Assembly: GCA_020438355.1 (NCBI GenBank) | Contig: JAGQUT010000006.1 | Coordinates: 62,001-126,000 of the forward strand | Reading direction: 5' to 3' | Length of the DNA: 64,000 nucleotides | Source of the DNA: Solirubrobacterales bacterium | Lineage (GTDB): Bacteria > Actinomycetota > Thermoleophilia > Solirubrobacterales > 70-9 | Shown here: one piece after another, positions 1-64,000 of the stretch | Numbering within the stretch: the first letter of the stretch is position 1 | Layout of the letters: each line of letters opens with the position of its first letter | Position numbers and translations under genes: made by a program | The notes under the pieces: model-generated | The model's database searches: none | What the model was told of the DNA's origin: nothing | Seen by the model: only the letters and a program-made list of their open reading frames with translations

Positions 1-1
1 C

Positions 2-151
2 GGTCGGGCCCTGCCAGTCGGAGGGTTGACCTCGGAGTTGTGGCGCCTCGATGGTTTCAACGGAGCGGCCGACGGCGGATACGCCGAGTCGGTGACCGGA
101 CGTTTCGGCGGCAGCGCCTTCTTCCCGGAGTGGGCACCGAGGGCACGATGA
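2..151 (+). CDS. C-terminal end of an unidentified protein (cut by window edge)
   Basis: An open frame enters from the left edge and stops at a TGA at 149-151, leaving 49 codons. The residues are rich in Gly and aromatics and end in WAPRAR. The alternative frame on the same strand is Arg-rich and unlike protein, so this frame is the better choice. It converges on the P450 gene 25 bases away. I do not recognise the family. Confidence 0.45.
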   Translation, partial: GRALPVGGLTSELWRLDGFNGAADGGYAESVTGRFGGSAFFPEWAPRAR

Positions 152-176
152 TCAGCTGCCCGTAACCGGCGAAGCC

Positions 177-1499
177 TCAGCGAGCGGTCAGGACGGTCTC
201 GCCGCCCCGGGCGGGGGTCACGGTGATCGCCCGCCGGACCGTCGCCTCGGGGCCCTCGACACCAGCTGAAACTTCAGAAACCCGCAGCAACTCCCTCAGC
301 ACGATCGCCATTTCCATCTGGGCGAAGCTCGCTCCGACGCAACGCCGCCGGCCACCGCCGAAGGGGATCCAGGTGTAGGTGCCTGGATCCGATTCGAGGA
401 AACGCTCGGGTCGAAAGGCGTAGGGCTCCGGGTAGATCTCCGGATCGTGCTGGACCAGCCAGGCGCTGGGAAGCAAATGAACCCTTGGCTCGTAAAGGAC
501 GCCGCCGACCTCGATCGGTTTCTTGACCGTGCGCGGTGCGGCATTCAGCAGCACCGGGCGAAGCCGGAGGCTTTCGCGGATCACGGCCGTCATGTAGGGG
601 TCGCCGTCGCCATCATCAACGGCTTCGACGAGTCGAGAAAGGACTGCCGGGGCTCTGGTCAGCCGCTCGAGAGCCCAGGCAAGCTGGGTCGCAGTCGTTT
701 CGTGGCCGGCGACCAGCAGGGTCATGAGCTCGTCGTGGATCTCCACGTCAGTCATCGGCGAACCATCCTCGTGGCGGGCGGCAACCAGAGAGTTGATGAT
801 CTCGCTGCCCCCGCCATCGCCCTGATCCCGTCGTTCCCGGATCTCGGAGTAGATGAGCTCATCGGCTCGCGCACGTATCTCGAGGAACCTGGCCCAGGGG
901 CCGCGCCCGAAAGGTGCCCGCCTGGCCGGTGGCAGCAGGCTGAGGGGGCTCATTCCAAAGTCAAGCATTCCGGTAAGAGCAACCCGGAGTTGGTCCAGCC
1001 GGGGACCGCTTCGAAGACCGAACACCGCGGCCAGGATCACCTCGAGGGTGAGACTCTGCATTCGAGGATGAATCGGGACCGACTCGCCCCGTGGCCAGCT
1101 TCGGATCTGTTCCCGGGCAACCTCGGCAACCATCTCCTCGAGTCCGCGCATGCGCTCACCGTGGAAGGCGGGCAGCACCAGTTTCCGCTGGCTCATGTGG
1201 GCGCCCTCGTCGAGCAGGAGAATCGAGTTGGGCCCGACGATCGGCTCCAGAATCCGGGTTCCTTCCCCCGGGTGAAGTACATCTGGCGGGGCGGTGAAAA
1301 CCTGTTTCAGCTCTTCCGGATCCGAAAGGACGATGAAGGGGTCCTGGGCTGCCAGCCGAACGGTGAACTTCTTTCCGAACCGGCGTCGGCAGCGATCCAG
1401 GAACCCGGTCGGCCTGGTCCACCAGCCAACGGTCTGCATCGCGCTGGGCATTCTCGGCCCGGGAGGGAGATTCGATCTCTGTAGCCGACTCACCCGCAT
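177..1499 (-). CDS. Cytochrome P450
   Basis: Heme-thiolate monooxygenase of 440 residues, the usual length for a soluble bacterial P450. Visible motifs are the I-helix oxygen-activation motif AGHETT (about residues 264-269), the K-helix ExxR (E309, R312) and the heme loop FGGGRRRCVG with the Cys ligand near 387. The LPPGPR proline hinge comes soon after the N-terminus. A longer frame begins at 1547 but would run into the divergent gene at 1522. The ATG at 1499 has a TACGCT hexamer six bases upstream and fits a leaderless start. No ferredoxin or reductase gene lies nearby, so its electron donor must be elsewhere. The substrate cannot be read from the sequence. Confidence 0.93.
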   Translation of the reverse strand: MRVSRLQRSNLPPGPRMPSAMQTVGWWTRPTGFLDRCRRRFGKKFTVRLAAQDPFIVLSDPEELKQVFTAPPDVLHPGEGTRILEPIVGPNSILLLDEGAHMSQRKLVLPAFHGERMRGLEEMVAEVAREQIRSWPRGESVPIHPRMQSLTLEVILAAVFGLRSGPRLDQLRVALTGMLDFGMSPLSLLPPARRAPFGRGPWARFLEIRARADELIYSEIRERRDQGDGGGSEIINSLVAARHEDGSPMTDVEIHDELMTLLVAGHETTATQLAWALERLTRAPAVLSRLVEAVDDGDGDPYMTAVIRESLRLRPVLLNAAPRTVKKPIEVGGVLYEPRVHLLPSAWLVQHDPEIYPEPYAFRPERFLESDPGTYTWIPFGGGRRRCVGASFAQMEMAIVLRELLRVSEVSAGVEGPEATVRRAITVTPARGGETVLTAR

Positions 1500-1521
1500 G
1501 ACGTTAGCGTAGGCTCGGGCC
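1500..1521. promoter_or_regulatory. 22-bp divergent leaderless promoter pair
   Basis: On the minus strand TACGCT (1511-1506) lies six bases before the P450 ATG at 1499. On the plus strand TAGGCT (1510-1515) lies six bases before the ATG at 1522. The two -10 hexamers overlap by two bases, so RNA polymerase could bind in only one direction at a time. Confidence 0.6.
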
Positions 1522-1842
1522 ATGGACGAGATAGTGGTGGTAGCCATCCTTACGGTGAAAGAGGGAATGTCCGACCGGGCGTTGGAGGTTTTCCGACCGG
1601 TAATCGAGGCGACACACCAGGAACCCGGGTGCGTTTCCTATGCCCTCCATCGCGACAACTCGGACCCCGACAGACTGGTGCTGGTTGAGAAGTGGCTATC
1701 GCAGGATGATCTCGACGCCCACTTCCAGCAGCCGCACATGGCGGAGATGGGTTCGCTTGCCGGTGAACTGCTTGCTGAACCTCCCCTGATCGTCTTCAGT
1801 TCGGCGATCCCCGTCGGTGAACCTGACAAGGGTCTCATCTAG
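1522..1842 (+). CDS. Antibiotic biosynthesis monooxygenase (ABM/YgiN-like) protein
   Basis: Small 106-residue protein with the dimeric alpha+beta-barrel pattern of the ABM family. It has an N-terminal strand VVVAILTVKEG, the central EPGCVSYALHRD segment and LVLVEKWLSQDDLDAHF, followed by a helix ending in HM. Members oxidise quinols or aromatic polyketides without a cofactor, or degrade heme; the substrate here is unknown. It is transcribed away from the P450 gene from a 22-base shared region, which suggests they respond to the same conditions. No ribosome binding site precedes the ATG. Confidence 0.85.
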   Translation: MDEIVVVAILTVKEGMSDRALEVFRPVIEATHQEPGCVSYALHRDNSDPDRLVLVEKWLSQDDLDAHFQQPHMAEMGSLAGELLAEPPLIVFSSAIPVGEPDKGLI

Positions 1843-1854
1843 GGGCTACCCCGG

Positions 1855-2388
1855 CTACCAGCCGCCCGTTCCGGGTTCGCCCTTGATCGGCCCGGTGATT
1901 TCGGCGGTGATCCAGCCTCCGTAGAAGCCACCAGGCTGGGGGAGAACGGGTTCGCGATCGAGGGTACAGTCGACCAATGCCGGGTAGAACGACACCCGGT
2001 TCGCAAGCTGCGCGAATCCGGGCGAGGGGTCCCGATAAGTCCAAGCGGCCCTCGCGATAATCCGGTCTGGCAGGACTACATCGAAGTAACTTGCGGCCCC
2101 TTTCCATTCGCACCAGGTTCCGCCGCCTCCGGAAGGCTGAAGCAGGCCCGGAGTGACGTCATCGAATGGCAGGTAGATCACCGGTGCCCCTGCGGTCTCG
2201 CAGACCTTGACTCCGTTTCTGCTCGAGGCGATGGTCGTGCCGTCAGCGGCGACCAGGGCGGTCCTTGGTTCAGGCCTTACCTCGGGCGGACGCGGGTAAT
2301 CCCAGACCGACTCGTACGGGAGCCCATTCGGGGCTTTGCCCTTGCGTCGCTCGGGCTCCGGCCTACGCAGGATCCTTCCGAAAGCCAT
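1855..2388 (-). CDS. DUF427 domain protein
   Basis: 177 residues. The pattern ESVWDYPRPP near the N-terminus, then CETAGAPVIYLPFDDV, WCEWKGAASYFDV, AAWTYRDPSPGFAQLANRVSFYP is the DUF427 fold, a small beta-rich domain of unknown biochemical role. The ATG overlaps the stop of the upstream SRPBCC gene by one base (TAATG), so the two are translationally coupled. The C-terminus after about residue 140 is Gly/Pro rich. Confidence 0.88.
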   Translation of the reverse strand: MAFGRILRRPEPERRKGKAPNGLPYESVWDYPRPPEVRPEPRTALVAADGTTIASSRNGVKVCETAGAPVIYLPFDDVTPGLLQPSGGGGTWCEWKGAASYFDVVLPDRIIARAAWTYRDPSPGFAQLANRVSFYPALVDCTLDREPVLPQPGGFYGGWITAEITGPIKGEPGTGGW

Positions 2389-2825
2389 TACCCGGCACCC
2401 TTCGTTTCGGCTTCGGCTTCGGCTATCGCGACTATGCGGCTGGTGAAGAGATCCACGATCGGAGCGTATGCCAGAGCGACAGGTGCCCAGGCGGGTCCGG
2501 CCGACCTCACCGGCATGCTGAGGCGGCTACCGTGCCCGTCCGGTTCGACTACGTGATCAACGATCACCCCGCCAACCTTCCAGGACCAGGACCTTCCGGG
2601 CTCGACCTCAAGAATCTCGGCAGGAACCTTCAGGCCGCCGGCGACGATCACCCTGCCTTTGGCTCCCGCTTTGACTTCCGGGTCGCCGAGGCCTTCGGCT
2701 CCTCGCACATACAGTGACCATTCGGACCAGCGGTCCGGCCGGGAGATCAGTTCCCAGACAATCCCGGTCGCTGCGCGGCATTCCAGAACCCGGGTCAATC
2801 TCGGAGGTTCCGGTCGCCGGGGCAC
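2388..2825 (-). CDS. SRPBCC (START-like) family protein
   Basis: 145 residues with the START/polyketide-cyclase pattern: VWELISRPDRWSEWS near the N-terminus, a central strand pair GRVIVAGGLKVPAEILEVEPGRSWSWKV, and DHVVEPDGHGSRL. Such proteins bind hydrophobic ligands in a deep cavity. The start is GTG, nine bases after a TAGGAT hexamer and without a ribosome binding site. It is the first gene of a two-gene unit with the DUF427 gene. The ligand is unknown. Confidence 0.82.
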   Translation of the reverse strand: MPRRPEPPRLTRVLECRAATGIVWELISRPDRWSEWSLYVRGAEGLGDPEVKAGAKGRVIVAGGLKVPAEILEVEPGRSWSWKVGGVIVDHVVEPDGHGSRLSMPVRSAGPAWAPVALAYAPIVDLFTSRIVAIAEAEAETKGAG

Positions 2826-2834
2826 ATGCCCGCG

Positions 2835-2840
2835 ATCCTA
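2835..2840 (-). promoter_or_regulatory. -10 hexamer of the SRPBCC gene
   Basis: TAGGAT read on the minus strand, nine bases before the GTG at 2825. Confidence 0.45.
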
Positions 2841-2922
2841 GCGTCCGGGTTTCCTCTGTCTGGCAAGAACCCAGCCGTTCAGCACCAGGCCCGCGAACGA
2901 GATCGAGGCGACCTCCATCAGT

Positions 2923-3537
2923 TCAGCCGGATCTCCGGGTGCGCTTGGAACCCGACCTGCCGGAGGACTTCCGGAATCGACCGGAGGCCTTCCGCGCCGG
3001 CTTCTTTCTCTCGGCAGCAGGCACCTCTTCCTTCACGACCTGCCGGGTCAGGACCGGGATCTGCTTTTCGAGGAACTTCGCCATGCGTTCCTCGTCACGA
3101 CGGATCGAGCGCGCCATCTTCGCGGTCTCTTCGTCGTTCAGTTCAGTCGCGAGTGTCTCGATCGCCGTGTAGTTGGCAATCTCTTCGTGTTCGTTGAAGT
3201 ACTCGGTCTTGGCGTTCTTGAGCATTTTCTCGGTGTCGCTGTTGCCCCTGATGGAGTGCAGCGGACCCTTGGCGGTGGCGACCAGCTTGTTGGCCTGGCT
3301 GGTGACCTTGGCGAGAGTTGCCGCCGTGTCCCCGTTGACCTTCTTGATGCGCTTCTCGAGCTGCCTGGAGTGCGACTTGGTTTCGCGAAGGTGCTCCTTC
3401 AGACGCTTCTTGTAAGGGGCGCGATCAGTCATGCCGATATGCGCTTCAAGCGCGACTTCGAGTTCCTTCTCCTTGCCGTAAGCCTCGATCAGGTACTGGG
3501 AAAGCTTTGCTTCCCGTGCTGTTCCGTCGGTTGCCAT
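2923..3537 (-). CDS. DUF892 (YciF-type) ferritin-like protein
   Basis: 204 residues. Residues 10-150 form a predicted four-helix bundle typical of DUF892 (LSQYLIEAYGKEKELEVALE, EHLRETKSHSRQLEKRI, EYFNEHEEIANYTAIETLA), with Glu and His residues spaced as in diiron ferritin-like proteins. The last 40 residues are a Lys/Arg/Ser tail (AAERKKPARKASGRF onward), which could bind DNA or acidic surfaces. A clear Shine-Dalgarno AAGGAG lies before the ATG. Family members are induced by stress in other bacteria; the role here is inferred only. Confidence 0.85.
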   Translation of the reverse strand: MATDGTAREAKLSQYLIEAYGKEKELEVALEAHIGMTDRAPYKKRLKEHLRETKSHSRQLEKRIKKVNGDTAATLAKVTSQANKLVATAKGPLHSIRGNSDTEKMLKNAKTEYFNEHEEIANYTAIETLATELNDEETAKMARSIRRDEERMAKFLEKQIPVLTRQVVKEEVPAAERKKPARKASGRFRKSSGRSGSKRTRRSG

Positions 3538-3572
3538 CTCTTCTCCTTTGGTTCCGTGGTTCTGCTCGTTGC

Positions 3573-3815
3573 TCAGGCCCAGAGAACCCAGCCGAGGATG
3601 ATCCCCGTCAGCAGGCCGCCCGCAGCGGCAACCACGATCGGGGTGTTTCCGTTTCCGTTCGCGATGCCGTCGGACTCACCGACGACCCCGGGAGAGTTCC
3701 TCACGTCCCCGGTCGGGCCGCTTCCCGCGTCTCCTCCGGTCCCGTCTTCCGGGCTTCCGGTACTGAGTTCGGACTCTTCGATTTCTTCGGACCGCTCTAC
3801 CTCCGGTTCATCCAT
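3573..3815 (-). CDS. Small acidic protein with one C-terminal membrane span
   Basis: About 80 residues. The N-terminal 50 residues are acidic and Gly/Ser rich, and the C-terminus is a hydrophobic segment of about 20 residues ending in WVLWA, so it looks tail-anchored with the acidic part in the cytoplasm. A TTG at 3848 would add 11 residues; neither start has a good ribosome binding site. It lies 35 bases upstream of the DUF892 gene on the same strand and may be co-transcribed. No known family recognised. Confidence 0.5.
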   Translation of the reverse strand: MDEPEVERSEEIEESELSTGSPEDGTGGDAGSGPTGDVRNSPGVVGESDGIANGNGNTPIVVAAAGGLLTGIILGWVLWA

Positions 3816-3918
3816 GCAGGAAGTGCTACCCGTACAGGTCCCAGTCAAACGGACTGCATCCGGGGCGGGACAAGCCCGGCTGCCTCCGAAGTGATGACGG
3901 TAACGCCCCCGCGATGAG

Positions 3919-4689
3919 TCAGGTATTTCGGTGGCCGCGGCTTGTGAACGGGGCCGGGAGGCCGAGGAGTCTCATCGCCAGGATGGCTGCCGCGATTGCG
4001 AACAGAGGGTCGAGAATCACGTCGGAGGCACCCTTGGCTATGCCGTCGACGACCGTAGCCTCGCCCAGAATGTACCGGGTCAGTGAGGCAACGGACTCAC
4101 CAAGCAGAAAACCGACGATCTCCGCCAGGAGCAACACCCAGAAGACGAGCCAGAAGTCGCTCCTGACCAGCTGGAAGCTCCGGGAGAAAGCCTTCCTTGC
4201 ACCACGGTTCTCGAGTTCGACAGCCGGGCCTACGAGGGCGAAGAAGATCAGGGCAGCCACCCCGGGGACGATCAGAAGGAGCAGGCCGATCAGCACCACG
4301 ATCACGTAGAGAACGTCGACCGTGATCAGCCTGAGAAACCGGATGTTCCGGACCATCCAGGCAATTCGGGGCGGTTTGCCATTCCTGGCGTGGGTCAGAG
4401 ACAGGCCAATCGCGCCGGCGATGAAAACCTGCCCGAGAAGGCTGCTCGAGGAGATGGCTCCGGTGACCGAGGCCAGAAGGACTGCCTCCAACCACCGGGT
4501 TGTCTCCAGGGAATCGATCCCGTGCTCGGCCACCGAGTTGATGACTTCCAGAGGGATAAGGACGACCGCGGCGAGGGGCAGGATGTACATCCACCAGGCG
4601 CGGTAAGTGTGGAATACCTGGAAGTAGACGTCGCCGATCCGGCGCAGGAGAGAATCCCGGCGAGGGTCGCTGTCGGAGCTCTGTGGCAC
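3919..4689 (-). CDS. Polytopic membrane protein, YciC-like
   Basis: 256 residues with about five or six membrane spans. The signature block is a span ending in LLLLIVPGVAALIFFALVGP followed by an amphipathic ARKAFSRSFQLVRSDFW. The same block is recognisable in the membrane protein at 54683-55366, so the two belong to one family, related to YciC/glycerophosphodiester-phosphodiesterase membrane domains. The GTG at 4689 is preceded by TATCTT at six bases and fits a leaderless start; another GTG at 4716 would add nine residues. Function unknown. Confidence 0.72.
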   Translation of the reverse strand: MPQSSDSDPRRDSLLRRIGDVYFQVFHTYRAWWMYILPLAAVVLIPLEVINSVAEHGIDSLETTRWLEAVLLASVTGAISSSSLLGQVFIAGAIGLSLTHARNGKPPRIAWMVRNIRFLRLITVDVLYVIVVLIGLLLLIVPGVAALIFFALVGPAVELENRGARKAFSRSFQLVRSDFWLVFWVLLLAEIVGFLLGESVASLTRYILGEATVVDGIAKGASDVILDPLFAIAAAILAMRLLGLPAPFTSRGHRNT

Positions 4690-4695
4690 GCCCGG

Positions 4696-4701
4696 AAGAT
4701 A
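4696..4701 (-). promoter_or_regulatory. -10 hexamer TATCTT of the YciC-like gene
   Basis: Read on the minus strand, six bases before GTG 4689. It decides that start over the GTG at 4716. Confidence 0.5.
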
Positions 4702-4753
4702 GCGGCGCCCGATCACCGGGGCTGGTCCGCAAGAATGCCGCAGGGGAGATCGG

Positions 4754-5338
4754 ATGGTTCGAAGCGTCGACCGGGAGATAGAAGCCTGGAGCAGGCGGTC
4801 CGCGAGGGACCAGTTCTCCCTGCTCTGGGAGCAAGCCGGGAAGGACGAGGTGAACGTGATCTCGTACTGGGAGGGCCGGGAGTGGGCCTCGACCTACGTC
4901 ATCTCGGCGTCGCAGGCCCGGCTTCCGCTGCCGGGACGCTGGTGGGCTCTCTGCTTCATCGACCCGGGCAAGGAAGACCCGGTGAAGTTCCTCAGATCCG
5001 ATGACAGCGAGGGAGAGGGTGCCGGCCCGCCGCTGACGGACGCCCGGTCCATCCGCAGGCTCCTCGAGGTCCCGGGCATCGAAGAGCGCCCAGAGCTTTG
5101 CTCGCTTCTGATTACCCTAGGGGCAAGAAGAGACGAGCTCGACACCGCCTCCATACTCAGGTTCACGAAGCACAGCGACCATGTCGTCAGGTACGTGACA
5201 CTCGGGGTTCTCTCCTGGCAGCCCTCGATCAGCAACGACCTCATCGCCCACCGCTTCTCCGGCGACCCGGATCCGATCGTGGCTGACCTGGCTGCCCGGT
5301 TTGCCGGCGGTCGCACCCGCCGGGCAACCAGACCCTGA
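4754..5338 (+). CDS. Hypothetical protein, possibly with HEAT-like helices
   Basis: 194 residues, soluble, no signal peptide. The C-terminal half (about 100-185) has repeated helix-turn-helix character (LCSLLITLGARRDELDTASI, HVVRYVTLGVLSWQ, LIAHRFSGDPDPIVADLAARF) reminiscent of HEAT-type repeats that track residual damage or protein contacts. The N-terminal half has no recognisable motif. The start is supported by GGGGAG five bases before ATG. It diverges from the YciC-like gene and meets the S53 protease gene end to end. Function unknown. Confidence 0.7.
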   Translation: MVRSVDREIEAWSRRSARDQFSLLWEQAGKDEVNVISYWEGREWASTYVISASQARLPLPGRWWALCFIDPGKEDPVKFLRSDDSEGEGAGPPLTDARSIRRLLEVPGIEERPELCSLLITLGARRDELDTASILRFTKHSDHVVRYVTLGVLSWQPSISNDLIAHRFSGDPDPIVADLAARFAGGRTRRATRP

Positions 5339-7054
5339 TCAGGGTGCCGGCGGCGTCGCAGCGACCGCGTCGGCGAAAGCGGTCGCGCGGAGGGAACCGA
5401 GACCGGTGGCGAGGTCGTAACCGGGCTGGGCGGCGCCACCGGCGGGGGACTTTCCGAACGGGGTATTCGGCTTCTTCGAAGCTGTGCCGACTGTCACGTC
5501 ATAGAAGATCGATCCGTATCCGGGGCCTCGGGCCAGTGAATAGAGAAGAGGGTTGATCGAGCCGAGTGGGGGCCGGCCGGCTTCCTTCTCCTGCTGAACC
5601 GCAAGTGCGACCATAGCCGCGGTCACGGGTGTGGCCGCGCTGGTGCCACCGCCGCCACCCCAACCTCCGGTGCCCTCCTGGTAAACGGCAACTCCGGGCT
5701 TGAACGAGGCCATCGCCCCGAGGTCCGGTGTCAGTCTCGTCGGGCTTCCCTTCTGGAGCGATGGGGTGATGCCCGGACCGGTCTGGAAAGGCGGCCTCGG
5801 CCAGAAGTGGCTGGGGCCACCGCCACTGCCGACCCCCTGTTTGGGCTCTGTCGCGTAGGTTGACCAGACTGGCTGGACGGTGATCTCGTTGCCCTGGCTG
5901 AGGGTCAGGTTCGTTCCGCCGACCGCGGTCACGAAGCGGGAGCTTGCGGGAAAGGAGGTTCCGGGCTTGCCCGACTCGCAACCCTGGAAGCCAAGGTCGC
6001 CGGAGGCGCTCAGCGAAGTGACCCCCAAAGCGGCGGCTTCTGCAAGCAGGCGGTTGCCCAGGTACTTCTCGGCCTTGGTGAAGCGGTACTCGCAGACCCC
6101 GTCACTGATCGACAGGATGTCGGGCAGCTTTCCACCCTGCCTCGACGGATCGAGGGAACCGAGCATGAAGAGGATGAATGAGTTGCTGAAGTTCTGGTCC
6201 AGCGGCACGAATATCGGGGTGATCTGCTCGAGTCTTGGAGCGATCGCAGCCAGCGCCTCGACATCGAGGACCGTTTCATCGGGGTCGTCCTGGGTAGCGT
6301 TGACGCCACCTGGCATCGCGAACTGGGTCACCCTGGGTAGCGGCTGGTTGAAACAGTTGGCCCAGGTCTTGAAGTCGCTGGTTCCGACCACGGCGGAACT
6401 CAGGGTGTTGACCCGGACTCCGGAACCATCGAGACCACGACTGCGAAGCTCGTCGACCTCATAAGCGGTGTTCAGCTGGTTGGGAGTGAGAGCCTTCGAT
6501 TTGATCGCGCCGCTGCAGCCTTCCGGTGTTCCGGTCAGCTCGGTGGCAGACCGCGGGGGAGTCGGGGCGGGTCCTTGCGGGAATATCTCCCCGACCGAAA
6601 CCTGCTTGATCGCCCACTTGTATCCCTTGGGGCGGCAGGGCTTGCCGGGGATCTTCGGTCCGGCGCAGAAAAGACGCCTGGCCGCCGCTGGAGTCATCAC
6701 CGTCAGGGCAACGGTCTGGCTCGGATTCAGACTCACCCGCCGGACACCGGGCTTGTTCCGGAGGGTCAGAACCTTCTGGCGAACCTTTGGTCCGGCACCG
6801 AACTGCTCGCGAAACTCGGCCTGGGTCAGGAATTTCCGGTATCTCGCGCCCGGGTAGGCGATCTTCTGTGCGGCGGCAAGGGCATTGCCCCGGCCGGGCA
6901 AACCGAGAATCACGACCCGCAGCATCTCCTGCTTGCCAGCTGACGTTGCCGCGTCGTGACCACTCGTCCCCGCTATGGCGTTACCGGCGCAGGCCAGACA
7001 GGCGATCATCACAGCCGCCGGAAGCGCCAGGCCAAGGCTGATTCTCCGTCCCAT
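5339..7054 (-). CDS. Secreted S53 (sedolisin) peptidase
   Basis: 571 residues. A signal peptide spans about 1-29 (RRISLGLALPAAVMIACLA, cut near NAIAG). An activation prodomain follows, and the catalytic domain begins near residue 185. The sedolisin residues are visible: E260 and D264 in the E-x3-D motif ETVLDVEALAAIAP, oxyanion D353 in SASGDLGFQG, and the nucleophile S472 in GGTSAATP. The C-terminal YDLATGLGSL is the usual Ca2+-site loop. Enzymes of this family are acid endopeptidases that self-process after export. The gene ends immediately against the convergent hypothetical gene. Confidence 0.92.
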   Translation of the reverse strand: MGRRISLGLALPAAVMIACLACAGNAIAGTSGHDAATSAGKQEMLRVVILGLPGRGNALAAAQKIAYPGARYRKFLTQAEFREQFGAGPKVRQKVLTLRNKPGVRRVSLNPSQTVALTVMTPAAARRLFCAGPKIPGKPCRPKGYKWAIKQVSVGEIFPQGPAPTPPRSATELTGTPEGCSGAIKSKALTPNQLNTAYEVDELRSRGLDGSGVRVNTLSSAVVGTSDFKTWANCFNQPLPRVTQFAMPGGVNATQDDPDETVLDVEALAAIAPRLEQITPIFVPLDQNFSNSFILFMLGSLDPSRQGGKLPDILSISDGVCEYRFTKAEKYLGNRLLAEAAALGVTSLSASGDLGFQGCESGKPGTSFPASSRFVTAVGGTNLTLSQGNEITVQPVWSTYATEPKQGVGSGGGPSHFWPRPPFQTGPGITPSLQKGSPTRLTPDLGAMASFKPGVAVYQEGTGGWGGGGGTSAATPVTAAMVALAVQQEKEAGRPPLGSINPLLYSLARGPGYGSIFYDVTVGTASKKPNTPFGKSPAGGAAQPGYDLATGLGSLRATAFADAVAATPPAP

Positions 7055-7107
7055 GGCTGGTCATCTTCTCACCTGGCCAACCGATCGCCAACCCGTCCAT
7101 CTCCCTG

Positions 7108-7113
7108 TAGGTT
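7108..7113 (+). promoter_or_regulatory. -10 hexamer TAGGTT of the MFS gene
   Basis: Seven bases before GTG 7121. It supports that start over the longer frame that would overlap the protease gene. Confidence 0.55.
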
Positions 7114-7120
7114 CTGCCCC

Positions 7121-8272
7121 GTGTCCCCGACTCCGTCGCTCAGGATTTCGATCGCCGTCGCCTTGCTTGCGCTCTCCGGTGCCTGGAACGCCGGCAACGT
7201 CGGACCTGTCGCTTCCCAGCTCGCCTCCGAATTCGATGTCTCGCTGGCAGTGGTCGGAGCCCTCTCCGGAACCCTGTTTTTCGGGGCGAACGTGATCGGG
7301 CTCGTCTTCGCAGCCCAGATTGGCGAGGCGGTGGGGCTGGTCAAGGGGCTGAGGTATGCCTGCCTCCTCGTTGTCGCCGGCAACCTGATCTTCGCCCTCA
7401 CTCCGATCTTTGCGGGACTGGCTGTCGGGCGGATCCTGCCCGGGCTCGGGTTCGCACTGACCACGACGGTCGGCATCGTCTGGGCCCGTCACGAAGGAGG
7501 GGTGAAGCTGGTCGGGCTGTTCGGAGCATCCATCCAGTTGGGGATAGCGATGTCGCTGCTGCTCGGGAGTGTGCTCTTCGACATGGGGGTCGACTGGCGG
7601 GTCGGGTTCCTGATCAGTGCGTCACTGGGGGCTGTAGCAATGGCCGCGATCCCCGGTGATGCGAAGTCTCCGCCCCTTCCGGAGAGGCGCTCGAGCGGCT
7701 TTCTCAGCCTCGCCTTCCGAAGGGTCCGCGTTTACCGGCTGAGCCTGCTCTTTCTATCCATTTACGGGGTGCCGATGATCCTTGGCGCCTGGATGATCGA
7801 GTACCTGTCCAGCGAAGGGGATGTCTCGAAGACTGTTGCCGGCCTTGCCTCATTCCTGCTCTTCGGCCTGTCAGCGGTTATGAGGATGACCGGTGCTGAC
7901 CTAAAGGCCCGGGGCTGGACTCATCAGGTTCTCTGCGGGTCGCTGGGCCTGGCCGCAGCGGGCCTGGCAGCGATTGCCATCGACCCGATGGCCGGAGCCG
8001 CCTTCCTGGCCGCAGTACTGCTTGCCGTCGGCTTCGGTCTGCCCTACGCGACAGCGCTCACCGAAGCCCAGGATCTCTACCCGGAGGAGCCGGCCGAGCC
8101 CCTCGCCCTGATGACCCTGATCGCGCTGCTTCTGCCGATCATCGTGATCCCGGTCATTGGCCATTCGATTTCCGCGAACGCGGGAGATGTCGCGTTCGGA
8201 CTTCTTGCCCTGTTCCTGTTGCTGGCGACGGTCGCAAATCTGAAGCGATCGGGCTACCCGCTTTCGGACTGA
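7121..8272 (+). CDS. Major facilitator superfamily carrier
   Basis: 383 residues with about 12 hydrophobic spans. The first starts VALLALSGAWNAGNVGPVA and is followed by the conserved loop region near GLVKGLRYACLLVVAG. The GTG start is placed after a leaderless promoter; an upstream in-frame ATG at 6956 would overlap the protease gene and adds a non-membrane leader. The substrate cannot be inferred. The stop lies four bases from the end of the convergent antiporter gene. Confidence 0.85.
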   Translation: MSPTPSLRISIAVALLALSGAWNAGNVGPVASQLASEFDVSLAVVGALSGTLFFGANVIGLVFAAQIGEAVGLVKGLRYACLLVVAGNLIFALTPIFAGLAVGRILPGLGFALTTTVGIVWARHEGGVKLVGLFGASIQLGIAMSLLLGSVLFDMGVDWRVGFLISASLGAVAMAAIPGDAKSPPLPERRSSGFLSLAFRRVRVYRLSLLFLSIYGVPMILGAWMIEYLSSEGDVSKTVAGLASFLLFGLSAVMRMTGADLKARGWTHQVLCGSLGLAAAGLAAIAIDPMAGAAFLAAVLLAVGFGLPYATALTEAQDLYPEEPAEPLALMTLIALLLPIIVIPVIGHSISANAGDVAFGLLALFLLLATVANLKRSGYPLSD

Positions 8273-8275
8273 GGT

Positions 8276-9541
8276 TCAACCGGGTTCGGCGTCATCAATC
8301 GACGCCATTGCCGGCCGGCCGGTGAACCCATGCACCAGGATCGATACTCCCACGCAGAGCACGATGGTCCAGTAGATGCGGCTGGCTTCGTCGACGGCCA
8401 GTACCCCGGCGTTGATCGCCACGGCTGCGTAGTAGAAAGAGCCGACCCCGCGAATGCCGAACCAGCCAATCAGGAGACGTTCCCTCATCGACACGGGTGA
8501 CCGGCTGAATGCCATCAGGGTGAGCAAGGGGCGGACCAGAATCAGAAGAAAGGGAACCAGGAGCCAGCCCGCGAGCCCTGGATTGCCGAGACCGGCGATG
8601 GTGACCGTGCTCCCGAGGATCAGGACCATCCCCAGTTCGGTTACGTCTTCCATCAGATCGGCACCGGCATGTACCCGGCCATGCGCCTCGTGACTCCATT
8701 CGTGACGACGAAAGCCCAGCCCCCCGGCGAATGCGGCCAGAAAGCCGTAGGCCCCGGCGATTTCGGTGATTCCGTAGATCGCCAGCACTGCTGCCAGAGC
8801 GAGCCAGCCATCGAAGCGGGGTCTGAGCCAACCGGCCCTGCGGAGCCTGTCAGAGCCCCAGGCGATCAGGTGGCCTCCGGCGAAACCGAAGGCGATGCCG
8901 ACAGTCACGGCGTAGAGGACATCGGGAACGAACCAGTCGGTGAACAGATTGAAATCGCCACCGGCAACGAGCACGCCCAGAAAGATGAACGGAAACGCGA
9001 GACCGTCGTTCAACCCCGCTTCCGAGGTGAGGGCAAACCTGGTCTCGTTGCTGTCACCTTTCCCGGGCGGTCCGACTTTCAGGTCGCGGGCAAGCACCGG
9101 GTCCGTCGGGGCGAGGGCGGCGCCGAGAATGATCGCGGCACCGAGTGAAAGGCCCATCGCCAGGTTCGCGAAGGCGGCGACCGCAGCAATCGTCAGAGGC
9201 ATCACTACAAGAATCAGCAGCGAGGTTGAACGCCATCGCCCCAGACCGAACCTCCGGTCAAGGCGCAGGCCGGCACCGAACAGGGCGATGATGACCGCGA
9301 GTTCGGTCAGGTGCTCGATCAGGGTCGAATCCTCGATCGGACTGAGAAGGTCGATCCCGAGCAGATGCAGACCTGCAGATGCGACTGCCCCGAGCACCAG
9401 ATACACCGCCGCCGGGCTGTAAATCCGGTCGGAGTGACTGGACAACGCGGCGATCGCGACCAGAATGACGATGCCGCCAAAGGCGATGCCGATGGCGTAG
9501 GCGTCAGCGAATGAGAATCCTGGTGAGGCGGCGAGGATCAA
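8276..9541 (-). CDS. Cation:proton antiporter (CPA1/NhaP-like)
   Basis: 421 residues with about 12 membrane spans. The core motifs are LGAALAPTDPVLARDLKVG (the unwound helix containing TDP), SEAGLNDGLAFPFIFLG (the ND carboxylate used for ion exchange) and AYGFLAAFAGGLGFRRHEW. It is expected to exchange Na+ or K+ for H+ and so control pH and salt balance. The start is a TTG at 9541, ten bases after TAGTGT. A longer frame to 9670 would overlap the divergent acyl-CoA dehydrogenase gene. No C-terminal regulatory domain is present. Confidence 0.88.
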   Translation of the reverse strand: MILAASPGFSFADAYAIGIAFGGIVILVAIAALSSHSDRIYSPAAVYLVLGAVASAGLHLLGIDLLSPIEDSTLIEHLTELAVIIALFGAGLRLDRRFGLGRWRSTSLLILVVMPLTIAAVAAFANLAMGLSLGAAIILGAALAPTDPVLARDLKVGPPGKGDSNETRFALTSEAGLNDGLAFPFIFLGVLVAGGDFNLFTDWFVPDVLYAVTVGIAFGFAGGHLIAWGSDRLRRAGWLRPRFDGWLALAAVLAIYGITEIAGAYGFLAAFAGGLGFRRHEWSHEAHGRVHAGADLMEDVTELGMVLILGSTVTIAGLGNPGLAGWLLVPFLLILVRPLLTLMAFSRSPVSMRERLLIGWFGIRGVGSFYYAAVAINAGVLAVDEASRIYWTIVLCVGVSILVHGFTGRPAMASIDDAEPG

Positions 9542-9603
9542 CGTGGGCCTGACACTAAAGGGGGGCGCAGCTGAGAGTTGCTGCGAATCAGAGAACCCCG
9601 CAA

Positions 9604-9609
9604 TATGCT
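9604..9609 (+). promoter_or_regulatory. -10 hexamer TATGCT of the acyl-CoA dehydrogenase gene
   Basis: Six bases before ATG 9616; no Shine-Dalgarno sequence is present. Confidence 0.5.
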
Positions 9610-9615
9610 CCAGCA

Positions 9616-11406
9616 ATGGAGCCCAACGCGAGTGCCGAAGCAACAAGTCCCTCGATTCAGCCCGGGACACCGGGTGACGGCCTGATCCTCAACCCGAAGA
9701 CCTGGTCCGCGCCTCACCTGGATGCCGCAGATGAAAAGCGCCTGAAGGACATGATCGAGTGGTTCGAGAACCGCGGACTCAAGAAACTCAAGGACGACGA
9801 CAGGGAAAACCGCTGGTACTCGGAGTTCCTCGAGATGCAGGCCGAACTCGGGATATTCAAGAACTTCCTGACCCCCGCCAGGGACGCTGGCGGCGACCCC
9901 GAACGACGCTGGGACACGACGAGGATCTGCGAGTTCAACGAACTCTCCGGTTTTTACGGGCTTCCCTACTGGTACACGTGGCAGGTCTCGATTCTTGGCC
10001 TCGGTCCGATCTTCCAGTCGGAAAACGAGGCGGCCAGAAAGAAGGCGGCCGACGAGCTTGCGAAGGGGTCGATCTTCGCGTTCGGCCTTTCCGAACGGGC
10101 GCACGGGGCCGACATCTACTCGACAGACATGGTCTTGACCCCAGCCGGAAACGACGGCGCCGGGGAGACATACACCGCAACCGGTGGCAAGTACTACATC
10201 GGTAACGGCAACGAGGCAGCGATGGTTTCGGTCTTCGGCAGGGTCGAAGGCATCGAAGGGCCAGAGGGCTACGCATTCTTTGCCGCCAACTCGAAGCATT
10301 CCAATTACGAGCTGGTTCGCAACGTCGTCAATTCATCGAACTACGTGTCGCAGTTCAACCTGAACGCCTACCCGGTCGAGTCCGCTGACGTTCTCCATAT
10401 GGGCCCCGGGGCATTCGATGCTGCCCTCAACACGGTCAATATCGGCAAGTTCAACCTCGGTTTCGCTTCGATCGGAATCTGCGAACACGCCTTCTGGGAG
10501 GCGATCACCCATGCCGACAGCCGGGTGCTCTATGGAATGAAGGTGACCGATTTCCCCCAGGTCCGCCAGGCCTTCACCGACGCCTTCGCCCGCACCGCAG
10601 CAATGAAGCTGTTCGCCTGGCGCGCGGTGGATTATTTCCGTGCCGCGTCCCCGGATGACCGGCGTTACCTGCTCTTCAACCCCCTGACCAAGATGAAGGT
10701 CACGACCGAGGGCGAGAGGGTCATCGACCTGCTTTGGGACGTGATCGCCGCCAAGGGATTCGAGCGCGACATGTGGTTCGAGATGGCCGCCCGGGACATC
10801 CGGGCGCTGCCCAAGCTCGAGGGCACCGTCCACGTGAACATGGCCCTCGTCCTCAAGTTCATGGCTTCCTACCTATTCAATCCTGACCCCGACCTTGCCG
10901 CTCCCGATCGCATGCAGGATCCGGGAGACGACGAGTTCCTCTTCCGGCAAGGCCCGGCCAGAGGCCTTGGCAAGATCCGCTTCAGCCCCTGGCGCAATTC
11001 GTATGAACCGTTCGCGGGCGTTCCGAATGTTGCCCTCTTCATGGAACTTGCGGAGTCGTTCAAGGAGCTTCTGGTCCAGGCCGGACCGGATGAAGCGCAG
11101 CAGAAGGACCTCGACTTCCTGCTCACCCTGGGCGAGCTGTTCACGCTAATTCCGTACGGTCAGTTGATCTGTGAACAGGCCCAGGCGGTGGGACTGCCCG
11201 AAGACACGCTCGACCAGATCTTCGATGTGATGATCCGGGACTTCTCGGCGTACGCGGCCGAGCTCCACGGAAAGACTTCCTCGACCGAAGCCCAGCAGGA
11301 ATGGGCCCGGGGAGCGATCACCAAGCCGGTTGCCGACCCGGATCGCTTCGAGTCGGTCTGGGCCAAGACCCGGGCGCTCGCCGGCGGTTACGAGATGGGT
11401 GCCTGA
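9616..11406 (+). CDS. Acyl-CoA dehydrogenase family protein
   Basis: 596 residues, FAD-dependent. The N-terminal helical domain (about 40-150) is followed by the beta domain opening with FAFGLSERAHGADIYSTDM, the flavin- and substrate-contact motif of acyl-CoA dehydrogenases. A C-terminal helical domain runs from about 270 onward. The extension after about 430 makes it longer than the usual 380 residues and closer to acyl-CoA oxidases or the long ACAD types. The catalytic glutamate could not be assigned with certainty. It probably acts in fatty-acid or side-chain beta-oxidation. The SRPBCC gene follows 41 bases downstream and may be co-transcribed. Confidence 0.85.
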   Translation: MEPNASAEATSPSIQPGTPGDGLILNPKTWSAPHLDAADEKRLKDMIEWFENRGLKKLKDDDRENRWYSEFLEMQAELGIFKNFLTPARDAGGDPERRWDTTRICEFNELSGFYGLPYWYTWQVSILGLGPIFQSENEAARKKAADELAKGSIFAFGLSERAHGADIYSTDMVLTPAGNDGAGETYTATGGKYYIGNGNEAAMVSVFGRVEGIEGPEGYAFFAANSKHSNYELVRNVVNSSNYVSQFNLNAYPVESADVLHMGPGAFDAALNTVNIGKFNLGFASIGICEHAFWEAITHADSRVLYGMKVTDFPQVRQAFTDAFARTAAMKLFAWRAVDYFRAASPDDRRYLLFNPLTKMKVTTEGERVIDLLWDVIAAKGFERDMWFEMAARDIRALPKLEGTVHVNMALVLKFMASYLFNPDPDLAAPDRMQDPGDDEFLFRQGPARGLGKIRFSPWRNSYEPFAGVPNVALFMELAESFKELLVQAGPDEAQQKDLDFLLTLGELFTLIPYGQLICEQAQAVGLPEDTLDQIFDVMIRDFSAYAAELHGKTSSTEAQQEWARGAITKPVADPDRFESVWAKTRALAGGYEMGA

Positions 11407-11447
11407 CCCGGCACCCTCCGTCGCGCGTTCGCTGAAAGGATTGGCCA

Positions 11448-11873
11448 ATGCAGAAGATGAGATTCGTCAAGGATTTTGACCTGCCGCCAGACGTGGTCTT
11501 CGAGTACTTCGCGGAGCACGAGAACCTGGGCGGCACCCTTGGGGCCGGTGTGACCAGGCTCAGTGACGGATCTGACGGCACGAGGAACGGAGTCGGTTCC
11601 TCCCGGCGGCTCAAGCCTCCGGGGCCGGTTCCGGCCTTCGAGGAGACGGTCACGGCCTTCGAACCCAATGAGTTGATCGAGTACAAGGTGACGAAGGGAA
11701 CGCCGTTGAACCATCACCACGGCGAGATTCACTTCACCCCGGCCGGTTCGGGCACCCACGTCGAGTGGAAGATCGAGATCGGCACCGCCGTTCCCGGACT
11801 CGATTATGTGATCGCAAAGATCCTGGTCAGGAACATCGGCGGCGGACTCGACCGGATGGCGATCCCGGCCTGA
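11448..11873 (+). CDS. SRPBCC family protein
   Basis: 141 residues of the polyketide cyclase/dehydrase type. It begins KMRFVKDFDLPPDVVFEYF, has a central acidic strand VTAFEPNELIEYKV, and ends with GTHVEWKIEIGTAVPG and a C-terminal helix. A good Shine-Dalgarno GAAAGGA lies seven bases before the ATG. Its position behind the acyl-CoA dehydrogenase suggests binding of a hydrophobic acyl or related ligand, but this is inference. Confidence 0.82.
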   Translation: MQKMRFVKDFDLPPDVVFEYFAEHENLGGTLGAGVTRLSDGSDGTRNGVGSSRRLKPPGPVPAFEETVTAFEPNELIEYKVTKGTPLNHHHGEIHFTPAGSGTHVEWKIEIGTAVPGLDYVIAKILVRNIGGGLDRMAIPA

Positions 11874-11876
11874 CCG

Positions 11877-12545
11877 CTACTTCGTGCGGGGGGCTTTGGC
11901 CCGGATCTCGTCGAGCAGGCGCTGGGCGAGCTCCTGATCGTCCTCGTCCGGTCGGGGCTGGCCGCCGGCGGGCTCAAAGAATTCAACCGTCACCCGGGGG
12001 CGCTTCGGGAAACGCTTGAGGTCGGTGCCGCCAGTCACCGCAACCAGCAGGACCGGGACCCCCGGACAGGCCCGGGCGAGTCTCGAGACCCCGCGGCGGG
12101 CGCGCAGGTTCGTGCCCCGGGAGAGGGTGCCTTCGGGGAAGATGCCGATCATTTCCCCGCGCCCGAGAGATTCGACCGCGTTCTCCAGCGCGGCCGTGTC
12201 ATTCTCGCCGCGCCTGATCGAAATCTGGTCGGCGGTGTCAAGAATCCAGGCCAGGGGCTTGAACTTCCAGAGGGTGTGCTTGGCCAGGAAACGAAGCTGA
12301 CGTTCGCGCCACATCATCACCTCGATGATTGCCAGCGGGTCCAGCCACGAATCGTGGTTGGAGACGATCAGCGCAGCACCCGTGCGGGGCAGGTTCTCAA
12401 GGCCCTTGGCGCGCAGCCTTGCCCACCAGCGCAGAGGCCTCAGGATGAGGCGAATCGTCTGGTAGACCTTCCAGCCCCGGCGCTCCGATCCGGCAATCGT
12501 CACGTCATCCGGAGTGACGAAATCTTCTGCGGTTGTGGTCCTCAA
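11877..12545 (-). CDS. 1-acyl-glycerol-3-phosphate acyltransferase family (PlsC-like)
   Basis: 222 residues. The catalytic H-x4-D box is NHDSWLDP, and the phosphate-binding box is FPEGTLSRG, both in the correct order and about 70 residues apart. An N-terminal amphipathic or hydrophobic segment (VYQTIRLILRPLRWW) likely attaches it to the inner leaflet. It transfers acyl groups to lysophosphatidic acid or a related acceptor in phospholipid synthesis. The start is TTG at 12545; a GTG at 12503 is a plausible shorter start. The 120 bases upstream hold no gene. Confidence 0.85.
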   Translation of the reverse strand: MRTTTAEDFVTPDDVTIAGSERRGWKVYQTIRLILRPLRWWARLRAKGLENLPRTGAALIVSNHDSWLDPLAIIEVMMWRERQLRFLAKHTLWKFKPLAWILDTADQISIRRGENDTAALENAVESLGRGEMIGIFPEGTLSRGTNLRARRGVSRLARACPGVPVLLVAVTGGTDLKRFPKRPRVTVEFFEPAGGQPRPDEDDQELAQRLLDEIRAKAPRTK

Positions 12546-12664
12546 ACGGGACCTGAGGTGCCTGGCGGATTCATGAACACACGACTTTAGAGGCTGTGGC
12601 TTGGAAGACTCGCCTGTTTGTGGAATTCGCCCCGATCGGGTGAAAACCGTAAAGCCGAGGTCGT

Positions 12665-14428
12665 TCAGGTGCGCGGCATGATCCTGCGCACCAGGGGACT
12701 GGTGAACAGGCGGTACGGATCAAGTCGGTCCAGCCCCGCGATGTCACCCTTCCAGGTGCTCCGGCGGGCACCCTTTCGGCGAAACGAGGCCGGAATTCGT
12801 CGCTCGAACATGACCGGATCTGACCAGGCGCCTGCGGAGCCATAACCCCACCCCTTCGACCACTCGGGGCGGACCAGGGCGTATGGATAGTAGTTCCGGT
12901 AGATCCAGTTCTCGGTCTCCCTGTAGAACCGGTTTAGGTCCCCGGTGCCGGGGATGGTGAGGATGTCGAACCAGACGGCCACCCCGAACTCGGGTCGGTC
13001 GGCCCGGGGCCGCACCGCCGAGAGCGAAACGGGCGCTGCCCCCCGGACCCCGGAGTGGGCCGGGTGGTCGAGCCCGGTCACCCGGATCTCGACCGGCATG
13101 TTGCTGGGGAAAGAGCCCCGGGCCCTGTACTCATCCATGTGTTCCCGGTGATATGAGGTGAACTCGCTGATGACCCGCTGGACATCGCGACGGCGACAGT
13201 GGACCGCGTAACCGTTTGCGGTGACCCTCAGGGTCGACGGCCTCACATAGAGCTGGAGGTTCTTCGACTTTCCCCAAAGGTCGTAGGCATCTCCCGATGC
13301 GAGCCCGGCCTTGGTTGCGTTCATCTGGAGCTGACCGAAGGAAGGGGTTATCGAAGGATCCCCCAGCAGCATCTGGCTGGTCGCGTTGCTCACTTCGAGC
13401 GAAAGACTGTCCGAGAACGCGTAGTTGTAGGGCGAATCGACCTTGCGCGAGCTGGCCGGCTTCGACTTGCTGACGCTCCAGACCTTCAGCCAGACCTCGG
13501 TGGTGAACGGGTACCAGATCGCTTCGGCCCGACCGGCCTCCTTCAGGTACGAATCGAAGGTGCGCGTATCGGGGCCCGCACTCGAGGGCTTCGCAAAAAG
13601 CTCGTCAACCGTCACATCTGTGTAGCTGACACAGCGCAGGTTCTGGTCGCGCCCCAGCCTCATCTCGATCGAGGTGATGAATGCCCGGCCGACATGGGCA
13701 AGGAGCGGTCCGATCCGGGGGTCGCTCCTCTCGAAGCGCTTCAGCACGTAACGGCGGCTTCGTCTGCTCCAGACGACTGCGGTCAGCGCCGTGACCAGAT
13801 TGCTGAGGGTGCCGAAGGTGTGGCCGTCCAGACGCCGTTCCCCCTCGGCCGGTATCGCAGTGCCATGAGCGTCAATGGCCAGAGCGCCCCCGATCGTGAT
13901 GTCACCTGGAGCCGGCGCAGCGGTAATTCCGAAGCCTCGGGGAGACGCGAAGTCGAGAAAGTCCTCCATCAGCACCCCGGCTCCCGCTCGGATGACCGGT
14001 GGCTGGCTGGACCGGAGGTTGATCCGGTCGAGGTGTGACGTGTCGACCATGATCACCCTGCTTCGGCAGGTCATCCCGGGAGCGACCGAGAGCGGTGACC
14101 AGCCGTGCATCTGTCCTCTGGGTCGTACCCGGTAGCCGGCACGCATCGCCCAGTTGACGACCTTCACTACCTCGCCGGCGTTTCGCGGAGCGCAGGACCA
14201 GAGGGGTTCGACAACGACCTCCTGGGCCCAGTTGGTGAAGGCCTGCTGGTACAGCTCGATCGACCCGGGAAATCCGGGTGGCGGGGCGCACTCTGCTGCG
14301 GCTGCGGCCGGTTCGATCCGGAAAGCGGGAATGAGTCCCGCGGCAGCAAACGCCGCCGCGCCGCGACCGATAAAGGCGCGTCTGGTGAGCGGTTCCCCGC
14401 CCGGAAACTCCCTCTCTCCCTCTGCCAC
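12665..14428 (-). CDS. Class II cholesterol oxidase (VAO-type, probably covalent FAD)
   Basis: 587 residues. A Tat signal is present (LTRRAFIGRGAAAFAAAGLI, about residues 14-33). The mature part follows the Brevibacterium type II cholesterol oxidase closely by eye: PPGFPGSIELYQQAF, RPRGQMHGWSPL (the His that carries the 8-alpha FAD bond in that enzyme), APAPGDITIGGALAID, RCVSYTDV, PYNYAFSDS, LYVRPSTLRVTANGYAV, PVEIRVTGLD (the active-site Glu and Arg of the type II enzyme) and VRPEWSKGWGY. It is expected to oxidise 3-beta-hydroxysterols to 4-en-3-ones outside the cytoplasm and form H2O2. The GTG start follows TAGACT by seven bases. A different sterol-like substrate remains possible. Confidence 0.9.
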   Translation of the reverse strand: MAEGEREFPGGEPLTRRAFIGRGAAAFAAAGLIPAFRIEPAAAAAECAPPPGFPGSIELYQQAFTNWAQEVVVEPLWSCAPRNAGEVVKVVNWAMRAGYRVRPRGQMHGWSPLSVAPGMTCRSRVIMVDTSHLDRINLRSSQPPVIRAGAGVLMEDFLDFASPRGFGITAAPAPGDITIGGALAIDAHGTAIPAEGERRLDGHTFGTLSNLVTALTAVVWSRRSRRYVLKRFERSDPRIGPLLAHVGRAFITSIEMRLGRDQNLRCVSYTDVTVDELFAKPSSAGPDTRTFDSYLKEAGRAEAIWYPFTTEVWLKVWSVSKSKPASSRKVDSPYNYAFSDSLSLEVSNATSQMLLGDPSITPSFGQLQMNATKAGLASGDAYDLWGKSKNLQLYVRPSTLRVTANGYAVHCRRRDVQRVISEFTSYHREHMDEYRARGSFPSNMPVEIRVTGLDHPAHSGVRGAAPVSLSAVRPRADRPEFGVAVWFDILTIPGTGDLNRFYRETENWIYRNYYPYALVRPEWSKGWGYGSAGAWSDPVMFERRIPASFRRKGARRSTWKGDIAGLDRLDPYRLFTSPLVRRIMPRT

Positions 14429-14435
14429 GCCGGGC

Positions 14436-14441
14436 AGTCTA
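14436..14441 (-). promoter_or_regulatory. -10 hexamer TAGACT of the cholesterol oxidase gene
   Basis: Read on the minus strand, seven bases before GTG 14428; no ribosome binding site is present. Confidence 0.5.
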
Positions 14442-14468
14442 GCCGCCAGCCCGGGGCCGCAGCCGGGG

Positions 14469-15314
14469 TCAGCCCAGCTCCAGGGTGGTGATCCCGAAGA
14501 TCTCCTCCAGGGGAAGGTCCGGTTCGGGGCCCCGGTACATCCGCGTCGTCTCGAAGCTGCGGGTCATTCCGAGCGATTCGACGAGCTGAAGGGCCGCACT
14601 GTTGGGCTGAGGGATGTCGATGGCGACGGGGCCCTCCAGCCCGGCCGAGAGGGTCAGGATCAACTGGCTGGCAACGTCCTGGCTGGCCGTGAAGACCGGA
14701 CCGATGCGGTGGCCGATCGTGGTCTGTCTGGACGCAGCGAAACCCGCGATATGGCCGTCTTCCAGGGCCACGACCGATTCACGGCCTTCCCCGGAAATCC
14801 ATTCACGAAGGAAACCGGCTCGTGGGCCGAAGAAGTGCCGGGCATCAAACCCGACCACGGCATCGAACTCGACGGCGGTCCCAGGAACTATCTCGCCGGT
14901 TGGATCGGGAGCGGGAAGCATGCCGGCGTCGGTGGAGTACCGGGCGGTTCCGTAGGCAGGCTTGAATTCATCCGAGGCATAGGTTTCCACCTGCTCGGGT
15001 ACGGCATCGAGCCCAAGCGTCGTTCCTTCGAAGCGGCCGAGGACCTCGTCCCACAGCTGCCGGCCCAGTCCCTGACCCCGGAATGCGGACTCCACGATGT
15101 AGAGACCGACAAAGGCCACCTCGGGCGAACCCCGGACCATCGAAAGAGTAGCGATGGTCTGCTCCCCGATCACGCCCCGATAGAAGCCGGACGGGTCGGC
15201 CGCGAAGAACGGCTCCGAATCGGTGATCCCCGGTTGCCACCCCTCTGACTCGGCCCACGCCATGGCCTGGTTGACTCCGGCCTGGTCCATGGGCTCGATC
15301 CTCATCTCGCTCAT
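14469..15314 (-). CDS. Two-domain GNAT N-acetyltransferase
   Basis: 281 residues. The N-terminal GNAT domain (about 1-130) contains the acetyl-CoA loop VESAFRGQGLGRQLWDEV (the Q/RxxGxG/A motif). The second half (about 135-270) resembles the Acetyltransf_18 type second domain (HFFGPRAGFLREWI, VALEDGHIAGFAASRQ, HRIGPVFTAS). Proteins of this architecture acetylate small amines or peptides; the acceptor is unknown. ATG 15314 is preceded by GATCAT at seven bases. It is separated by 29 bases from the ferric-reductase-like gene upstream and could be read from the same transcript. Confidence 0.85.
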   Translation of the reverse strand: MSEMRIEPMDQAGVNQAMAWAESEGWQPGITDSEPFFAADPSGFYRGVIGEQTIATLSMVRGSPEVAFVGLYIVESAFRGQGLGRQLWDEVLGRFEGTTLGLDAVPEQVETYASDEFKPAYGTARYSTDAGMLPAPDPTGEIVPGTAVEFDAVVGFDARHFFGPRAGFLREWISGEGRESVVALEDGHIAGFAASRQTTIGHRIGPVFTASQDVASQLILTLSAGLEGPVAIDIPQPNSAALQLVESLGMTRSFETTRMYRGPEPDLPLEEIFGITTLELG

Positions 15315-15342
15315 GGGCTGAATGATCGCCGATTCGGAACGC

Positions 15343-15939
15343 TCAGTCCTGGACCGCTGCCACCGTCCTGCCAGAGGGGCGACCGCCGCTCACCTTCTTC
15401 CGGGGCTTGCGGGTAACGAACATCCGGTAGGCCAGCAGCCCCAGAGCCGGAATGGATGAGAGTGCGACTGGCAGCCAGAGCCAGATCTCGCCGACGTCGG
15501 TCCCGGCTCCAAAGGTATGGGCAAGGCCGAGCAGCCAGAAGAGCGCGATGAATCTGTGGGCAACTCGCCACCGGGAGGGTCCGATCCACTTCCGCACGTA
15601 GTAGCTGAGGCCGAGCAGGATCAAGCCGTATCCAGCGATGATCCCGATCCCGGTCCAGAGCGGCTGGTAGTCCATGACGAAGGGCACCGAGATGCCGATC
15701 AAGCCGGGGTCAAGCCAGGGGTCGCCAATCAGCAGCAGGCCGTGGGCGGCGACCAGGATGATCGTCGCCATGGACAGCGCTTCGTGGACGGGACGCAACT
15801 CGAGCGTCTTGCGGAGACGGGCAAAGGGCATGTCCCGGCCGCTCAGGAGGCCGGCGCTGACCGAAAGTCCGGCCATTACGATCGCGGCGATGCCAGCGCC
15901 CCGGCTGAGAATCCAGAAGATCTGAAGTCCGTTGCTCAT
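15343..15939 (-). CDS. Ferric-reductase-like transmembrane protein
   Basis: 198 residues with six hydrophobic spans. Histidines H52 and H66 in one pair of helices and H128 and H141 in another (spacing 13-14) are the bis-heme-b pattern of ferric-reductase-like membrane domains (MsrQ/FRE/NOX type). Such domains carry electrons across the membrane. No NAD(P)H or FAD domain is attached. The start at 15939 overlaps the ApbE stop as ATGA and has AAAGGAGA before it; a longer frame to 16017 has no support. It is the last gene of a coupled trio with ApbE and the acidic membrane protein. Confidence 0.87.
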   Translation of the reverse strand: MSNGLQIFWILSRGAGIAAIVMAGLSVSAGLLSGRDMPFARLRKTLELRPVHEALSMATIILVAAHGLLLIGDPWLDPGLIGISVPFVMDYQPLWTGIGIIAGYGLILLGLSYYVRKWIGPSRWRVAHRFIALFWLLGLAHTFGAGTDVGEIWLWLPVALSSIPALGLLAYRMFVTRKPRKKVSGGRPSGRTVAAVQD

Positions 15940-16853
15940 CGGTTTGTCTCCTTTACGGGACCGAAGGTCCGAAGTTCGTTGGTCTCTGTGACGATCGCGC
16001 CACCGTCGGGGAGCCACTCGGATGCCATCTCGGGGCCCGAGAGGAGAGCGGCCTTCGCGCGGATCTCCGCCTCGGCCGCGGTCGGTGCGACAGCTGTCAC
16101 CTGGAGAAGTCCGGTCTCCGCCGGTTCACCGGTTCGGGGATCGATCAGGTGATGGGAACGACCGGTGTCGCTCTGCCATGACCTTCTGGTCACGCCACTT
16201 GTGGCAACGGCACCGGAAGGAGCCGCGAACTCGGCGATCACCCTTCCGGTCCCGTCCGGGGAAGTTATGTCGATCCGGCGAGGTGCCCCGCTGGTGCCTC
16301 CGAACCTGAGGTCGCCTGCGCAGACGACTCCCCAGCTTGCGAAGCCGTTCAGGTGCTCGGCGACCAGGTCGGCGGCGAGCCCTTTGCCCAGACCGCCGGA
16401 GTCCAGCCGAACCCCGCAAGGCCGCAGGACCGATGAGGTCTCCCGGTCAACGCTCACCCTTGACCAGGCGCCTGTCGAAGGTCTTGCCTGCTGCGGCCTG
16501 GCGGTCGCGGAGGCTGGAATGAAACCGGCATCCGGATCGATCGAGTCAACGTAGCCCGCCGTTTCGATCTGGTCGAGCAGCGTGGCGTCCACGAGTCCCC
16601 CGGTCTGTTCGCCGGCTTCGTGAACCAGCGCCGCGAACCTGATCATCAGAGGGCTGGAGGGAACAGCGTCGCGGGGATCGGCGTTGAGCTGGCACAGCTC
16701 GCTGTCCGGATCGAAACGGGTCAAGCTGTCATGAAGGTCGTGGACGATCGCCTCGGCGGCGGCGATCGCTTCCTCCGAGCCTTCGCCGTCCGCCTGGATG
16801 GCGATCCGGCCACCCAGGGACTTGAAAGTTGTTGATGTAAGCACTGCGCTCAT
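15936..16853 (-). CDS. apbE: ApbE-type FAD:protein FMN transferase
   Basis: 305 residues. The family motifs are FDPDSELCQLNA near residue 47, RLDSGGLGKGLAADLVAEHL in the middle and ATSG followed by HLIDPRTG, which hold Mg2+ and FAD. ApbE attaches FMN through a phosphoester to Ser or Thr of exported redox proteins. Unlike most family members it shows no lipobox or signal peptide, so it may act in the cytoplasm or leave with a partner. It overlaps both neighbours by four bases (ATGA). No protein with a recognisable FMN-binding domain is encoded in the window. Confidence 0.9.
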   Translation of the reverse strand: MSAVLTSTTFKSLGGRIAIQADGEGSEEAIAAAEAIVHDLHDSLTRFDPDSELCQLNADPRDAVPSSPLMIRFAALVHEAGEQTGGLVDATLLDQIETAGYVDSIDPDAGFIPASATARPQQARPSTGAWSRVSVDRETSSVLRPCGVRLDSGGLGKGLAADLVAEHLNGFASWGVVCAGDLRFGGTSGAPRRIDITSPDGTGRVIAEFAAPSGAVATSGVTRRSWQSDTGRSHHLIDPRTGEPAETGLLQVTAVAPTAAEAEIRAKAALLSGPEMASEWLPDGGAIVTETNELRTFGPVKETNR

Positions 16854-17260
16854 GACTGGCTGCTGGTCATCGGCGCGGGGTCCGAACCGGTGACGACATT
16901 GAGGATCGAGCCGCCGTCATCTTCGTCCTCGTCATCATCGTCGTCGCCAAAGACCGAGACTGCCTGGTCCACAATCGCGGCTCCGATAACGCTGCTGACG
17001 TCGGTCTCCTCGTCGCCGGTAGAGACAGGAGCTGTGGTCGCCGCGATGGTCGTGGTGCCCGTGCTGGCGGCCTGCTGGTCGATCGAGCGGAAAAGGGCCA
17101 GCCCGGAAAAGAGGGCCACCAGCATCACCGCACCGGTCGCGACCCGTCGGCGGATATTGCTGATCCGCAGCCGCCGGGCCTGTTTCTTTGCTTCTGCCAG
17201 TTCCTTCTTGCTCAGTTCCATCATGGGATACATCGTGAATGGCGAGGGTTGGCCCTCCAT
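16850..17260 (-). CDS. Single-span membrane protein with acidic outer segment
   Basis: 136 residues: a basic cytoplasmic helix (about 15-39), a membrane span (40-57), a Thr/Ser/Ala-rich stretch, an acidic run at 106-115 (Asp/Glu only) and the C-terminus PAPMTSSQS. It is related in layout and tail to the protein at 17368-17991. ATG 17260 has CATATT six bases upstream on the minus strand; ATGs at 17233 and 17221 are alternatives. The stop overlaps the ApbE start by four bases. It may be the target or partner of ApbE and the ferric-reductase-like protein, but no known flavinylation motif is visible. Confidence 0.75.
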   Translation of the reverse strand: MEGQPSPFTMYPMMELSKKELAEAKKQARRLRISNIRRRVATGAVMLVALFSGLALFRSIDQQAASTGTTTIAATTAPVSTGDEETDVSSVIGAAIVDQAVSVFGDDDDDEDEDDGGSILNVVTGSDPAPMTSSQS

Positions 17261-17285
17261 GAGCCGAATATGAGAGTTCTCTTAT
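17260..17285. promoter_or_regulatory. Putative response-regulator operator, copy 1
   Basis: TGAGAGTTCTCTTAT occupies 17271-17285 and is identical to 18037-18051. A partial direct repeat TGAGCCG lies 11 bases before it at 17260-17266. Placement in front of the acidic-protein/apbE operon and the 11-base repeat step suggest binding by the neighbouring OmpR-type regulator. Confidence 0.55.
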
Positions 17286-17315
17286 CGAGCGAATCCCTTT
17301 TACAGAGCCTTAAAT

Positions 17316-17344
17316 AGACCTGCCGGCTCGAGGCCGGCAGGTCT
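17316..17344 (-). terminator. Intrinsic terminator-like hairpin
   Basis: A perfect 12-base inverted repeat, AGACCTGCCGGC (17316-17327) and GCCGGCAGGTCT (17333-17344), has a five-base loop. Read leftward it is followed by ATTTAAGG, a weak U-rich tract. It lies 24 bases beyond the stop of the gene at 17368-17991 and separates it from the apbE operon. Confidence 0.65.
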
Positions 17345-17367
17345 GCTGCTGCTGTTCTCTCAGCCGA

Positions 17368-17991
17368 TCAGGACTGACCTGACTCCATCGGAGCCGGCTG
17401 GTTCTGGCCGCCAGGGGGCGCCTGGTATCCCGGGGGCATCTGGCCCCCTTCGTAGTCGTCGTCATGCTCGCCACGATCACCCTCGTCTTCGTGTTCCCAG
17501 GAATCTTCGTGGTCGTAGTCGTCACCCTCGTGGTCGCCGTCTTCGTCACCGTCATGCGACCAGCCCGGTCCACCTTCATGGAACCCGCCCGGTCCACCAC
17601 CCGGCATCCCGGGCATGCCGCCCGGGCCTTCGCCCGGCATTCCGGGACTGCCGGGAGGCGCCACGAACGCAGCCCTCTCGGCATCGGAATCCTGGTCCTC
17701 GATGGCGCTGTAGAGGATCATTCCGCTGAAGAAGGCGGCAGCCACAGCTGCGGCAACGGCAATTCGCCTGCCGGTCCTGCCCAGGTTGAACGGGCCTTTC
17801 TTTTCCGGCACCTGATCGTCGCCGGTGGCCGCGGCCAGCGGGGTGGGGGAGTCGCGACGAACTTCCGTCTCCTCCGCGTCGCTCGCCTCTTCTGCGACGA
17901 TCACTTCCGTTTCCTTCTCGGAAGGACTTTCGGGGGTTGGCTTCTTGCTTTCTTCTTCCGGATTGCTCCGGTCATTCGGTGTGTCGGTCAT
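17368..17991 (-). CDS. Single-span membrane protein with Gly/Pro/Met and Asp/His-rich outer domain
   Basis: 207 residues. The cytoplasmic part (1-70) is acidic, the span is about 76-95, then comes a Pro/Gly/Met-rich stretch (112-137) and an Asp/Glu/His-rich stretch (138-180) with nine or so His, ending in PAPMESGQS. The charge and His content suggest metal binding outside the membrane; this is inference. The ATG at 17991 follows GGAGGG by seven bases; the longer frame to 18075 crosses the operator. It diverges from the two-component regulator gene and shares the 18026-18051 operator region. Confidence 0.8.
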   Translation of the reverse strand: MTDTPNDRSNPEEESKKPTPESPSEKETEVIVAEEASDAEETEVRRDSPTPLAAATGDDQVPEKKGPFNLGRTGRRIAVAAAVAAAFFSGMILYSAIEDQDSDAERAAFVAPPGSPGMPGEGPGGMPGMPGGGPGGFHEGGPGWSHDGDEDGDHEGDDYDHEDSWEHEDEGDRGEHDDDYEGGQMPPGYQAPPGGQNQPAPMESGQS

Positions 17992-18025
17992 GCCGGAACC
18001 CTCCAATCCGGACGTATGGGCTGGA

Positions 18026-18051
18026 TGAGAGTCAGGTGAGAGTTCTCTTAT
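18026..18051. promoter_or_regulatory. Putative response-regulator operator, copy 2
   Basis: Two perfect TGAGAGT copies start at 18026 and 18037, 11 bases apart, and the second continues as TGAGAGTTCTCTTAT, identical to 17271-17285. An 11-base direct-repeat step is typical of OmpR/PhoB-type sites. It lies between the divergent membrane-protein and regulator genes, about 28 bases upstream of the regulator's -10 hexamer. Confidence 0.65.
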
Positions 18052-18078
18052 GCAGGGTTTTTCGGTGCGATTCACAGC

Positions 18079-18084
18079 TACGAT
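18079..18084 (+). promoter_or_regulatory. -10 hexamer TACGAT of the response-regulator gene
   Basis: Eight bases before ATG 18093; no ribosome binding site is present. Confidence 0.5.
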
Positions 18085-18092
18085 CGACGGCG

Positions 18093-18767
18093 ATGCGAAT
18101 CCTCGTAGTGGAAGATGAAAGGGCGATCGCCGACTTCATATCCCGCGGACTCGAGTCCGAGGGATACGCCGTGACCTGGGTTGCGGACGGAGTCGAGGGC
18201 GAGGCGCTGGCCCGTACCGGCCGGTTCGACCTGGTTCTCCTCGACATCATGCTTCCGGGAAAGAACGGACTCGAAGTGCTTGCCTCGTTGCGCAGTGAGG
18301 ACAGCGAGACTCCGGTAATCCTGCTGACCGCCAAGGGCGAGGTCCCGGACCGGGTTGCCGGCCTCGACGCCGGCGCGACCGACTACATCCCGAAGCCGTT
18401 TGCCTTCGAGGAGCTGGTAGCGAGGATCCGGGCCCACCTGCGGACACCAGGCCAGGGGGCATCTACGGAACTGCAGGTCGGCGACATCGAGATGAACCTT
18501 CTCAAGCGCACAGTCAGCCGCCAGGGCACCCAGGTGAATCTGTCCGCCAGGGAATTCGACCTGCTCGCATTCCTGATGAGGCACCCCGGTCAGGTACTTT
18601 CGAAGGAGCAGCTCCTGAACGGCGTCTGGGGCTACGACTATGACCCCGGGACGAACATCGTTGGTGTCTACATTGCCTACCTGCGCCGAAAGCTGGCGAT
18701 CGATGGCAGTCCCGAGCCGATCGAGACCCTTCGGTCGGTCGGCTACAGGCTGGTTGACGGACAGTGA
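18093..18767 (+). CDS. OmpR/PhoB-family response regulator
   Basis: 224 residues. The receiver domain (1-120) has the acidic pair ED at 7-8, the phospho-acceptor D51 in LVLLDIMLPG, a Thr in LLTAKG and the Lys in IPKPF. The winged-helix effector domain (about 130-224) ends with the recognition region NIVGVYIAYLRRKL and SVGYRLV. It overlaps the kinase gene by four bases (GTGA), so the two form a pair. The operator with 11-base repeats in its own promoter region suggests autoregulation. An upstream frame to 17937 is not used, because it would run through the operator. Confidence 0.93.
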   Translation: MRILVVEDERAIADFISRGLESEGYAVTWVADGVEGEALARTGRFDLVLLDIMLPGKNGLEVLASLRSEDSETPVILLTAKGEVPDRVAGLDAGATDYIPKPFAFEELVARIRAHLRTPGQGASTELQVGDIEMNLLKRTVSRQGTQVNLSAREFDLLAFLMRHPGQVLSKEQLLNGVWGYDYDPGTNIVGVYIAYLRRKLAIDGSPEPIETLRSVGYRLVDGQ

Positions 18768-20227
18768 GGATTCCGCGCCCCGGACTGAGAGGCAAGCTGG
18801 CCCTCTCGATCGCGCTGGTCCTGCTGGCCGCACTGGGCATCACCTACCTTGCCGTTTATCGGGGTACCGCTTCCGAGCTGGAAAACCGGACCGAGTCGGA
18901 CCTCGAGCGGGAGACGGAACGGATCGCGCTTCAGCTTGGCGGAGGCGGGCCGGATTCTCCGGTGGGTTACACGGCGAGAGCCCAGGCAATCACCGCGGCC
19001 GAGAACTTCGGCCCAAGCGCCCGGGTGATCTCGATCTCGATCGAGGATGGCGGCACTGCGACCAACCAGCCGGACCTGCTGCGACCACGGCCGGACGACC
19101 ACGGAGGGGAACCCCACGGCGATCACGACGATGAGGATTTCCAGCATGAAATCGATGAACGCAGGGAAGACTCGGAGCGAATACTCGAAGCCGAACCCGG
19201 TTTCACAACGATCGACATCGAGGATGCCGGAGATGTGAAACTACTGACCAGTCAGATACAGCTGCCTGACGGAACGGAAGCGACGATCAGGGTCGGCCAG
19301 CCTCTTGCCCCCGTGGACAACGCGCTTGAGGGTCTCAGCGACATCTTCTGGATCGTTGGAATTTTCACTTTGCTGCTCGGGGTGCTGGCCGGCTGGCTTC
19401 TGGCCAGTTCCGTGGCGCGGCCGATGCGGCGGATGGCCGCGGTTGCCGAAGGGGTGGACGCAGGAGAACTGTCGACCCGGATGCCGGTCGACGGGACCAG
19501 GGACGAGGTGCGCCGCCTGGCCGAGTCGTTCAACGGAATGCTGGATCGTCTTGAAGGCGCCTTTGAGCGTCAGCGCGCTTTCGTGGCAGATGCTTCCCAC
19601 GACCTTCGTACTCCCCTGACTGTGGTCAGGGGTCAGATCGAGGTCCTCGCAAGAAATCCCGACCCGAACCCGGATGAGGTCCGACGGGTTGCCGGCCTGG
19701 TCTCACAGGCCACCGCTCGCATGGAGGCCATGGTGGAGGACCTGCTGCTACTCGCCCGGTCCGAATCTTCGGAGGGTCTCCGGCTGGAACCAGAGGAACT
19801 CGGCCCACTGCTCGCCGGCGAAGTAGACGGCATGGACTTCGATGACGAGCGGCAGATCAGGGTGGGCGATGCAACCAGCCGCCCGGTGAGGATCGACCGG
19901 GACCAGATTTCCAGAGCGGTTTCGAACCTGATCTCCAACGCGGTCCACCACACATCCAGCGGCGGGTTGATCGAAGTCTCCGCCGTCGATCGGGGTCCTT
20001 TCGTTTCGATCATCGTCGACGATGACGGGCCCGGCGTCCCCGAAGCCGATCGGGACAGGATCTTCGACCGCTTCGCGCGGCTCGACCAGGCGAGAACCAG
20101 CACCGACGGGGGCTCCGGCCTCGGTCTCGCGATCGTCAAGGCGATCGCCGAGGCCCATGGAGGCGGTGTCCGCTGCGAGGACTCCCCGCTCGGGGGCGCC
20201 AGGTTCGTGATCGACCTGCGGGCCTGA
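18764..20227 (+). CDS. Sensor histidine kinase with Asp/His-rich sensor loop
   Basis: 487 residues: span 1 (about 11-31), extracytoplasmic sensor (32-192), span 2 (193-214), HAMP (215-268), DHp domain with the phospho-acceptor H279 in DASHDLRTPLT, and HATPase with N-box SNLISNAVHH, DDDGPGVP and GSGLGLAIVKA. The sensor contains an unusual run of Asp, Glu and His at 111-129 (five His), a likely metal or pH-sensing insertion. Its composition resembles the outer domain of the divergent membrane protein at 17368-17991. GTG start, four-base overlap with the regulator. Confidence 0.93.
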   Translation: MRIPRPGLRGKLALSIALVLLAALGITYLAVYRGTASELENRTESDLERETERIALQLGGGGPDSPVGYTARAQAITAAENFGPSARVISISIEDGGTATNQPDLLRPRPDDHGGEPHGDHDDEDFQHEIDERREDSERILEAEPGFTTIDIEDAGDVKLLTSQIQLPDGTEATIRVGQPLAPVDNALEGLSDIFWIVGIFTLLLGVLAGWLLASSVARPMRRMAAVAEGVDAGELSTRMPVDGTRDEVRRLAESFNGMLDRLEGAFERQRAFVADASHDLRTPLTVVRGQIEVLARNPDPNPDEVRRVAGLVSQATARMEAMVEDLLLLARSESSEGLRLEPEELGPLLAGEVDGMDFDDERQIRVGDATSRPVRIDRDQISRAVSNLISNAVHHTSSGGLIEVSAVDRGPFVSIIVDDDGPGVPEADRDRIFDRFARLDQARTSTDGGSGLGLAIVKAIAEAHGGGVRCEDSPLGGARFVIDLRA

Positions 20228-20254
20228 ACGGCATCGGTCCAGTCCGCGAGACGG

Positions 20255-20260
20255 TAGGTT
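20255..20260 (+). promoter_or_regulatory. -10 hexamer TAGGTT of the alpha-hydroxy-acid dehydrogenase gene
   Basis: Seven bases before ATG 20268. It favours this ATG over a TTG nine bases earlier that overlaps the hexamer. Confidence 0.55.
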
Positions 20261-20267
20261 GCGGGCC

Positions 20268-21437
20268 ATGCGATTCTCGGCTGACCGCCCCCTGAACGTT
20301 CAGCCCGCGACGGTGCGGGACTACCGCGAGCTTGCCCGCCGGCGCCTGCCTCGGCAGCTCTTCGATTACGCGGACGGGGGCGCCTACGAGGAAGGAACCC
20401 TCAAGGCCAACGAGTCCGATCTATCCAGGGTGCTGCTCCGTCAGCGCGTGATGAAGGACGTCTCGACAAGAGACCAGGAGATCGAGCTTCTGGGAGAGAA
20501 GCTTTCGATGCCGGTGATTCTCGGCCCGGTCGGGCTTGCTGGAATGTTCGCCAGGCGGGCCGAGGTACAGGCCGCGCGCGCGGCCGAAGCTGCCGGGGTT
20601 CCCTTCACCGAATCGACAGTCTCGATCTGCTCGATAGAGGAAGTCACCGAAGCAACGAGCGTTCCACCCTGGTTCCAGCTCTACGTGATGAGAGACCGCG
20701 CCTACGCCGAAAAGCTGATGGATCGCGCGGAGGCAGCCGGTTCGCCGGTCCTGATGCTCACGATTGACCTCGCCGTGGTTGGCGCCCGCCACCGCGACAC
20801 CCGCAACGCCATGGTCGGCGACCCCTCCGCCTGGGCGAAGATCAGGCGCGCCACCGACCTCGTCTCACATCCGCGCTGGATCAAGGACGTGGCGATCGGT
20901 GGCAAGCCGCTCACTTTCGGAAACCTCGCGGAGGTAGTCCCCGGAGCAAGGACACCGGAGGACTTCAAGGACTGGGTGGATGCCCAGTTCGACCCATCCG
21001 TTACCTGGGACGACATCGCCTGGGTCAGGGAGCACTGGAAGGGCAAGCTGGTGGTCAAAGGCGTGCTCGACCCCGAGGACGCGCGTCGGGCTGTCGATGC
21101 CGGAGTCGACGGGATCGTCGTCTCGAACCACGGTGGCCGTCAGCTTGATGCGGTTCCGTCTACGGCCGCCGCTTTGCCCCATGTCGCGGAAGCCGTCGGC
21201 GGCCAGACGACCGTGCTCGCCGACGGGGGCATTCGTAACGGACTTGACGTGGTGAAGATTATGGCGCTCGGAGCGCAGGCGGTGATAATCGGAAGGGCCT
21301 GGGCCTGGTCGGTTGCTGCGGCCGGTGAAAGGGGCGTAGGCCGGATGCTCGACACGCTTCGCTCTGACATCGATGTCGCCCTCGCCCTGACCGGCAGCAA
21401 CTCGGTCAGCGATCTGGACTCTTCCTCGCTGGCGTGA
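20268..21437 (+). CDS. FMN-dependent alpha-hydroxy-acid dehydrogenase (LldD-like)
   Basis: 389 residues, a TIM-barrel flavoprotein. Motifs in order are DYADGGAYEEGTLKANE near the N-terminus, ILGPVGLAGMF, WFQLYVMRDR, LVVKGVLDPEDARRAVDAG (the FMN-contact Lys), VVSNHGGRQLD (the catalytic His and substrate-binding Arg) and VLADGGIRNGLDVVKIMALGA (FMN phosphate loop). Members oxidise L-lactate or related 2-hydroxy acids to 2-oxo acids and pass electrons to quinone, cytochrome or oxygen. No membrane segment is visible. It overlaps the following amidotransferase gene by four bases. Confidence 0.9.
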   Translation: MRFSADRPLNVQPATVRDYRELARRRLPRQLFDYADGGAYEEGTLKANESDLSRVLLRQRVMKDVSTRDQEIELLGEKLSMPVILGPVGLAGMFARRAEVQAARAAEAAGVPFTESTVSICSIEEVTEATSVPPWFQLYVMRDRAYAEKLMDRAEAAGSPVLMLTIDLAVVGARHRDTRNAMVGDPSAWAKIRRATDLVSHPRWIKDVAIGGKPLTFGNLAEVVPGARTPEDFKDWVDAQFDPSVTWDDIAWVREHWKGKLVVKGVLDPEDARRAVDAGVDGIVVSNHGGRQLDAVPSTAAALPHVAEAVGGQTTVLADGGIRNGLDVVKIMALGAQAVIIGRAWAWSVAAAGERGVGRMLDTLRSDIDVALALTGSNSVSDLDSSSLA

Positions 21438-22117
21438 AGGCGGTTGCCGTAAGGCATGTCCTGTTCGAGGACCTGGGCCTGATCGAGCCCCTTCTCGAAA
21501 GCCGCGCATACGAAGTCTCCTATCTGGAGGCGGGCATCGACGAGCTGGCCCGGGGCATGGAAGAAGCAGACCTGCTGGTGGTTCTTGGCGGTCCGATCGG
21601 GGTGGGGGACTCCGCGGCCTACCCTTTTCTGGACGAAGAAATCGGGGCCCTGGCACGGCGACTCGAATCGGGAGGGCGGACTTTGGGCATCTGCCTCGGG
21701 GCCCAGCTGATTGCCGCCGCCCTCGGCGCGAAGGTCAGGCCGACCGGCAGGAACGAGATCGGTTTCGGGAAGCTTGACCTGACTCCGGCCGGGCTCCGTT
21801 CACCACTAGCCGCCCTTGAAGGGGTTCCTGTCTTTCACTGGCACGGGGACGAGTTCGAGATTCCGCAGGGATGCGAAGGACTTGCGTCAACCGAGGGCTT
21901 CCCGAATCAGGCTTTCTCCCGGGGAGAGCAGGTGCTCGGCCTTCAGTTCCACATCGAAGCCGACCTGCGCTACCTCGAACGCTGGCTGATCGGGCACTCG
22001 GCTGAACTCGCGGCTGCCGGGGTCGATCCTGTCTCGCTTCGCCTGGATTCGGCCGCCTGTGCCGTTCAGCTGGAGTCTGCTGCCCACGAAGTGCTCGGGG
22101 GCTGGCTTGACAGCTAG
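21434..22117 (+). CDS. Class I glutamine amidotransferase domain protein
   Basis: 227 residues, a stand-alone GATase1 domain of the GMP-synthase-like type. The nucleophile Cys is in GICLGAQLIAAALG and the partner His and Glu are in LQFHIEAD; an oxyanion Gly pair is in VVLGGPIGV. Such proteins release ammonia from glutamine or hydrolyse gamma-glutamyl bonds. The GTG start overlaps the stop of the LldD-like gene (GTGA), which implies joint expression, though no common pathway is evident. Confidence 0.87.
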   Translation: MKAVAVRHVLFEDLGLIEPLLESRAYEVSYLEAGIDELARGMEEADLLVVLGGPIGVGDSAAYPFLDEEIGALARRLESGGRTLGICLGAQLIAAALGAKVRPTGRNEIGFGKLDLTPAGLRSPLAALEGVPVFHWHGDEFEIPQGCEGLASTEGFPNQAFSRGEQVLGLQFHIEADLRYLERWLIGHSAELAAAGVDPVSLRLDSAACAVQLESAAHEVLGGWLDS

Positions 22118-22142
22118 CCGGTGATCCCGACCGTGCCCGAGG

Positions 22143-24362
22143 TCAGTCCTGTGCGAACCGGACGGGCGGGAGCACGAGCGGCAATGGGACCGTCTTCCCG
22201 CCCTTGCGGATCGTGTAGGTACGGGCGGCAATGCCGAACTCGAGCCGGACCGTGAAATTGCCCCGGCGGTCATGCTTTACCTGGCGGCTCTTTGCGGCGC
22301 CCCCGCAGAGCGGCCGGGTCCGCAAAGTGAAGCTTCCTTTCCTGACGACACCGACCAGTCGGCCCTTGATCAGGTCCGCATCCGCCAGGGATCTCTGGTC
22401 GGTTACCTTCACGCCGCCCGCAGCCTTCAGCGAGGCGGAGCTACGGCCGCCTGTCGAGAGGCGGTAGAGGGCCTTGCGTTTCGCCTTTCGGGAGCGGGGC
22501 GCGGAGACGGTGGTCCGGACGGTGCCATCAGCGGCGATCAGGGCGGAGCCGGCCTTCTTTCCGTTGCGCAGGACCTTCACCCGCTGGTTTGCCAGGGAGG
22601 GGTCGGCAGCCCCCATGATGCGGACCTTGTTGCCGCGAGGCTCGGCAGATGCGAGGACGATGCCGGGGGCCAGGCAACCCGGACCGATTACATACTCGAC
22701 GGAGGCGTCTTGAGTCAGGCCCAGCTGGTTGGTCACGGTCGCGGTCAGGGTGTGAACTCCGGGCTGGTCGGTTGGAAGCTGGTCTCCGTCGGCGACAGGA
22801 CTCTCGCCGTCCGGACCCTGATCCGTTGCCGCACAGGACACGATCGGCGAGCCGCCGCCGTCGCAGCTGAAGCTGGCGGCACTGTTCGAGTTGAAGTCCA
22901 GCACGGCCCCGTTGACCGGCGAGTTGATCGTGACCGAAGGTTGGGTGCCTTCCAGCACGGCGATCGCCGATTCGACATTCGGTAAGGGCCCGATCCTGGT
23001 GGTGTCACTCTCCGGCTGGGGAGTCCCGCTCATTCGCAGCAGGGAAACGATCTGGTCGGCCGTCATTGGCGGCTGACCGGTTGCCTTAAGGTAGGAGAGA
23101 ACGGAAACGACCGCGCTGGCGACGATCGGGCCGGCGCCGGAGGTACCACCGAAGTCGTTGGTGTAACGGATGTTTTCCTGTCCGGGGCCAGCACCCTGCA
23201 GGAGGCTGTCCTGGCCGCCAGTGGTGACGATGTTGTTGCCGTATCCCTGGAGATCAAGCCGCTCCCCGTGCGATGAGAACCAGAGCGGAGAGCGGGTAAC
23301 TGAATCACCGGCCCCGACCAGGATCGCGTCGGAATCCCTGACTTCGCGGTCGAACCGGCCGAGCATCGCGGGGTCGTCTAGGTCGTAACCACCGTTGCCG
23401 CCAGTCTCGACCACGATGATTCCGAGGTTGCTCAGTTGCTTGATCGCATCGAAGCTGGCCTGGTTCCACTCCATGGGTACATAGTCCGAACTTCCGGGCC
23501 CCGGACCGTCAGCCTGCTGCTCGATCAGGACCACATCACCGGCGGTGAGCCTGCTGGCAAGAAAGGTGAGGGCTCCGGCGGGGTTGTACCCGAAGCCGGG
23601 GGACATGGTCGGCGAGATGCCTTTGATCGTTGCGTCGGGTACCGCCCCGGTGACGCCGAATCCGTTGTCGTCGGCAACGAGAATCCCGAACACCGCGGTA
23701 CCGTGCTCGTCCCCGAAGGCGGTGTACTGAATGTACTCGCCCTCGCCGATGTCGGTCGAAGGTGGCAGCTGGAGATCTTCATGGCTGGCCGTCCAGTAGT
23801 ACTCGAGATCGACGACCGTAACTCCGGCCCCGCGGATTCGGGGTTCCGTGTCCGAGAACTCGGCACCGATCCCGGTGGGGGCCAGGTCAAGGTGAAGCTG
23901 CTGCGAGGTGAAATCCGGTGTCAGAGGTGGCGGGGACGGCTCGGGCGCCCGGGCCGCATGGTCGACCAGAGGCGATGACCGCAGGATCTCCAGCGCCCGA
24001 CCGGCCGTCGAGGAAGGAACCGAAAGCCGGTACCAGTTGGCCATGTTGGGTGATCCGGTGCCTGAGGTCTCGCGTGCCTCGGCCGCGATGGCAGCAGCCT
24101 CGGCCTGGGTCAGACCGTGGACCAGCGGGTCAAGGGAATCCACCTCGACCTGGTCCAGCAGAGCTTCGACCCGACCCAGCTCCTCGCCGGAGTCGGCGCG
24201 CAAGTTCGTTTCACCTCCCCGCAGCACGGCACTGCCGGCGAAGCGAACCTCGAGGATCTCCCTCGACTCCGTTGCCTCGGCCGACGAGAAAAATCCGGGC
24301 AACAGGAGAACGGCAAGGAGCAACGCCCTGCCGGTCACTCCCCCGAGTCTTGTGCCTGCCAT
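22143..24362 (-). CDS. Secreted S8 (subtilisin-like) serine protease
   Basis: 739 residues. A signal peptide is visible (RALLLAVLLLPGFFSSAEA). The subtilase triad appears as Asp in VTVVDLEYYW, His in DEHGTAVFGIL and Ser in GGTSGAGPIVASA, in the usual order. After the catalytic domain come an Ig-like segment (TINSPVNGAVLDFNSN, HTLTATVTNQLG) and a Lys/Arg-rich beta region to the end, perhaps for cell-wall attachment. I chose ATG 24362, with GGGAG ten bases upstream; ATG 24371 is also possible. The canonical HGTxVAG is altered to HGTAVFG, and activity should not be assumed. Confidence 0.87.
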   Translation of the reverse strand: MAGTRLGGVTGRALLLAVLLLPGFFSSAEATESREILEVRFAGSAVLRGGETNLRADSGEELGRVEALLDQVEVDSLDPLVHGLTQAEAAAIAAEARETSGTGSPNMANWYRLSVPSSTAGRALEILRSSPLVDHAARAPEPSPPPLTPDFTSQQLHLDLAPTGIGAEFSDTEPRIRGAGVTVVDLEYYWTASHEDLQLPPSTDIGEGEYIQYTAFGDEHGTAVFGILVADDNGFGVTGAVPDATIKGISPTMSPGFGYNPAGALTFLASRLTAGDVVLIEQQADGPGPGSSDYVPMEWNQASFDAIKQLSNLGIIVVETGGNGGYDLDDPAMLGRFDREVRDSDAILVGAGDSVTRSPLWFSSHGERLDLQGYGNNIVTTGGQDSLLQGAGPGQENIRYTNDFGGTSGAGPIVASAVVSVLSYLKATGQPPMTADQIVSLLRMSGTPQPESDTTRIGPLPNVESAIAVLEGTQPSVTINSPVNGAVLDFNSNSAASFSCDGGGSPIVSCAATDQGPDGESPVADGDQLPTDQPGVHTLTATVTNQLGLTQDASVEYVIGPGCLAPGIVLASAEPRGNKVRIMGAADPSLANQRVKVLRNGKKAGSALIAADGTVRTTVSAPRSRKAKRKALYRLSTGGRSSASLKAAGGVKVTDQRSLADADLIKGRLVGVVRKGSFTLRTRPLCGGAAKSRQVKHDRRGNFTVRLEFGIAARTYTIRKGGKTVPLPLVLPPVRFAQD

Positions 24363-24380
24363 CGAAACCATGCTCCCACA

Positions 24381-24416
24381 GTGGAGCTCCCATGCCAAGT
24401 AGAGCTCCAATGTGAG
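24381..24416. repeat. Two imperfect 18-bp tandem repeats upstream of the S8 protease
   Basis: GTGGAGCTCCCATGCCAA (24381-24398) is followed by GTAGAGCTCCAATGTGAG (24399-24416), 13 of 18 positions identical. The first holds the palindrome GGAGCTCC. It sits in the untranslated region of the protease gene. About 25 bases further upstream is the symmetrical TTGACTGTCAA (24438-24448), which includes a TTGACA -35-like hexamer on the minus strand. Confidence 0.4.
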
Positions 24417-24533
24417 GATGCTTCGGTGCCAGGAAATTTGACTGTCAACAACCGAGATTGAAGAAGGGAGCGCTATTTGGCCAGTTATCCGATCTCGATG
24501 CGCCTGGGGCCCCGAAATCGGTGACCTGCTGAC

Positions 24534-25550
24534 TCAGTCGGCGATCTTGACGACCAGCTTGCCCTTGTTCTCGCCCTTGAAAAGCATGTTGAGGGCGTGG
24601 GGGAGCTGCTCGAACCCCTCGACCACGGTCTGCTCCGACTTGAGCTTTCCTTCGGCCACCCAGCCGGCCAGGTCCCTGATCGCCTCGCCGAATCGCGGGT
24701 AGTAGTCGAGGATGATGAAGCCCTGGAGCTTGACCCGGTTGATCAGGAGCTTGTGGAAATTGGTCAGATCAGGGGGCCGCTCAGTTGCGTTGTAGCCGGA
24801 GATCAGACCGCAGAGAGCGACCCGGGCATTGATGTTCAGTCTCCCGAAGACCTGATTCATGATCTCGCCACCGACGTTCTCGAAATCGACGTCGATCCCG
24901 TTGGGAGTTGCCTCCTTCAGCTGGGTCTTCCAGTCGTCGGCCTTGTAATCCACCGCGGCATCGAAGCCCAGCTCATCGACGATCCAGGCACACTTCTCGG
25001 GGCCTCCTGCAATACCGACGACCCGGGCACCCTTCAGCTTGGCGAGTTGGCCGGCCACGGTCCCGACCGCGCCCGCAGCAGCGGAGACCACAACGGTCTC
25101 ACCTTCCTTGGGCTCACCGATCTCGAGCATCCCGAAGTAGGCGGTGCAGCCGGTCATTCCGAGCATCCCGAGCAGGGTGGCCGGAGGAGCATCCTTCGCG
25201 CTGTCGGGAACCACCATCAGCGGATTTGAATCACTGACGACCGTGTAGTCCTGCCAGCCGGTCAGGCCGTTGACCAGCGATCCGACCGGGTAGTTCTCGT
25301 TGTTCGACGCGATCACCTCGCCAAGTCCGAGGGCGCGCATCGTCTCGCCGATCTGGACTGGAGGGAGGTAAGTCGGTTCCTCACCAATCCAGGTCCGGTT
25401 CGTCGGGTCGATCGAGATCCACTTCACGTGAACAAGGGCCTCGCCCTCGCCGATCCCGGGAACCGGATTGGTCTCCAGAGTGAAAGTGTTTTCGTCGATC
25501 AGGCCCTGGGGCCGCTCGGCCAATGCGAAACGTCGGTTCTCCTCGCTCAT
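24534..25550 (-). CDS. NADP-dependent MDR oxidoreductase (CurA/PTGR-like)
   Basis: 338 residues. This zinc-free medium-chain dehydrogenase has the nucleotide loop SAAAGAVGTVAGQLAK, then VVGIAGGPEKC, and the family-typical FENVGGEIMNQVFGRLN and RVALCGLISGYN. Relatives reduce enones such as curcumin or 15-oxo-prostaglandins with NADPH. The start ATG 25550 is preceded by TACTTT at six bases. A 113-codon N-terminal extension of the frame overlaps the divergent carotenoid oxygenase gene and is not used. Confidence 0.9.
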   Translation of the reverse strand: MSEENRRFALAERPQGLIDENTFTLETNPVPGIGEGEALVHVKWISIDPTNRTWIGEEPTYLPPVQIGETMRALGLGEVIASNNENYPVGSLVNGLTGWQDYTVVSDSNPLMVVPDSAKDAPPATLLGMLGMTGCTAYFGMLEIGEPKEGETVVVSAAAGAVGTVAGQLAKLKGARVVGIAGGPEKCAWIVDELGFDAAVDYKADDWKTQLKEATPNGIDVDFENVGGEIMNQVFGRLNINARVALCGLISGYNATERPPDLTNFHKLLINRVKLQGFIILDYYPRFGEAIRDLAGWVAEGKLKSEQTVVEGFEQLPHALNMLFKGENKGKLVVKIAD

Positions 25551-25556
25551 TACCGG

Positions 25557-25583
25557 AAAGTACCACCACTTTCCCCCTATAGT
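25557..25583. promoter_or_regulatory. Divergent promoter pair between MDR oxidoreductase and carotenoid oxygenase
   Basis: TACTTT on the minus strand (25562-25557) lies six bases before ATG 25550. TATAGT on the plus strand (25578-25583) lies four bases before GTG 25588 and ten before ATG 25594. Confidence 0.5.
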
Positions 25584-25593
25584 GCCCGTGGAG

Positions 25594-27153
25594 ATGGGAG
25601 AGGCCACGGGGAGAACGCGGCGAGAGCTGCTGGTTGATGGTTCGAAGGTGGCGGCTGCCGTGGCGGCCGGAAGTACCCTTGCCTCAGGCCTGACGCTCGG
25701 CACCGCACAGGCGTTGGCCGACCCCGGCAGCAAGCTGCGCCGGCCCGGGTTCAACCTGGCGTTCAAGTCGCTGGAAGAGGAAACCTCCCTGCCCCGGATC
25801 GACGTGGAGGGCCGACTGCCCCGCTGGCTTGACGGCACCCTGCTTCGCAACGGGCCTGCCCTGTTCGAGATCGGCGAGGAAAAGTTCAACCACTGGTTCG
25901 ACGGACTGGCAATGCTCCACGCCTTTTCTTTCCGCGGCGGAAAGGTCAGTTACCGGAACCGTTTCCTGCGTTCAAGCCAGTACTGGGCCTGGAAACGAGA
26001 GGGCCGGATCAAATTCTCGGAACTGGCGACCGACCCGGCGCCGGATCCCTGCCGCCAGATCTTCTCCGGAGTCTCGACCCTGCCCGTTCTCGGGCGAATC
26101 CCGAACGCAAACGTCTCGATCGAAAAGCTGGCCGGAGAGTTCCGGGCCCACACCGAGATCCCGATACCGGTCAGGTTCAACCCGAAATTCCTGAACACAA
26201 TGGGAATCGAAGAAGGGCAGGAAATGCAGGGCCGGCTGGGAACCGCCCATCCGCACTTTGACCCCGAGACCCGCGAACGCTTCAGCTACGAGGTTGAACT
26301 CGTGCCGCCGAGCGGTCTTCGTGTGGTCTCGGAGAAGGGTGGCCGCCGCCGTGAACTCGCCTTCATTCCCCAGGCCATGCCGGGCTACCTCCACTCCTTC
26401 GGATTGACACGGCGCTACGTGGTGATCGTTTCGCAGCCGTACAACTTCAACCTTGCGAAGTTCCTCAGCCCGGACCGGGGGCCGATCATCACCAACTACG
26501 AATGGCAGGCCGATGAGCCGACGCGGATCATCCTGATCGACAGGAAACGGGGCGGGGTCGCCAGAACAGTGGAGACCGATCCCTTCTTCGCCTTCCACCA
26601 CATCAACGCCTACGAGCAGGACGGCAAGGTGATCATCGATGTCTGCGCCCACAAGGATGCAGGTGTCATCGAGGCGCTCTATCTGAAGAAGATCAGGAAC
26701 GGGAGCCGGGTGCCCCAGGCGAAGTACCGGAGGTTCGAGATCAGGCTCTCGAACGGCAAGATGACGCAGCGAGACCTGATTGACGCCTACATCGAGCTGC
26801 CGCAGAAGAATTACGACCGTGTCAACGGCAGGCATTACCGCTACGCCTACGGGGTCGGTCTGCGCCGGGGTTCCAGCGGGTTCATTGATCAGCTGGTCAA
26901 GGCGGATGTCAAGAAGGGTGAATCGAAGCTCTGGCGGGAGCGGGGGGTGTACCCGGGCGAGCCCGTGTTCGTTCCCCGACCGGGTGCCAAGGCCGAGGAT
27001 GACGGCGTGATCCTCTCCCTGGCGCTCGACGGACTGAGACGCCGGTCGACCATGCTCGTGCTCGACGCGCGCAGCATGGAAGAGATCGCCAGGGCCTGGG
27101 TTCCGCATCACATCCCGTTCGGGTTCCACGGGCTCTACTCCCGCAGCAGCTGA
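25594..27153 (+). CDS. Carotenoid cleavage oxygenase with Tat signal
   Basis: 519 residues. A Tat-like leader (TRRELLVDGSKVAAAVAAG) precedes a beta-propeller oxygenase. The four iron-binding His are seen in order in TAHPHFDP, LHSFGLTRRYVV, FFAFHHINAYEQDGKVI and at the C-terminus in IPFGFHGLYS. The segment RNGPALFEIGEEKFNHWFDGLAMLH is also characteristic. The enzyme cleaves a double bond of carotenoids, retinoids or stilbenes to aldehydes. Export by Tat is unusual for this family and suggests an extracellular substrate. ATG 25594 or GTG 25588 may be the start. Confidence 0.9.
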   Translation: MGEATGRTRRELLVDGSKVAAAVAAGSTLASGLTLGTAQALADPGSKLRRPGFNLAFKSLEEETSLPRIDVEGRLPRWLDGTLLRNGPALFEIGEEKFNHWFDGLAMLHAFSFRGGKVSYRNRFLRSSQYWAWKREGRIKFSELATDPAPDPCRQIFSGVSTLPVLGRIPNANVSIEKLAGEFRAHTEIPIPVRFNPKFLNTMGIEEGQEMQGRLGTAHPHFDPETRERFSYEVELVPPSGLRVVSEKGGRRRELAFIPQAMPGYLHSFGLTRRYVVIVSQPYNFNLAKFLSPDRGPIITNYEWQADEPTRIILIDRKRGGVARTVETDPFFAFHHINAYEQDGKVIIDVCAHKDAGVIEALYLKKIRNGSRVPQAKYRRFEIRLSNGKMTQRDLIDAYIELPQKNYDRVNGRHYRYAYGVGLRRGSSGFIDQLVKADVKKGESKLWRERGVYPGEPVFVPRPGAKAEDDGVILSLALDGLRRRSTMLVLDARSMEEIARAWVPHHIPFGFHGLYSRSS

Positions 27154-27190
27154 CCCCCTTCACTTGCGAGACAGGAGCGAAGCCGACTTG

Positions 27191-28258
27191 CTACCAGGTG
27201 TGCCCGACGAACACGGGCTCCGGTCTCAGTGAGACACCGAATACTTCCTCGACCCGACCGGCGATTCCCCGCGCGAACTCGACAAGCTCTGTGGTCGTTC
27301 CTCCGCCACGGTTGACGATCGCCAGGGTGTGATTGCGCGAAAGTCCGATCGGACCGGTTCCGAAGCCCCTTGTGAAACCGGCGCGCTCGATCAGCCAGGC
27401 TGCTGAAGTCTTGGCAAGGCCTTCGGGTGCCGGATAGCTCGGAGGAAGATCATCAGGTCCGAGGAGCTCTTCGGCCCGGGCGATCAGCTCCGCCATTGAC
27501 GCGAGGTCGAGCAGCGGGTTGGTGAAGAAGGAGCCAGCGCTTACCGAATCCGGGTCCCCGGGATCGACGACCATGCTCTTCGATCTCCTGAGTTCAAGGA
27601 CCGTTTCCCTAGCGACCGGCAGTGGCACCCTTTCCCCGACCTCGACTCCCAGGGCGTCCGCCAGCTGCTGGTAGGCGACCGGGGCCGACTCGCTGGAAGG
27701 AGAGAGGATGAACTCGACGGCCAGAACGAGGAATCTCGGATTCCCCTTGAAGCGGCTGGATCGGTAGCCGAAACCGCAGTCCCCGTTGGTCAGGGTCACT
27801 ACTTCGCCGGTTTCACGGTCAAGGACGAGCAGCGACGCGATGGTTGACGCAACCTCCTGGCCGTAGGCGCCCACGTTCTGGATAGGGGTGGCACCAACTG
27901 AACCCGGTATCCCGGAAAGGCACTCGATTCCGGCGAGTTCGGAATCAACGGCGCGCGAGACAAGGCGGTCCCAGTTCTCACCGGCAGCAACGGTCAGAGA
28001 GACCCTGCCGTCATCCAGCTCCTGTTCTTCGATCCCGCTGGTGGCGATCCAGATCGTCGTCCCCGGCACTCCCTCGTCTGCGATCACGACGTTGGATCCA
28101 CCGGCGATGAAGAAGAGCGGTTCATCCTCGGCATCTGCCGCCTGGACGAGGCGGATCAGCTCGGCGGTGTCCGTCACCTTGACCAGGCGTTCGGCCGGAC
28201 CACCGAGCTTCAGGGTGGTCAACGGGGCAAGTTCGATCTCGTTTCCTGCTTCAGCCAC
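27191..28258 (-). CDS. murB: UDP-N-acetylenolpyruvoylglucosamine reductase
   Basis: 355 residues. The FAD-linked MurB motifs are FFIAGGSNVVIADEG, LSGIPGSVGATPIQNVGAYG (FAD pyrophosphate), GYRSSRFK, GSFFTNPLL (the Ser that protonates the substrate) and the C-terminal AAWLIERAGF with its Glu. It makes UDP-N-acetylmuramate for peptidoglycan. The GTG start lies 17 bases after the terminator hairpin of the upstream gene, so its promoter must be very close or it depends on read-through. Not linked here to other cell-wall genes. Confidence 0.94.
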   Translation of the reverse strand: MAEAGNEIELAPLTTLKLGGPAERLVKVTDTAELIRLVQAADAEDEPLFFIAGGSNVVIADEGVPGTTIWIATSGIEEQELDDGRVSLTVAAGENWDRLVSRAVDSELAGIECLSGIPGSVGATPIQNVGAYGQEVASTIASLLVLDRETGEVVTLTNGDCGFGYRSSRFKGNPRFLVLAVEFILSPSSESAPVAYQQLADALGVEVGERVPLPVARETVLELRRSKSMVVDPGDPDSVSAGSFFTNPLLDLASMAELIARAEELLGPDDLPPSYPAPEGLAKTSAAWLIERAGFTRGFGTGPIGLSRNHTLAIVNRGGGTTTELVEFARGIAGRVEEVFGVSLRPEPVFVGHTW

Positions 28259-28275
28259 TGCCCCGATGCTTCCAG

Positions 28276-28302
28276 AAAAAAAGGGGCCGCGTCAGCGGCC
28301 CC
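28276..28302 (-). terminator. Rho-independent terminator of the Ca2+-repeat protein gene
   Basis: GGGGCCGC (28283-28290), loop GTCA and GCGGCCCC (28295-28302) form a perfect eight-base stem. Seven A residues (28276-28282) give a UUUUUUU tract on the minus-strand transcript. It lies 26 bases beyond the stop at 28329. Confidence 0.88.
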
Positions 28303-28328
28303 CTTGATTCATCCCTTGTGCCGGTCGC

Positions 28329-29045
28329 TTAGACAGCCGGTGTAACTACGATCTCCAGTTCCTTGAAGACCTTGCCCGATGCCGTGTACTTGATTGTGGC
28401 TTCGGTCACTTCCACGCCCTCGGCGAGATCGGCGACGGAGCAGTTGCCGTCACAGTCATGCTTCTCATGGCCTCGGCCTTCACCGTTGCCATGGCTCTCA
28501 TGCCCGCGGCCTTCACCTCTGCCACGTCCGCTGTGGTCGTCCTCGGCTTCGTCGTCATCGTCGCCGCCATGGAAGTTGACAGCGTCGCCGGATCCCTGGT
28601 CAGGGGTGCCGTCATCATCCGTGCCCGAGTCGGTCGAGTCGTCCGGGGCGTCCTCGGACTCGCATTTCACGCGGGTGCTGTCGTCGACGGTCCCGGTGAT
28701 TTCGCCACCGGCGTAGAGAGTGAGCGTGAGTTCGCCGGTCTCCGCGTTGAAGGTCGAGATCACGCCGGCCTTCTCCTTCAGGTCGCTGACGCCGTCGTCG
28801 TCGCTGTCCTTGTCACGCGGGCTGGTGCCGGAAAGCCACTCCCCACGGTTACGCAGGCCGTCCCGGTCCTGGTCGAGCTTCCGCTGGTCCTTCTTCAGCG
28901 TGAGCTTGTGAGCGCGTTCCCAACGGTCCGGGATCCTGTCCTTGTTGCTGTCCTTCGCAGATGCCGTGCCTGGAATTGCGAGGACGAACAGTGCCAGCAG
29001 GGCGGCAGCAAGGATGCCCAGCCTTTCTCTCTTCATTGACTTCAT
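28329..29045 (-). CDS. Secreted Ca2+-repeat protein with Asp/His-rich insertion
   Basis: 238 residues. A signal peptide (1-30, ending GTASA) is followed by three acidic thrombospondin-type-3-like loops (DSNKDRIPD, DQDRDGLRNRGEW, DKDSDDDGVSD). A beta domain (about 95-130 and 205-238) looks like DUF5666 (NAETGELTLTLYAGGEITGTV, VADLAEGVEVTEATI). Inserted in it (130-200) is a run of Asp, Gly, His and three Cys (GHESHGNGEGRGHEKHDCDG). The start is set by AAAGGGG five bases before ATG 29045. It follows the sigma factor gene and ends in a strong terminator. Calcium and metal binding are inferred from composition. Confidence 0.82.
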   Translation of the reverse strand: MKSMKRERLGILAAALLALFVLAIPGTASAKDSNKDRIPDRWERAHKLTLKKDQRKLDQDRDGLRNRGEWLSGTSPRDKDSDDDGVSDLKEKAGVISTFNAETGELTLTLYAGGEITGTVDDSTRVKCESEDAPDDSTDSGTDDDGTPDQGSGDAVNFHGGDDDDEAEDDHSGRGRGEGRGHESHGNGEGRGHEKHDCDGNCSVADLAEGVEVTEATIKYTASGKVFKELEIVVTPAV

Positions 29046-29127
29046 GGTTCCCCTTTCGAGTGCTTTCATGGACTACTGACCCGAAGACCCGAGGGCCGCG
29101 CGAAAGTCACGCGGGATTCCGAAAGTT

Positions 29128-30612
29128 TCAGTCGTCGAAGCCGGAGTCGTCGTCTCCAGATCCACCCGAACCCTTGCCGGATCCACCTGAGGAGCCGGAT
29201 CCCGAGGATCCCGACGAGCCGGATGAACCCGAGGAGCCGGATCCGGAGGAGCCGGAAGGGCCTGACGATCCGGAGCTGCCAGAACCGCTGGAGCCGCCGG
29301 AGCTGCCCGATCCCGAGCTGCCTGAAGACCCGGATCCATGCGACCCCCCGCCGGAGCCTGAACCACCCGAGCTGCCTGATGAACCACCTGAGCCGGAGCC
29401 ACCGTGGCCGCTGTGGCCCCCGGAATCGTCACCGCCGAAGTCATCGTCGCGGGGAGGGCGGCCGCTGGGGGTGCTACCGAAATCGTCTCCGCCACCGTGA
29501 CCCGAGTGGTCTTCGCTCCCGCCACGGCTTCCGTGGCCGGAATCGTCGCCGCGCTCAGGCCGGCCCCCATCCGGGGAACTCCCGTCTGAATCGTCCCCGG
29601 AGCCGCTGCCCGAGCGTCCCCGATCATCGTCGCCGAACCTTCCGGAACCGCTCTTGCTGTCGTCATTCCCGGAACCGTGACCAGAACGGTCATCGGCCTT
29701 CTCGCCGTTGTGTTCCGGAGAGCTGTCAGGTTTCGCGCTGCCACCGTCGCGATCTGAATAGCCAGAGGATGTAGCCGCGCCGTCGCCGCCGGTCGCCTCG
29801 TCGGCGATAGCGACCTGTGCTGATGCTTCGGGGACGCCGCGATCGCCGGACCGGTTCTTCTCGACCGCCAGCCCTCCGGCTATCGAACCTCCCGCCACGA
29901 CGGCGACCACCGCGAGCTTGGCGGCACCCCCACCTCCGAGCCCGCCGAGCAGTCCCGTTGCGGTGGCGCCGCCACCGGCGGCGCCGGTCGCGACGACCCC
30001 GGAACCCTCCGCCAGCCAGGCAATCAGGGGCAGTGGGATCATCGCGCCGAAGGCGTTTCTCAGGGAGAGCCGGGCGCGGTATATCAGCTGCTTGGTCGCA
30101 CCGGTGCTGAGTTCCAGCTCTGCGGCGATCTCCTCGTGAGAAAAGCCGCTCAGTTCGTGATCGACCAGGGCCCTTCTCTGGGCTTCGGGCAGATCGGCAA
30201 CCGCAGCCAGCACCGCGGCAAATCTCTCTCGCTGTTCAACCAGCTCATCCGGTGTGCTGCCGGAACCGGCTGAATCTGCGAGATCGGAGTGCCGGTGTTT
30301 GCGGTTGTCCCGGATGTCATTCAGGGCCGTGTTGCGAACGAGCGTGTAAAGCCAGGGGCGAGGGTCGATGTCCCGGTCAGCCCGAAGCGAACGATGTGCC
30401 TTGACCAGGGACTCCTGGACGACGTCCTCGGCCCGGTCCGGGCCGGCAATCGAACCGGCGTAACCGACGAGCGCATCACGGTAGCGCCTGACCAGCTCGT
30501 CGAAGGCAGCTTCGACATCCCGGCGGAACAGCTTCAGAAGGCGTTCATCCGACTGGAGTCGGAGCGTCCCCCGGGCCAGGGCCGGAATCTTTTCCCCGTT
30601 TTCTGCTGCCAT
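29128..30612 (-). CDS. ECF sigma factor fused to membrane anchor and Gly/Ser/Asp/His tail
   Basis: 494 residues. Sigma region 2 is about 24-100 (VRRYRDALVGYAGSIAGPDRA, DVVQESLVKAHRSL, WLYTLVRNTALNDIRD), and region 4 about 133-186 (LPEAQRRALVDHELSGFSHE, LELSTGATKQLIYRARLSL). Then come hydrophobic segments near 190-202 and 230-250 and a 240-residue tail of Gly, Ser, Asp and His with no predicted fold. ATG 30612 has GAGGGGAC just upstream. No separate anti-sigma gene is adjacent, so the anchor and tail may control release. The Ca2+-repeat protein gene follows 82 bases downstream. Confidence 0.87.
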   Translation of the reverse strand: MAAENGEKIPALARGTLRLQSDERLLKLFRRDVEAAFDELVRRYRDALVGYAGSIAGPDRAEDVVQESLVKAHRSLRADRDIDPRPWLYTLVRNTALNDIRDNRKHRHSDLADSAGSGSTPDELVEQRERFAAVLAAVADLPEAQRRALVDHELSGFSHEEIAAELELSTGATKQLIYRARLSLRNAFGAMIPLPLIAWLAEGSGVVATGAAGGGATATGLLGGLGGGGAAKLAVVAVVAGGSIAGGLAVEKNRSGDRGVPEASAQVAIADEATGGDGAATSSGYSDRDGGSAKPDSSPEHNGEKADDRSGHGSGNDDSKSGSGRFGDDDRGRSGSGSGDDSDGSSPDGGRPERGDDSGHGSRGGSEDHSGHGGGDDFGSTPSGRPPRDDDFGGDDSGGHSGHGGSGSGGSSGSSGGSGSGGGSHGSGSSGSSGSGSSGGSSGSGSSGSSGPSGSSGSGSSGSSGSSGSSGSGSSGGSGKGSGGSGDDDSGFDD

Positions 30613-30692
30613 CTGTCCCCTCAGGTTACGCCCATTTCGAGATTCGAAAGGCATGTCGGTACTTCAACCCGAACCGGATGCAGAAGTCACGC

Positions 30693-30698
30693 GATAAT
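30693..30698 (+). promoter_or_regulatory. -10 hexamer GATAAT of the AraC-type gene
   Basis: Six bases before GTG 30705; favours this over ATG 30678, which lies upstream of the hexamer. Confidence 0.5.
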
Positions 30699-30704
30699 CG
30701 GATC

Positions 30705-31124
30705 GTGGTCGTCTCAACCGTTTCAAGACAACTGCTCCGAGCCAGGGACCTCGCCGATTCGAGGTATTCGGAGCCGCTTGAAGTCGAGGACATGGCCCGG
30801 GCTGCCAGCCTCTCGCGCAGCCATTTCAGCGAGCGTTTCAAGGCGGCGTTCGGTGTTTCCCCTCACGCGTACCTGTTGACCAGACGGCTGGAAAGGGCCG
30901 CATCGATGCTCCGGAACACCGACTATCAGGTGGCCTACATCTGCATGTCGGTCGGCCTCGCCAGCGTCGGATCTTTCACGACGAGCTTCAAGCGGGCCTA
31001 TGGAGTCACACCCGGCGAGTACAGAAGGAAGCATCCGCCAGCGGCGGCCAGGGCGATGATCCCCGGCTGTGTCGCCCGCTTCTACGGGCGGCCCGAACAC
31101 CGGACGTTTCGAGAAGACAGCTGA
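30705..31124 (+). CDS. AraC-type transcriptional regulator (DNA-binding domain only)
   Basis: 139 residues, consisting of the two helix-turn-helix units of the AraC family. These are LEVEDMARAASLSRSHFSERF and YQVAYICMSVGLASVGSFTT, followed by FKRAYGVTPGEYRR. There is no ligand-binding domain. The GTG start follows GATAAT. It lies 50 bases upstream of the VOC gene on the same strand, a pairing in which the regulator may respond to what the VOC protein handles; that link is inference. Confidence 0.87.
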   Translation: MVVSTVSRQLLRARDLADSRYSEPLEVEDMARAASLSRSHFSERFKAAFGVSPHAYLLTRRLERAASMLRNTDYQVAYICMSVGLASVGSFTTSFKRAYGVTPGEYRRKHPPAAARAMIPGCVARFYGRPEHRTFREDS

Positions 31125-31174
31125 AGGTCTTCGACCTACGATCGTCTTCACCTCAGTTCAACGAAAGGAAGAAG

Positions 31175-31597
31175 ATGATCGACTTCAAGTACGGGCAGCT
31201 GTGGGTTCGCGACCAGCAGGAGGCCCTCGAGTTCTGGACCGAAAAGATCGGGCTCGAAGTCAAGGTGGATGTCACCCTGCCGGAACTCGGCGGTTTCCGG
31301 TGGCTCACCGTCGGACCTTCCGACCTGGACGTTGGAATCGTCCTTATGGCGATCCCCGGGGGCCCGATGATTGACGACACAACCCGCGACCAGATTGAAG
31401 AGCTGATGTCCAAGGGGTTCGCCGGCACGGTCTTCCTGACCACCGATGATTGTCAGGCCTCCTTCGAGGAACTCAGGTCCAGGGGAGTCGAGTTCACCGA
31501 GGAGCCGGAGGAACGGCCATACGGAATCGACTGTGGCTTTCGGGACCCGTCGGGCAACAGCGCCCGGCTGACCCAGGTCAAGGATCACTCCGGCTGA
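31175..31597 (+). CDS. VOC (glyoxalase/bleomycin-resistance fold) protein
   Basis: 140 residues with two beta-alpha-beta-beta-beta units: FKYGQLWVRDQQEALEFWTE at the N-terminus and GTVFLTTDDCQASFEELRSR in the second half, ending GIDCGFRDPSGNSARLTQ. VOC proteins bind a metal or small molecule and act as lyases, dioxygenases or binding proteins. A strong Shine-Dalgarno AAAGGAAG lies before the ATG. Probably co-transcribed with the AraC-type gene. Confidence 0.87.
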   Translation: MIDFKYGQLWVRDQQEALEFWTEKIGLEVKVDVTLPELGGFRWLTVGPSDLDVGIVLMAIPGGPMIDDTTRDQIEELMSKGFAGTVFLTTDDCQASFEELRSRGVEFTEEPEERPYGIDCGFRDPSGNSARLTQVKDHSG

Positions 31598-31639
31598 CTG
31601 AGTCGGACCCGCAGCGCCGAATCAGTTCTATCCCGGCGA

Positions 31640-31645
31640 TATGCT
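31640..31645 (+). promoter_or_regulatory. -10 hexamer TATGCT of the FAD oxidoreductase gene
   Basis: Six bases before GTG 31652; no ribosome binding site is present. Confidence 0.52.
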
Positions 31646-31651
31646 GGCCCC

Positions 31652-32779
31652 GTGAAAACGAGAGTGCTTGTGCTGGGAGCCGGATTCGGTGGACTTGAAT
31701 TGAGCACGATGCTTGCGGAGGAGTTGGGAGATCAGGTGGAAGTCACCCTGATAGACCGCAACGACTCGTTCGCTTTCGGATATTCGAAGCTGGACATGAT
31801 GTTCAGGGGAGTCAGCCTCGAATCGGTCAGTCTTCCGTATTCGAAGGTGGTCAAACCTGGCGTCACCCTTGTCAGGGAGGAGATTCGTTCGATCGACGCG
31901 GAGTCCAGGAGTGTCGAAACCGATTCGGGGACCCTCGAGGGCGACGTCATGGTGATCGCCCTCGGGGCCGATTACGACCTGGAGGCTACTCCCGGCCTGG
32001 CCGAGCACGGCACCGAGTTCTATTCCTTCGCTGGAGCCCGGGATGCCGCGGGACCGGTCGCGTCCTTCAGCTCCGGCCATGCGGTGGTAGGGGTCTGCGG
32101 AGCGCCTTTCAAATGCCCTCCTGCGCCGAGCGAATGCGCCTTGATGCTGAGCGATGAGCTGACTCGTCGCGGTGTTCGCGGTGACTGCGAGATCACACTC
32201 ACCATGCCTCTTGGTTCGCCGGTTCCGCCCTCGCCTGAAACTTCGGCCGCGCTCATGTCAGAGTTCGAAGCCCGCGGGATCACCTTCCGGGGAGGGCTGC
32301 GCCCGGTCCGGCTCGAACCCGGTCTGGTGATCTACGAGGACGGCACCGAACTCCCCTTCGACCTGTTCCTCGGAATCCCCAAACACCGGGCTCCCGACGT
32401 CGTGATCGACAGTGGCATCACCGAGCATGGATACGTGCCCGTCGAACCCGCGACCCTGAAGACGAAGTTCGAAGGTGTCTACGCGGTGGGCGATGTCGCC
32501 AATGCGGAAGTTCCCAAGGCCGGTGTCTTCGCAGAGGGTGCGGCCCGTGTGGTCGCCAAACGGGTGATCGCCCAGGTAACCGGCGGCGATGCTCCTCCGC
32601 CGTTTGACGGGAAGGCCTCCTGTTACATCGAGTTTGGGGAAGAACGCATCGCCAGGGTCGACATCGACTTCCTTTCCGGTCCCGAGAGGACAGGAGAGTT
32701 CAACGCACCTTCCCAGGAACTTCGTCAGGAAAAGAGTGACTTCGGTTCATCCAGACGGGCCCGCTGGTTCGGTCTCTGA
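31652..32779 (+). CDS. FAD-dependent oxidoreductase, sulfide:quinone-reductase-like
   Basis: 375 residues. The N-terminal FAD loop is VLVLGAGFGGLELSTML, a second nucleotide region follows near VMVIALGAD, and the C-terminal FAD contact is GVYAVGDVANAEVPKAGVFAE. The segment VCGAPFKCPPAPSECA is the Cys-containing pattern of sulfide:quinone reductases and flavocytochrome c sulfide dehydrogenases. The set of redox Cys cannot be confirmed by eye. A quinone-linked reductase role is likely but the donor is unknown. The stop overlaps the next start (TGATG), coupling it to a small membrane protein. Confidence 0.85.
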   Translation: MKTRVLVLGAGFGGLELSTMLAEELGDQVEVTLIDRNDSFAFGYSKLDMMFRGVSLESVSLPYSKVVKPGVTLVREEIRSIDAESRSVETDSGTLEGDVMVIALGADYDLEATPGLAEHGTEFYSFAGARDAAGPVASFSSGHAVVGVCGAPFKCPPAPSECALMLSDELTRRGVRGDCEITLTMPLGSPVPPSPETSAALMSEFEARGITFRGGLRPVRLEPGLVIYEDGTELPFDLFLGIPKHRAPDVVIDSGITEHGYVPVEPATLKTKFEGVYAVGDVANAEVPKAGVFAEGAARVVAKRVIAQVTGGDAPPPFDGKASCYIEFGEERIARVDIDFLSGPERTGEFNAPSQELRQEKSDFGSSRRARWFGL

Positions 32780-33279
32780 TGCCGCTGGCTGCCACCGAGA
32801 TTTCCGAGTGGAGTGATCTGTTCGTCGCTTCGGCCGGTGCGACCGCGGCGCTGGCGGGGCTCGTTTTCGTTGCCATCTCGATCAACATCGACCGGATTCT
32901 CAAGCTCGAGGGGGTGGCTGAGCTCGGTCTCATCACGCTGATACTGCTCGTGGGGGTTCTTGTGGTCTCGCTCTTCGGACTGATCCCGGGCCAGGAAGAC
33001 ACGAGCTTCGGTTACGAGATGCTGGCCCTGTCGGTGATCTCTTCCCTGGCCGTGTTCGCTCTGGTGAAACGCAGTCTCGCCGGAGTCGGACCTGGCGAGG
33101 GAAGATTGACCTCTCGCCTGATCCTTCCCATGTTCGGGACCGTCCCTTATCTGGTTGGTTCCGTGCTCCTGGTGACGGGCAGTGACGCCGGCATGTACTG
33201 GGTATTCGCCGGCATGGTGGGCGCGATCATCGCCGCCGTCATGAACGCCTGGATCCTGCTCGTGGAAATCCTTCGCTGA
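32779..33279 (+). CDS. Four-span membrane protein
   Basis: 166 residues with four clear hydrophobic spans. A Ser/Ala/Gly-rich first span (SAGATAALAGLVFVAISINI) is preceded by the acidic EISEWSDLF. I recall similar uncharacterised proteins in other actinobacteria but cannot assign a family. It is coupled by TGATG to the FAD oxidoreductase, so it may be its membrane partner or anchor. Confidence 0.72.
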   Translation: MPLAATEISEWSDLFVASAGATAALAGLVFVAISINIDRILKLEGVAELGLITLILLVGVLVVSLFGLIPGQEDTSFGYEMLALSVISSLAVFALVKRSLAGVGPGEGRLTSRLILPMFGTVPYLVGSVLLVTGSDAGMYWVFAGMVGAIIAAVMNAWILLVEILR

Positions 33280-33291
33280 GGCGCCCCGGGT

Positions 33292-35211
33292 CTACTGAAC
33301 CCGGAAGGCACCACGCATCAGCGGGTGGATCCGGCAGAAGAAGGTGTAGGTCCCCTTCGGCAGGGTCTTGGGTGTAGACCACTCCGTGTAGCCCACGGTC
33401 GGGGCCAGGCCCGGACCCATCTGGCCTGACTCGAACTGGAACTCGCCGTCCGGAATCGGGTAGGAGATACCGGTCGACTTGTTACACGGCGTCTTGCAGG
33501 AAGTGAGCGAGTGCCAGACCTCGTTCTGGATGTCGTAATCCGAGAGCTTGAAGGTGAATGACTGGCCCTGGTTGACCACCGGGGGACGGCCAAGCGCGCC
33601 CGGCAGCCGGAAGTCGGCTCCGTTGTAAACGTAGTCACTGATCGTGAAGGGGCCACCGCCGAACTGGCCGTCCGGGAGCTTGGTCGGATCGGGTCCGACC
33701 AGTTTCGAGCCGTTCTTGCCGGTCTCGCCGCCGTAGTCCTCGTTTTCCTTCAAATGACCATGGTTGAGAACACCCCTGGTGTCGACCTTGGTCACGTACG
33801 GGTTGGGCGCGGTGGTCGGATCGGGCGGATTCGGGACGTCATCCATTTCGTTATCCCGGGCCCAGTAGACGATGTTAATCCCCATCGACTCGGGCCAGGA
33901 AGCGATCTTCGTCTCGTAGGTCGTCTGTAGCTCCAGCTTGTCCCCGGCCTGCACCCGGACCGTCCAGTCAGGTTCGGTGCTGTACATCGCCATGTCCCAG
34001 GAGATCGGGCCGCGAGGGTCGAAGTACTTCGCTTCCGAGTTGAAAAGGTGGACCCGGTTGCCATCGTCGACCTGGGGCTGGGTGGCCCGGCACGCCGCGT
34101 CCTTCTTGCGCTCCGTGTTGTCCTTCGCCAGGACCTTGTCGAGCTTCGACTTGTTGGTCGCCTTGACGCTGTTGATGCTGGCGATCCTCTTCGAGTTCGC
34201 CTTCTTCTTGCGCTTGATCTTGCTCAACTGCTTCCGGGCGCCCTGATTGTCCGGGTTCTTCCTGACCATCCGGGCGACCTTCTTCTGGGCCCGGGTCAGG
34301 CGACTGTTGCTCTTCTTGAGGCGCTTGATCTTCTTCGAATAGCCAGCCTGCTTCTTCCTCAGGGGCGCAAGCTCGTCCTCGTAGGAGATCCGCTCGGGAC
34401 AGTTCGGCCCCGCGTAAGTGGCTCCGGTCCGGCGCAAATAAAGGTTGGTAGAAAGTCCGCCGGTGTGGACGTGGCCGGTGGTGTGGAGGAGGACACCGTC
34501 CTGGGGGATGGTCTTGACGTTCTTCTGGACCCCGGGCGGGTAAGCATTCGGTGCGTCCTCCGGATAGGTGAACTCGCCGTCTGCTCCACCGCTGTCGCGC
34601 CAGACATCGAAGACCGGGTAGATGCCGCTCTGAACGTCCATCCAGATCGGCCGCGCCCTCACGATGTCCTGTGCTTCCGGAGCAGTATCAGGGATGAAGT
34701 CGAGCGTGTACTCGAAGTAGAGGACCATCGCCTGCGGGGTCAGGTTGTGGATCATGTCGTTGAGGATCCAGCCGTGATTGGTCTGGTACCTGTAGCCGTA
34801 CCCGTCGGGCAGATCTAGGATGGTCTTCTCCTCGCCGGTGGCGTAGAAGAGGTCGCCGGTCGTCTGGTTGTTCCAGACTCCGTGATGGAACATGACCTTG
34901 CTCGATTCTGGGATGGTCCCGTCTTCGTAAACGAGGTCAGGCTTGATCCGGGTGATCCACCCGTTCACACCCGGGCGGGAAGCGCCGGTAATCGGGCGGA
35001 AGGCGATCCTGTTCTGGCCCGGAGTGACCTGGACTGGCCCGAGGCGGTAGGTGGTCCGCTGGGCTCCGTTAGGCAGCGCCTCGGTGTAGACGACCTGGGC
35101 ACTTGCCGATGAGGTTACGTACATCGATGCCAGCAGAGCGGCAACCAGGACGACTCCCGAAACAAGCGCGCCCAAGCGCGAATCTGTAACTGCGGTCCTG
35201 CCGGTTCCCAT
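33292..35211 (-). CDS. Secreted PHM-like copper monooxygenase fused to a type 1 copper domain (paralog A)
   Basis: 639 residues; signal peptide about 1-38. The first half matches the peptidylglycine alpha-hydroxylating monooxygenase (PHM) fold. H109-H110 (VMFHHGVW) and H155 (NDMIHNLT) fit the CuH site. H247 and H249 (GHVHTGG) and M443 (WPESMGINIVYW) fit the CuM site. LPDGYGYRY and the VQAGDKLELQTTYET strand also align. A Lys/Arg-rich insertion spans about 285-372. The C-terminal cupredoxin (about 525-639) has H567, C626, H629 and M632, a full type 1 site of the C-x2-H-x2-M kind. ATG 35211 follows GGGAG by seven bases. It could hydroxylate an extracellular substrate with electrons passed through the blue-copper domain. 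The PHM match is by eye. Confidence 0.82.
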   Translation of the reverse strand: MGTGRTAVTDSRLGALVSGVVLVAALLASMYVTSSASAQVVYTEALPNGAQRTTYRLGPVQVTPGQNRIAFRPITGASRPGVNGWITRIKPDLVYEDGTIPESSKVMFHHGVWNNQTTGDLFYATGEEKTILDLPDGYGYRYQTNHGWILNDMIHNLTPQAMVLYFEYTLDFIPDTAPEAQDIVRARPIWMDVQSGIYPVFDVWRDSGGADGEFTYPEDAPNAYPPGVQKNVKTIPQDGVLLHTTGHVHTGGLSTNLYLRRTGATYAGPNCPERISYEDELAPLRKKQAGYSKKIKRLKKSNSRLTRAQKKVARMVRKNPDNQGARKQLSKIKRKKKANSKRIASINSVKATNKSKLDKVLAKDNTERKKDAACRATQPQVDDGNRVHLFNSEAKYFDPRGPISWDMAMYSTEPDWTVRVQAGDKLELQTTYETKIASWPESMGINIVYWARDNEMDDVPNPPDPTTAPNPYVTKVDTRGVLNHGHLKENEDYGGETGKNGSKLVGPDPTKLPDGQFGGGPFTISDYVYNGADFRLPGALGRPPVVNQGQSFTFKLSDYDIQNEVWHSLTSCKTPCNKSTGISYPIPDGEFQFESGQMGPGLAPTVGYTEWSTPKTLPKGTYTFFCRIHPLMRGAFRVQ

Positions 35212-35299
35212 CAGAATCTCCCGTCCCCTCGAATAACGACAGTACAAAAGGTACCCCACATCCCGGAAACCGGCCGGTTGAACCCGGTCGGAAGCCGAT

Positions 35300-36871
35300 T
35301 TACCAGGTGTCGACGAAGCGATGGGCGGAAGGTTCCCCTGTCCGCTCGGGCGCCGCTTCCAGCGTGCTCGCAATTACTTGCCGGGTCTCGGCAGGGTCGA
35401 TCACGTCGTCGATCTCGAAGAGTTGCGCCGCGTTCATCGCCCTCGCGTTCTGCTCTGCCATGGCGGTCATTTCACGCACCCGCCGTTCACGTTCCTCTTC
35501 GTCCTCGATCGCCTCGAGGTCCTTCCTCATCGCCAGACGCACCGCTCCTTCGAGACCCATCGGCCCGAGGTGAGCGGCCGGCCAGGCCACGGTGAGAAGC
35601 GGTTCCCAGAGGCTGCCGCCGACCATCGCCTGGGCGCCGAGCCCATAGGCCCGTCGAATCACGACCGAAATCAGGGGAACAGTCAGTGCGGCGCCCGCAA
35701 CGAGCAGGCGCGATGTGTGCCTGACCAGAGCCGTTTTCTCGTACTCGGGTCCGACCATGAAACCGGGAGTGTCCACCAGGGAGATCACCGGCAGGCCGAA
35801 GGTCTCGCAGAGCTGAAGGAAACGGGCCGCCTTGTCGGCGGAGTCGCTGGTGATCGTGCCCGCCATGTGACGGGAGTCGTTGGCGATGATGCCGACCGGC
35901 CGCCCCTCGATGCGGGCCAGTGCAGTGACCATCTCGGGGGCAAACTTCTCCCGGAGGATCGTGACCGACCCGGGATCGGCCACCGAGTCGATGACCGGTC
36001 GCACATCAAAGGCCCGCCGCTCACGCTCCGGCACCATCTCCCGGAGGGGCTTCTGGTCCGGCTCATCTCCGCTCCAGTCGAGGCGGCCCTGGAAGTAGCC
36101 GATCAGCTTCTTGGCCGCCTCGACCGCTTCCGCCTCGTCGGCGACCACGATGTCGAGTACTCCGTTCGGCTCCTGAACGGAAACCGGCCCCACGTCATCC
36201 GGTTCGACGTCACCGAGGCCGCCACCGGCAATCATCGCCGGACCTCCCATGCCCAGCGATGAATCCTCGGTGGCGACGATCAGGTCCGCGCAGCCGGCGA
36301 TGACCGCGTTGCCGGCGAAACACCGGCCCTTGACGATTGCGACCCGTGGTACGACGCCGGAGAGCTTCGCCCACAGCGCGAAAGCGCGGACCTGGAGGGC
36401 GGAAACAACCGGGAAGTCGGTATCTCCGGGCCGTCCGCCGCCTCCCTCGGCGAAGAAGATCGTCGGCAGCTTCATCTTCTCGATCAGCTCGAACAGGCGG
36501 TCCTTCTTCAGGTGGCCGATCGCGCCCTGGGTGCCGGCCAGGACGGTGTAGTCATAGGAGAGCACCGCGCAGCGGGCGTCATCTCCGAACAGGGTGCCAT
36601 TGACGCTGGCCGTTCCGGCGATCAGGCCGTCACCGGGGGTACGGCTGATCAGGTCATCGGTGTCGAACCTCGCTCGCTGGGCGGCGATCGCATGACGGCC
36701 GTACTCGACAAAACTTCCCGGATCGACCAGGTCGTCGAGGTTCTCCCTGGCGGTCCGACCGCCCCTTAGGTGCCGCTTTGCCACGGCTTCCGGGCGGCCC
36801 TCATCAAGTGTGAGTTCGCGGCGACGCCGCAACTCGGCCAGGTCCGGTCTGTCTTCAGGGGTATGCGACAT
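35300..36871 (-). CDS. Biotin-dependent acyl-CoA carboxylase, carboxyltransferase subunit
   Basis: 523 residues with both halves of the crotonase-like carboxyltransferase fold. The N-terminal half has the oxyanion loop FFAEGGGGRPGD, AGNAVIAGCADLIVATEDS and a CoA-binding region. The C-terminal half has PVISLVDTPGFMVG and IRRAYGLGAQAMVGG. It is expected to transfer carboxyl from biotin to an acyl-CoA such as propionyl-, methylcrotonyl- or geranyl-CoA. No biotin carboxylase or BCCP gene lies in the window. It interrupts the copper island, on the minus strand between the two PHM-like paralogs. Confidence 0.9.
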   Translation of the reverse strand: MSHTPEDRPDLAELRRRRELTLDEGRPEAVAKRHLRGGRTARENLDDLVDPGSFVEYGRHAIAAQRARFDTDDLISRTPGDGLIAGTASVNGTLFGDDARCAVLSYDYTVLAGTQGAIGHLKKDRLFELIEKMKLPTIFFAEGGGGRPGDTDFPVVSALQVRAFALWAKLSGVVPRVAIVKGRCFAGNAVIAGCADLIVATEDSSLGMGGPAMIAGGGLGDVEPDDVGPVSVQEPNGVLDIVVADEAEAVEAAKKLIGYFQGRLDWSGDEPDQKPLREMVPERERRAFDVRPVIDSVADPGSVTILREKFAPEMVTALARIEGRPVGIIANDSRHMAGTITSDSADKAARFLQLCETFGLPVISLVDTPGFMVGPEYEKTALVRHTSRLLVAGAALTVPLISVVIRRAYGLGAQAMVGGSLWEPLLTVAWPAAHLGPMGLEGAVRLAMRKDLEAIEDEEERERRVREMTAMAEQNARAMNAAQLFEIDDVIDPAETRQVIASTLEAAPERTGEPSAHRFVDTW

Positions 36872-36998
36872 TCGCGAAACCTGTCACATCGGCCAACGGA
36901 ACGCGTCCCCGAAGCCGTTCTGCGGAGAGACATTCCCGGCATTCGTTGCGGGCAGAGTTGATATGCGTCATGATGTCCGCCTGATGGGAGGGACTGGA

Positions 36999-37676
36999 AT
37001 GAGAATTGCACTGGGGATTCTGGCTGCGCTGGCGTCCTTCGGACTGATCGCATCATCGGCAAACGCCGGCGCGACGATCCAGTCGGATCCGAATGCCTAC
37101 GACTACCTGCCGGGACCGTTCGTACAGGACCTGGGTGAGACCGCGACCTTCGACAACTCGCAGTCGTCGGCGCTTCATGACGTGAAAGCGACAGGCAGGG
37201 GGCCCGACGGTGGTCCGCTCTTCTACTCGAATTTGATCCCCGGTGGGCAGACCACACCGGTGAAGGGCACCGAGTATCTCGCTGCCGGCACCTACCCGTT
37301 TTTCTGCACCATCCACGGATCCGCGATGAGCGGTGAGCTCGTCATTGACGGTTCGAAGGGAACGATCGTGTCGCGGCCTTCGGTAAAGGCCATAATCCTG
37401 AACCAGCGCCTGAAGAAGGTCCGGAAGTCCGGTGTTCGGGTCAAGGTCACGGCAAAGACGGCCAGCAGCAGGGTCGCGGTGGCAGCCCGCAAGGGTGGCG
37501 CACTTCTCGGTATCAAGCGTGGTCTCAACTTCACCGCCGGACAAAGCCGCACCCTGACCATTCCCCTGACAAAGGCCGGCAGGAAGGCAATCAGCAAGGG
37601 CAAGGTAGTCAAGATCTCAGTCAAGGCAACTGTCGAGTTCGGCAAGCCTTCGACCGCAAACCGAAAGGTCCGCTAG
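36999..37676 (+). CDS. Secreted plastocyanin-like type 1 copper protein
   Basis: 225 residues; signal peptide about 1-23 (ending SSANAG). The cupredoxin domain has H60 (ALHDVK) and C103, H106 and M110 (FFCTIHGSAM), a complete type 1 site. After about 125 comes a Lys/Arg-rich beta region of 100 residues (VRVKVTAKTASSRVAVAARK), possibly for wall binding. ATG 36999 is chosen because GGGAGGG ends six bases before it. The stop TAG is followed directly by the ATG of PHM-like paralog B, so they form an operon and this protein may bring electrons or copper to it. Confidence 0.88.
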   Translation: MRIALGILAALASFGLIASSANAGATIQSDPNAYDYLPGPFVQDLGETATFDNSQSSALHDVKATGRGPDGGPLFYSNLIPGGQTTPVKGTEYLAAGTYPFFCTIHGSAMSGELVIDGSKGTIVSRPSVKAIILNQRLKKVRKSGVRVKVTAKTASSRVAVAARKGGALLGIKRGLNFTAGQSRTLTIPLTKAGRKAISKGKVVKISVKATVEFGKPSTANRKVR

Positions 37677-39356
37677 ATGAACTCCCGCCGCATCGCGGCC
37701 GTACTGGTCGCCCTTGCGGCGGTCCTCGTCCTTCCCCAGTCAGCCTCGGCACTCCTGCCGAAGACCTCCGTCACCTATCTCGACAACGGTGTCGAGAGAA
37801 CGACCTACCGGATCGGTCCGCTTAACGTGACGCCCGGCCAGAACCGGATTGCCTTCAGGCCGGTCTCCGGACTCGAGAAGCCCGGCGAGGACGGCTGGAT
37901 TACCCGCCTGAAGCCGGACCTGGTCGAGGAGGACGGCTCGATCCCGCTTTCGAGCAAGGTGATGTTCCACCACGGGGTCTGGCTCAACTTCTCCCGGACC
38001 GATGCTACCTCAGGTGGCCAGGAGCGTTTCTATGCGACCGGGGAGGAAAAGACGATCACCTCCTTCCCCAAGGGTTACGGCTACGAGTACAAGGCCTCTG
38101 ATGTGTGGGTCCTGAACCACATGATCCACAACCTGACCCCCGAGGCGATGACGCTCTACGCGACCTACACAGTCGATTTCATCCCGGCCGACTCCCCGGC
38201 GGCGGAATCGATGAAGCCGGTCACCCCGATCTGGATGGATGTCGACAACGGCAGCCTCTATCCGGTCTTCGACGTCTGGCGCGACAGCGGTGGAAAGGAC
38301 GGCAAGTTCACCTTCCCCGATGATGCCGACAACCCTTATCCCTCCGGTGAAGCGAAGAACCGCTGGACAGTCGACCGGGACGGAGTACTGCTGGCAACGG
38401 CCGGGCACGTTCACACCGGCGGTCTGTACACCGATCTCTACCTCCAGCGACCGGGGGCGAAGTACTCGGGCCCGACCTGCCCGAAGGTCAAGACTCCGAA
38501 GCTCAGGAAGCTCAAGGGCTTGAGCGGCAAGGCCAGACAGCGCGCTGCCAGGGCAAACGCCAAGGCCCGCCAGAAGTACAAGGCGCAGGTCCGGAAGCGG
38601 GATGCCTGCCTCGAGACAAAGCCGAGCGTGAAGGGAAGCAAGGTGCACCTCTTCCGTTCCAGGGCCAAGTACTACGAGCCGGCCGGGCCGGTTTCCTGGG
38701 ACATGGCGATGTACGGAACCCCCGAGGACTGGAAGGTGGAAGTCAAGGAGGGGGACGTGCTCTCGACGACGGCCACCTATGAGACGAAGCTCGCCTCGTG
38801 GCCCGAGTCGATGGGGATCATGGTCGTCTACATGGCCGAGAACGAGAAGGGCAACAACCCTTACCGCAAGCGGGTCAACTTCAAGGGCACCGTAAATCAC
38901 GGCCCCTACAAGGAAAACCGGGATCACGGTGGGGGACTGCCGCTGGTCGGCCCCGACCCGACGAAGCTACCCGACGGTGCTGCCGGTGATGACAACCCCC
39001 TGATCATCAGCGATTTCGTCTACAACGGAGCGGACTTCCGCCTGCCCGGAGCGCTCGGTCGCCCGCCGGTGGTCAAGGAAGGGAAAAGCCTGACCTTCAA
39101 GATCTCCGATTCGGACGTGAGCCAGGAGATGTGGCATTCCCTGACCTCCTGCAAGACCCCCTGTAACCGGTCGACCGGTATCGCTTACCCGATCGCCGAT
39201 GGCGAGTTCCAGTTCGAGTCAGGCCAGATGGGTGTAGGGGGAGCGCCGACCGTCGAACGCACCACCTGGAAGACGCCGGCCTCGCTGCCGAGAGGCACCT
39301 ACACCTTCTTCTGCCGGGTCCACCCGCTGATGCGCGGCGCTTTCAGGGTCAAGTAG
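37677..39356 (+). CDS. Secreted PHM-like copper monooxygenase fused to a type 1 copper domain (paralog B)
   Basis: 559 residues; signal peptide about 1-25. It keeps every proposed copper ligand of paralog A: H98-H99, H151, H244 and H246, M379, and in the cupredoxin H487, C546, H549 and M552. The basic insertion between the two CuM elements is shorter (about 272-310). The flanking blocks SKVMFHHGVW, AGHVHTGGL, SWDMAMYGTPEDW, ASWPESMGI and FFCRVHPLMRGAFRV are nearly unchanged between the two, so both are under selection. Translation begins the base after the plastocyanin stop. The last eight bases overlap the end of the convergent ThpR gene. Confidence 0.83.
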   Translation: MNSRRIAAVLVALAAVLVLPQSASALLPKTSVTYLDNGVERTTYRIGPLNVTPGQNRIAFRPVSGLEKPGEDGWITRLKPDLVEEDGSIPLSSKVMFHHGVWLNFSRTDATSGGQERFYATGEEKTITSFPKGYGYEYKASDVWVLNHMIHNLTPEAMTLYATYTVDFIPADSPAAESMKPVTPIWMDVDNGSLYPVFDVWRDSGGKDGKFTFPDDADNPYPSGEAKNRWTVDRDGVLLATAGHVHTGGLYTDLYLQRPGAKYSGPTCPKVKTPKLRKLKGLSGKARQRAARANAKARQKYKAQVRKRDACLETKPSVKGSKVHLFRSRAKYYEPAGPVSWDMAMYGTPEDWKVEVKEGDVLSTTATYETKLASWPESMGIMVVYMAENEKGNNPYRKRVNFKGTVNHGPYKENRDHGGGLPLVGPDPTKLPDGAAGDDNPLIISDFVYNGADFRLPGALGRPPVVKEGKSLTFKISDSDVSQEMWHSLTSCKTPCNRSTGIAYPIADGEFQFESGQMGVGGAPTVERTTWKTPASLPRGTYTFFCRVHPLMRGAFRVK

Positions 39357-39939
39357 CGGATTCCCGGCTGCCCCCTTCGGCCGGGAAGCTCGCGAGGGCT
39401 TCGTACTCGGCTCCTTCCGGCTGAAGCCGGGACAGGTAGACGCTGACCGAAGCAGCAGAGAAGGTGATCGAAGGACTCACCGGAAGGCTTGAACCGGCCG
39501 GGTCAAAGCCTCGCCCGGTCCGGGCGCAGGTCAGGTGTGGCCGGTAGGGCCTGCCCTCGCTCCAGCCGAGCATCGCCTTCAGTTCGCGGGCCAGCCTCGA
39601 CTGAAGGGAGAGCAGCTCCCCCCGGTCGTCATGAATGTCCAGCACGAGACTCCTGGGCCGTCTCTTGGGGAGCCAGGCCGGTGCGCCCAGGGCGAGACCC
39701 CTTACCGGAGAGATGCTTGATTCGGCCGCCGAGATGACCTCCTCGGTCTCGAACTCGTCCAGCTCTCCGAGGAAGGCCAGCGTGATGTGTGAATTTCGTG
39801 CCGGCACCACCCTGAGGCCCTGGGTGAACCGGGCGATGTGCCTGGCCCAGGCCTCGGCCTCGGCTCTCACTTCTGCGGGAGGGTCCAGGGCAACGAAGAT
39901 CCTCTGGCCCCGCGCCTTTCGCCCGTGGCCGCGGCTCAG
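39349..39939 (-). CDS. thpR: RNA 2',3'-cyclic phosphodiesterase, CTG start
   Basis: 196 residues with the two HxT motifs of the 2H phosphoesterase family, HITLAF and HLTCAR. The first in-frame ATG, GTG or TTG is GTG 39870, which would remove the first strand RIFVALDPPAEV that the family always has. Reading upstream gives that strand and a CTG at 39939 that overlaps the upstream stop as CTGA, with GGGAGGT seven bases before it. I therefore call CTG as start. It hydrolyses 2',3'-cyclic phosphates at RNA ends in vitro; its cellular role is unclear. Confidence 0.82.
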   Translation of the reverse strand: MSRGHGRKARGQRIFVALDPPAEVRAEAEAWARHIARFTQGLRVVPARNSHITLAFLGELDEFETEEVISAAESSISPVRGLALGAPAWLPKRRPRSLVLDIHDDRGELLSLQSRLARELKAMLGWSEGRPYRPHLTCARTGRGFDPAGSSLPVSPSITFSAASVSVYLSRLQPEGAEYEALASFPAEGGSRESAT

Positions 39940-41054
39940 GAGCTGACCTCCCAGACCAGCCCGAAGCGCTCGAAACCTGAAAGGAAATCCTGCGGGTCGA
40001 ATGCTGTCGCGGGGGCGAGAGCGCCGGTGCCGGAAACCTCTCCACGCGAAGCGCGGATCGCCCCTTCCACGATGAGGCCGGCGGTCAGGCCGTAGACGTC
40101 CGTTCCTGTGAGCGTCCCTTTCGCGGTGTGCCGGGCCGAACTCACCTCACAACCGATCACGAAATTTTCGGCTGTTCGCGCATCGGCTTCAGCCCCTTCC
40201 GGGAGCGCGGAGATCGCCTTCGACATCAGGTTCCGAAGCGGGGTCCGCATGGCGATGCCCAGCCCTCTTGCGACCGTCGGCATCACCGCCTGGCTCAGGG
40301 CGTTGGGGGCGAATGAGGAAACGGTCAGCCCGGTCTCGACCGTCCTGGGCGAAAGGTGTTCCGGCACGGTGATGTGCTCGGCCGAGGGGTAATGCATCAT
40401 CTTCTGGATTCCGAGGGCACCGCCGAAGTCGAAATCAGGCCTCCCGACAGACTGCGGAGCCGGCCGGAGCGCGCGCTCACGCCACTCGACGTCCCCGCCC
40501 TTGATCATCTCGATTCCGGATCGCATAGTGCCCTGGCTGGGCTGGAAGGGCGCGTGGTAGCCGAGCCTCACCTTGTCGACCTGTTCTCCTTCCGGCAGGC
40601 CAGCCGCGGTCAGCGATGCGAGCATGTCTCCGGGCACGTAGTCGAAGCCCATCGCCGGAATCACGGGCGAACCGGCCTTGACCGCCAGGGGGCCGTAATG
40701 CTCGAAGGCCCGCCTGATGAAGTCCTGTTCCCCGGTCGTGTCGAGGTAGGGAGTTCCGACTTCGACCGCGGCCGCGATCACGGGCTCACCGTGAAGGCTG
40801 AAAGGGCCGGCGCAAGTGATTACCGCAGAGCTGCGGGAGAAGAGCTCCCGGAGTCCGCGGCCGTCGGAATTGGCGACCGCCCTCACCTCCGGCCTCAGGT
40901 CATCTCCGAAGCTGTCCGCGAGGGCCTCCAGCTTCTCCTGGTTTCGGCCCGACACGATGAACGGCACGCCTCGCGATGCGAGTTCGGCGGCGACGAGGCG
41001 GCCGGTGTACCCGGTGGCTCCATAAACAGTGATCGGATCAGGCTCGGAGTTCAT
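39936..41054 (-). CDS. Saccharopine-dehydrogenase-like/trans-acting enoyl-reductase-like protein
   Basis: 372 residues. The Rossmann loop is ITVYGATGYTGRLVAAELA, followed by VSGRNQEKLEALAD and a NAD(P)-domain strand AVITCAGPFSLHGEPV. The middle contains YLDTTGEQDFI and IPAMGFDYVPGD, characteristic of the family that includes the mycobacterial trans-acting enoyl reductase and eukaryotic SCCPDH. A role in lipid modification is possible. ATG 41054 begins the Rossmann domain properly; the 29-codon extension to 41141 overlaps the divergent LtrA gene. Its last four bases overlap the ThpR start. Confidence 0.85.
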   Translation of the reverse strand: MNSEPDPITVYGATGYTGRLVAAELASRGVPFIVSGRNQEKLEALADSFGDDLRPEVRAVANSDGRGLRELFSRSSAVITCAGPFSLHGEPVIAAAVEVGTPYLDTTGEQDFIRRAFEHYGPLAVKAGSPVIPAMGFDYVPGDMLASLTAAGLPEGEQVDKVRLGYHAPFQPSQGTMRSGIEMIKGGDVEWRERALRPAPQSVGRPDFDFGGALGIQKMMHYPSAEHITVPEHLSPRTVETGLTVSSFAPNALSQAVMPTVARGLGIAMRTPLRNLMSKAISALPEGAEADARTAENFVIGCEVSSARHTAKGTLTGTDVYGLTAGLIVEGAIRASRGEVSGTGALAPATAFDPQDFLSGFERFGLVWEVSS

Positions 41055-41101
41055 GCCATGGATTCTCTCACCGATCAGTTTTCGGTTCCGGCGCCAGGCG
41101 G

Positions 41102-41107
41102 TAGGCT
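41102..41107 (+). promoter_or_regulatory. -10 hexamer TAGGCT of the ltrA gene
   Basis: Twelve bases before ATG 41120, which leaves an untranslated leader of about five bases. Confidence 0.42.
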
Positions 41108-41119
41108 CTTGCCCGCCAG

Positions 41120-42301
41120 ATGCGTTCCCGGCTCTCGACACGTCGCAACCAGGAAGAGGGCTACGGAGTCTCCACTCTGGAGCTCTTCTTCGATCTGGTC
41201 TTTGTCTTTGCGATCACCCAGGTCTCGCATCTCCTGCTGGAGCACCTGGACTGGCGCGGAGCACTCGAGGCGGGCCTGGTCCTGATGGTCGTCTGGTGGG
41301 CCTGGATGTACACGACCTGGGTCACCAACGAGCTGGATCCCGACACCCTCCCCGTCCGGTTCCTGCTGCTGACGATCATGATGGCCAGCCTGCTGCTCGC
41401 TGTGGCCATCCCTGAAGCATTCGGATCGAAAGGCCTTCTTTTCGCGCTGTCTTACGTCTTCATCCAGTTGCTTCGCCAGTGGTTCCTGGCGTTCGTCGCT
41501 TCGCCCCCGGGGACCGACGCGAGAAACCGGGCCCTGCACATCCTCACCTGGTTCTTCTTCTCAACTCCGTTCTGGATTGCAGGAGCATTTTTCGAGGGAG
41601 ACACGCGACTTGCGATCTGGCTGGTGGCGATGGGGATCGATGTGATCGCACCCTCGACCCTCTACTTCGTGCCCTGGCTCAAGAGCCTGAACTTCAACGA
41701 CTGGAACCTCGGCAGCGGGCACTTTGCCGAGCGGTTCCAGCTGTTCACGATCATCGCCCTGGGCGAGACGATTGTTCTGACCGGGGCGACCACCGCGGAT
41801 CTCGATTTCAACCTGACGACAGCCCTCGCCTTCGCTGCGGCCTTCATCAGCACAGCCTGCCTCTGGTGGCTGTATTTCAACTACATGGCGACGATCCTCG
41901 AACGTGTTCTCGAGGAATCCGAAAGCCGCACCGAAGTCGGCCGTGACATCTTCACCTACGGCCACATCCCGATAATCGCCGGGATCATCCTTTGCGCCGT
42001 CGGCGACGAGATCGTCCTCGCCCATCCGACCGAGTACCTGCACACGCCGGAACTCATGGCGCTTGTCGCCGGTCCGACCCTCTACCTGCTCGCCTATGTA
42101 CCGATCCGCTGGAAGCTGACCCGTGGCCTGCCCTGGCGTCGGCTGGCTGGCGCAGCCGCCTGCGTCCTGGTCGGCGCCTTCTCCTGGCTTGTTCACCCCG
42201 TGGCGCTCGTCACGGCCGGGCTGCTGCTGCTCGTCCTGATCTCGGTGATAGCCCACGAGCATTTCCTGCGCATCCCCCGGGGAGACGTGGCAGAGCAGTA
42301 A
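41120..42301 (+). CDS. Low-temperature requirement protein A family (LtrA)
   Basis: 393 residues with about 11 spans. The family blocks are LELFFDLVFVFAITQVSHLL at the N-terminus and HFAERFQLFTIIALGETIVL in the centre. LtrA was first found through a cold-sensitive Listeria mutant; its molecular role is not settled. The acyltransferase gene follows 12 bases downstream, so the two are probably co-transcribed and may both alter the envelope. Confidence 0.9.
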   Translation: MRSRLSTRRNQEEGYGVSTLELFFDLVFVFAITQVSHLLLEHLDWRGALEAGLVLMVVWWAWMYTTWVTNELDPDTLPVRFLLLTIMMASLLLAVAIPEAFGSKGLLFALSYVFIQLLRQWFLAFVASPPGTDARNRALHILTWFFFSTPFWIAGAFFEGDTRLAIWLVAMGIDVIAPSTLYFVPWLKSLNFNDWNLGSGHFAERFQLFTIIALGETIVLTGATTADLDFNLTTALAFAAAFISTACLWWLYFNYMATILERVLEESESRTEVGRDIFTYGHIPIIAGIILCAVGDEIVLAHPTEYLHTPELMALVAGPTLYLLAYVPIRWKLTRGLPWRRLAGAAACVLVGAFSWLVHPVALVTAGLLLLVLISVIAHEHFLRIPRGDVAEQ

Positions 42302-42313
42302 ATTGCCGGGTTC

Positions 42314-44311
42314 ATGCCGGAACCAGTAGAAAGGCGATCAGGCCAGCGCTACATGCCGGGCCTGGATGGCCTCCGCGCGATCGCGGTCATGGCCGTGATC
42401 GCCTACCACCTCCAGGTCGGGTTCACCCCTGGCGGCCTGCTCGGCGTCGGCGTGTTCTTCACCCTCTCCGGTTACCTGATCACCGACATCCTGCTCGAAG
42501 GCTGGGTGACCCGGAAGCTCAGCCTCAAGAACTTCTGGCTCGCCAGAGCCCGTCGTCTGCTCCCGGCCCTGTTCGTAATGCTGGCTGTCGTGCTCCTGTG
42601 GGTCTGGATCGGAAACCCCGATCTGATCGACACGCTCAGGGGGGAGACGATCTCCTCGATCTTCTTCGTCGAAAACTGGTGGGCGATCGGCCAGGACATG
42701 TCCTACTTCGACCGTTTCGGCGCGCCGTCCCCGCTCAGTCACCTCTGGTCGCTGGCGGTCGAAGAGCAGTTCTACATCGTCTGGCCCTGGCTCCTCTTGC
42801 TGTTGCTCAAGATCTCCCCGGCCAAGGACCACGGCAAGCGGGCCCGGCGCGAGCGTATCCGTCCCAACCTCGCGATCATCACCCTGTTTCTCGCGTTCAT
42901 CTCGGCCGTCCTGATGGCGGTTCTCTACTCACCCGGTTTCGACACCAACCGGGTCTACCTGGGTACCGACACCAGAGCGTTTGCCCTCCTGTTCGGCGCC
43001 GCCCTTGCAATGGTCTGGCCGAGCCGCCGGCTGGACCGGAACCTCCCCTTCAAGGCGAGAAGGAACATGGACCTGCTCGGGGTCGGCGCCCTCCTGGTCA
43101 TCTTCATTCTGATCTGGCAGACCTCTGAGTTCTCACCCTTCCTCTATCGAGGCGGGATGGTCATCCTTGCTATCGCCACGACCATCCTGGTCGCCGTGCT
43201 GGCCCACCCGTCAACCCGCCTCGGGCCGATCATCGGCTGCCGCCCGCTGCGCTGGATCGGTGTCCGCTCTTACGCGATCTACCTGTGGCAGCTGCCGATC
43301 ATCATCCTGACCACTCCATCTGGTGCGAACGGGTTCAGCCCGGTCCGGGCCATTCTCCAGGTCGGAGCCACCTTCGCGGTCGCCGCCCTCTCCTGGAAGT
43401 ACGTCGAAGACCCGGTCCGCAAAGGCGCCGTTGGCAGGCTCTGGAAGCGGTTCCGGGCGGGAGAGTTCAGCTGGAAGCGGCTCGGCCCCGAGGGCAAGGG
43501 GGGAACGGTGGCCGGTGGACTCCTGGTCCTCATCCTGCTCCTGGCGATGGTCGGTGTCGCTCCTTCGAGTCCGATCGCTCCGATCGCCGTGAAGGGCGGA
43601 GAAGGAGAAGCCGCCGTGAAACAGATCGCCACGGCGTCCCCGGTCGCCAAGACCGTGATCAGCCCCGAGGAACGGGACGAGTTCCCGAAGAGCCTCTGCG
43701 ACTCGGTCGCCTACATCGGTGACTCGACCTCGGTCGGATTGATGGACCCCGCCTACCTCTCACCCGAATACAGGATCGACGCCCGGCTCAAGGAAGTCGG
43801 TGTGTACGAACAGCGGATCGACATTTCGGGTGCCCGATCCTCGGTCGAGGAGGTCAACGGTATGCCGAATGCGGTCGACGCGGCCCAGGCGATCGCAGAC
43901 GAAGGATTCGACGGTTGCTGGATCTACGCGATGGGCACCAACGACACCGCCAACGTGGCCGTCGGGTCGACGATCGGCATGCGGGAGAGGATCGATCGCC
44001 TGATGGCCGTCGCCGACGGCGACCCTGTGCTCTGGATCAATGTCCGCACCCTCAACCCCGGCAACCCCGCCTACTCCGAAGCGAACATGCAGGCCTGGGA
44101 TGACGAGCTGCTCGACGCCTGCGAGACCTACCCGAACATGCGCATCTACGACTGGGCCAACAGGGTCAAGGACGAATGGTTCATTGACGACGGCATTCAC
44201 TTCACCACCGAGGGCTACCAGGTGAGGGCGCAGGCGATCGCCAACGCAGTGCCGAAATCCTTCGGCATCTGGTCAAGCTTCTGGAACCAGAGCGGCTGCC
44301 TGGTCAGCTGA
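42314..44311 (+). CDS. Acyltransferase 3/SGNH fusion (OafA-like envelope O-acyltransferase)
   Basis: 665 residues. The N-terminal acyltransferase-3 domain (about 10-390, ten spans) has the catalytic AVMAVIAYHLQVGF His and FFTLSGYLI. After another span (about 398-415), an extracytoplasmic SGNH hydrolase domain (about 455-650) has YIGDSTS, MGTNDTAN and DDGIHFTTEGY, the Ser, Asn and Asp-His of the catalytic set. Such fusions pass an acetyl group across the membrane and place it on peptidoglycan, teichoic acid or polysaccharide. The acceptor is unknown. Confidence 0.92.
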   Translation: MPEPVERRSGQRYMPGLDGLRAIAVMAVIAYHLQVGFTPGGLLGVGVFFTLSGYLITDILLEGWVTRKLSLKNFWLARARRLLPALFVMLAVVLLWVWIGNPDLIDTLRGETISSIFFVENWWAIGQDMSYFDRFGAPSPLSHLWSLAVEEQFYIVWPWLLLLLLKISPAKDHGKRARRERIRPNLAIITLFLAFISAVLMAVLYSPGFDTNRVYLGTDTRAFALLFGAALAMVWPSRRLDRNLPFKARRNMDLLGVGALLVIFILIWQTSEFSPFLYRGGMVILAIATTILVAVLAHPSTRLGPIIGCRPLRWIGVRSYAIYLWQLPIIILTTPSGANGFSPVRAILQVGATFAVAALSWKYVEDPVRKGAVGRLWKRFRAGEFSWKRLGPEGKGGTVAGGLLVLILLLAMVGVAPSSPIAPIAVKGGEGEAAVKQIATASPVAKTVISPEERDEFPKSLCDSVAYIGDSTSVGLMDPAYLSPEYRIDARLKEVGVYEQRIDISGARSSVEEVNGMPNAVDAAQAIADEGFDGCWIYAMGTNDTANVAVGSTIGMRERIDRLMAVADGDPVLWINVRTLNPGNPAYSEANMQAWDDELLDACETYPNMRIYDWANRVKDEWFIDDGIHFTTEGYQVRAQAIANAVPKSFGIWSSFWNQSGCLVS

Positions 44312-44376
44312 CCGGCACCTCAGGTTTCGCCAGCACTTCGCGCGCGCTCCGATCCTCCATCTCGCTCTGATCGTGG

Positions 44377-45252
44377 CTAGTCTTGGGTCTGGTCCGAGCG
44401 GGGAACGACCAGTACGGCCGAAGCCGCATGGTTGACAACGTCTGAAGAGACCGAGCCGAGCAGTACCCGGCGAACTGGTCCGTAAGCCCGGGAGCCGAGG
44501 CAGAGCAGGTCCAGGGCAGCGGAGGCCTCGGCCAGCTGGATCGGGGCGGTTCCCTCGAGCAGCACCTTCTGTGTGGTCAGACGATCGGGAACCACCGCGG
44601 CCATCTCGTCGAGGAGCAGGCTCGCTGCTTCATGGGTCGCCTCTGCCATCTCGGCCAGGGGATAGGTGGCCCCCCAGCGGCCCCACTCGTCGGCGAACCC
44701 TGCGGCAACGGAGAGCAGCTGGAAATCCGAACCGTCTGCCGCGAGCTCGATCGCGGTCTCGGCCGCCAGCCGCGATTCCGGGGAGCCATCGATTCCTACC
44801 CCGATCCGCTCCAGCGAGGCGCGCTCCCGGAAGCCGTCCGGGGCAATCGCGACCGCGCAATCGCCCCCTGACATCAACTGACGTGCCTTGCGCCCGGCCC
44901 GGGTGTGACCTTCGGCAGCACGAGGGCTACTGCCGACGATGACCAGATCAGCGCCGGTCCGGTCGGCTACCGAACTCAGTCCGTGCGAAGCCGATGAGGA
45001 CTGCTCTACCTCGAAGGTCGCGCCGACCCGGTCCGCCACAGCCTCCAGGCTGGCCCGGGCTTTGTCGGTCAGCTCCGTGTAGGCCTCGGCAGGAAGGGCG
45101 GGAACGATGCTGCCGCCGACCGGATGGGGAACAACCGAGGCGAGCACGAGTTCGGCGCCGGAGCGGTTGGCAATCAACTCTCCGAGCGCCAGGGCATCTT
45201 CTGCGTGCTCGCCGCCATCATGGCCGACGAGAACGCGGGTGAATTTGGCCAT
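44377..45252 (-). CDS. Tandem universal stress protein (UspA)
   Basis: 291 residues with two Usp domains. The first is about 1-143 (TRVLVGHDGGEHAEDALALG, ending GSSPRAAEGHTRAG, CAVAIAP). The second is about 150-290, with ATP loop LGSRAYGPVRRVLLGSVSSD. Gly-x2-Gly-x9-Gly-Ser/Thr patterns in both suggest nucleotide binding. ATG 45252 is preceded by GATCAT at six bases. Role in stress survival is by family only. Confidence 0.9.
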   Translation of the reverse strand: MAKFTRVLVGHDGGEHAEDALALGELIANRSGAELVLASVVPHPVGGSIVPALPAEAYTELTDKARASLEAVADRVGATFEVEQSSSASHGLSSVADRTGADLVIVGSSPRAAEGHTRAGRKARQLMSGGDCAVAIAPDGFRERASLERIGVGIDGSPESRLAAETAIELAADGSDFQLLSVAAGFADEWGRWGATYPLAEMAEATHEAASLLLDEMAAVVPDRLTTQKVLLEGTAPIQLAEASAALDLLCLGSRAYGPVRRVLLGSVSSDVVNHAASAVLVVPRSDQTQD

Positions 45253-45302
45253 GACCCCATGATCACTCCGGAACCGCCCGGGCGCAAGGGGGGAAACCAC
45301 TG

Positions 45303-45321
45303 AAAAGGCCCGGAGCGGGCC
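45303..45321 (-). terminator. Intrinsic terminator of ettA
   Basis: GGCCCG (45307-45312), loop GAG and CGGGCC (45316-45321), with AAAA at 45303-45306 giving UUUU on the minus-strand transcript. It lies just past the ettA stop at 45326. Confidence 0.7.
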
Positions 45322-45325
45322 CGGG

Positions 45326-46975
45326 CTACCGGGTCAGCCGCTTGTAGGTGATTCGGTGGGGCCGGTCCGCCTCGGCTCCGAGACGGTTGCGACGGTTCTC
45401 CTCGTAGGCCTCGAGGTTGCCTTCGAACCAGACGACCTGCGAGTCGCCCTCGAAGGCCAGGATGTGGGTCGCGACCCGGTCGAGGAACCAGCGATCATGG
45501 GAGATCACCACCGCGCAGCCGGCGAAGTTCAGCAGCGCCTCTTCGAGGGCACGGAGGGTGTCGACGTCGAGGTCGTTGGTCGGCTCGTCGAGCAGCAGCA
45601 GGTTGCCCCCGGTCTTGAGCAGTTTTGCCAGGTGGACCCGGTTGCGCTCGCCACCGGAAAGGACACCGACCTTGCGCTGCTGGTCGGAGCCCTTGAAGTT
45701 GAACCCGCCGACATAGGCACGCGAGTTCATCTTCATCGAGCCGACCGTGATGTTCTCGTCACCATCCGAGATCTCTTCCCAGACTGTCTTGTCGGGATCA
45801 AGCGCATCCCGGGACTGGTCGACGTAGGCCAGCTGCACTGTCTCTCCAAGCCGGATCGAGCCGCCGTCCGGCTCTTCGTCTCCGACGATCATCCGGAAGA
45901 GTGTGGTCTTGCCGGCACCGTTAGGACCGATGATCCCGACGATTCCGGCTGGTGGCAGCTTGAACGAAAGGTCCTCGATCAGGAGCTTGTCGCCAAACCC
46001 CTTGGTCAGGTGTTCGGCGTCGATCACCACGTTCCCGAGGCGATCGCCGGCCGGAATGTGGATCTGGACCTGGTCCAGCTTCACGTTCTTCTCTTCGGCC
46101 AGCAATTCCTCGTATCGGGCAAGGCGTGCCTTGGATTTCTTTCGGCGGCCCTTCGGGTTCTCGCGTACCCACTCGAGCTCGGAGGCGATCGTCTTGGCGC
46201 GGGCGGACTCCTGCTTTTCCTCCTGGGCCAGCCGGGCCTGCTTCTGCTCGAGCCACGAGCTGTAGTTGCCTTCGAAAGGAATGCCGCGGCCGCGATCGAG
46301 TTCCAGGATCCAGCCAGCCACATTGTCAAGGAAGTACCGGTCGTGGGTCACTGCGACAACGGTGCCGGGGTACTCCTCGAGATGACGCTCGAGCCAGGCG
46401 ACGGATTCGGCATCCAGATGGTTTGTCGGCTCGTCGAGAAGCAGCAGGTCGGGCTTCGATAGCAACAGGCGACAGAGCGCGACCCGGCGACGTTCACCGC
46501 CGGAGAGGTTTGTCACGTCGGCGTCTCCTGGAGGCAGGCGCAGCGCATCCATCGCCGTGTCCAGCATCGTGTCGAGATTCCAGGCATCGACCGCGTCGAT
46601 CTTCGCCTGGAGCTTCCCGAACTCGTCTGCCGTCTCATCGGAGTAGTTGGCTGCCAGTTCGTTGAAACGGTCGAGCAGGTCCTTGATTTCGCGCACCCCG
46701 TCCTCGACGTTGCCACGGACGTCCTTGGTCTCGTCGAGATGCGGCTCCTGCTCCAGCATCCCCACCGTCGCACCCTCGCGCAGGCGGGCCTCGCCCTTGA
46801 ACTCGGTGTCCGTCCCGGCCATGATCCGCAGCAGGGAGGACTTGCCGGCTCCGTTCGCGCCAAGGATCCCGATCTTGGCGCCGGGAAGGAAGTTCAGCGA
46901 GATGTCCTTGAGGACCTCCTTGTCGGGCGGGTGAACCCGGGAGACCTGGTACATGGTGAAGATGTAGTCAGCCAT
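45326..46975 (-). CDS. ettA: Energy-dependent translational throttle protein EttA
   Basis: 549 residues, ABC-F protein with two nucleotide-binding domains and no membrane span. Walker A loops are GANGAGKSS and GPNGAGKTT, signatures NLSGGERRR and VLSGGERNR, Walker [13 protein letters not shown] and [12 protein letters not shown]. The N-terminus [19 protein letters not shown] and the interdomain linker with LARYEELL are specific to EttA. It binds the ribosomal E site and gates entry into elongation according to ATP/ADP. ATG 46975 is preceded by TAACCT at seven bases. Confidence 0.96.
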
Positions 46976-46982
46976 TGCCGGG

Positions 46983-46988
46983 AGGTTA
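46983..46988 (-). promoter_or_regulatory. -10 hexamer TAACCT of ettA
   Basis: Read on the minus strand, seven bases before ATG 46975; no ribosome binding site is present. Confidence 0.48.
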
Positions 46989-47017
46989 TTGCAGTTGGGA
47001 GGCCGGGACTTCTGGGT

Positions 47018-47023
47018 TAGGCT
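47018..47023 (+). promoter_or_regulatory. -10 hexamer TAGGCT of the surface-protein gene
   Basis: Placed 33 bases before ATG 47057, with GGGGGAGTGG directly before that ATG, so this is a leadered, Shine-Dalgarno promoter unlike most in the window. Confidence 0.45.
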
Positions 47024-47056
47024 CGGATTACACAGCCGAGGATGTAGGGGGAGTGG

Positions 47057-47821
47057 ATGAGTGAGTCGACGAGAAGTCCGGAGACCGGCAGGAGGGGCCC
47101 GTCAGCCTCGATGATCGTCGCGATCGTCGCCTTGATGGTTGCGCTGGGCGGCACGAGCTACGCCGCACTGAACCTTCCGAAGGGATCCGTGGGGCCGAAG
47201 CAGCTCCGGAAGAATGCCGTCAACTCCGCGAAAGTGAAGAATCGCTCCCTCCTGGCAAAGGACTTCAGGAAGGGACAACTACCGAGGGGTGCGACCGGTC
47301 CGGCCGGTCCGATCGAAGGAACCCCGGCCGGAGGCTCACTGTCAGGCACTTACCCCAATCCGGCCATCGCGGCTGGTGCGGTCGGGCCGGATCAACTCGC
47401 CCAGGCACCTGCCGCCCGTGCCCTTTCCAGCATCGTCCAGAACACCGAGGATTCGACCAACGTGGTTTTCTCCTTGAGCGGAGCAACCCTCAACCAGGGC
47501 GACTTGTTCTCGAACGAGGAAGACGCGCTCGTTATTACAAGACCGGGGATATACGTAATCACCGGGATGGTCGCCTGGCAAGGCAGCGCGACTGGCCAGC
47601 GTCAGACCCGGATCCTTCTCAACGGCCAAACCAGGGTCGGCGAGTCGACCACACCGGGCACCACAGGGACCGAGAGGCAGACAGTCAGCATGGTGGACCG
47701 TCTCGAGGCGGGCGATCGAATCCAGTTGGGCGGCTTTCAGCAATCAGGTGGCAACCTGACGACCATCGTCGGTACTGGCCAGGGAGCTGTTCAGCTGACG
47801 GGAACCTGGGTCGGACCCTGA
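47057..47821 (+). CDS. Solirubrobacterales-type surface protein with C1q-like end
   Basis: 254 residues. A cytoplasmic stub is followed by one span ([20 protein letters not shown], about 18-37). Then comes the block [20 protein letters not shown], a short collagen-like GATGPAGP and [18 protein letters not shown]. The last 130 residues form a beta-rich domain reminiscent of C1q/TNF trimers ([31 protein letters not shown]). I know the N-terminal block as recurrent in Thermoleophilia proteins. Probably an extracellular trimeric protein; function unknown. Confidence 0.82.
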
Positions 47822-47840
47822 CCCCGGCTGGCTTTTGACA

Positions 47841-47885
47841 CGAAATACGAGTTATCGGCGAATAGCGCCGATAGCTCGTATTTCG
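47841..47885. terminator. Large 20-bp stem-loop between convergent genes
   Basis: Arms 47841-47860 and 47866-47885 pair over 20 bases with one G-T wobble and a five-base loop (AATAG). It is AT-richer than its surroundings. There is no T-tract on either side, so it could serve as a two-way terminator or RNA 3' stabiliser, or be a dispersed repeat. Confidence 0.55.
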
Positions 47886-47940
47886 AGTGAATGTCGCGAC
47901 CCGGTCCGCTCTGCAGCCGGCTCGAGGCCGGAGCCTGAGC

Positions 47941-49131
47941 TCAGGCGGCCGGCTTCTCGTACACGGTGACCACTGCGGCTCCGCCGAGGCCGATGTTGTG
48001 CTGGAGGGCCTTGTCGGCGCCATCGACCTGTCGTGCGTCGGCGTCGCCGCGCAGCTGCCAGGTCAGCTCCGAGCACTGGGCCAGGCCGGTCGCGCCAAGC
48101 GGGTGGCCCTTCGAGATCAGGCCACCTGACGGATTGACGACGGTGCTGCCGCCATAGGTGGTCGCTTCCGCGTCCACGAGTTCGTGGCCGTGACCCTTCT
48201 CTGCCAGGCCGAGCGCCTCGTAGGTGATCAGTTCGTTGGCCGAAAAGCAGTCGTGAAGCTCTACCACGTCAACCTCGTCAATCCCGGTCCCGGCTTCGCC
48301 CAGTGCCTGCTCGGCGGCGAGGCGGCTCATCTCGTAGCCGACCAGGCTGATCGCGCTGTCGTCATCGAAGGTTGCCCGGGTATCGGTGACCAGGGCCTGT
48401 CCGGTGATCTCGATCGCCTTGTCCCAGAGGTCGTGCTCGTCGACGAACTTCTCCGATGCGACGATCGCCGCGCCCGATCCGTCCGAGGTCGGCGAGCACT
48501 GAAGCTTGGTCAGCGGGGCGTAGATCTCGGGTGCTCCCTGGATCTGTTCCAGGGTGTACTCGTCCTGGAACTGGGCGTACGGGTTGTTCACCGAGTGCTT
48601 GTGATTCTTGTAGCCGATCCAGGCGAAGTGCTCCGGCTTCGAGCCGTACTTCTCCATGTGTTCACGCCCGGCCGCGCCGAAGATCTGGGGCGCCGGCGGC
48701 GCGTCCTCCCAGTCGCGAAGCTGGGTCAGCTCGATGAAGTGCTTGTCGAGCGGCTGGGTGCGGTCCGTGTACTTCGCACCGAGCGAACCCTTTTCCATCT
48801 TCTCGAAGCCGAGCGCGAGAGCGCAGTCGGCGAGGCCGCCCTTGACCGACTGGCGGGCCAGGTAGAGCGCCGAGGAGCCGGTCGAGCAGTTGTTGTTGAC
48901 GTTGACGATCGGGATGCCGCTGAGCCCGAGCCCGTAGACGGCCCTCTCACCGGAGGTCGACTCGCCGTAGCAGTAGCCGACGTAGGCGCTTTCGACATCG
49001 TCATAGGAGATTCCCGCATCCTCGAGAGCCTTGGTGCCGGCCTCGACGGCCCAGTCCGGGTAGTCGCCTTCCTTGGTCCCGGGCTTGTCGAACTTGGTCA
49101 TGCCGACGCCGATTACGAAAGTGCGATTCAT
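47941..49131 (-). CDS. SCP-type thiolase/lipid-transfer thiolase
   Basis: 396 residues. The acyl-accepting Cys is in [17 protein letters not shown], and the general-base His in [17 protein letters not shown], with [14 protein letters not shown] in between. The wording matches SCPx-type thiolases, which cleave branched or steroid-side-chain 3-oxoacyl-CoA. The second active-site Cys of classical thiolases is not seen, as expected for this subgroup. ATG 49131 has GAGGAG nine bases upstream. It lies 13 bases behind the DHA2 carrier gene and may share its transcript. Confidence 0.9.
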
Positions 49132-49144
49132 CTGCTGTAGCTCC

Positions 49145-50746
49145 TCAGTTGGTTGCCGGGGCGGCCTTGGCCGCATCCTCGGCATGGAATTCTGCCAGCA
49201 GTTCGTTCTCGGGGTCCTTCTTGGGGAAGGCGAAGAAGACGAGAGCGGCCCCGAGGATGATCGCGACGATGCCGACCAGGTAGGCGGAATCGCTGCCGTT
49301 CAGGAACGCGGTTTGTGCTGCCTTCACGATCTGAGGTGCGTACTGCGGATGCTGTTCGGCGACCGTGACGGCGCTGCCGAAGGAACGTTCGAGCTGGGTC
49401 TGCACCGAGTCGCTGACCTTCTTTGTGGCTTCCGGGTTGCCGGCGATCTGGGAGGCGAAAGAGCTTGCGTATGAAGCGGTCAGAACCGACCCCAGGATCG
49501 ACTGCATCAGGGCGCCGCCGAGATCCCTCTGAAGGTCCGCCGTACCTGAGGCCATTCCGGCCCGGTGAACGGGCACGGAGCCGGTCAGGGAGTTCGACGA
49601 TGGGGTACCGGCCAGACCGACTCCGATCCCGACCGGAAGGTAGCCGAGCAGGACCTGCCAGTACGAAGCGTTTTCGTCCCAGAGCGTGAGCATGAAGATG
49701 AAGCCGATCAGGCAGAAAAAGAAGCCGCAGAGAAGGGTGAACCGTGATCCGTGAGACTGGACGAGCTTGGCCGAGCGTGGTGCCGCGACGATCATGCCCA
49801 GAGCGGCGGGCAGGATCGCCAGGCCGGCGTCGAGGGTTGAGTACTCGAGCACGTTCTGCAGGTACTGCTGGCCGATGAACATCGCGGCCATCAGGGTTCC
49901 GAAGACGATGATGCCAGCTGTGCCTGCGACCCAGAAGGTCCTCCGGGACGCGATCTTGAGGTCGTAGAGCGGATTGCCGACCCGCCCCTGACGGCGCTGC
50001 TGGAGGAAGAAGGCGATGCCCGCCGCGACCCCGATGACGATCAGCGCGATGGTGGTCGAGCCGTAGCCGGGCATCGAGACGAAGTTGATCGCCAGGACGA
50101 TGCCGCCGACCATGAGGATCGAGAAGATGCCGCCGAGGTTGTCGACCGGGTCGGTCGTTTCGTTGACGTGAGCGGGGACGAACTTGATCGCCATGACCAG
50201 GGCGATCAGGGCGAGCGGGAGGGTGATCAGGAATACGGAGCCCCAGTCGAAATGTTCCAGGAGCGCTCCGGAAACGGCCGGACCAAGCGCGGAGATGCCA
50301 CCCCCGATGCCGGACCAGAGCGCGATCGCCCTGGTCTTCTTGGCCCCCGACCAGAGAGCCGTGATCAGGGCAAGGGTGGTCGGGAACGCCATGCCGGCGG
50401 CCAGTCCGCCGATGAATCGGGCGACGAAGAGGATCTCGACGTTGGGGGCGAAACCGGCCAGGATAGCGGCGGGGATCGCGACCGTTGTGCCGATGATCAG
50501 CATCATCTTTCGCCCGTAACGGTCGCCGAGCGCTCCCAGGTAGAGGACCGAGGACGCAAGCCCGAGCGAGAACCCGACCGCAACCAGGTTCAGGCCGGTC
50601 TGGCTCGCGTCGAGGTCCTTGCCGATGTCCGGCAAGGCGACGTTCGCGACGGCGAGGTTGAGGTTGGCGACCGCTGCGACGAGAATCAGGCTCAGCAGGA
50701 CGATTGCCGGCTTCTGCGGTGCACTCCCCTTATCGGTATTCGGCAT
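49145..50746 (-). CDS. DHA2-type major facilitator carrier
   Basis: 533 residues with 14 spans, typical of the EmrB/QacA drug:H+ antiporters. Visible motifs are [20 protein letters not shown] in span 1, the loop [14 protein letters not shown] (motif A) and [21 protein letters not shown] in span 5 (motif C). The C-terminus ends in a short soluble tail. The start ATG is preceded by TAAGAT at six bases, divergent from the DsbA-like gene. Substrate unknown; probably exports a hydrophobic compound. Confidence 0.9.
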
Positions 50747-50752
50747 GGCCGC

Positions 50753-50785
50753 ATCTTAGGCCGCGAACCAGCAGCACAATAGTCT
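50753..50785. promoter_or_regulatory. Divergent leaderless promoters of DHA2 carrier and DsbA-like gene
   Basis: TAAGAT on the minus strand (50758-50753) is six bases before ATG 50746. TAGTCT on the plus strand (50780-50785) is seven bases before GTG 50793. Confidence 0.55.
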
Positions 50786-50792
50786 GCATCGG

Positions 50793-51431
50793 GTGAAAGT
50801 CGAGATCTTCTCCGATATTGCCTGCCCCTTCTGTTACATCGGGATCGGCAACTTCGCCCGCGCCCTCGAGGCATCCGGAAAGAGGGAGGAAGTAGAGGTC
50901 ATCTGGCGGAGCTTTCAGCTTGATCCGTCCGCGCCGGCTCGCGCCGAAGGCGACCTCTACGACCACCTGACCCGGAAGTTCGGAGTGTCCCGGGATGAGG
51001 CCATGGCGATGAGCGAGCGGGTCATATCGATGGGCCACGAAACCGATATCGATTTCGAATTCGAGGACGCCTTTGCCGTGAACACGTTCGATGCCCACCG
51101 GCTGCTCAAGCTTGCCGCCAAAACCGGAGTCGAAACCGAGCTCGCCGAACTCTTGTTTGAGGCCTATTTCACCGGCTCAGCCGACCTTTCCGACCGCGGC
51201 GACCTGGTGAGGCTTGCGGTTGCTGCCGGAATCCCCGAGTCCAGCGCCCGGGAGGTCGCGGAGGGGGAGGACCTCGCCGACGAAGTCCGCTCGGACCAGA
51301 CTCTGGCTTCGGAGTTCGGGATCGCCGGCGTTCCCGCCTTCATCTTCGACCGCTCGACCGGGGTTTCAGGTGCCCAGCCACCCGAGCTGCTCCGCCGGGC
51401 AATCGATCAGGCCCTGGTGTCGGCCGCCTGA
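50793..51431 (+). CDS. DsbA-family oxidoreductase (FrnE-like)
   Basis: 212 residues, cytoplasmic, thioredoxin fold with a helical insertion. The active-site CPFC lies in VEIFSDIACPFCYIGIGNFA, and the cis-Pro loop is GIAGVPAFIFD. FrnE-type proteins act as disulfide or 2-hydroxychromene isomerases; they are often linked to polyketide or stress genes. The GTG start follows TAGTCT. The TetR-type gene follows 22 bases downstream. Confidence 0.9.
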   Translation: MKVEIFSDIACPFCYIGIGNFARALEASGKREEVEVIWRSFQLDPSAPARAEGDLYDHLTRKFGVSRDEAMAMSERVISMGHETDIDFEFEDAFAVNTFDAHRLLKLAAKTGVETELAELLFEAYFTGSADLSDRGDLVRLAVAAGIPESSAREVAEGEDLADEVRSDQTLASEFGIAGVPAFIFDRSTGVSGAQPPELLRRAIDQALVSAA

Positions 51432-51453
51432 CGGCAGAGCGGCAAACGCCAGG

Positions 51454-52095
51454 ATGCGAAATGCTGAACCCACAGTGACCCTGCGAGCGACAAAGCTCCA
51501 GTCCGCCCTGGCTGATCCGTCCGAGCCCCGGGATTCGGGTCCGCTGCGTGCGCTTCGACTCGGAATCAGCACCTTCATGGCCCGGGAGCGAATCGACATG
51601 TCAGCGATGGCGCGGCAGCTGGACATCAACCGCGCCACTCTTTATCGCTGGGTTGGATCGCGGGAGCAGTTCCTCGCCGAGATGATCTGGCAGCTCACGA
51701 TCAGCAGTCTGCATAGGCTCGAGCGCCAGATCCGTTCGACCGGACCTGACCGGGTCATCGACATCACAATCGAGTTCGCCGCCCAGGTGATCGACAACCC
51801 CGGAATGAAGCATTGGCTGGCGACCGAAGGAGAGTCGGCGATGGCCCTCCTTACGCGTAGCGAGGCCGGCTATCAGCCCCGGCTGATCGGCTGGGTCGAG
51901 GAGTCGATCGACGGCCAGGTCGAGTCGGGCTACATGCGATTGCCGGAGGGCGTTGAGTCACACGACCTGGCTTACGTGATCGAGCGGGTGATGGCGGGTT
52001 TCATCTACCTCGATCTGATCACCGGCGAGCAGCCCGATGCGAAGCGGGCCGAGCCGCTGCTCGGCATGCTGCTGCGCGGCACCGAACCCGTCTGA
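51454..52095 (+). CDS. TetR/AcrR-type transcriptional regulator (QsdR-like)
   Basis: 213 residues. The helix-turn-helix region is about 38-75 (IDMSAMARQLDINRATLYRW, followed by SREQFLAEMIW), and the rest is a helical ligand-binding domain that looks like the QsdR subgroup. Start uncertain: ATG 51454 is the first Met after the DsbA-like stop but lacks a clear ribosome binding site, and GTG near 51476 is possible. It may control the divergent or convergent neighbours, such as the haloalkane dehalogenase and DHA2 gene pair. Confidence 0.82.
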   Translation: MRNAEPTVTLRATKLQSALADPSEPRDSGPLRALRLGISTFMARERIDMSAMARQLDINRATLYRWVGSREQFLAEMIWQLTISSLHRLERQIRSTGPDRVIDITIEFAAQVIDNPGMKHWLATEGESAMALLTRSEAGYQPRLIGWVEESIDGQVESGYMRLPEGVESHDLAYVIERVMAGFIYLDLITGEQPDAKRAEPLLGMLLRGTEPV

Positions 52096-52138
52096 CCGGG
52101 GTTCCGGACCTGATCCCTGACCGGCAGGGCAGTCCCGC

Positions 52139-53032
52139 TCAGGCAGGAGTCCTGCCCAGCCACTCCGTGATGATGGCCCCGATCTGCTCGCCCGCGTCCT
52201 CCTGAAGGAAGTGACCGGCGTTCTCGATCACGGTCAGCGGCTCGGCCTGCGGGAAGAGCATCTGGACGGCCTTGCCGACCGGGTCGAGAGGAAGGGCCGG
52301 ATCGTTGTCGGCCCAGAGCAGTAGCGAGGGGCGCTCGTCCTCGATCAGGTACGCGGCGGCAGCTTGTCCGGCGGCTGCCCCGGGGTCCTCCGGGGTGACC
52401 GGGATCATGGGAGGGAAGGTGCGGACGCCCGCCTTGTAATCGGCGTCGGGGAAGGGGGCAAGGTAGGCCTCCATGACGTCTTCCGGCACCTCGGTCGCGC
52501 AGCCACCCTGGATCGGCATGTCTACCCGCACGTCGCGATGGGAGGCAATGAAATCCCTGAAGTGGTTCCAGTTGTCGGTCATCTTCTGGTAGCCGGTAAA
52601 GAGTCCGGTGTCCATAGCGACCAGGCGAGAGAAGCGCTCGGGGACCTCGATCGATGCCGTCCGGAGGCCGATTGGTCCGCCCCAGTCGTGGCAGACCAGG
52701 GTGAGTCCGTTCAGGTCCAGTTCCTCGATCAGGCTGACCACAGCATCCGTGTGGCGGTCGTAGGTGTACCACTCGTCATCGGCCGGCTTGTCTGAACGAC
52801 CGAAGCCGGGAAGGTCGGGAACGATGCAGCGGTACCCCGCGTCGAGCAGCGGGCCCATCACCTTTCGCCAGAGGAAACCCCAGGTCGGCTCGCCGTGGAG
52901 GAGGAGCACCGGTTCGCCGGCGCCCTCGTCGATGTGGGCGAGGCGCATGCCTTCCCATTCCCGGTAGACCGACTCCCACGGGTAGTCGGGGATCGAATCG
53001 AAGCGTTCTTCAGGGGTGCGCAGGATCTCCAT
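52139..53032 (-). CDS. Haloalkane dehalogenase (alpha/beta-hydrolase)
   Basis: 297 residues. The nucleophile D116 is in LVCHDWGGPIGL, where lipases would have Ser. The halide-binding tryptophans W117 and perhaps W51 (HGEPTWGFLW) are present, with the acid near D242-D244 and H274 in AGHFLQED. This is the subfamily I pattern. The reaction is hydrolytic cleavage of a carbon-halogen bond. Epoxide hydrolases share the Asp, but the HGEPTW motif supports dehalogenase. ATG 53032 follows GATAAT by eight bases. Confidence 0.88.
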   Translation of the reverse strand: MEILRTPEERFDSIPDYPWESVYREWEGMRLAHIDEGAGEPVLLLHGEPTWGFLWRKVMGPLLDAGYRCIVPDLPGFGRSDKPADDEWYTYDRHTDAVVSLIEELDLNGLTLVCHDWGGPIGLRTASIEVPERFSRLVAMDTGLFTGYQKMTDNWNHFRDFIASHRDVRVDMPIQGGCATEVPEDVMEAYLAPFPDADYKAGVRTFPPMIPVTPEDPGAAAGQAAAAYLIEDERPSLLLWADNDPALPLDPVGKAVQMLFPQAEPLTVIENAGHFLQEDAGEQIGAIITEWLGRTPA

Positions 53033-53040
53033 GGCTGGAG

Positions 53041-53102
53041 ATTATCCAGAATAAGTTGACGGGTGTCAGCTTTTTGACAGCGTCCGGGTCGTCTGATTGA
53101 TT
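53041..53102. promoter_or_regulatory. Back-to-back promoters of dehalogenase and DHA2 carrier
   Basis: Minus strand: CTGACA (53069-53064), 17 bases, GATAAT (53046-53041), 8 bases, ATG 53032. Plus strand: TTGACA (53074-53079), 17 bases, TTGATT (53097-53102), 7 bases, ATG 53110. The -35 hexamers form the inverted repeat TGTCA-N6-TGACA (53064-53079). Confidence 0.62.
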
Positions 53103-53109
53103 CAGACCG

Positions 53110-54714
53110 ATGCCAGAAAAGAAGAGCGGTTCACTCGTCCTCGCCGCGATGATCTTCGCCGTGTCGATGACCTTCATCGACCAGACGATCGTCTCGATTT
53201 CGATTCCGGAGATCCAGAAGGCCCTCGGCCTGTCCGAGGCGGGAGTGCAGTGGATCGTGAGCGGCTACCTGCTTGCCATGGCCGCCACCTTTGCTCTGGG
53301 AGGAAAGCTGGCTGACGTCCTGGGCAGAAGGAAGATGCTTGTCATCGGCATTCTCGTTTTCGTTATCGCCTCGACCCTTTGCGGGGCGACACCGGAAACC
53401 GGTATCGCCGAGGCCTGGATCGTCACCTTCCGGATCGTCCAGGGAGTCGGCGCGGCGCTGATGTTCCCGGCAGCCCTTGCGATAACGATCTCCGCCTTCC
53501 CGATCGAAAAGCGTGGCAGGGCCCTGGCCATCTTCTTCGGGATAACCGGAGCCCTGACCTCGGTCGGACCGATCGCCGGTGGATACCTCTCCGAGTGGAC
53601 CTGGCGCTCGATCTTCTGGATCAACATTCCGATCGCGATCATCTCGCTGATCCTGATCTGGAGGTCAAGGCCGGAGAACTTCAAGAACCCGCAGCCGATC
53701 GATGCAAAGGGCGCCATTCTTGTCGCCCTGGGCATGGCCCTCTCGGTCCTCGGTTTCCAGCAGGCCCAGAACTGGGGCTGGGGCAGCCCCCTGACCATCG
53801 GCTGCATCGTCGTCGGCATCGCGATCCTGATCGGGTTCTACGTTTTCGAGAACCGTCAGAAGCTGCCTCTCATTCGTGTGTCGATTCTGCGAGAGCGGGC
53901 CTTCGCAGCTGATTGCCTGGTGCTCTTCCTGCTTTCGATCCCCTTCGTTCCGCTGTTCTTCTTCGCTTCGATGTATTCCCAGATCTCGCTCGGCTGGGAA
54001 GCCTCGGAAGCGGGCATCTACCTGCTCGTCTTCTTCGGAGGATTCGCCGTCGCCGCGCAGTGGGGCGGCCGGATCCTCGACAAGAAGGGTGCCAAGCCAG
54101 CCGCGTTCATCGGAGCGATTCTGGGCGCGGTCGGCTTCTACCTTTGGGCGAACCAGATGACCGACCTGGATGCCGGGCTCGGTGGTCAGTGGATCTACAT
54201 GGTGATGGCCGGCGCAGGAGTCGGGATGATGCTGGGGCCGGTAAGCACCGATGCGGTGAACCGGGCCCCGAACACCAGTTACGGAGAGGCGACGGGAATC
54301 ACCCAGACTGTCCGCAATTACGCTGCCGCTTTCGGCCTCGCGATCCTCGGCACGATTCTCACCACCCAGAACCGGACCAATGTCGAGGACAAGCTGACCG
54401 GGCTGGGTCTGCCGACCGAGAAGGCGGACGCGATCGCATCTGCCATGACCTCCGGGGGCGGGGGAAACCAGGGAGCGATCTCCCAGCACGCCTCTGGCTC
54501 GACCGACCGGGTCTTCCAGGCGGTTCAGGAAGCCTTTGCCAGCTCGACGCAGACGGTCTTCTACATCATGGCCGCCGTGATGGCAGTCAGTTTCTTCGTT
54601 GTCCAGTTCGGAATGGTCGGCGGAAAGATGAAGGAGATCATCGCCGACGAGGGAGAGGATCCACAGCCTTCCGAGGGCGCCGTCAAGGAACCTGAGCCGG
54701 AGTCTCCCGCTTGA
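53110..54714 (+). CDS. DHA2-type major facilitator carrier
   Basis: 534 residues with 14 spans. Motif D1 is SMTFIDQTIVSISIPEIQ, motif A GGKLADVLGRRKMLVIG and motif C region FFGITGALTSVGPIAGGYL. The extracellular loop near 440-475 is long and Gly/Ser rich, and the C-terminal tail is acidic. It is the second DHA2 carrier in the window and is divergent from the haloalkane dehalogenase, with interleaved promoters, so it may export that substrate or product. The last 32 bases overlap the end of the convergent membrane-protein gene. Confidence 0.9.
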   Translation: MPEKKSGSLVLAAMIFAVSMTFIDQTIVSISIPEIQKALGLSEAGVQWIVSGYLLAMAATFALGGKLADVLGRRKMLVIGILVFVIASTLCGATPETGIAEAWIVTFRIVQGVGAALMFPAALAITISAFPIEKRGRALAIFFGITGALTSVGPIAGGYLSEWTWRSIFWINIPIAIISLILIWRSRPENFKNPQPIDAKGAILVALGMALSVLGFQQAQNWGWGSPLTIGCIVVGIAILIGFYVFENRQKLPLIRVSILRERAFAADCLVLFLLSIPFVPLFFFASMYSQISLGWEASEAGIYLLVFFGGFAVAAQWGGRILDKKGAKPAAFIGAILGAVGFYLWANQMTDLDAGLGGQWIYMVMAGAGVGMMLGPVSTDAVNRAPNTSYGEATGITQTVRNYAAAFGLAILGTILTTQNRTNVEDKLTGLGLPTEKADAIASAMTSGGGGNQGAISQHASGSTDRVFQAVQEAFASSTQTVFYIMAAVMAVSFFVVQFGMVGGKMKEIIADEGEDPQPSEGAVKEPEPESPA

Positions 54715-55366
54715 GGTCAGAGAGTTTCGTGTAGAGCACTGCTGCGCCGATCGCGACGACCGGCGTGCTCAGACAGTTGCTGAGGAAGTTCCCGACCAGC
54801 CTCCCGACCACCCCGGTGCCCAGGGGCGCCGAGATCAGGAGTGCGATGCCAAGCATCAGCAGGCTCAGAAGTCCGACCACCACGAGGTAGCCGAAGGCCC
54901 GCCAGGCATTGCCCTGGACCAGCTCGAAACTTCGACCGAGCGACTCGAACACGGCCCTCCTTTCAACCACCACGGTCTGTCCCGCGACGGCAAGGAACGT
55001 GGCGATCACCATGCCGGGGATGATCAGCGCCGCGACGCCGGCCAGCACGGCGATGGCGGTGATCAGGGTTACCCAGATGAGTCGCGCGAGGACGGGCTTG
55101 ACCGTTGCCCACAACTCGCCTGCCCCCTCGGTCCGCCCCGGGATGCAGACAAGCGCGGTGATCATGCCGCTGTAAGCGGCTCCGAGCAGGAGCGTAATCC
55201 CGAATGAGACCGCGAGACCGGCCGGTCCCGCAATGTCGAGCAGGGCTGAAATTGCGTTCATCGCCGCGAACGCCAACGTCAGCCTGACGATCAGCTGCCG
55301 GTTCTCGTCGAATGCGGTGCGCATCGACTTGAGGCTGCTTCCGATCTGGAACTTCGGCTGAGGCAT
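54683..55366 (-). CDS. Polytopic membrane protein, YciC-like
   Basis: 227 residues with five or six spans. The block VAALIIPGMVIATFLAVAGQ, then VFESLGRSFELVQGNAW, resembles the protein at 3919-4689. ATG 55366 is chosen because TAGGGT lies seven bases upstream; the frame continues to 55771 without a start but would overlap the divergent gene. Its 3' end overlaps that of the DHA2 gene by 32 bases. Function unknown. Confidence 0.78.
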   Translation of the reverse strand: MPQPKFQIGSSLKSMRTAFDENRQLIVRLTLAFAAMNAISALLDIAGPAGLAVSFGITLLLGAAYSGMITALVCIPGRTEGAGELWATVKPVLARLIWVTLITAIAVLAGVAALIIPGMVIATFLAVAGQTVVVERRAVFESLGRSFELVQGNAWRAFGYLVVVGLLSLLMLGIALLISAPLGTGVVGRLVGNFLSNCLSTPVVAIGAAVLYTKLSDLKRETPAQVP

Positions 55367-55373
55367 GGGCGCC

Positions 55374-55401
55374 ACCCTACCCGTGAGGCTCTCTCTATAG
55401 T
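55374..55401. promoter_or_regulatory. Divergent -10 hexamers before the YciC-like and ASST-like genes
   Basis: TAGGGT on the minus strand (55379-55374) is seven bases before ATG 55366. TATAGT on the plus strand (55396-55401) is 14 bases before GTG 55416. Confidence 0.45.
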
Positions 55402-55415
55402 TTCCGGTCCGTTCA

Positions 55416-57266
55416 GTGAGTCGCCCCGTCGCGGCCGGGATGGCGCGAGAAACCGCGCAGCCATCCCCGACCCGGATGGGATCTGACCGGCACAACCGCC
55501 CCGGCATGGAAAACTCCGAGAACAAGCTCAAATTCACGCCGTTCAACCTTGCCGTGCTGCTGGCCGCGCTCTTCATCGGCCTCGGCGCTGGTGCCCTGGC
55601 ATACCGCCAGTACAAGGTCGACAGGAATGACGCCAGCGCTTCGAAGAAGAAGGGCAAGGAAAGCGAGAACCTGAACGCACTCGCGCCGATCGTCGGATCC
55701 GAAGGAAGCAGCGATCCGGGCAACAAGTACGACGCGCAGTTCACCACCTCTTCGATGTGGCCGGAATTCAACCCGGACCGGCACTACTACGTGACACGCT
55801 GCGTCCCGGGCCGGGTCATGGTTCAGGTCAGGTCGATCCCGGAAGTGAAGGTCAAGGTCTGGGCGAACCCGGCTACCGCTGGCCGCTACGGCGCCGAAGC
55901 CAGGCCGATGCCCGGACAGGATTTCAAGGTCAAGATCATTCCCGACGAAGGCAGCACCGAGAACTACAAGGTGCGCTGCCTGCCGTCGGACTTCCCGGAG
56001 TGGCGTTACAAGCGCTTCGCCAAGCCACCCAAGGGCATGTTCATGGTCACCGCCTACCTCAAGCCCGGCGAGAAGGCACGGGCCTGGATGATGGTCTTCG
56101 ATCAGGACGGCACGCCCCGCTGGTGGTACAGCACGCCGACCAACACTCTCGGCGGACAGATCCTTTCCGACGGCACCGTCCAGATTCCGCGCGGCTTCGC
56201 AGACGGCTTCGGTCAGGATGCGCGGACGGCGACGGAGATCCGCAATCTCGACGGCAGCCTCGTCCGAAAGGTCACCTACAAGGGCGCGCCGACCGACGGA
56301 CACGAGTACGTGCTCCTGCCCAACGGGAACGCTCTCGTCATGAGCTACAAGCCGCGCTACGGGGTGGACCTGCGACCGGTCGGCGGCAGGGCCAACCGCG
56401 GGCTGCTCGACGGTGCTTTTCAGGAACAGACCCCTGATGGCAAGGTCGTCTGGGAGTGGAACTCGAAGGACCACGTCTCGATCCAGGAGACCCCCGAGCG
56501 CTGGTGGCAGCGTGCCTGGCGAAACCCCCATTACGACGAGAACGGAAAGATCCGTTACGACCAGTTCCACCTCAACGCGATCGAGCCCTGGGGCGATCAG
56601 TACGTACTCTCCACTCGCCACACGGACACCGTCTGGGGCATCAGCAAGGAAACCGGCGAGCTGCTCTGGAAGTTCGGCGGAGTCCCCACATCGAAGTCAC
56701 TCAAGGTGGTCGGCGACGACCCCTACAAGGGTTATCCGATCTCCGGTAATCACGACGTCCGGATGATCGGCGACATGCTGACGATTCATGACAACGGGGT
56801 GAAGATCAATGGCCGCCAGCCCCGGGCACTCATGTACCGGATCGATCTGAAGAACCGGACCGCCACCTACATCGGAGACTTCCGCGATGACGAGGTTTCA
56901 GGCAACGGCCACTGCTGCGGTTCGTTCCGCCAGATGGGCGACGGCTGGGTGGTCGCCTGGGGAGCTGCCCCCTGGGTCTCGGGATTCACCGAACAGGGCA
57001 AGCTCGCATTCCGCCTCGGGGTTCCGGTTGCGCCTTACCGTGCGGTCCCGTTGCCCTTGAACATCTCGGACGCGGATCTCGACGCAGCCCTGGACGCGAT
57101 GGAGCCGGAACCGCCGATATCCAATCAGCCGATGACCCCGCTCGACTTCTTCGACGACAAGAGCAACCTTCAGGACAAGACGGTGCCGGGCGGCCCGCTG
57201 GGCCCGCTCGAGAACGAGTCCATGGAAGACCTCTCGAACGGCAAGGGCGTCGTAAACCAGGGCTGA
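55416..57266 (+). CDS. Membrane-anchored arylsulfotransferase-like protein
   Basis: 616 residues. One span near residues 40-60 (FNLAVLLAALFIGLGAGALA) places the rest outside. The C-terminal 430 residues form a beta-propeller of the arylsulfotransferase (ASST) type: WMMVFDQDGTPRWWYSTP, DGHEYVLLPNGNALVMSY, FHLNAIEPWGDQYVLSTRHT, GELLWKFGG, NHDVRMIGDMLTIHDNG and GNGHCCGSF. ASST enzymes move sulfate between phenols. Some relatives are not enzymes. GTG 55416 lies right after a TATAGT hexamer; ATGs at 55476 and 55506 are alternatives. Confidence 0.8.
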   Translation: MSRPVAAGMARETAQPSPTRMGSDRHNRPGMENSENKLKFTPFNLAVLLAALFIGLGAGALAYRQYKVDRNDASASKKKGKESENLNALAPIVGSEGSSDPGNKYDAQFTTSSMWPEFNPDRHYYVTRCVPGRVMVQVRSIPEVKVKVWANPATAGRYGAEARPMPGQDFKVKIIPDEGSTENYKVRCLPSDFPEWRYKRFAKPPKGMFMVTAYLKPGEKARAWMMVFDQDGTPRWWYSTPTNTLGGQILSDGTVQIPRGFADGFGQDARTATEIRNLDGSLVRKVTYKGAPTDGHEYVLLPNGNALVMSYKPRYGVDLRPVGGRANRGLLDGAFQEQTPDGKVVWEWNSKDHVSIQETPERWWQRAWRNPHYDENGKIRYDQFHLNAIEPWGDQYVLSTRHTDTVWGISKETGELLWKFGGVPTSKSLKVVGDDPYKGYPISGNHDVRMIGDMLTIHDNGVKINGRQPRALMYRIDLKNRTATYIGDFRDDEVSGNGHCCGSFRQMGDGWVVAWGAAPWVSGFTEQGKLAFRLGVPVAPYRAVPLPLNISDADLDAALDAMEPEPPISNQPMTPLDFFDDKSNLQDKTVPGGPLGPLENESMEDLSNGKGVVNQG

Positions 57267-57285
57267 CCCCCGCCCGCCATGGCGC

Positions 57286-58077
57286 TCAGGGGCAGGGGCG
57301 GTCGGCCCGGGGGTCCGGGATGAATTCGGTGACCGAGACGAGGGCCCTTTCCATGGCTCTCGGTTCGATCTCGTTCGGACCCCGGAATGGCTGCTCGAAG
57401 ACGGCCACGAGATAGATCGAGCAGATGAGGAGCAGCGAGACCGGGAGGATGAACAGCACCTGCCCGCGAATCGGCTCCCTTCCCTTCAGCACCGTCGCGA
57501 AAAGGATCAGCATGAAGCCACCGGCGACCATGAAGACCCAGAACATGGTCGGAAGGAAAGTGTCGGCCTTGAGCAGCCTGGTTGCTCGCGCCTTCTGGAG
57601 GTCGCTAACTCGCTCGAGGGAGGCCGACAGGGCAGAGTTGTCGGCAGCGTTGCGGCCCAGCTTTCCGAAGGACTGGAAGAGCCGGTCGGTCGCGGCGCTT
57701 GCCAACTCTGACCTCTGGCCCTCATGCATCTGCGGCCATTCATCCTCGATTACCGCCCGCGAGTAACAGATGAGTTCGTGGCCGAGCCGGTCCCGGCTCT
57801 CGGCATCAAAGAGTGTTGCAGCGCGGGAAAGGGAACTGACCGAGTCGGCTTCCGTGCCCGCTGCCGTTTCCGCTGCCTGGTAACCATCCAGCGCGTAGGC
57901 CAGGACGAATCCGATCACCAGGGCGTAAAGAACCCCGGCGAAGGCGAAGACCGGCTCCCTTCTCTCCTCGCTGCCTTTCAGCTCATCGGGAACGAACCTT
58001 CGGATCAGGAAGATGGAAAGTGCCGTAACGGCGCAACCTGCAGCCAGGATCGCCAGGCATGTGAGAACGGTGCTCAT
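57286..58077 (-). CDS. DUF4239 membrane protein
   Basis: 263 residues with two spans near the N-terminus (about 5-25, 47-66) and two near the end (about 178-200, 207-227). A cytoplasmic or external helical loop in between is typical of DUF4239 (bestrophin-like). Characteristic segments are FAFAGVLYALVIGFVLAYALDG near 45 and FLPTMFWVFMVAGGFMLILF. Its role is unknown; a channel-like function has been proposed for the fold. The start overlaps the stop of the binding-protein gene (ATGA), so it is the last gene of the five-gene ligase operon. Confidence 0.85.
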   Translation of the reverse strand: MSTVLTCLAILAAGCAVTALSIFLIRRFVPDELKGSEERREPVFAFAGVLYALVIGFVLAYALDGYQAAETAAGTEADSVSSLSRAATLFDAESRDRLGHELICYSRAVIEDEWPQMHEGQRSELASAATDRLFQSFGKLGRNAADNSALSASLERVSDLQKARATRLLKADTFLPTMFWVFMVAGGFMLILFATVLKGREPIRGQVLFILPVSLLLICSIYLVAVFEQPFRGPNEIEPRAMERALVSVTEFIPDPRADRPCP

Positions 58078-59327
58078 TCGTCATCCCTAAGGAGTGACGG
58101 GGGCACGTCAATCGTCCGGCCCAGCACCAGCTGACCATCCTCGACCCGGTAGGCGCCATAGAACGTGAGGGTCGTGTCACCGTTGGCGTCGATCGAGTAG
58201 CTACCGAGCGGGGAGGCCCGTTCGGAAATGTCGAAGAACGCGTTGCGGGTGTTGATCCGAAGCGAGTCGATCGGCTCGGTCGCAATGTCCCCCCGAGCAC
58301 CCCGCCGAATCGAGTCGATCACCGCTCGTCCCGCCTCGTAGGCAAAGACGGCCATCGGCTCGGCGGGCCGTCCGTAGCGCTCCTCGAAACCGTTGAGGAA
58401 AGACTCGCCGCTCTGCGCGTAGTTCCCGGCCGGCAACTGTGGGGCAGTGATGTACGTGTCGAGGGCGGTGTCTCCGATCGATTCAAGAAAACTGGAGAAC
58501 GAAAGGCCATCGCCCCCGAAGAGCTTGATGAAGTTGTTCTCGCGGTGAACCGTCTCGAACAGGTCCCGGGCCAGGTCGAGCTTTGAACCGGCGAAGAGGA
58601 GGGCATCGGCGCGAGATGCGGCAACCTGATCAGCGACATCCGCGATCTGCGCTTCGCGGGTCAGTTCCGCACCGCCGGAGAGCCTGATCCCCATCTGCCG
58701 GGCGATCTTCTCGAACCGGTAACGGAGGCCCCTTCCGTAAGTGTCACCGTCATCCACGACGAAGACCTCGTCGACGTCTTCCTCCTGCATGAACAGCGCC
58801 AGGGCTGCGCTCTGGACATTGTCGTTCGGCACGACCCTGCCGAAGGTCCTGATGCCTGTGGGCCGGATTGCCTCGCCGAGATCAGGGGAGGGCAGGGTGA
58901 GCTTGACAGCAGTCGAGCCGGAACTGACCTGGAGCATGCCGGCCCGGTTCAGAATAGGCATCGCGACCTCGGTCGCACCGGAATCGAAGTCGCCGATGTA
59001 GGCCACGGCCTCGTCATCGGCGGCGGCCAGTCTCGCGTTTCTCCTGACGAGGGCTGGCACCCAGGCGCCCGATTCATCGGAGTCGTTCAGTCCGACGATC
59101 TCGATCTTCGCCGAGTCGACCCTTCCGCCCTCGCCCTCGTTGGCAATCTGGACAGCCCGCAGCATGTCCTCGCCGCCGCGGTCACCCTTCATGGGCTGAC
59201 TCACATAGATCTTCAGTGTGCGGCTGGTCTCCTCGTCACCGGTCTTGCCGCAAGCGGAAACGAGCCCGGCGAGGGCCAGAACGATGGCAGCAACCAGCGC
59301 CGTTGGGGACGAGACGATCGACTTCAA
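58074..59327 (-). CDS. Lipoprotein periplasmic-binding protein (branched-chain amino-acid type)
   Basis: 417 residues. The signal peptide and lipobox LVSAC give an acylated Cys near residue 26. The rest is a type I periplasmic binding fold (LKIYVSQPMKGDRGGEDMLR, GDFDSGATEVAMPILNRAGM, VDEVFVVDDGDTYGRGLRYR, AVFAYEAGRAVIDSIRRG). Such proteins bind amino acids or small peptides for ABC import or sensing. No ABC permease or ATPase genes are near, so a sensory or scavenging role with the ligase operon is possible. Probable TTG start at 59327; a TTG at 59357 would overlap the ligase gene. Confidence 0.83.
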   Translation of the reverse strand: MKSIVSSPTALVAAIVLALAGLVSACGKTGDEETSRTLKIYVSQPMKGDRGGEDMLRAVQIANEGEGGRVDSAKIEIVGLNDSDESGAWVPALVRRNARLAAADDEAVAYIGDFDSGATEVAMPILNRAGMLQVSSGSTAVKLTLPSPDLGEAIRPTGIRTFGRVVPNDNVQSAALALFMQEEDVDEVFVVDDGDTYGRGLRYRFEKIARQMGIRLSGGAELTREAQIADVADQVAASRADALLFAGSKLDLARDLFETVHRENNFIKLFGGDGLSFSSFLESIGDTALDTYITAPQLPAGNYAQSGESFLNGFEERYGRPAEPMAVFAYEAGRAVIDSIRRGARGDIATEPIDSLRINTRNAFFDISERASPLGSYSIDANGDTTLTFYGAYRVEDGQLVLGRTIDVPPSLLRDDE

Positions 59328-59337
59328 GATGGCAGGA

Positions 59338-60420
59338 CTATTCCAGTTCGTCGGCAAGGATGCTGACCATCTGTGCCAGAGAGGGAACTTCCCGACTGAT
59401 CTTTCGCTGGCGTATGGCCCCGTTCTCGCGGGAAAGATCGAGACAGTGCTCGAGTTCCGCCTCGCAGCCGAGATCCTGAGCGTGTGGCCTCAGCGCAGCA
59501 ACCAGGCGATCCACGATGCGTTCGACCGGGACCCGTATTTCGCGCTCGGAATCGATCAGCTGGGCGTTGATTCCGTCGCGCGCCGCCAGGAAGCGATTCT
59601 CGCTGATCGACTCCTGTGAATCGATCTGACCGGTGGTCATGGTGCTGTCAAGGGCCTCCCGGCGCACGAGGCACTGGGTCATTGCGACTAGCGCTGCGGT
59701 GTCTTCATTCCGGGTCTGCGAGTCCATGACCCTGATCTCCAGGGTGCCGAGCCCCGGCTGGGGCCTGACATCCCACCAGAGGAAAGTCGGCTCAGGGATC
59801 GCATCCGTGCGTATCAGCAGGTCGACGTTCTCGACGTACTGGCTGTAGCTGTGGAATGGCCGTGGCACGCCGACCCTGGGGAAGGCCTGGAAGAGCGGAG
59901 TCCGGGCCGAGGAGAGGCCGGTGTCGCGGCCTTGCCAGAAGGGTGAGTTCGCGGAAAGGGCAAGGAGAACCGGCAGGTAGATCCTCATCCGGTTGTGGAC
60001 CTGGATCGCGGTCTCGGGGTCGGCGATGCCTACATGAACGTGAAGAGCAAAGGTCGGTTCGCGCCGGGCAAGCTCCCGCATTGACCCGTGGACGAACTGG
60101 TACCTCTCGCCGGCCGAAACGACGATCTCTTCCCACACCGCGAATGGATGGGTGCCTGCCGAAGCGGCCCTGAGCCGAAGGGTCTTCAAGGTGGCCGCAA
60201 GGTTGTGCCTTAGGGAAGCGATCTGATCCATCGCCTTGCTCACCTGGGTATGCACATCGGTCCTGAGCTCCACCGCTGATCCGTGAGTCTCGGGTGTCAT
60301 GTGGGTGACGACATCCTCCGGCAGCCTGGGTAGTACGGCGTCGATCCGGTTCGCGAGTGCGTTGCTGAGGGCGGAGACCAGCATCACCTCTTCCTCCACT
60401 CCGATCGTGAACTCGCCCAT
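59338..60420 (-). CDS. GCS2-family glutamate-cysteine ligase/carboxylate-amine ligase (YbdK-like)
   Basis: 360 residues. The N-terminal FTIGVEEEVMLV holds the metal-binding Glu cluster; HGSAVELRTDVHT, FALHVHVGI and LWWDVRPQPGLGTLEIRVMDS are the rest of the active site. The family joins an amino group to a carboxylate through acyl phosphate; YbdK has weak gamma-glutamylcysteine synthesis. ATG 60420 starts the domain. It is the third gene of the operon, after the ATP-grasp and amidotransferase genes. Members beside ATP-grasp genes are predicted peptide or amide makers. Confidence 0.9.
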   Translation of the reverse strand: MGEFTIGVEEEVMLVSALSNALANRIDAVLPRLPEDVVTHMTPETHGSAVELRTDVHTQVSKAMDQIASLRHNLAATLKTLRLRAASAGTHPFAVWEEIVVSAGERYQFVHGSMRELARREPTFALHVHVGIADPETAIQVHNRMRIYLPVLLALSANSPFWQGRDTGLSSARTPLFQAFPRVGVPRPFHSYSQYVENVDLLIRTDAIPEPTFLWWDVRPQPGLGTLEIRVMDSQTRNEDTAALVAMTQCLVRREALDSTMTTGQIDSQESISENRFLAARDGINAQLIDSEREIRVPVERIVDRLVAALRPHAQDLGCEAELEHCLDLSRENGAIRQRKISREVPSLAQMVSILADELE

Positions 60421-60476
60421 CGGGTGTGGCTCTTCCGGCCAGATGGCCCATTCCGGTCCTGCGGCTCTGTCGGGTG

Positions 60477-61301
60477 TCAGCGTGATGCCGTTGCCTCCCC
60501 GAGCCTTTGAACGGAGAAGTCCTCGGCCGCATTGACGAACTGCCGGAACAGCTCGAACTGCTCCGGCTGATCGACCATGAGTTCCGCATGCCACTGGACC
60601 CCGATCATGAATTCACGGTCCGGGTCCTCGATTGACTCGGTGGCTCCGTCCGGAGCCCAGCCAGTGGCAACGAGTCCCTCTCCGATCTTCTCGACCGCTT
60701 GATGATGGAAGGAATTGACGGCGATGACCGGAGAACCGACGATCAGGGAGACCCGGGATTTCGGGTCCAGATCAACCCGGTGGGCGGCGGTCTGACCCGG
60801 CATCTTCTGGCGGTGCTCGACATCCAGCCAGCGGTCCGGGATGTGCTGGAGCAGGGTTCCGCCGCGACTGATGTTGAGCGCCTGCATCCCCCGGCAAATT
60901 GCCAGCAGGGGGAGCCCCGAAGCATCGGCCTTGCGGGCGATCTCGAGCTCGAAATGGTCCAGGTCGGGCGCCGTCGGACCGAGATGCTCGTGTGGCTCCT
61001 GCCCGTAATGGTCGGGATGGATGTCCGGACCTCCGGAAAGGCAGATGCCGTCCAGATGCTCTAGCAGCGCCCCGATCAGCCCCGTGTCCATCGGGGGGAT
61101 GACGACGGGGATGCCTCCTGCCACCTCGACGGCCTTCATGTAGGTCAGCCCCAACGCCATCTCGTGACGGGGAGGTTCCCCCTCCGGCGTAGGTGAAACC
61201 GTCTCGGCTTTCCTCAGCTCGGAAGTCGTGACCCCGATCAAGGGCTTTCTCGTCTCCGGGGCGCGGGTCAACCCCCGCAAAGTCAGTCCTCCAGTATCCA
61301 T
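60477..61301 (-). CDS. Gamma-glutamyl-GABA hydrolase family protein (PuuD-like)
   Basis: 274 residues, class I amidotransferase-like hydrolase. The nucleophile Cys is in LLAICRGMQALNISRGGTL, and the His-Glu pair is in IGVQWHAELM; GICLSGGPDIHPDHYG gives the oxyanion loop. PuuD hydrolyses gamma-glutamyl amides. In the operon it may trim or recycle gamma-glutamyl products of the GCS2 ligase. The start overlaps the end of the ATP-grasp gene by 19 bases, indicating tight coupling. Confidence 0.9.
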   Translation of the reverse strand: MDTGGLTLRGLTRAPETRKPLIGVTTSELRKAETVSPTPEGEPPRHEMALGLTYMKAVEVAGGIPVVIPPMDTGLIGALLEHLDGICLSGGPDIHPDHYGQEPHEHLGPTAPDLDHFELEIARKADASGLPLLAICRGMQALNISRGGTLLQHIPDRWLDVEHRQKMPGQTAAHRVDLDPKSRVSLIVGSPVIAVNSFHHQAVEKIGEGLVATGWAPDGATESIEDPDREFMIGVQWHAELMVDQPEQFELFRQFVNAAEDFSVQRLGEATASR

Positions 61302-62689
61302 GTGTCCTTCGCTCCTCCTCCCTGCGTGCTGCTTACGACCAGGTTGTCCGCGGCGCGGGCGAACCTTGTCAAAGCCAGCGGTGCCACGGTTTGCTCTCCC
61401 CCCGAGGTGAACACGTACGGCCGCAGGTCGATGTGCCTTGGCTCGAGCTGATCACCGATCAGTGTCGGGTGGGTCGAAAGCCCGATCATTTCCTGGGCCA
61501 CGAACCGGCCGGGGTTGCTTTCAACGGCGTGTCTGACTTTTTCGAGCTCCCGGGCGCTGGCTCGCGGTCCGATCACTATGTCCTGCCCCCCGAGTGCCCA
61601 GCGTGGCTTGACGACCAGTCGGTCGAGCTGACCCATCGCCTGGCTCGCCTGTTCCGGGTTTCCAAGGTCGTATGACTCGGGGATCGGGAGGATCGGCTCC
61701 TCGTCAAGGTAGAAGCGGATCATCTCCGGGGTGTAGCAGTGCACCGCCTTGTCGTCGGCGATCCCCGCTCCGAACGAGTTTGCGCAGGAGAGGGTGCCCT
61801 TCCGGAGCGGTTCGATGAGAAGTTCCCCCAGCGGTGTCAGGCCGTTTCCCATGCGGGTGATCCGGTCGGTGTCGCTGCGGTTGTAGAGAACGTCTACGGG
61901 CCGCAGGCCGTCGTCCTTCCGGGCGACCAGACGGCCGGAAGAGACCTCAAGGTCTCTCGGAGTCACGACGTCGATGTCGAGCAGCCGGCCCAGAGACTGA
62001 TGCTCGAACCAGGCTGCGCTGTCAGGGCCTTCGCTGAGGATGGCCACTCCCGGTTCAGCTACCCCATCGGGACTCTTGGCACGGAGCAACTCGGCCAGCA
62101 TGGAGAATGCGCCTTCGGCATCGGCCAGGCTTTCCTCAACGGGCCACCGGCCGGCAACTGCCCTCCGGGCTGCGAGAGTGAACGTCAGCCCGGAAGGAAA
62201 GCGGAGGTTGTCCTCCAGAACCCGAAACCCGGTTTCGTCACGAACCAGGTCCGGCCCGGCGATGTCAGCGAGAACCGGAGCGCCAAAGCCGGCTGCCACG
62301 GGTTCGTAGTGCGGCGCTCCGTCAAGGATCGATCGGCGAATGACCCCGGCGGAAAGGATCTCCTGGCGCGAATAGATGTCGGCCAGGAAGCTCTGCAGGG
62401 CCCTGACCCTCTGCTTCAGCCCGGCGACCAGCCCGGACCATTCCGCTCCGGTGATGATGCGTGGAATCGCGTCGACCACGAATGCAGAACGCATCCCCTC
62501 GGGGCCAAACGAGACCCCGGCCTCCGAAAGGCTCGACTGAACCTGTCCCTGGACCTCGTTGAGAGACGCACCGTCGACGCCGTCGAACAGTCTTCGGTAG
62601 GGGCCCCGCAGTTCGCCATCGGCCAGGAACGCCTCGTCGAAATAGTCCGAAATGCGGTACCCGGTGGTCGCTGGCTGCACAGCCGTCAT
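61283..62689 (-). CDS. Circularly permuted ATP-grasp protein
   Basis: 468 residues. The circularly permuted ATP-grasp layout is seen in GYRISDYFDEAF, FVVDAIPRIITGAEW, LVRDETGFRVLEDNLRFPSG and, near the end, LDRLVVKPRWALGGQDIVIG and DLRPYVFTSGGEQTVAPLAL. Permuted ATP-grasp proteins are thought to form amide bonds. Usual partners such as an alpha-E protein or transglutaminase are absent, and GCS2 and PuuD take their place. ATG 62689 follows TATCGT by six bases and opens the operon. Confidence 0.88.
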   Translation of the reverse strand: MTAVQPATTGYRISDYFDEAFLADGELRGPYRRLFDGVDGASLNEVQGQVQSSLSEAGVSFGPEGMRSAFVVDAIPRIITGAEWSGLVAGLKQRVRALQSFLADIYSRQEILSAGVIRRSILDGAPHYEPVAAGFGAPVLADIAGPDLVRDETGFRVLEDNLRFPSGLTFTLAARRAVAGRWPVEESLADAEGAFSMLAELLRAKSPDGVAEPGVAILSEGPDSAAWFEHQSLGRLLDIDVVTPRDLEVSSGRLVARKDDGLRPVDVLYNRSDTDRITRMGNGLTPLGELLIEPLRKGTLSCANSFGAGIADDKAVHCYTPEMIRFYLDEEPILPIPESYDLGNPEQASQAMGQLDRLVVKPRWALGGQDIVIGPRASARELEKVRHAVESNPGRFVAQEMIGLSTHPTLIGDQLEPRHIDLRPYVFTSGGEQTVAPLALTRFARAADNLVVSSTQGGGAKDTWILED

Positions 62690-62695
62690 GGCTAG

Positions 62696-62701
62696 ACGAT
62701 A
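62696..62701 (-). promoter_or_regulatory. -10 hexamer TATCGT of the ligase operon
   Basis: Read on the minus strand, six bases before ATG 62689. I see no other promoter inside the operon. Confidence 0.52.
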
Positions 62702-62882
62702 AGCCGGACCGCGCGTTCGCGATTTGGCCGGTGGTCGAAATTCAGAGTTGTGAGACTGACCGTCACGGAAATCCGAGGGAGGGCACTTTGAATGCCGGGC
62801 ACGAGGCTAGTGGGGTTCCGGCCGGTTGAATCACCTCACTACGATTGATGGGCGAAGCTTCAACCCACCGAAAGAGGAACCA

Positions 62883-63815
62883 GTGAGTACTGCGCAGTTC
62901 GAGAAGGAAACTGACAAGAAGGGGGCTTTCGTCCGTCAGGCGAGCGCCTTCCGCGAGTCGGTCACGGCAGACGGTTCCTCCGGTTTCAAGGCAGAGCCTG
63001 GCCGTTACCACCTATACGTGAGTTATGCCTGTCCGTGGGCCTCCCGCGCGATCATCTACCGGAAGCTGAAGGGACTCGAGGACGTGATCTCGATGACCGT
63101 TGTGGATCCTGTCAGGGACGATCAGGGCTGGCGGTTCCTTGACGACGATCCCGATCCGATCAACGGCTACGAGTATCTGCTAGACGCCTATCTCAAGACC
63201 GACCCGGACTTCAGCGATCGCGTGACTGTTCCCGTGCTCTGGGACAAGGATTCGAACCGGGCGGTCAACAACGAGAGCAGCGAGATAATCCGGATGCTGA
63301 ACACCGAGTTCAACGAGTGGGCAAAGAACCCCGAGCTCGACTTCTACCCGGAGGCGCTTCGCGAAGAGATCGACGAGATCAACGACCGGGTCTACAACTC
63401 GATCAACAACGGCGTCTATCGGGCGGGTTTCGCCACCACCCAGGAGGCCTACGAAGAAGCTTTCATTGATCTCTTCCAGGCACTCGACGAGATCGACGAT
63501 CGCCTCGCCGCGAAGCGGTACCTGACCGGCGACTCGATCACCGAGGCCGACTGGCGCCTCTTCGTGACGCTGGTTCGCTTCGACGCGGTCTACGTTGGTC
63601 ATTTCAAATGCAACCAGAGGCGGATCGCTGACTACGACAATCTCTCCGGCTACCTGCGCGAGCTGTATCAGCATCCGGGCGTTCGGGAAACGGTAGAGAT
63701 GGATCACATCAAACGCCATTACTACGTGACGCATCCGAAGATCAACCCCACCCAGATCGTCCCCATGGGACCCGAGCTGGATCTGGACAGCGATCCGGGC
63801 CGCGGTCACCTATAG
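62883..63815 (+). CDS. Xi-class glutathione transferase/glutathionyl-hydroquinone reductase-like
   Basis: 310 residues. The thioredoxin-like domain has the catalytic Cys in YVSYACPWASRAIIYRKLKG and cis-Pro in VTVPVLWDK. A helical domain follows (WRLFVTLVRFDAVYVGHFKCN, ending in the C-terminal dimer segment). Enzymes of this class remove glutathione from glutathionyl-hydroquinones. GTG 62883 has GAGG five bases upstream; ATG 62826 would add 19 residues unlike the family. Most actinobacteria make mycothiol, so the thiol used here is uncertain. The ligase operon lies just upstream on the other strand. Confidence 0.87.
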   Translation: MSTAQFEKETDKKGAFVRQASAFRESVTADGSSGFKAEPGRYHLYVSYACPWASRAIIYRKLKGLEDVISMTVVDPVRDDQGWRFLDDDPDPINGYEYLLDAYLKTDPDFSDRVTVPVLWDKDSNRAVNNESSEIIRMLNTEFNEWAKNPELDFYPEALREEIDEINDRVYNSINNGVYRAGFATTQEAYEEAFIDLFQALDEIDDRLAAKRYLTGDSITEADWRLFVTLVRFDAVYVGHFKCNQRRIADYDNLSGYLRELYQHPGVRETVEMDHIKRHYYVTHPKINPTQIVPMGPELDLDSDPGRGHL

Positions 63816-63909
63816 GTAGCCCCTGGCGTCGGTCTGCATCTCGGCGCCTGCCGGACCCGGAAGTAGCGCTCAGCTTCCGCGAAAACGTGCGGCCGATTCT
63901 TTACGCCGC

Positions 63910-63915
63910 TACTGT
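63910..63915 (+). promoter_or_regulatory. -10 hexamer TACTGT of the right-edge gene
   Basis: Six bases before GTG 63922; this spacing matches the other leaderless starts in the window. Confidence 0.42.
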
Positions 63916-63921
63916 CGCCGT

Positions 63922-64000
63922 GTGAACTTCGAGTATCGGGGCGGAGACAGGTTTGGTCGTCTGACAAACGGAGCTGTCAGGCGTTACGACCTGGTCCAGA
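63922..64000 (+). CDS. N-terminal part of an unidentified protein (cut by window edge)
   Basis: A GTG at 63922 opens a frame that stays open to the edge (26 codons: NFEYRGGDRFGRLTNGAVRR and so on). No ribosome binding site is present, but TACTGT is in the leaderless position. No family can be given from 26 residues. Confidence 0.45.
   Translation, partial: MNFEYRGGDRFGRLTNGAVRRYDLVQ

What the first reader, a model, noticed from the sequence alone, without database searches (positions are those of the whole stretch)
33292..39356. Paired secreted proteins fusing a PHM-like copper hydroxylase to a type 1 copper domain
Both proteins keep all six ligands expected for peptidylglycine-hydroxylase-type CuH and CuM sites: paralog A H109, H110, H155 / H247, H249, M443; paralog B H98, H99, H151 / H244, H246, M379. 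Both carry a C-terminal cupredoxin with His, Cys, His and Met (A: H567, C626, H629, M632; B: H487, C546, H549, M552). The surrounding strand order also follows PHM (LPDGYGYRY, GHVHTGG, WPESMGI). PHM normally takes electrons from ascorbate; a fused blue-copper domain would be a built-in electron entry point. The PHM and cupredoxin families are known, but I do not recall this fusion being described.
Basis: partly seen in the sequence, partly recalled or inferred. Interest (0 to 1): 0.82.

Follow-up and report, generated by a model that had tools for sequence, protein, structure and literature searches.

The report
Copper hydroxylase fused to blue-copper domain
Two neighbouring bacterial genes encode exported proteins that join a two-copper, oxygen-using enzyme fold, known from animal hormone and adrenaline synthesis, to a blue-copper electron carrier, and they link a plant stress protein family of unknown function (SURNod19) to that enzyme fold.

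Summary
Paralog A (ATG at 35211, minus strand) and B (37677-39356, plus) are 62% identical and carry signal-like leaders. Both predicted structures match peptidylglycine hydroxylase (PHM) first (Z 17.1 and 15.4), with a C-terminal amicyanin-type cupredoxin. In 40 relatives, five of the six PHM copper ligands and the type 1 His are invariant; type 1 Cys and His are present in all 39 that reach them. The third CuH His is at its place in 33 and two residues on in 7.

(1) A small secreted cupredoxin gene directly abuts B and is kept beside it in relatives, so a likely redox partner is encoded. (2) This is an old, widespread fusion in Actinomycetota, not a local pair. (3) The family is homologous to SURNod19 (PF07712), known from plants and fungi with function reported unknown. 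That Pfam profile favours the same five ligands, and plant Nod19 responds to copper. SURNod19 is therefore probably a PHM-fold dicopper family.

Most likely mechanism: cupredoxin to fused type 1 copper to CuH to CuM, for O2-dependent hydroxylation without ascorbate. Substrate unknown; peptidylglycine unlikely because PHM's substrate-binding residues are absent. Activity, copper content and site geometry are untested.

The parts
33292..35211 (-). Paralog A, 639 aa, secreted SURNod19/PHM-fold protein with C-terminal cupredoxin (ATG start at 35211)
33835..35106 (-). A: PHM-fold region (two copper sites: H109, H110, H155 / H247, H249, M443)
   Evidence: VIA match to 6ala Z 15.4 over model residues 9-426; ligand conservation
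34084..34380 (-). A: Lys/Arg-rich helical insert between the CuM HxH and the CuM Met, absent from L014-L016 type relatives
   Evidence: two long helices at model residues 245-343; alignment A3
33295..33657 (-). A: C-terminal type 1 copper (cupredoxin) domain, ligands H567, C626, H629, M632
   Evidence: (purple cupredoxin 5fc9 Z 8.8 over model 486-606)
35300..36871 (-). Acyl-CoA carboxylase carboxyltransferase subunit, upstream of A on the same strand; syntenic neighbour, role in the system not shown
   Evidence: Pfam PF01039; conserved order
36999..37676 (+). Small secreted cupredoxin ('cupS'), stop codon directly abutting the start of B; probable redox partner
   Evidence: weak Copper-bind/Cupredoxin_1 match with CxxHxxxM; conserved beside B in relatives
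37677..39356 (+). Paralog B, 559 aa, secreted SURNod19/PHM-fold protein with C-terminal cupredoxin
37764..38846 (+). B: PHM-fold region (H98, H99, H151 / H244, H246, M379)
   Evidence: VIA 6ala Z 17.1, DBH 4zel Z 16.9; Foldseek E 2e-8
38526..38612 (+). B: short helical insert corresponding to the longer one in A
   Evidence: helix at model residues 259-287
38988..39353 (+). B: amicyanin-type cupredoxin domain (H487, C546, H549, M552)
   Evidence: profile match to amicyanin E 1e-6 residue by residue; VIA amicyanin Z 8.2-8.4, rmsd about 2.2 over 85

Best explanation
A and B are exported dicopper monooxygenases of the PHM/DBM fold, belonging to the SURNod19 (PF07712) lineage, with a permanently attached type 1 copper domain. 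Electrons pass from a periplasmic or extracellular donor (for B most likely the small cupredoxin encoded immediately upstream) to the fused type 1 copper, then to CuH (H98, H99, H151 in B), then to CuM (H244, H246, M379), where O2 is activated to hydroxylate a C-H bond of an unidentified small substrate. Ascorbate would thus be replaced by protein electron transfer. Shown here: signal-like leaders by inspection, the predicted fold of both halves, conservation of all ligand sets, homology to SURNod19, and conserved adjacency of the cupredoxin gene and B. Inferred: copper occupancy, direction of electron flow, monooxygenase chemistry, substrate.
For: Fold: Foldseek top hits PHM/DBH at E 2e-8 to 5e-6; VIA Z 17.1 (B) and 15.4 (A). 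Ligands invariant in 40 sequences while other His and Cys are not. Cupredoxin aligned residue by residue with amicyanin, including C92, H95 and M98. Cupredoxin gene stop codon abuts the B start codon and the gene is kept beside B in L001-L004, L006 and L009-L013. Profile comparison with a PHM set: HH and HxH in register, E 3.4e-4 against 0.39 for a reversed control. Canonical PHM-like proteins in the same phylum (L064-L066) carry a CxxCH cytochrome c-like stretch upstream of the PHM core, so attaching a redox domain to this core has happened in a second form. Solved precedents for an enzyme with a tethered C-terminal cupredoxin are 6hbe and 9cck.
Against: No activity, copper or redox data. Sequence identity to PHM is about 12-14% and no PHM Pfam model matches. 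PHM's substrate-binding R240, N316 and Y318 are not conserved. The third CuH His shifts by two residues in distant members. Distances between the sites, and of the cupredoxin from CuH, could not be measured. No neighbouring gene indicates a substrate.
Confidence: 0.6

Rival explanations
1. Same architecture, opposite electron flow: the PHM-fold sites oxidise a substrate and the fused type 1 copper exports electrons to the small cupredoxin and the respiratory chain, as amicyanin does for methylamine dehydrogenase.
For: The domain resembles amicyanin, an electron acceptor in its own pathway; the adjacent cupredoxin could be the next acceptor.
Against: PHM/DBM chemistry consumes two electrons per turnover (general knowledge of the family); cytochrome-fused PHM-like relatives fit an electron-input need.
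Confidence: 0.12
2. The PHM-fold half reduces a small inorganic species (O2, peroxide, nitrite) with electrons from type 1 copper, acting in oxidative or nitrosative defence rather than hydroxylating an organic substrate.
For: Tethered-cupredoxin nitrite reductases 6hbe and 9cck share the cupredoxin arrangement; plant Nod19 is induced in oxidative and copper stress (PMC3882225).
Against: The best fold match is PHM, not a cupredoxin-repeat nitrite reductase; the CuH/CuM ligand sets are those of a monooxygenase.
Confidence: 0.13
3. A copper storage, delivery or sensing protein that uses the PHM-like fold without catalysis.
For: Three copper sites in an exported protein; SURNod19 expression follows copper status in bean.
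Against: Strict conservation of the complete CuM site with Met and of the type 1 ligands is more than storage needs; a blue site is usually an electron-transfer site.
Confidence: 0.1

Closest known systems
Peptidylglycine alpha-hydroxylating monooxygenase (PHM) and dopamine beta-hydroxylase (DBH)
   Same: Two-domain beta fold (Z 17.1 and 16.9 for B) and both copper ligand sets, HH+H and HxH+M.
   Different: About 12-14% identity, no PF01082/PF03712 match, PHM substrate residues R240/N316/Y318 absent, helical insert, fused C-terminal cupredoxin.
SURNod19 (PF07712), plant MtN19/Nod19 and fungal members
   Same: Own-genome and other actinobacterial relatives match PF07712 above cut-off, and their N-terminal domain aligns with the A/B group at 100% probability, E 6e-44. 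The five testable copper ligands are favoured by the Pfam profile.
   Different: A and B themselves score below the Pfam cut-off. The plant NOD19 described in PMC10326430 is a signal peptide, the SURNod19 domain and a C-terminal hydrophobic helix, with no cupredoxin.
Amicyanin and related type 1 cupredoxins (purple cupredoxin 5fc9)
   Same: Fold and CxxHxxM ligand loop.
   Different: Fused to an enzyme; insert of about 30 residues with two conserved Cys between the first His and the Cys.
Enzymes with a tethered C-terminal cupredoxin (6hbe NirK, 9cck multicopper oxidase)
   Same: C-terminal cupredoxin attached to a copper enzyme.
   Different: Their catalytic part is not PHM-like.
PHM-like proteins with an N-terminal cytochrome c-like domain (L064-L066)
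   Same: PHM core with an attached redox domain.
   Different: Redox domain is a c-type cytochrome at the N terminus, in a different PHM branch; the Pfam scores there are below cut-off.

Membership tests
PHM/DBM copper type II monooxygenases | PHM-type two-domain beta fold | tested here: met
   B Z 17.1 rmsd 3.4 over 239; A Z 15.4 rmsd 3.5 over 231; clear gap to PNGase F at Z 8.8
PHM/DBM copper type II monooxygenases | CuH site of three His | tested here: met
   HH 40/40; third His 33/40 at the same column, 7/40 two residues later
PHM/DBM copper type II monooxygenases | CuM site of two His and one Met | tested here: met
   HxH and Met 40/40; HxH in register with PHM in profile alignment
PHM/DBM copper type II monooxygenases | Sequence match to PF01082/PF03712 | tested here: not met
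   no match
PHM proper (peptide amidation) | Substrate-binding R240, N316, Y318 | tested here: not met
   equivalent columns are A/T/V, I/L and V/I/P; register taken from the HxH and Met motifs
PHM/DBM copper type II monooxygenases | CuH and CuM about 11 A apart across a cleft | not testable with these tools
   model coordinates are not exposed
PHM/DBM copper type II monooxygenases | O2-dependent hydroxylation with external reductant | not testable with these tools
   needs enzyme assay
SURNod19 (PF07712) | Profile score over the gathering cut-off | tested here: not met
   A 11.1 bits against cut-off 25, B none; divergent relatives, including one in the same genome, do pass
SURNod19 (PF07712) | Full-length homology of the N-terminal domain | tested here: met
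   profile-profile 100%, E 6e-44 over 335 columns against a set of PF07712-type bacterial proteins
Type 1 (blue) cupredoxin | Cupredoxin fold with His, Cys, His, Met | tested here: met
Type 1 (blue) cupredoxin | Absorption near 600 nm | not testable with these tools
   needs purified protein

The most novel reading that the evidence does not exclude
The whole SURNod19 family, in plants, fungi and bacteria, is an unrecognised branch of PHM/DBM-type dicopper monooxygenases; bacteria wired it to a fused blue-copper domain in place of ascorbate, and plant Nod19 is the copper enzyme behind its miR398 and copper regulation.
Probability: 0.5. Interest if true: 0.85.

Novelty: new variant of a known kind. 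Interest (0 to 1): 0.68.

Why it matters
PHM and DBM are textbook copper monooxygenases in which the electron path from CuH to CuM is much debated and the reductant is ascorbate. A natural fusion to a blue copper domain, with a further cupredoxin gene beside it, gives a spectroscopically visible electron entry point to that question. It also turns SURNod19, whose function was described as currently unknown (PMC9632046), into a concrete hypothesis. Bean Nod19 is a miR398 target repressed under copper deficiency and mostly induced by copper excess (PMC3882225), as expected for a copper protein. PAM is reported missing from all land plants (PMC6529398), so a PHM-fold enzyme there would be unexpected.

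Tried and rejected
Direct sequence search of B against PDB found nothing; a 22-sequence profile found only the cupredoxin half. Single-sequence PHM against the family profile was not significant (E 0.07); a PHM set was needed. Ligand distances could not be computed because coordinates are not exposed. The third CuH His could not be tested in the Pfam SURNod19 profile because that stretch did not align. Foldseek with model A was dominated by its long helical insert; VIA-align recovered PHM. Plasmid search with the SURNod19-type protein hit only lone cupredoxins. Neighbourhoods of distant relatives showed no common metabolic partner. Literature searches for a PHM-cupredoxin fusion or a PHM link to SURNod19 found none in the held library; subscription journals and InterPro clan assignments were not searchable.

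Full report
What is there. The window lies in an actinobacterial genome whose named relatives are Solirubrobacterales and Thermoleophilia metagenome assemblies. Paralog A is on the minus strand with a probable ATG at 35211 and ends at 33292; the longer TTG frame listed overlaps the carboxyltransferase gene. Paralog B runs 37677-39356 on the plus strand. Between them lie an acyl-CoA carboxylase carboxyltransferase gene and, directly abutting the start codon of B, a gene for a small secreted cupredoxin (36999-37676).

Fold. AlphaFold models of B (pLDDT 83, pTM 0.83) and A (pLDDT 77, pTM 0.71) were compared with solved structures. For B the 14 best Foldseek matches are PHM or dopamine beta-hydroxylase at E 2e-8 to 5e-6. 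VIA-align gives PHM Z 17.1, rmsd 3.4 over 239 residues, DBH Z 16.9, then a gap to PNGase F (which shares the PHM fold superfamily, general knowledge) at 8.8. The C-terminal 120 residues match amicyanin and purple cupredoxin at Z 8.2 to 8.8. For A, PHM is again first, Z 15.4. Z near 8 alone would be weak, but the cupredoxin half is also found by sequence profile: amicyanin at E 1e-6 with the CxxHxxM loop aligned.

Ligands. In 40 relatives, H98, H99, H244, H246, M379 and H487 (B numbering) are invariant, and C546 and H549 are present in all 39 that reach them. No other His or Cys column reaches 90% conservation. The third CuH His is at its column in 33 and two residues later in 7. PHM's substrate-binding R240, N316 and Y318 have no equivalent, so peptide amidation is unlikely. 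A profile of the family aligns with a PHM set at E 3.4e-4 (reversed control 0.39), with HH, the LPxGxG turn and HxH in register.

Family. A search with 22 members over 299 genomes of the same class found matches in 109; many are cupredoxin-only, and by my count over 50 genomes hold a near full-length protein. The A and B clades separated before the sampled near relatives diverged, and the order B, small cupredoxin, carboxyltransferase, A is kept in several of them. The same genome holds a more distant relative at G000:C111 that scores above cut-off for SURNod19 (PF07712) and for Copper-bind; others do so across the class. The N-terminal domains of that group and the A/B group align at 100% probability, E 6e-44. 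In the SURNod19-type bacterial proteins all six PHM ligands are invariant, including a lone-domain protein without cupredoxin.

Is the Pfam SURNod19 model itself a copper-ligand model? I scored single alanine swaps in two unrelated bacterial members against Pfam. Swapping either His of HH, either His of HxH, or the Met cost 3.7 to 5.3 bits. Control His cost 0.2 to 0.4, except one at 3.3 close to the Met motif. The profile's alignment was not visible, so how far it reflects plant sequences is unknown. Independently, bean Nod19 is a validated miR398 target that falls under copper deficiency and, except in leaves, rises under copper excess (PMC3882225), and the function of SURNod19 proteins is described as currently unknown (PMC9632046). 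PAM is reported missing from all land plants (PMC6529398).

Mechanism. PHM and DBM need two electrons per turnover, entering at CuH, usually from ascorbate (general knowledge). Here a type 1 copper domain is fused to the enzyme and a cupredoxin gene adjoins B, so a protein relay is the simplest reading. PHM-like proteins elsewhere in the phylum with an N-terminal CxxCH cytochrome c-like stretch show a second way of attaching a redox domain to this core. Direction of flow, copper content and substrate are inferred, not shown. No neighbour gene points to a substrate.

Novelty. PHM fold and cupredoxin are known kinds; their fusion, the neighbouring cupredoxin and the link to SURNod19 were not found in the held literature, which lacks most subscription journals. 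I file it as a new variant of a known kind.

Noticed in passing
L047 (G000:C100:55248-56519): A second SURNod19 plus cupredoxin gene in the same genome is interrupted by one in-frame TAG: a pseudogene or an assembly error.
   Followed up: no
L064:908-2713, L065:1462-3267, L066:1480-3219: PHM-like proteins in other actinobacteria carry an N-terminal CxxCH cytochrome c-like stretch; L065 also has a YceI domain in the same open frame.
   Followed up: partly
L001:8585-10303 and L003:8185-9873: Some relatives carry a third tandem paralog next to A.
   Followed up: partly
window 34084-34380 and 38526-38612: Lys/Arg-rich helical insert of very different length in A and B, splitting the CuM site in sequence; absent in most distant relatives.
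   Followed up: partly
window 29128-30654: ECF-type sigma factor with a very long Gly/Ser/Asp low-complexity tail.
   Followed up: no
window 31652-32779: FAD-dependent pyridine nucleotide-disulphide oxidoreductase family gene, with weak similarity to flavocytochrome c sulfide dehydrogenase, kept near A in relatives.
   Followed up: no

What the first reader, a model, noticed from the sequence alone, without database searches (positions are those of the whole stretch)
57286..62689. Five-gene amide-ligase operon: permuted ATP-grasp, PuuD-like hydrolase, GCS2 ligase, lipoprotein, DUF4239
The genes are packed on one strand: 19-base overlap, 56-base gap, 10-base gap and a 4-base overlap. Two different amide-forming folds plus a gamma-glutamyl hydrolase suggest synthesis and recycling of a small peptide or gamma-glutamyl amide. 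The lipoprotein could recapture it and the membrane protein move it. Earlier comparative genomics (amidoligase work from the Aravind group) predicted peptide-making systems with ATP-grasp and GCS2 genes; I do not recall this five-gene set being characterised.
Basis: partly seen in the sequence, partly recalled or inferred. Interest (0 to 1): 0.62.

Follow-up and report, generated by a model that had tools for sequence, protein, structure and literature searches.

The report
Three-gene gamma-glutamyl peptide ligase module
A compact set of three enzymes, two that join small molecules with ATP and one that cuts gamma-glutamyl bonds, is inherited together across one bacterial order and probably makes a small glutathione-like compound that is not yet identified, while the two extra genes beside it look like bystanders.

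Summary
The five genes are real and arranged as described, but they are not one unit. The first three (circularly permuted ATP-grasp, PuuD-like hydrolase, GCS2 ligase) form a conserved module. In 232 genomes of the window's order, module-type ATP-grasp occurs in 56; 55 of those also hold module-type PuuD and 50 module-type GCS2. In 35 of the 49 genomes with all three the genes lie together; in others they are unlinked yet all kept. The last two genes (binding-protein lipoprotein, DUF4239) are a separate pair, kept at the same locus in three same-genus genomes that lack the module; one of these keeps a remnant of the lost GCS2 end. All five occur together only in the window genome and G012. The module's ATP-grasp is a clade of its own (100/100), apart from the classic ATP-grasp/Alpha-E/transglutaminase type. 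Its model matches full-length eukaryotic-type glutathione synthetases (Z about 27), and no genome of the order shows a recognisable mycothiol ligase. Best reading: a glutathione-like two-ligase gamma-glutamyl pathway with built-in deglutamylation; substrates unknown. GCS2 probably starts at a CTG overlapping the PuuD stop.

The parts
61283..62689 (-). ATPG: circularly permuted ATP-grasp ligase (PF14403), 468 aa, first gene of the module
   Evidence: own clade in the tree; model pLDDT 91, full-length match to eukaryotic-type glutathione synthetase; E159, D160, N161, K361, D421, R423 and K461 invariant in 19 of 19 (their reading as ATP/Mg residues is recalled).
60477..61301 (-). PuuD-like hydrolase of the class-I glutamine-amidotransferase fold (Peptidase_C26), 274 aa, second gene
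   Evidence: C136, H238, E240 invariant in 19 of 19 module PuuDs (their reading as the catalytic triad is recalled); overlaps ATPG by 19 nt.
59338..60480 (-).
   Evidence: (TIGR02050 257.7 against cut-off 176.4); model matches YbdK and plant glutamate-cysteine ligase.
58074..59327 (-). Periplasmic-binding-protein-type lipoprotein (Peripla_BP_6), TTG start; NOT part of the conserved module
   Evidence: kept at the same locus in module-less same-genus genomes.
57286..58077 (-). DUF4239 / Bestrophin-like membrane protein (PF14023); partner of the lipoprotein, NOT part of the conserved module
   Evidence: adjacent to the lipoprotein gene in G009 and G011; in G013 each lies at the end of its own contig.

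Best explanation
A three-gene module (ATPG-PuuD-GCS2) for a glutathione-like small molecule. GCS2 uses ATP to join glutamate's gamma-carboxylate to the amine of a compound X, giving gamma-Glu-X. ATPG, whose fold is that of eukaryotic glutathione synthetase and glutathionylspermidine synthetase, then activates the free carboxylate of that product as an acyl phosphate and adds a second amine Y, giving gamma-Glu-X-Y. The PuuD-like enzyme cleaves the gamma-glutamyl bond, either to free X-Y (gamma-Glu as a temporary protecting group) or to turn the product over. Shown: gene identities, conserved putative active-site residues, co-inheritance, a separate ATP-grasp clade, the fold. Inferred: that the three act in one pathway, the order of steps, glutamate as donor. 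Unknown: X and Y. The downstream lipoprotein-DUF4239 pair is a separate unit that lies, and may be co-transcribed, downstream.
For: Co-occurrence over 232 order genomes: module-type ATPG in 56, GCS2 in 68, PuuD in 75, all three in 49; ATPG and PuuD together in 55 of 56, ATPG and GCS2 in 50 of 56; Fisher P 1e-28 to 4e-35, not corrected for kinship. Linked in 35 of those 49, in the orders ATPG-PuuD-GCS2 and PuuD-ATPG-GCS2; in G093 and G595-G600 all three are present at separate places. RTGA overlap at the PuuD/GCS2 joint in 15 of 16 relatives. No other gene family recurs beside them in more than 5 genera. ATPG model: human glutathione synthetase Z 26.9 over 406 residues; YjfC, YgiC, GspS, ligase Cp1B and trypanothione synthetase Z 21-25; everything else listed 11.8 or lower, apart from the unstudied 3n6x at 40.5. 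GCS2 model: YbdK, a bifunctional glutathione synthetase, plant glutamate-cysteine ligase.
Against: No substrate evidence. ATPG matches no NCBIfam family up to E 0.1, and GCS2 and PuuD fall below every equivalog cut-off, so none is an orthologue of an enzyme of tested function. The fold match of ATPG to glutathione synthetases is at 11-16% identity. GCS2-fold enzymes need not use glutamate. The module is patchy: 2 of 18 genomes of the window's genus hold its PuuD and GCS2, so it is not an essential cofactor pathway there. The GCS2 model is weak around residues 90-122 and 159-184.
Confidence: 0.5

Rival explanations
1. Specifically a low-molecular-weight thiol: GCS2 makes gamma-Glu-Cys, ATPG adds a C-terminal amine to give a glutathione analogue, PuuD recycles it.
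For: The fold pair equals glutamate-cysteine ligase plus eukaryotic-type glutathione synthetase. No MshC over the curated cut-off in 232 order genomes, in line with PMC4255298 (passages), which finds the mycothiol pathway absent from non-actinomycete actinobacteria apart from Acidimicrobium. A GST gene sits divergently next to ATPG.
Against: The GST is kept next to the locus in G009, G011 and G013, which lack the module, so it does not depend on it. All three genes are in only 49 of 232 genomes. No cysteine-specific feature was tested.
Confidence: 0.2
2. Amine salvage as in the gamma-glutamyl-polyamine route: GCS2 gamma-glutamylates an amine, further steps oxidise it, PuuD releases glutamate; ATPG acts on a side branch.
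For: PuuD-type hydrolases serve such routes in E. coli (recalled). PuuD-GCS2 pairs occur without module-type ATPG in several genomes (for example G537, G541, G544).
Against: No amine oxidase, aldehyde dehydrogenase or transporter was among the recurring neighbours identified (not all clusters were identified). Module-type PuuD is missing from only 1 of 56 genomes with module-type ATPG.
Confidence: 0.12
3. ATPG plus PuuD is a glutamine-dependent amidotransferase: PuuD hydrolyses glutamine and feeds ammonia to ATPG; GCS2 is a neighbouring separate step.
For: PuuD has a class-I glutamine amidotransferase domain score of 56.3 bits against 22.8; ATPG and PuuD overlap in most relatives.
Against: PuuD goes with GCS2 in 61 of 68 genomes as well as with ATPG and scores far better in the hydrolase family Peptidase_C26. 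In G020, G602 and G603 PuuD sits with GCS2 while ATPG is elsewhere.
Confidence: 0.12
4. One reading: ligases plus hydrolase make a compound that the lipoprotein recaptures and the membrane protein moves.
For: All five are co-directional with tight spacing in the window, and in G012 as far as its contig reaches; the remnant in G013 suggests that the arrangement is older than these two genomes.
Against: The lipoprotein-DUF4239 pair is kept without the module in G009, G011 and G013, and the module occurs without the pair in the other genera compared. No ABC ATPase or permease among the 9 proteins annotated around it.
Confidence: 0.06

Closest known systems
CP_ATPgrasp_2 / Alpha-E / transglutaminase (with or without Anbu) predicted peptide system
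   Same: Same ATP-grasp family (PF14403); 66 positions at 95% or more identical in both clades, so similar chemistry is likely.
   Different: Separate clade (100/100). 79 of the 80 ATP-grasp loci carry Alpha-E and 0 of 80 a PuuD or GCS2 match over 45 bits in the DNA held; in the module it is the reverse. Some genomes hold both types, for example G053 and G099.
Glutathione synthesis: glutamate-cysteine ligase plus eukaryotic-type glutathione synthetase
   Same: Two ATP-dependent ligases with the same pair of folds.
   Different: ATPG only 11-16% identical to glutathione synthetases; a PuuD-like hydrolase as a third, nearly constant partner; substrates untested.
E. coli YbdK (carboxylate-amine ligase)
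   Same: Closest solved structures to GCS2: 1r8g, 1tt4; GCS2 is over the YbdK subfamily cut-off.
   Different: GCS2 stands in a conserved operon and forms a high-scoring group of its own in the order.
PuuD gamma-glutamyl-GABA hydrolase
   Same: Peptidase_C26 domain and conserved Cys, His, Glu.
   Different: Below the PuuD equivalog cut-off (89.8 against 266); the partner ligase is GCS2-type, not glutamine-synthetase-type (the latter recalled).

Membership tests
CP_ATPgrasp_2 (PF14403) | Curated domain score | tested here: met
   321.5 bits against cut-off 32.
ATP-grasp/Alpha-E/transglutaminase system | Alpha-E and transglutaminase genes next to the ATP-grasp gene | tested here: not met
   Neighbours are PuuD and GCS2; 79 of 80 loci have an Alpha-E match and 73 of 80 a transglutaminase-like match (representatives identified).
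ATP-grasp/Alpha-E/transglutaminase system | ATP-grasp within that clade | tested here: not met
   29 module-type rows and 29 Alpha-E-type rows split by one branch, support 100/100 (rows chosen from the loci held).
Eukaryotic-type glutathione synthetase / GspS | Full-length circularly permuted ATP-grasp fold | tested here: met
   2hgs Z 26.9, 406 residues; GspS Z about 24.
Eukaryotic-type glutathione synthetase / GspS | Use of gamma-Glu-Cys and glycine, or glutathione and spermidine | not testable with these tools
   Needs biochemistry; substrate-site residues were not mapped on structures.
YbdK-type carboxylate-amine ligase (TIGR02050) | Curated subfamily score | tested here: met
   257.7 bits against 176.4.
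EgtA and cyanobacterial GshA | Curated equivalog score | tested here: not met
   EgtA 23.7 against 370.8; gshA_cyano 56.3 against 249.05.
PuuD equivalog (PRK11366) | Curated equivalog score | tested here: not met
   89.8 against 266.
Peptidase_C26 gamma-glutamyl hydrolases | Domain score and conserved Cys, His, Glu | tested here: met
   194.3 against 20.5; C136, H238, E240 in 19 of 19.
Mycothiol pathway in the order | MshC over its curated cut-off | tested here: not met
   0 of 232; listed hits 262-312 bits against 485.1, probably cysteinyl-tRNA synthetase.
ABC importer for the lipoprotein | ATPase and permease genes alongside | tested here: not met
   None among the 9 proteins annotated at 53.1-63.8 kb; elsewhere in the genome not searched.

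The most novel reading that the evidence does not exclude
Solirubrobacterales-type actinobacteria, which lack a recognisable mycothiol ligase, carry an undescribed protect-ligate-deprotect or glutathione-like pathway in which a GCS2 ligase adds gamma-glutamate, a new clade of circularly permuted ATP-grasp extends the product, and a PuuD-like enzyme removes the gamma-glutamate, yielding an unknown small peptide or amide.
Probability: 0.35. Interest if true: 0.7.

Novelty: new variant of a known kind. Interest (0 to 1): 0.5.

Why it matters
It marks off a small, testable enzyme set (three genes, about 3.4 kb) of unknown product in an actinobacterial order with no recognisable mycothiol ligase, and it gives the poorly characterised circularly permuted ATP-grasp and YbdK families partners that narrow their likely chemistry. 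It also shows, from a lost-and-replaced locus, how tight gene spacing alone overcounted an operon.

Tried and rejected
Five-gene operon as a functional unit: rejected. Gene fusion of ATPG, PuuD and GCS2 (long open frames in L039, L045, L048, L051, L066): rejected by reading the translations; the extra residues look like out-of-frame readings of the neighbour in high-GC DNA. A fixed fourth partner: none found; a rhodanese gene near ATPG in 4 genomes of 3 genera, a P-type ATPase and a thioesterase in f1, serA-, ilvC- and leuA-type genes near the module or its parts in f2. The module arriving recently beside the pair: disfavoured by the GCS2 remnant in G013. Link to the neighbouring GST: weakened, since the GST stays where the module is absent. 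Sigma-70-like promoters: 0 found, 0.8 expected; terminator-like sites 5 against 3.8 expected, uninformative. Literature: searches listed no paper whose title or abstract start concerns this gene set; only open-licence PMC papers are held and few were opened, so absence from print is not shown.

Limits of the counts. The bit cut-offs for module-type genes (ATPG 550, GCS2 430, PuuD 300) were chosen after seeing the score gaps. G070 (ATPG 524 bits, one in-frame stop) was counted by hand as module-type. G012's ATPG is cut by a contig end and was not counted; fragments in G030, G049 and G090 and a second 538-bit copy in G495 were not counted. GCS2 hits between 430 and about 510 bits may include another subfamily. 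Many genomes are incomplete. Fisher values ignore kinship. In one search the profile wrongly included the paralogue at contig C111; it was replaced by A4. The first GCS2 query was in the wrong frame by one base and was corrected from then on.
Full report
What is there. The five minus-strand genes exist as listed: ATPG 61283-62689, PuuD-like 60477-61301, GCS2 59338 to about 60480, lipoprotein 58074-59327, DUF4239 57286-58077. In 15 of 16 relatives the PuuD stop forms an RTGA whose RTG is in frame with GCS2; the closest relative G012 has GTGA; the window has CTGA, and the residues downstream match the family N-terminus. GCS2 therefore probably starts at a CTG at 60480 with a 4-nt overlap, and the 56-nt gap is probably not real. 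The window lies in a 2.6-Mb draft genome. One named relative with the same ATP-grasp type, placed in the tree beside genomes of the window's order, is Solirubrobacter phytolaccae, so the order is probably Solirubrobacterales (inference).

A three-gene module. In a first survey of 101 genomes (window's own included) ATPG matched in 42, and neighbourhoods showed ATPG, PuuD and GCS2 side by side on one strand in many of them. Profile searches over 232 genomes of the order gave module-type ATPG in 56, GCS2 in 68, PuuD in 75 and all three in 49; ATPG with PuuD in 55 of 56, ATPG with GCS2 in 50 of 56 (cut-offs set on the score gaps, G070 added by hand). They lie together in 35 of the 49: order ATPG-PuuD-GCS2 in 22, PuuD-ATPG-GCS2 in 12, and G052, which has ATPG-PuuD-GCS2 plus a second PuuD. 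In G093 and G595-G600 all three are kept at separate places. Keeping all three without linkage argues for a shared function. No other family recurs beside them in more than 5 genera.

Not a five-gene unit. Close relatives of the lipoprotein and of DUF4239 (74% identity or more) were found only in G000, G009, G011, G012 and G013 of 101 genomes. G009, G011 and G013 have no module genes. Their loci show the same flanks (GST on one side; lipoprotein, DUF4239, arylsulfotransferase-like, YciC-like, MFS and hydrolase genes on the other; in G013 split over two contigs), but the module slot holds an FMN reductase, a secreted protein and, in G009 and G011, a flavin-reductase/FAD protein; the FMN reductase is on the other strand from the lipoprotein. 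DNA similarity between the window and G009 or G011 stops at 59345 and resumes at 62892. In G013 the 60 bases before the lipoprotein match the last 60 bases of G012's GCS2 at 45 positions (41 for the window); the best of 200 shuffles anywhere on one strand of that locus was 35. So the module was most likely there and was lost, while the pair stayed. G009 and G011 show no such remnant.

A separate clade of ATP-grasp. In a tree of 58 proteins the 29 module-type rows and 29 Alpha-E-type rows are split by one branch with 100/100 support. Of the 80 best loci from other genomes, 79 have an Alpha-E match and 73 a transglutaminase-like match, and none has a PuuD or GCS2 match over 45 bits in the DNA held; the exception, Solirubrobacter phytolaccae, is module-type near a contig edge. 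Module-type ATPG (550 bits or more) was not seen outside the order among the 299 class genomes, where the best outside score was 525.6. The two clades share 66 near-invariant positions, so the chemistry is probably similar.

What it probably does. ATPG's model (pLDDT 91) matches, after an unstudied structural-genomics entry (3n6x, Z 40.5), human glutathione synthetase (Z 26.9, 406 residues), plant and yeast homologues, E. coli YjfC and YgiC (about 25), glutathionylspermidine synthetase (about 24), ligase Cp1B (22.8) and trypanothione synthetase (about 21); the other ATP-grasps listed are at 11.8 or lower. GCS2's model (pLDDT 77, weak in 90-122 and 159-184) matches YbdK and then a bifunctional glutathione synthetase and plant glutamate-cysteine ligase. 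PuuD keeps its Cys, His and Glu in 19 of 19. Two ligases of the glutathione-pathway fold pair plus a gamma-glutamyl-hydrolase-type enzyme, kept together, suggest gamma-glutamylation, extension and deglutamylation of a small molecule. Which molecule is unknown. A thiol is possible: no MshC passes its cut-off in 232 genomes, in line with PMC4255298 (passages). The neighbouring GST cannot be used as support, because it persists without the module.

Against this reading: no equivalog assignment for any of the three, low identity in the fold match, patchy presence even within the genus (2 of 18), and no substrate data. Iyer et al. 2009 could not be read, so prior mention of this trio is not excluded.

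Noticed in passing
60478-60480 (-): Likely CTG start codon for GCS2 where 15 of 16 relatives have ATG or GTG overlapping the PuuD stop.
   Followed up: yes
L076 9221-10327 (G000:C111): A second GCS2 gene, 33% identical to the module's, next to tsaD and a gene with Put_DNA-bind_N and CoA_binding domains (Rex-like, recalled).
   Followed up: partly
62826-63815 (+): Glutathione-S-transferase of the glutathionyl-hydroquinone-reductase kind (name recalled) in an order without a recognisable mycothiol ligase; conserved at this place with or without the module. A Xi-class mycothiol transferase from C. glutamicum is in PMC6815410 (search listing only).
   Followed up: partly
L227 6349-9988; L228 11034-14817: An FMN reductase, a flavin-reductase/FAD-NAD(P) protein and a secreted protein occupy the module's slot in G009 and G011.
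   Followed up: partly
L066 7756-9941 (G070): ATPG interrupted by an in-frame TGA and a frame break while PuuD and GCS2 are open: a decaying copy or an assembly error.
   Followed up: no
L055, L209 and relatives: In several f2 genomes the module or its GCS2 lies near serA-, class-V-aminotransferase-, ilvC- and leuA-type genes.
   Followed up: partly
55416-57266 (+): Arylsulfotransferase-like (PF14269) protein next to DUF4239, conserved in G009, G011, G012 and G013.
   Followed up: no
L040 and L043 (G084): Two module-type ATPG genes in one genome, one of them without PuuD or GCS2 on its 5.5-kb contig.
   Followed up: no
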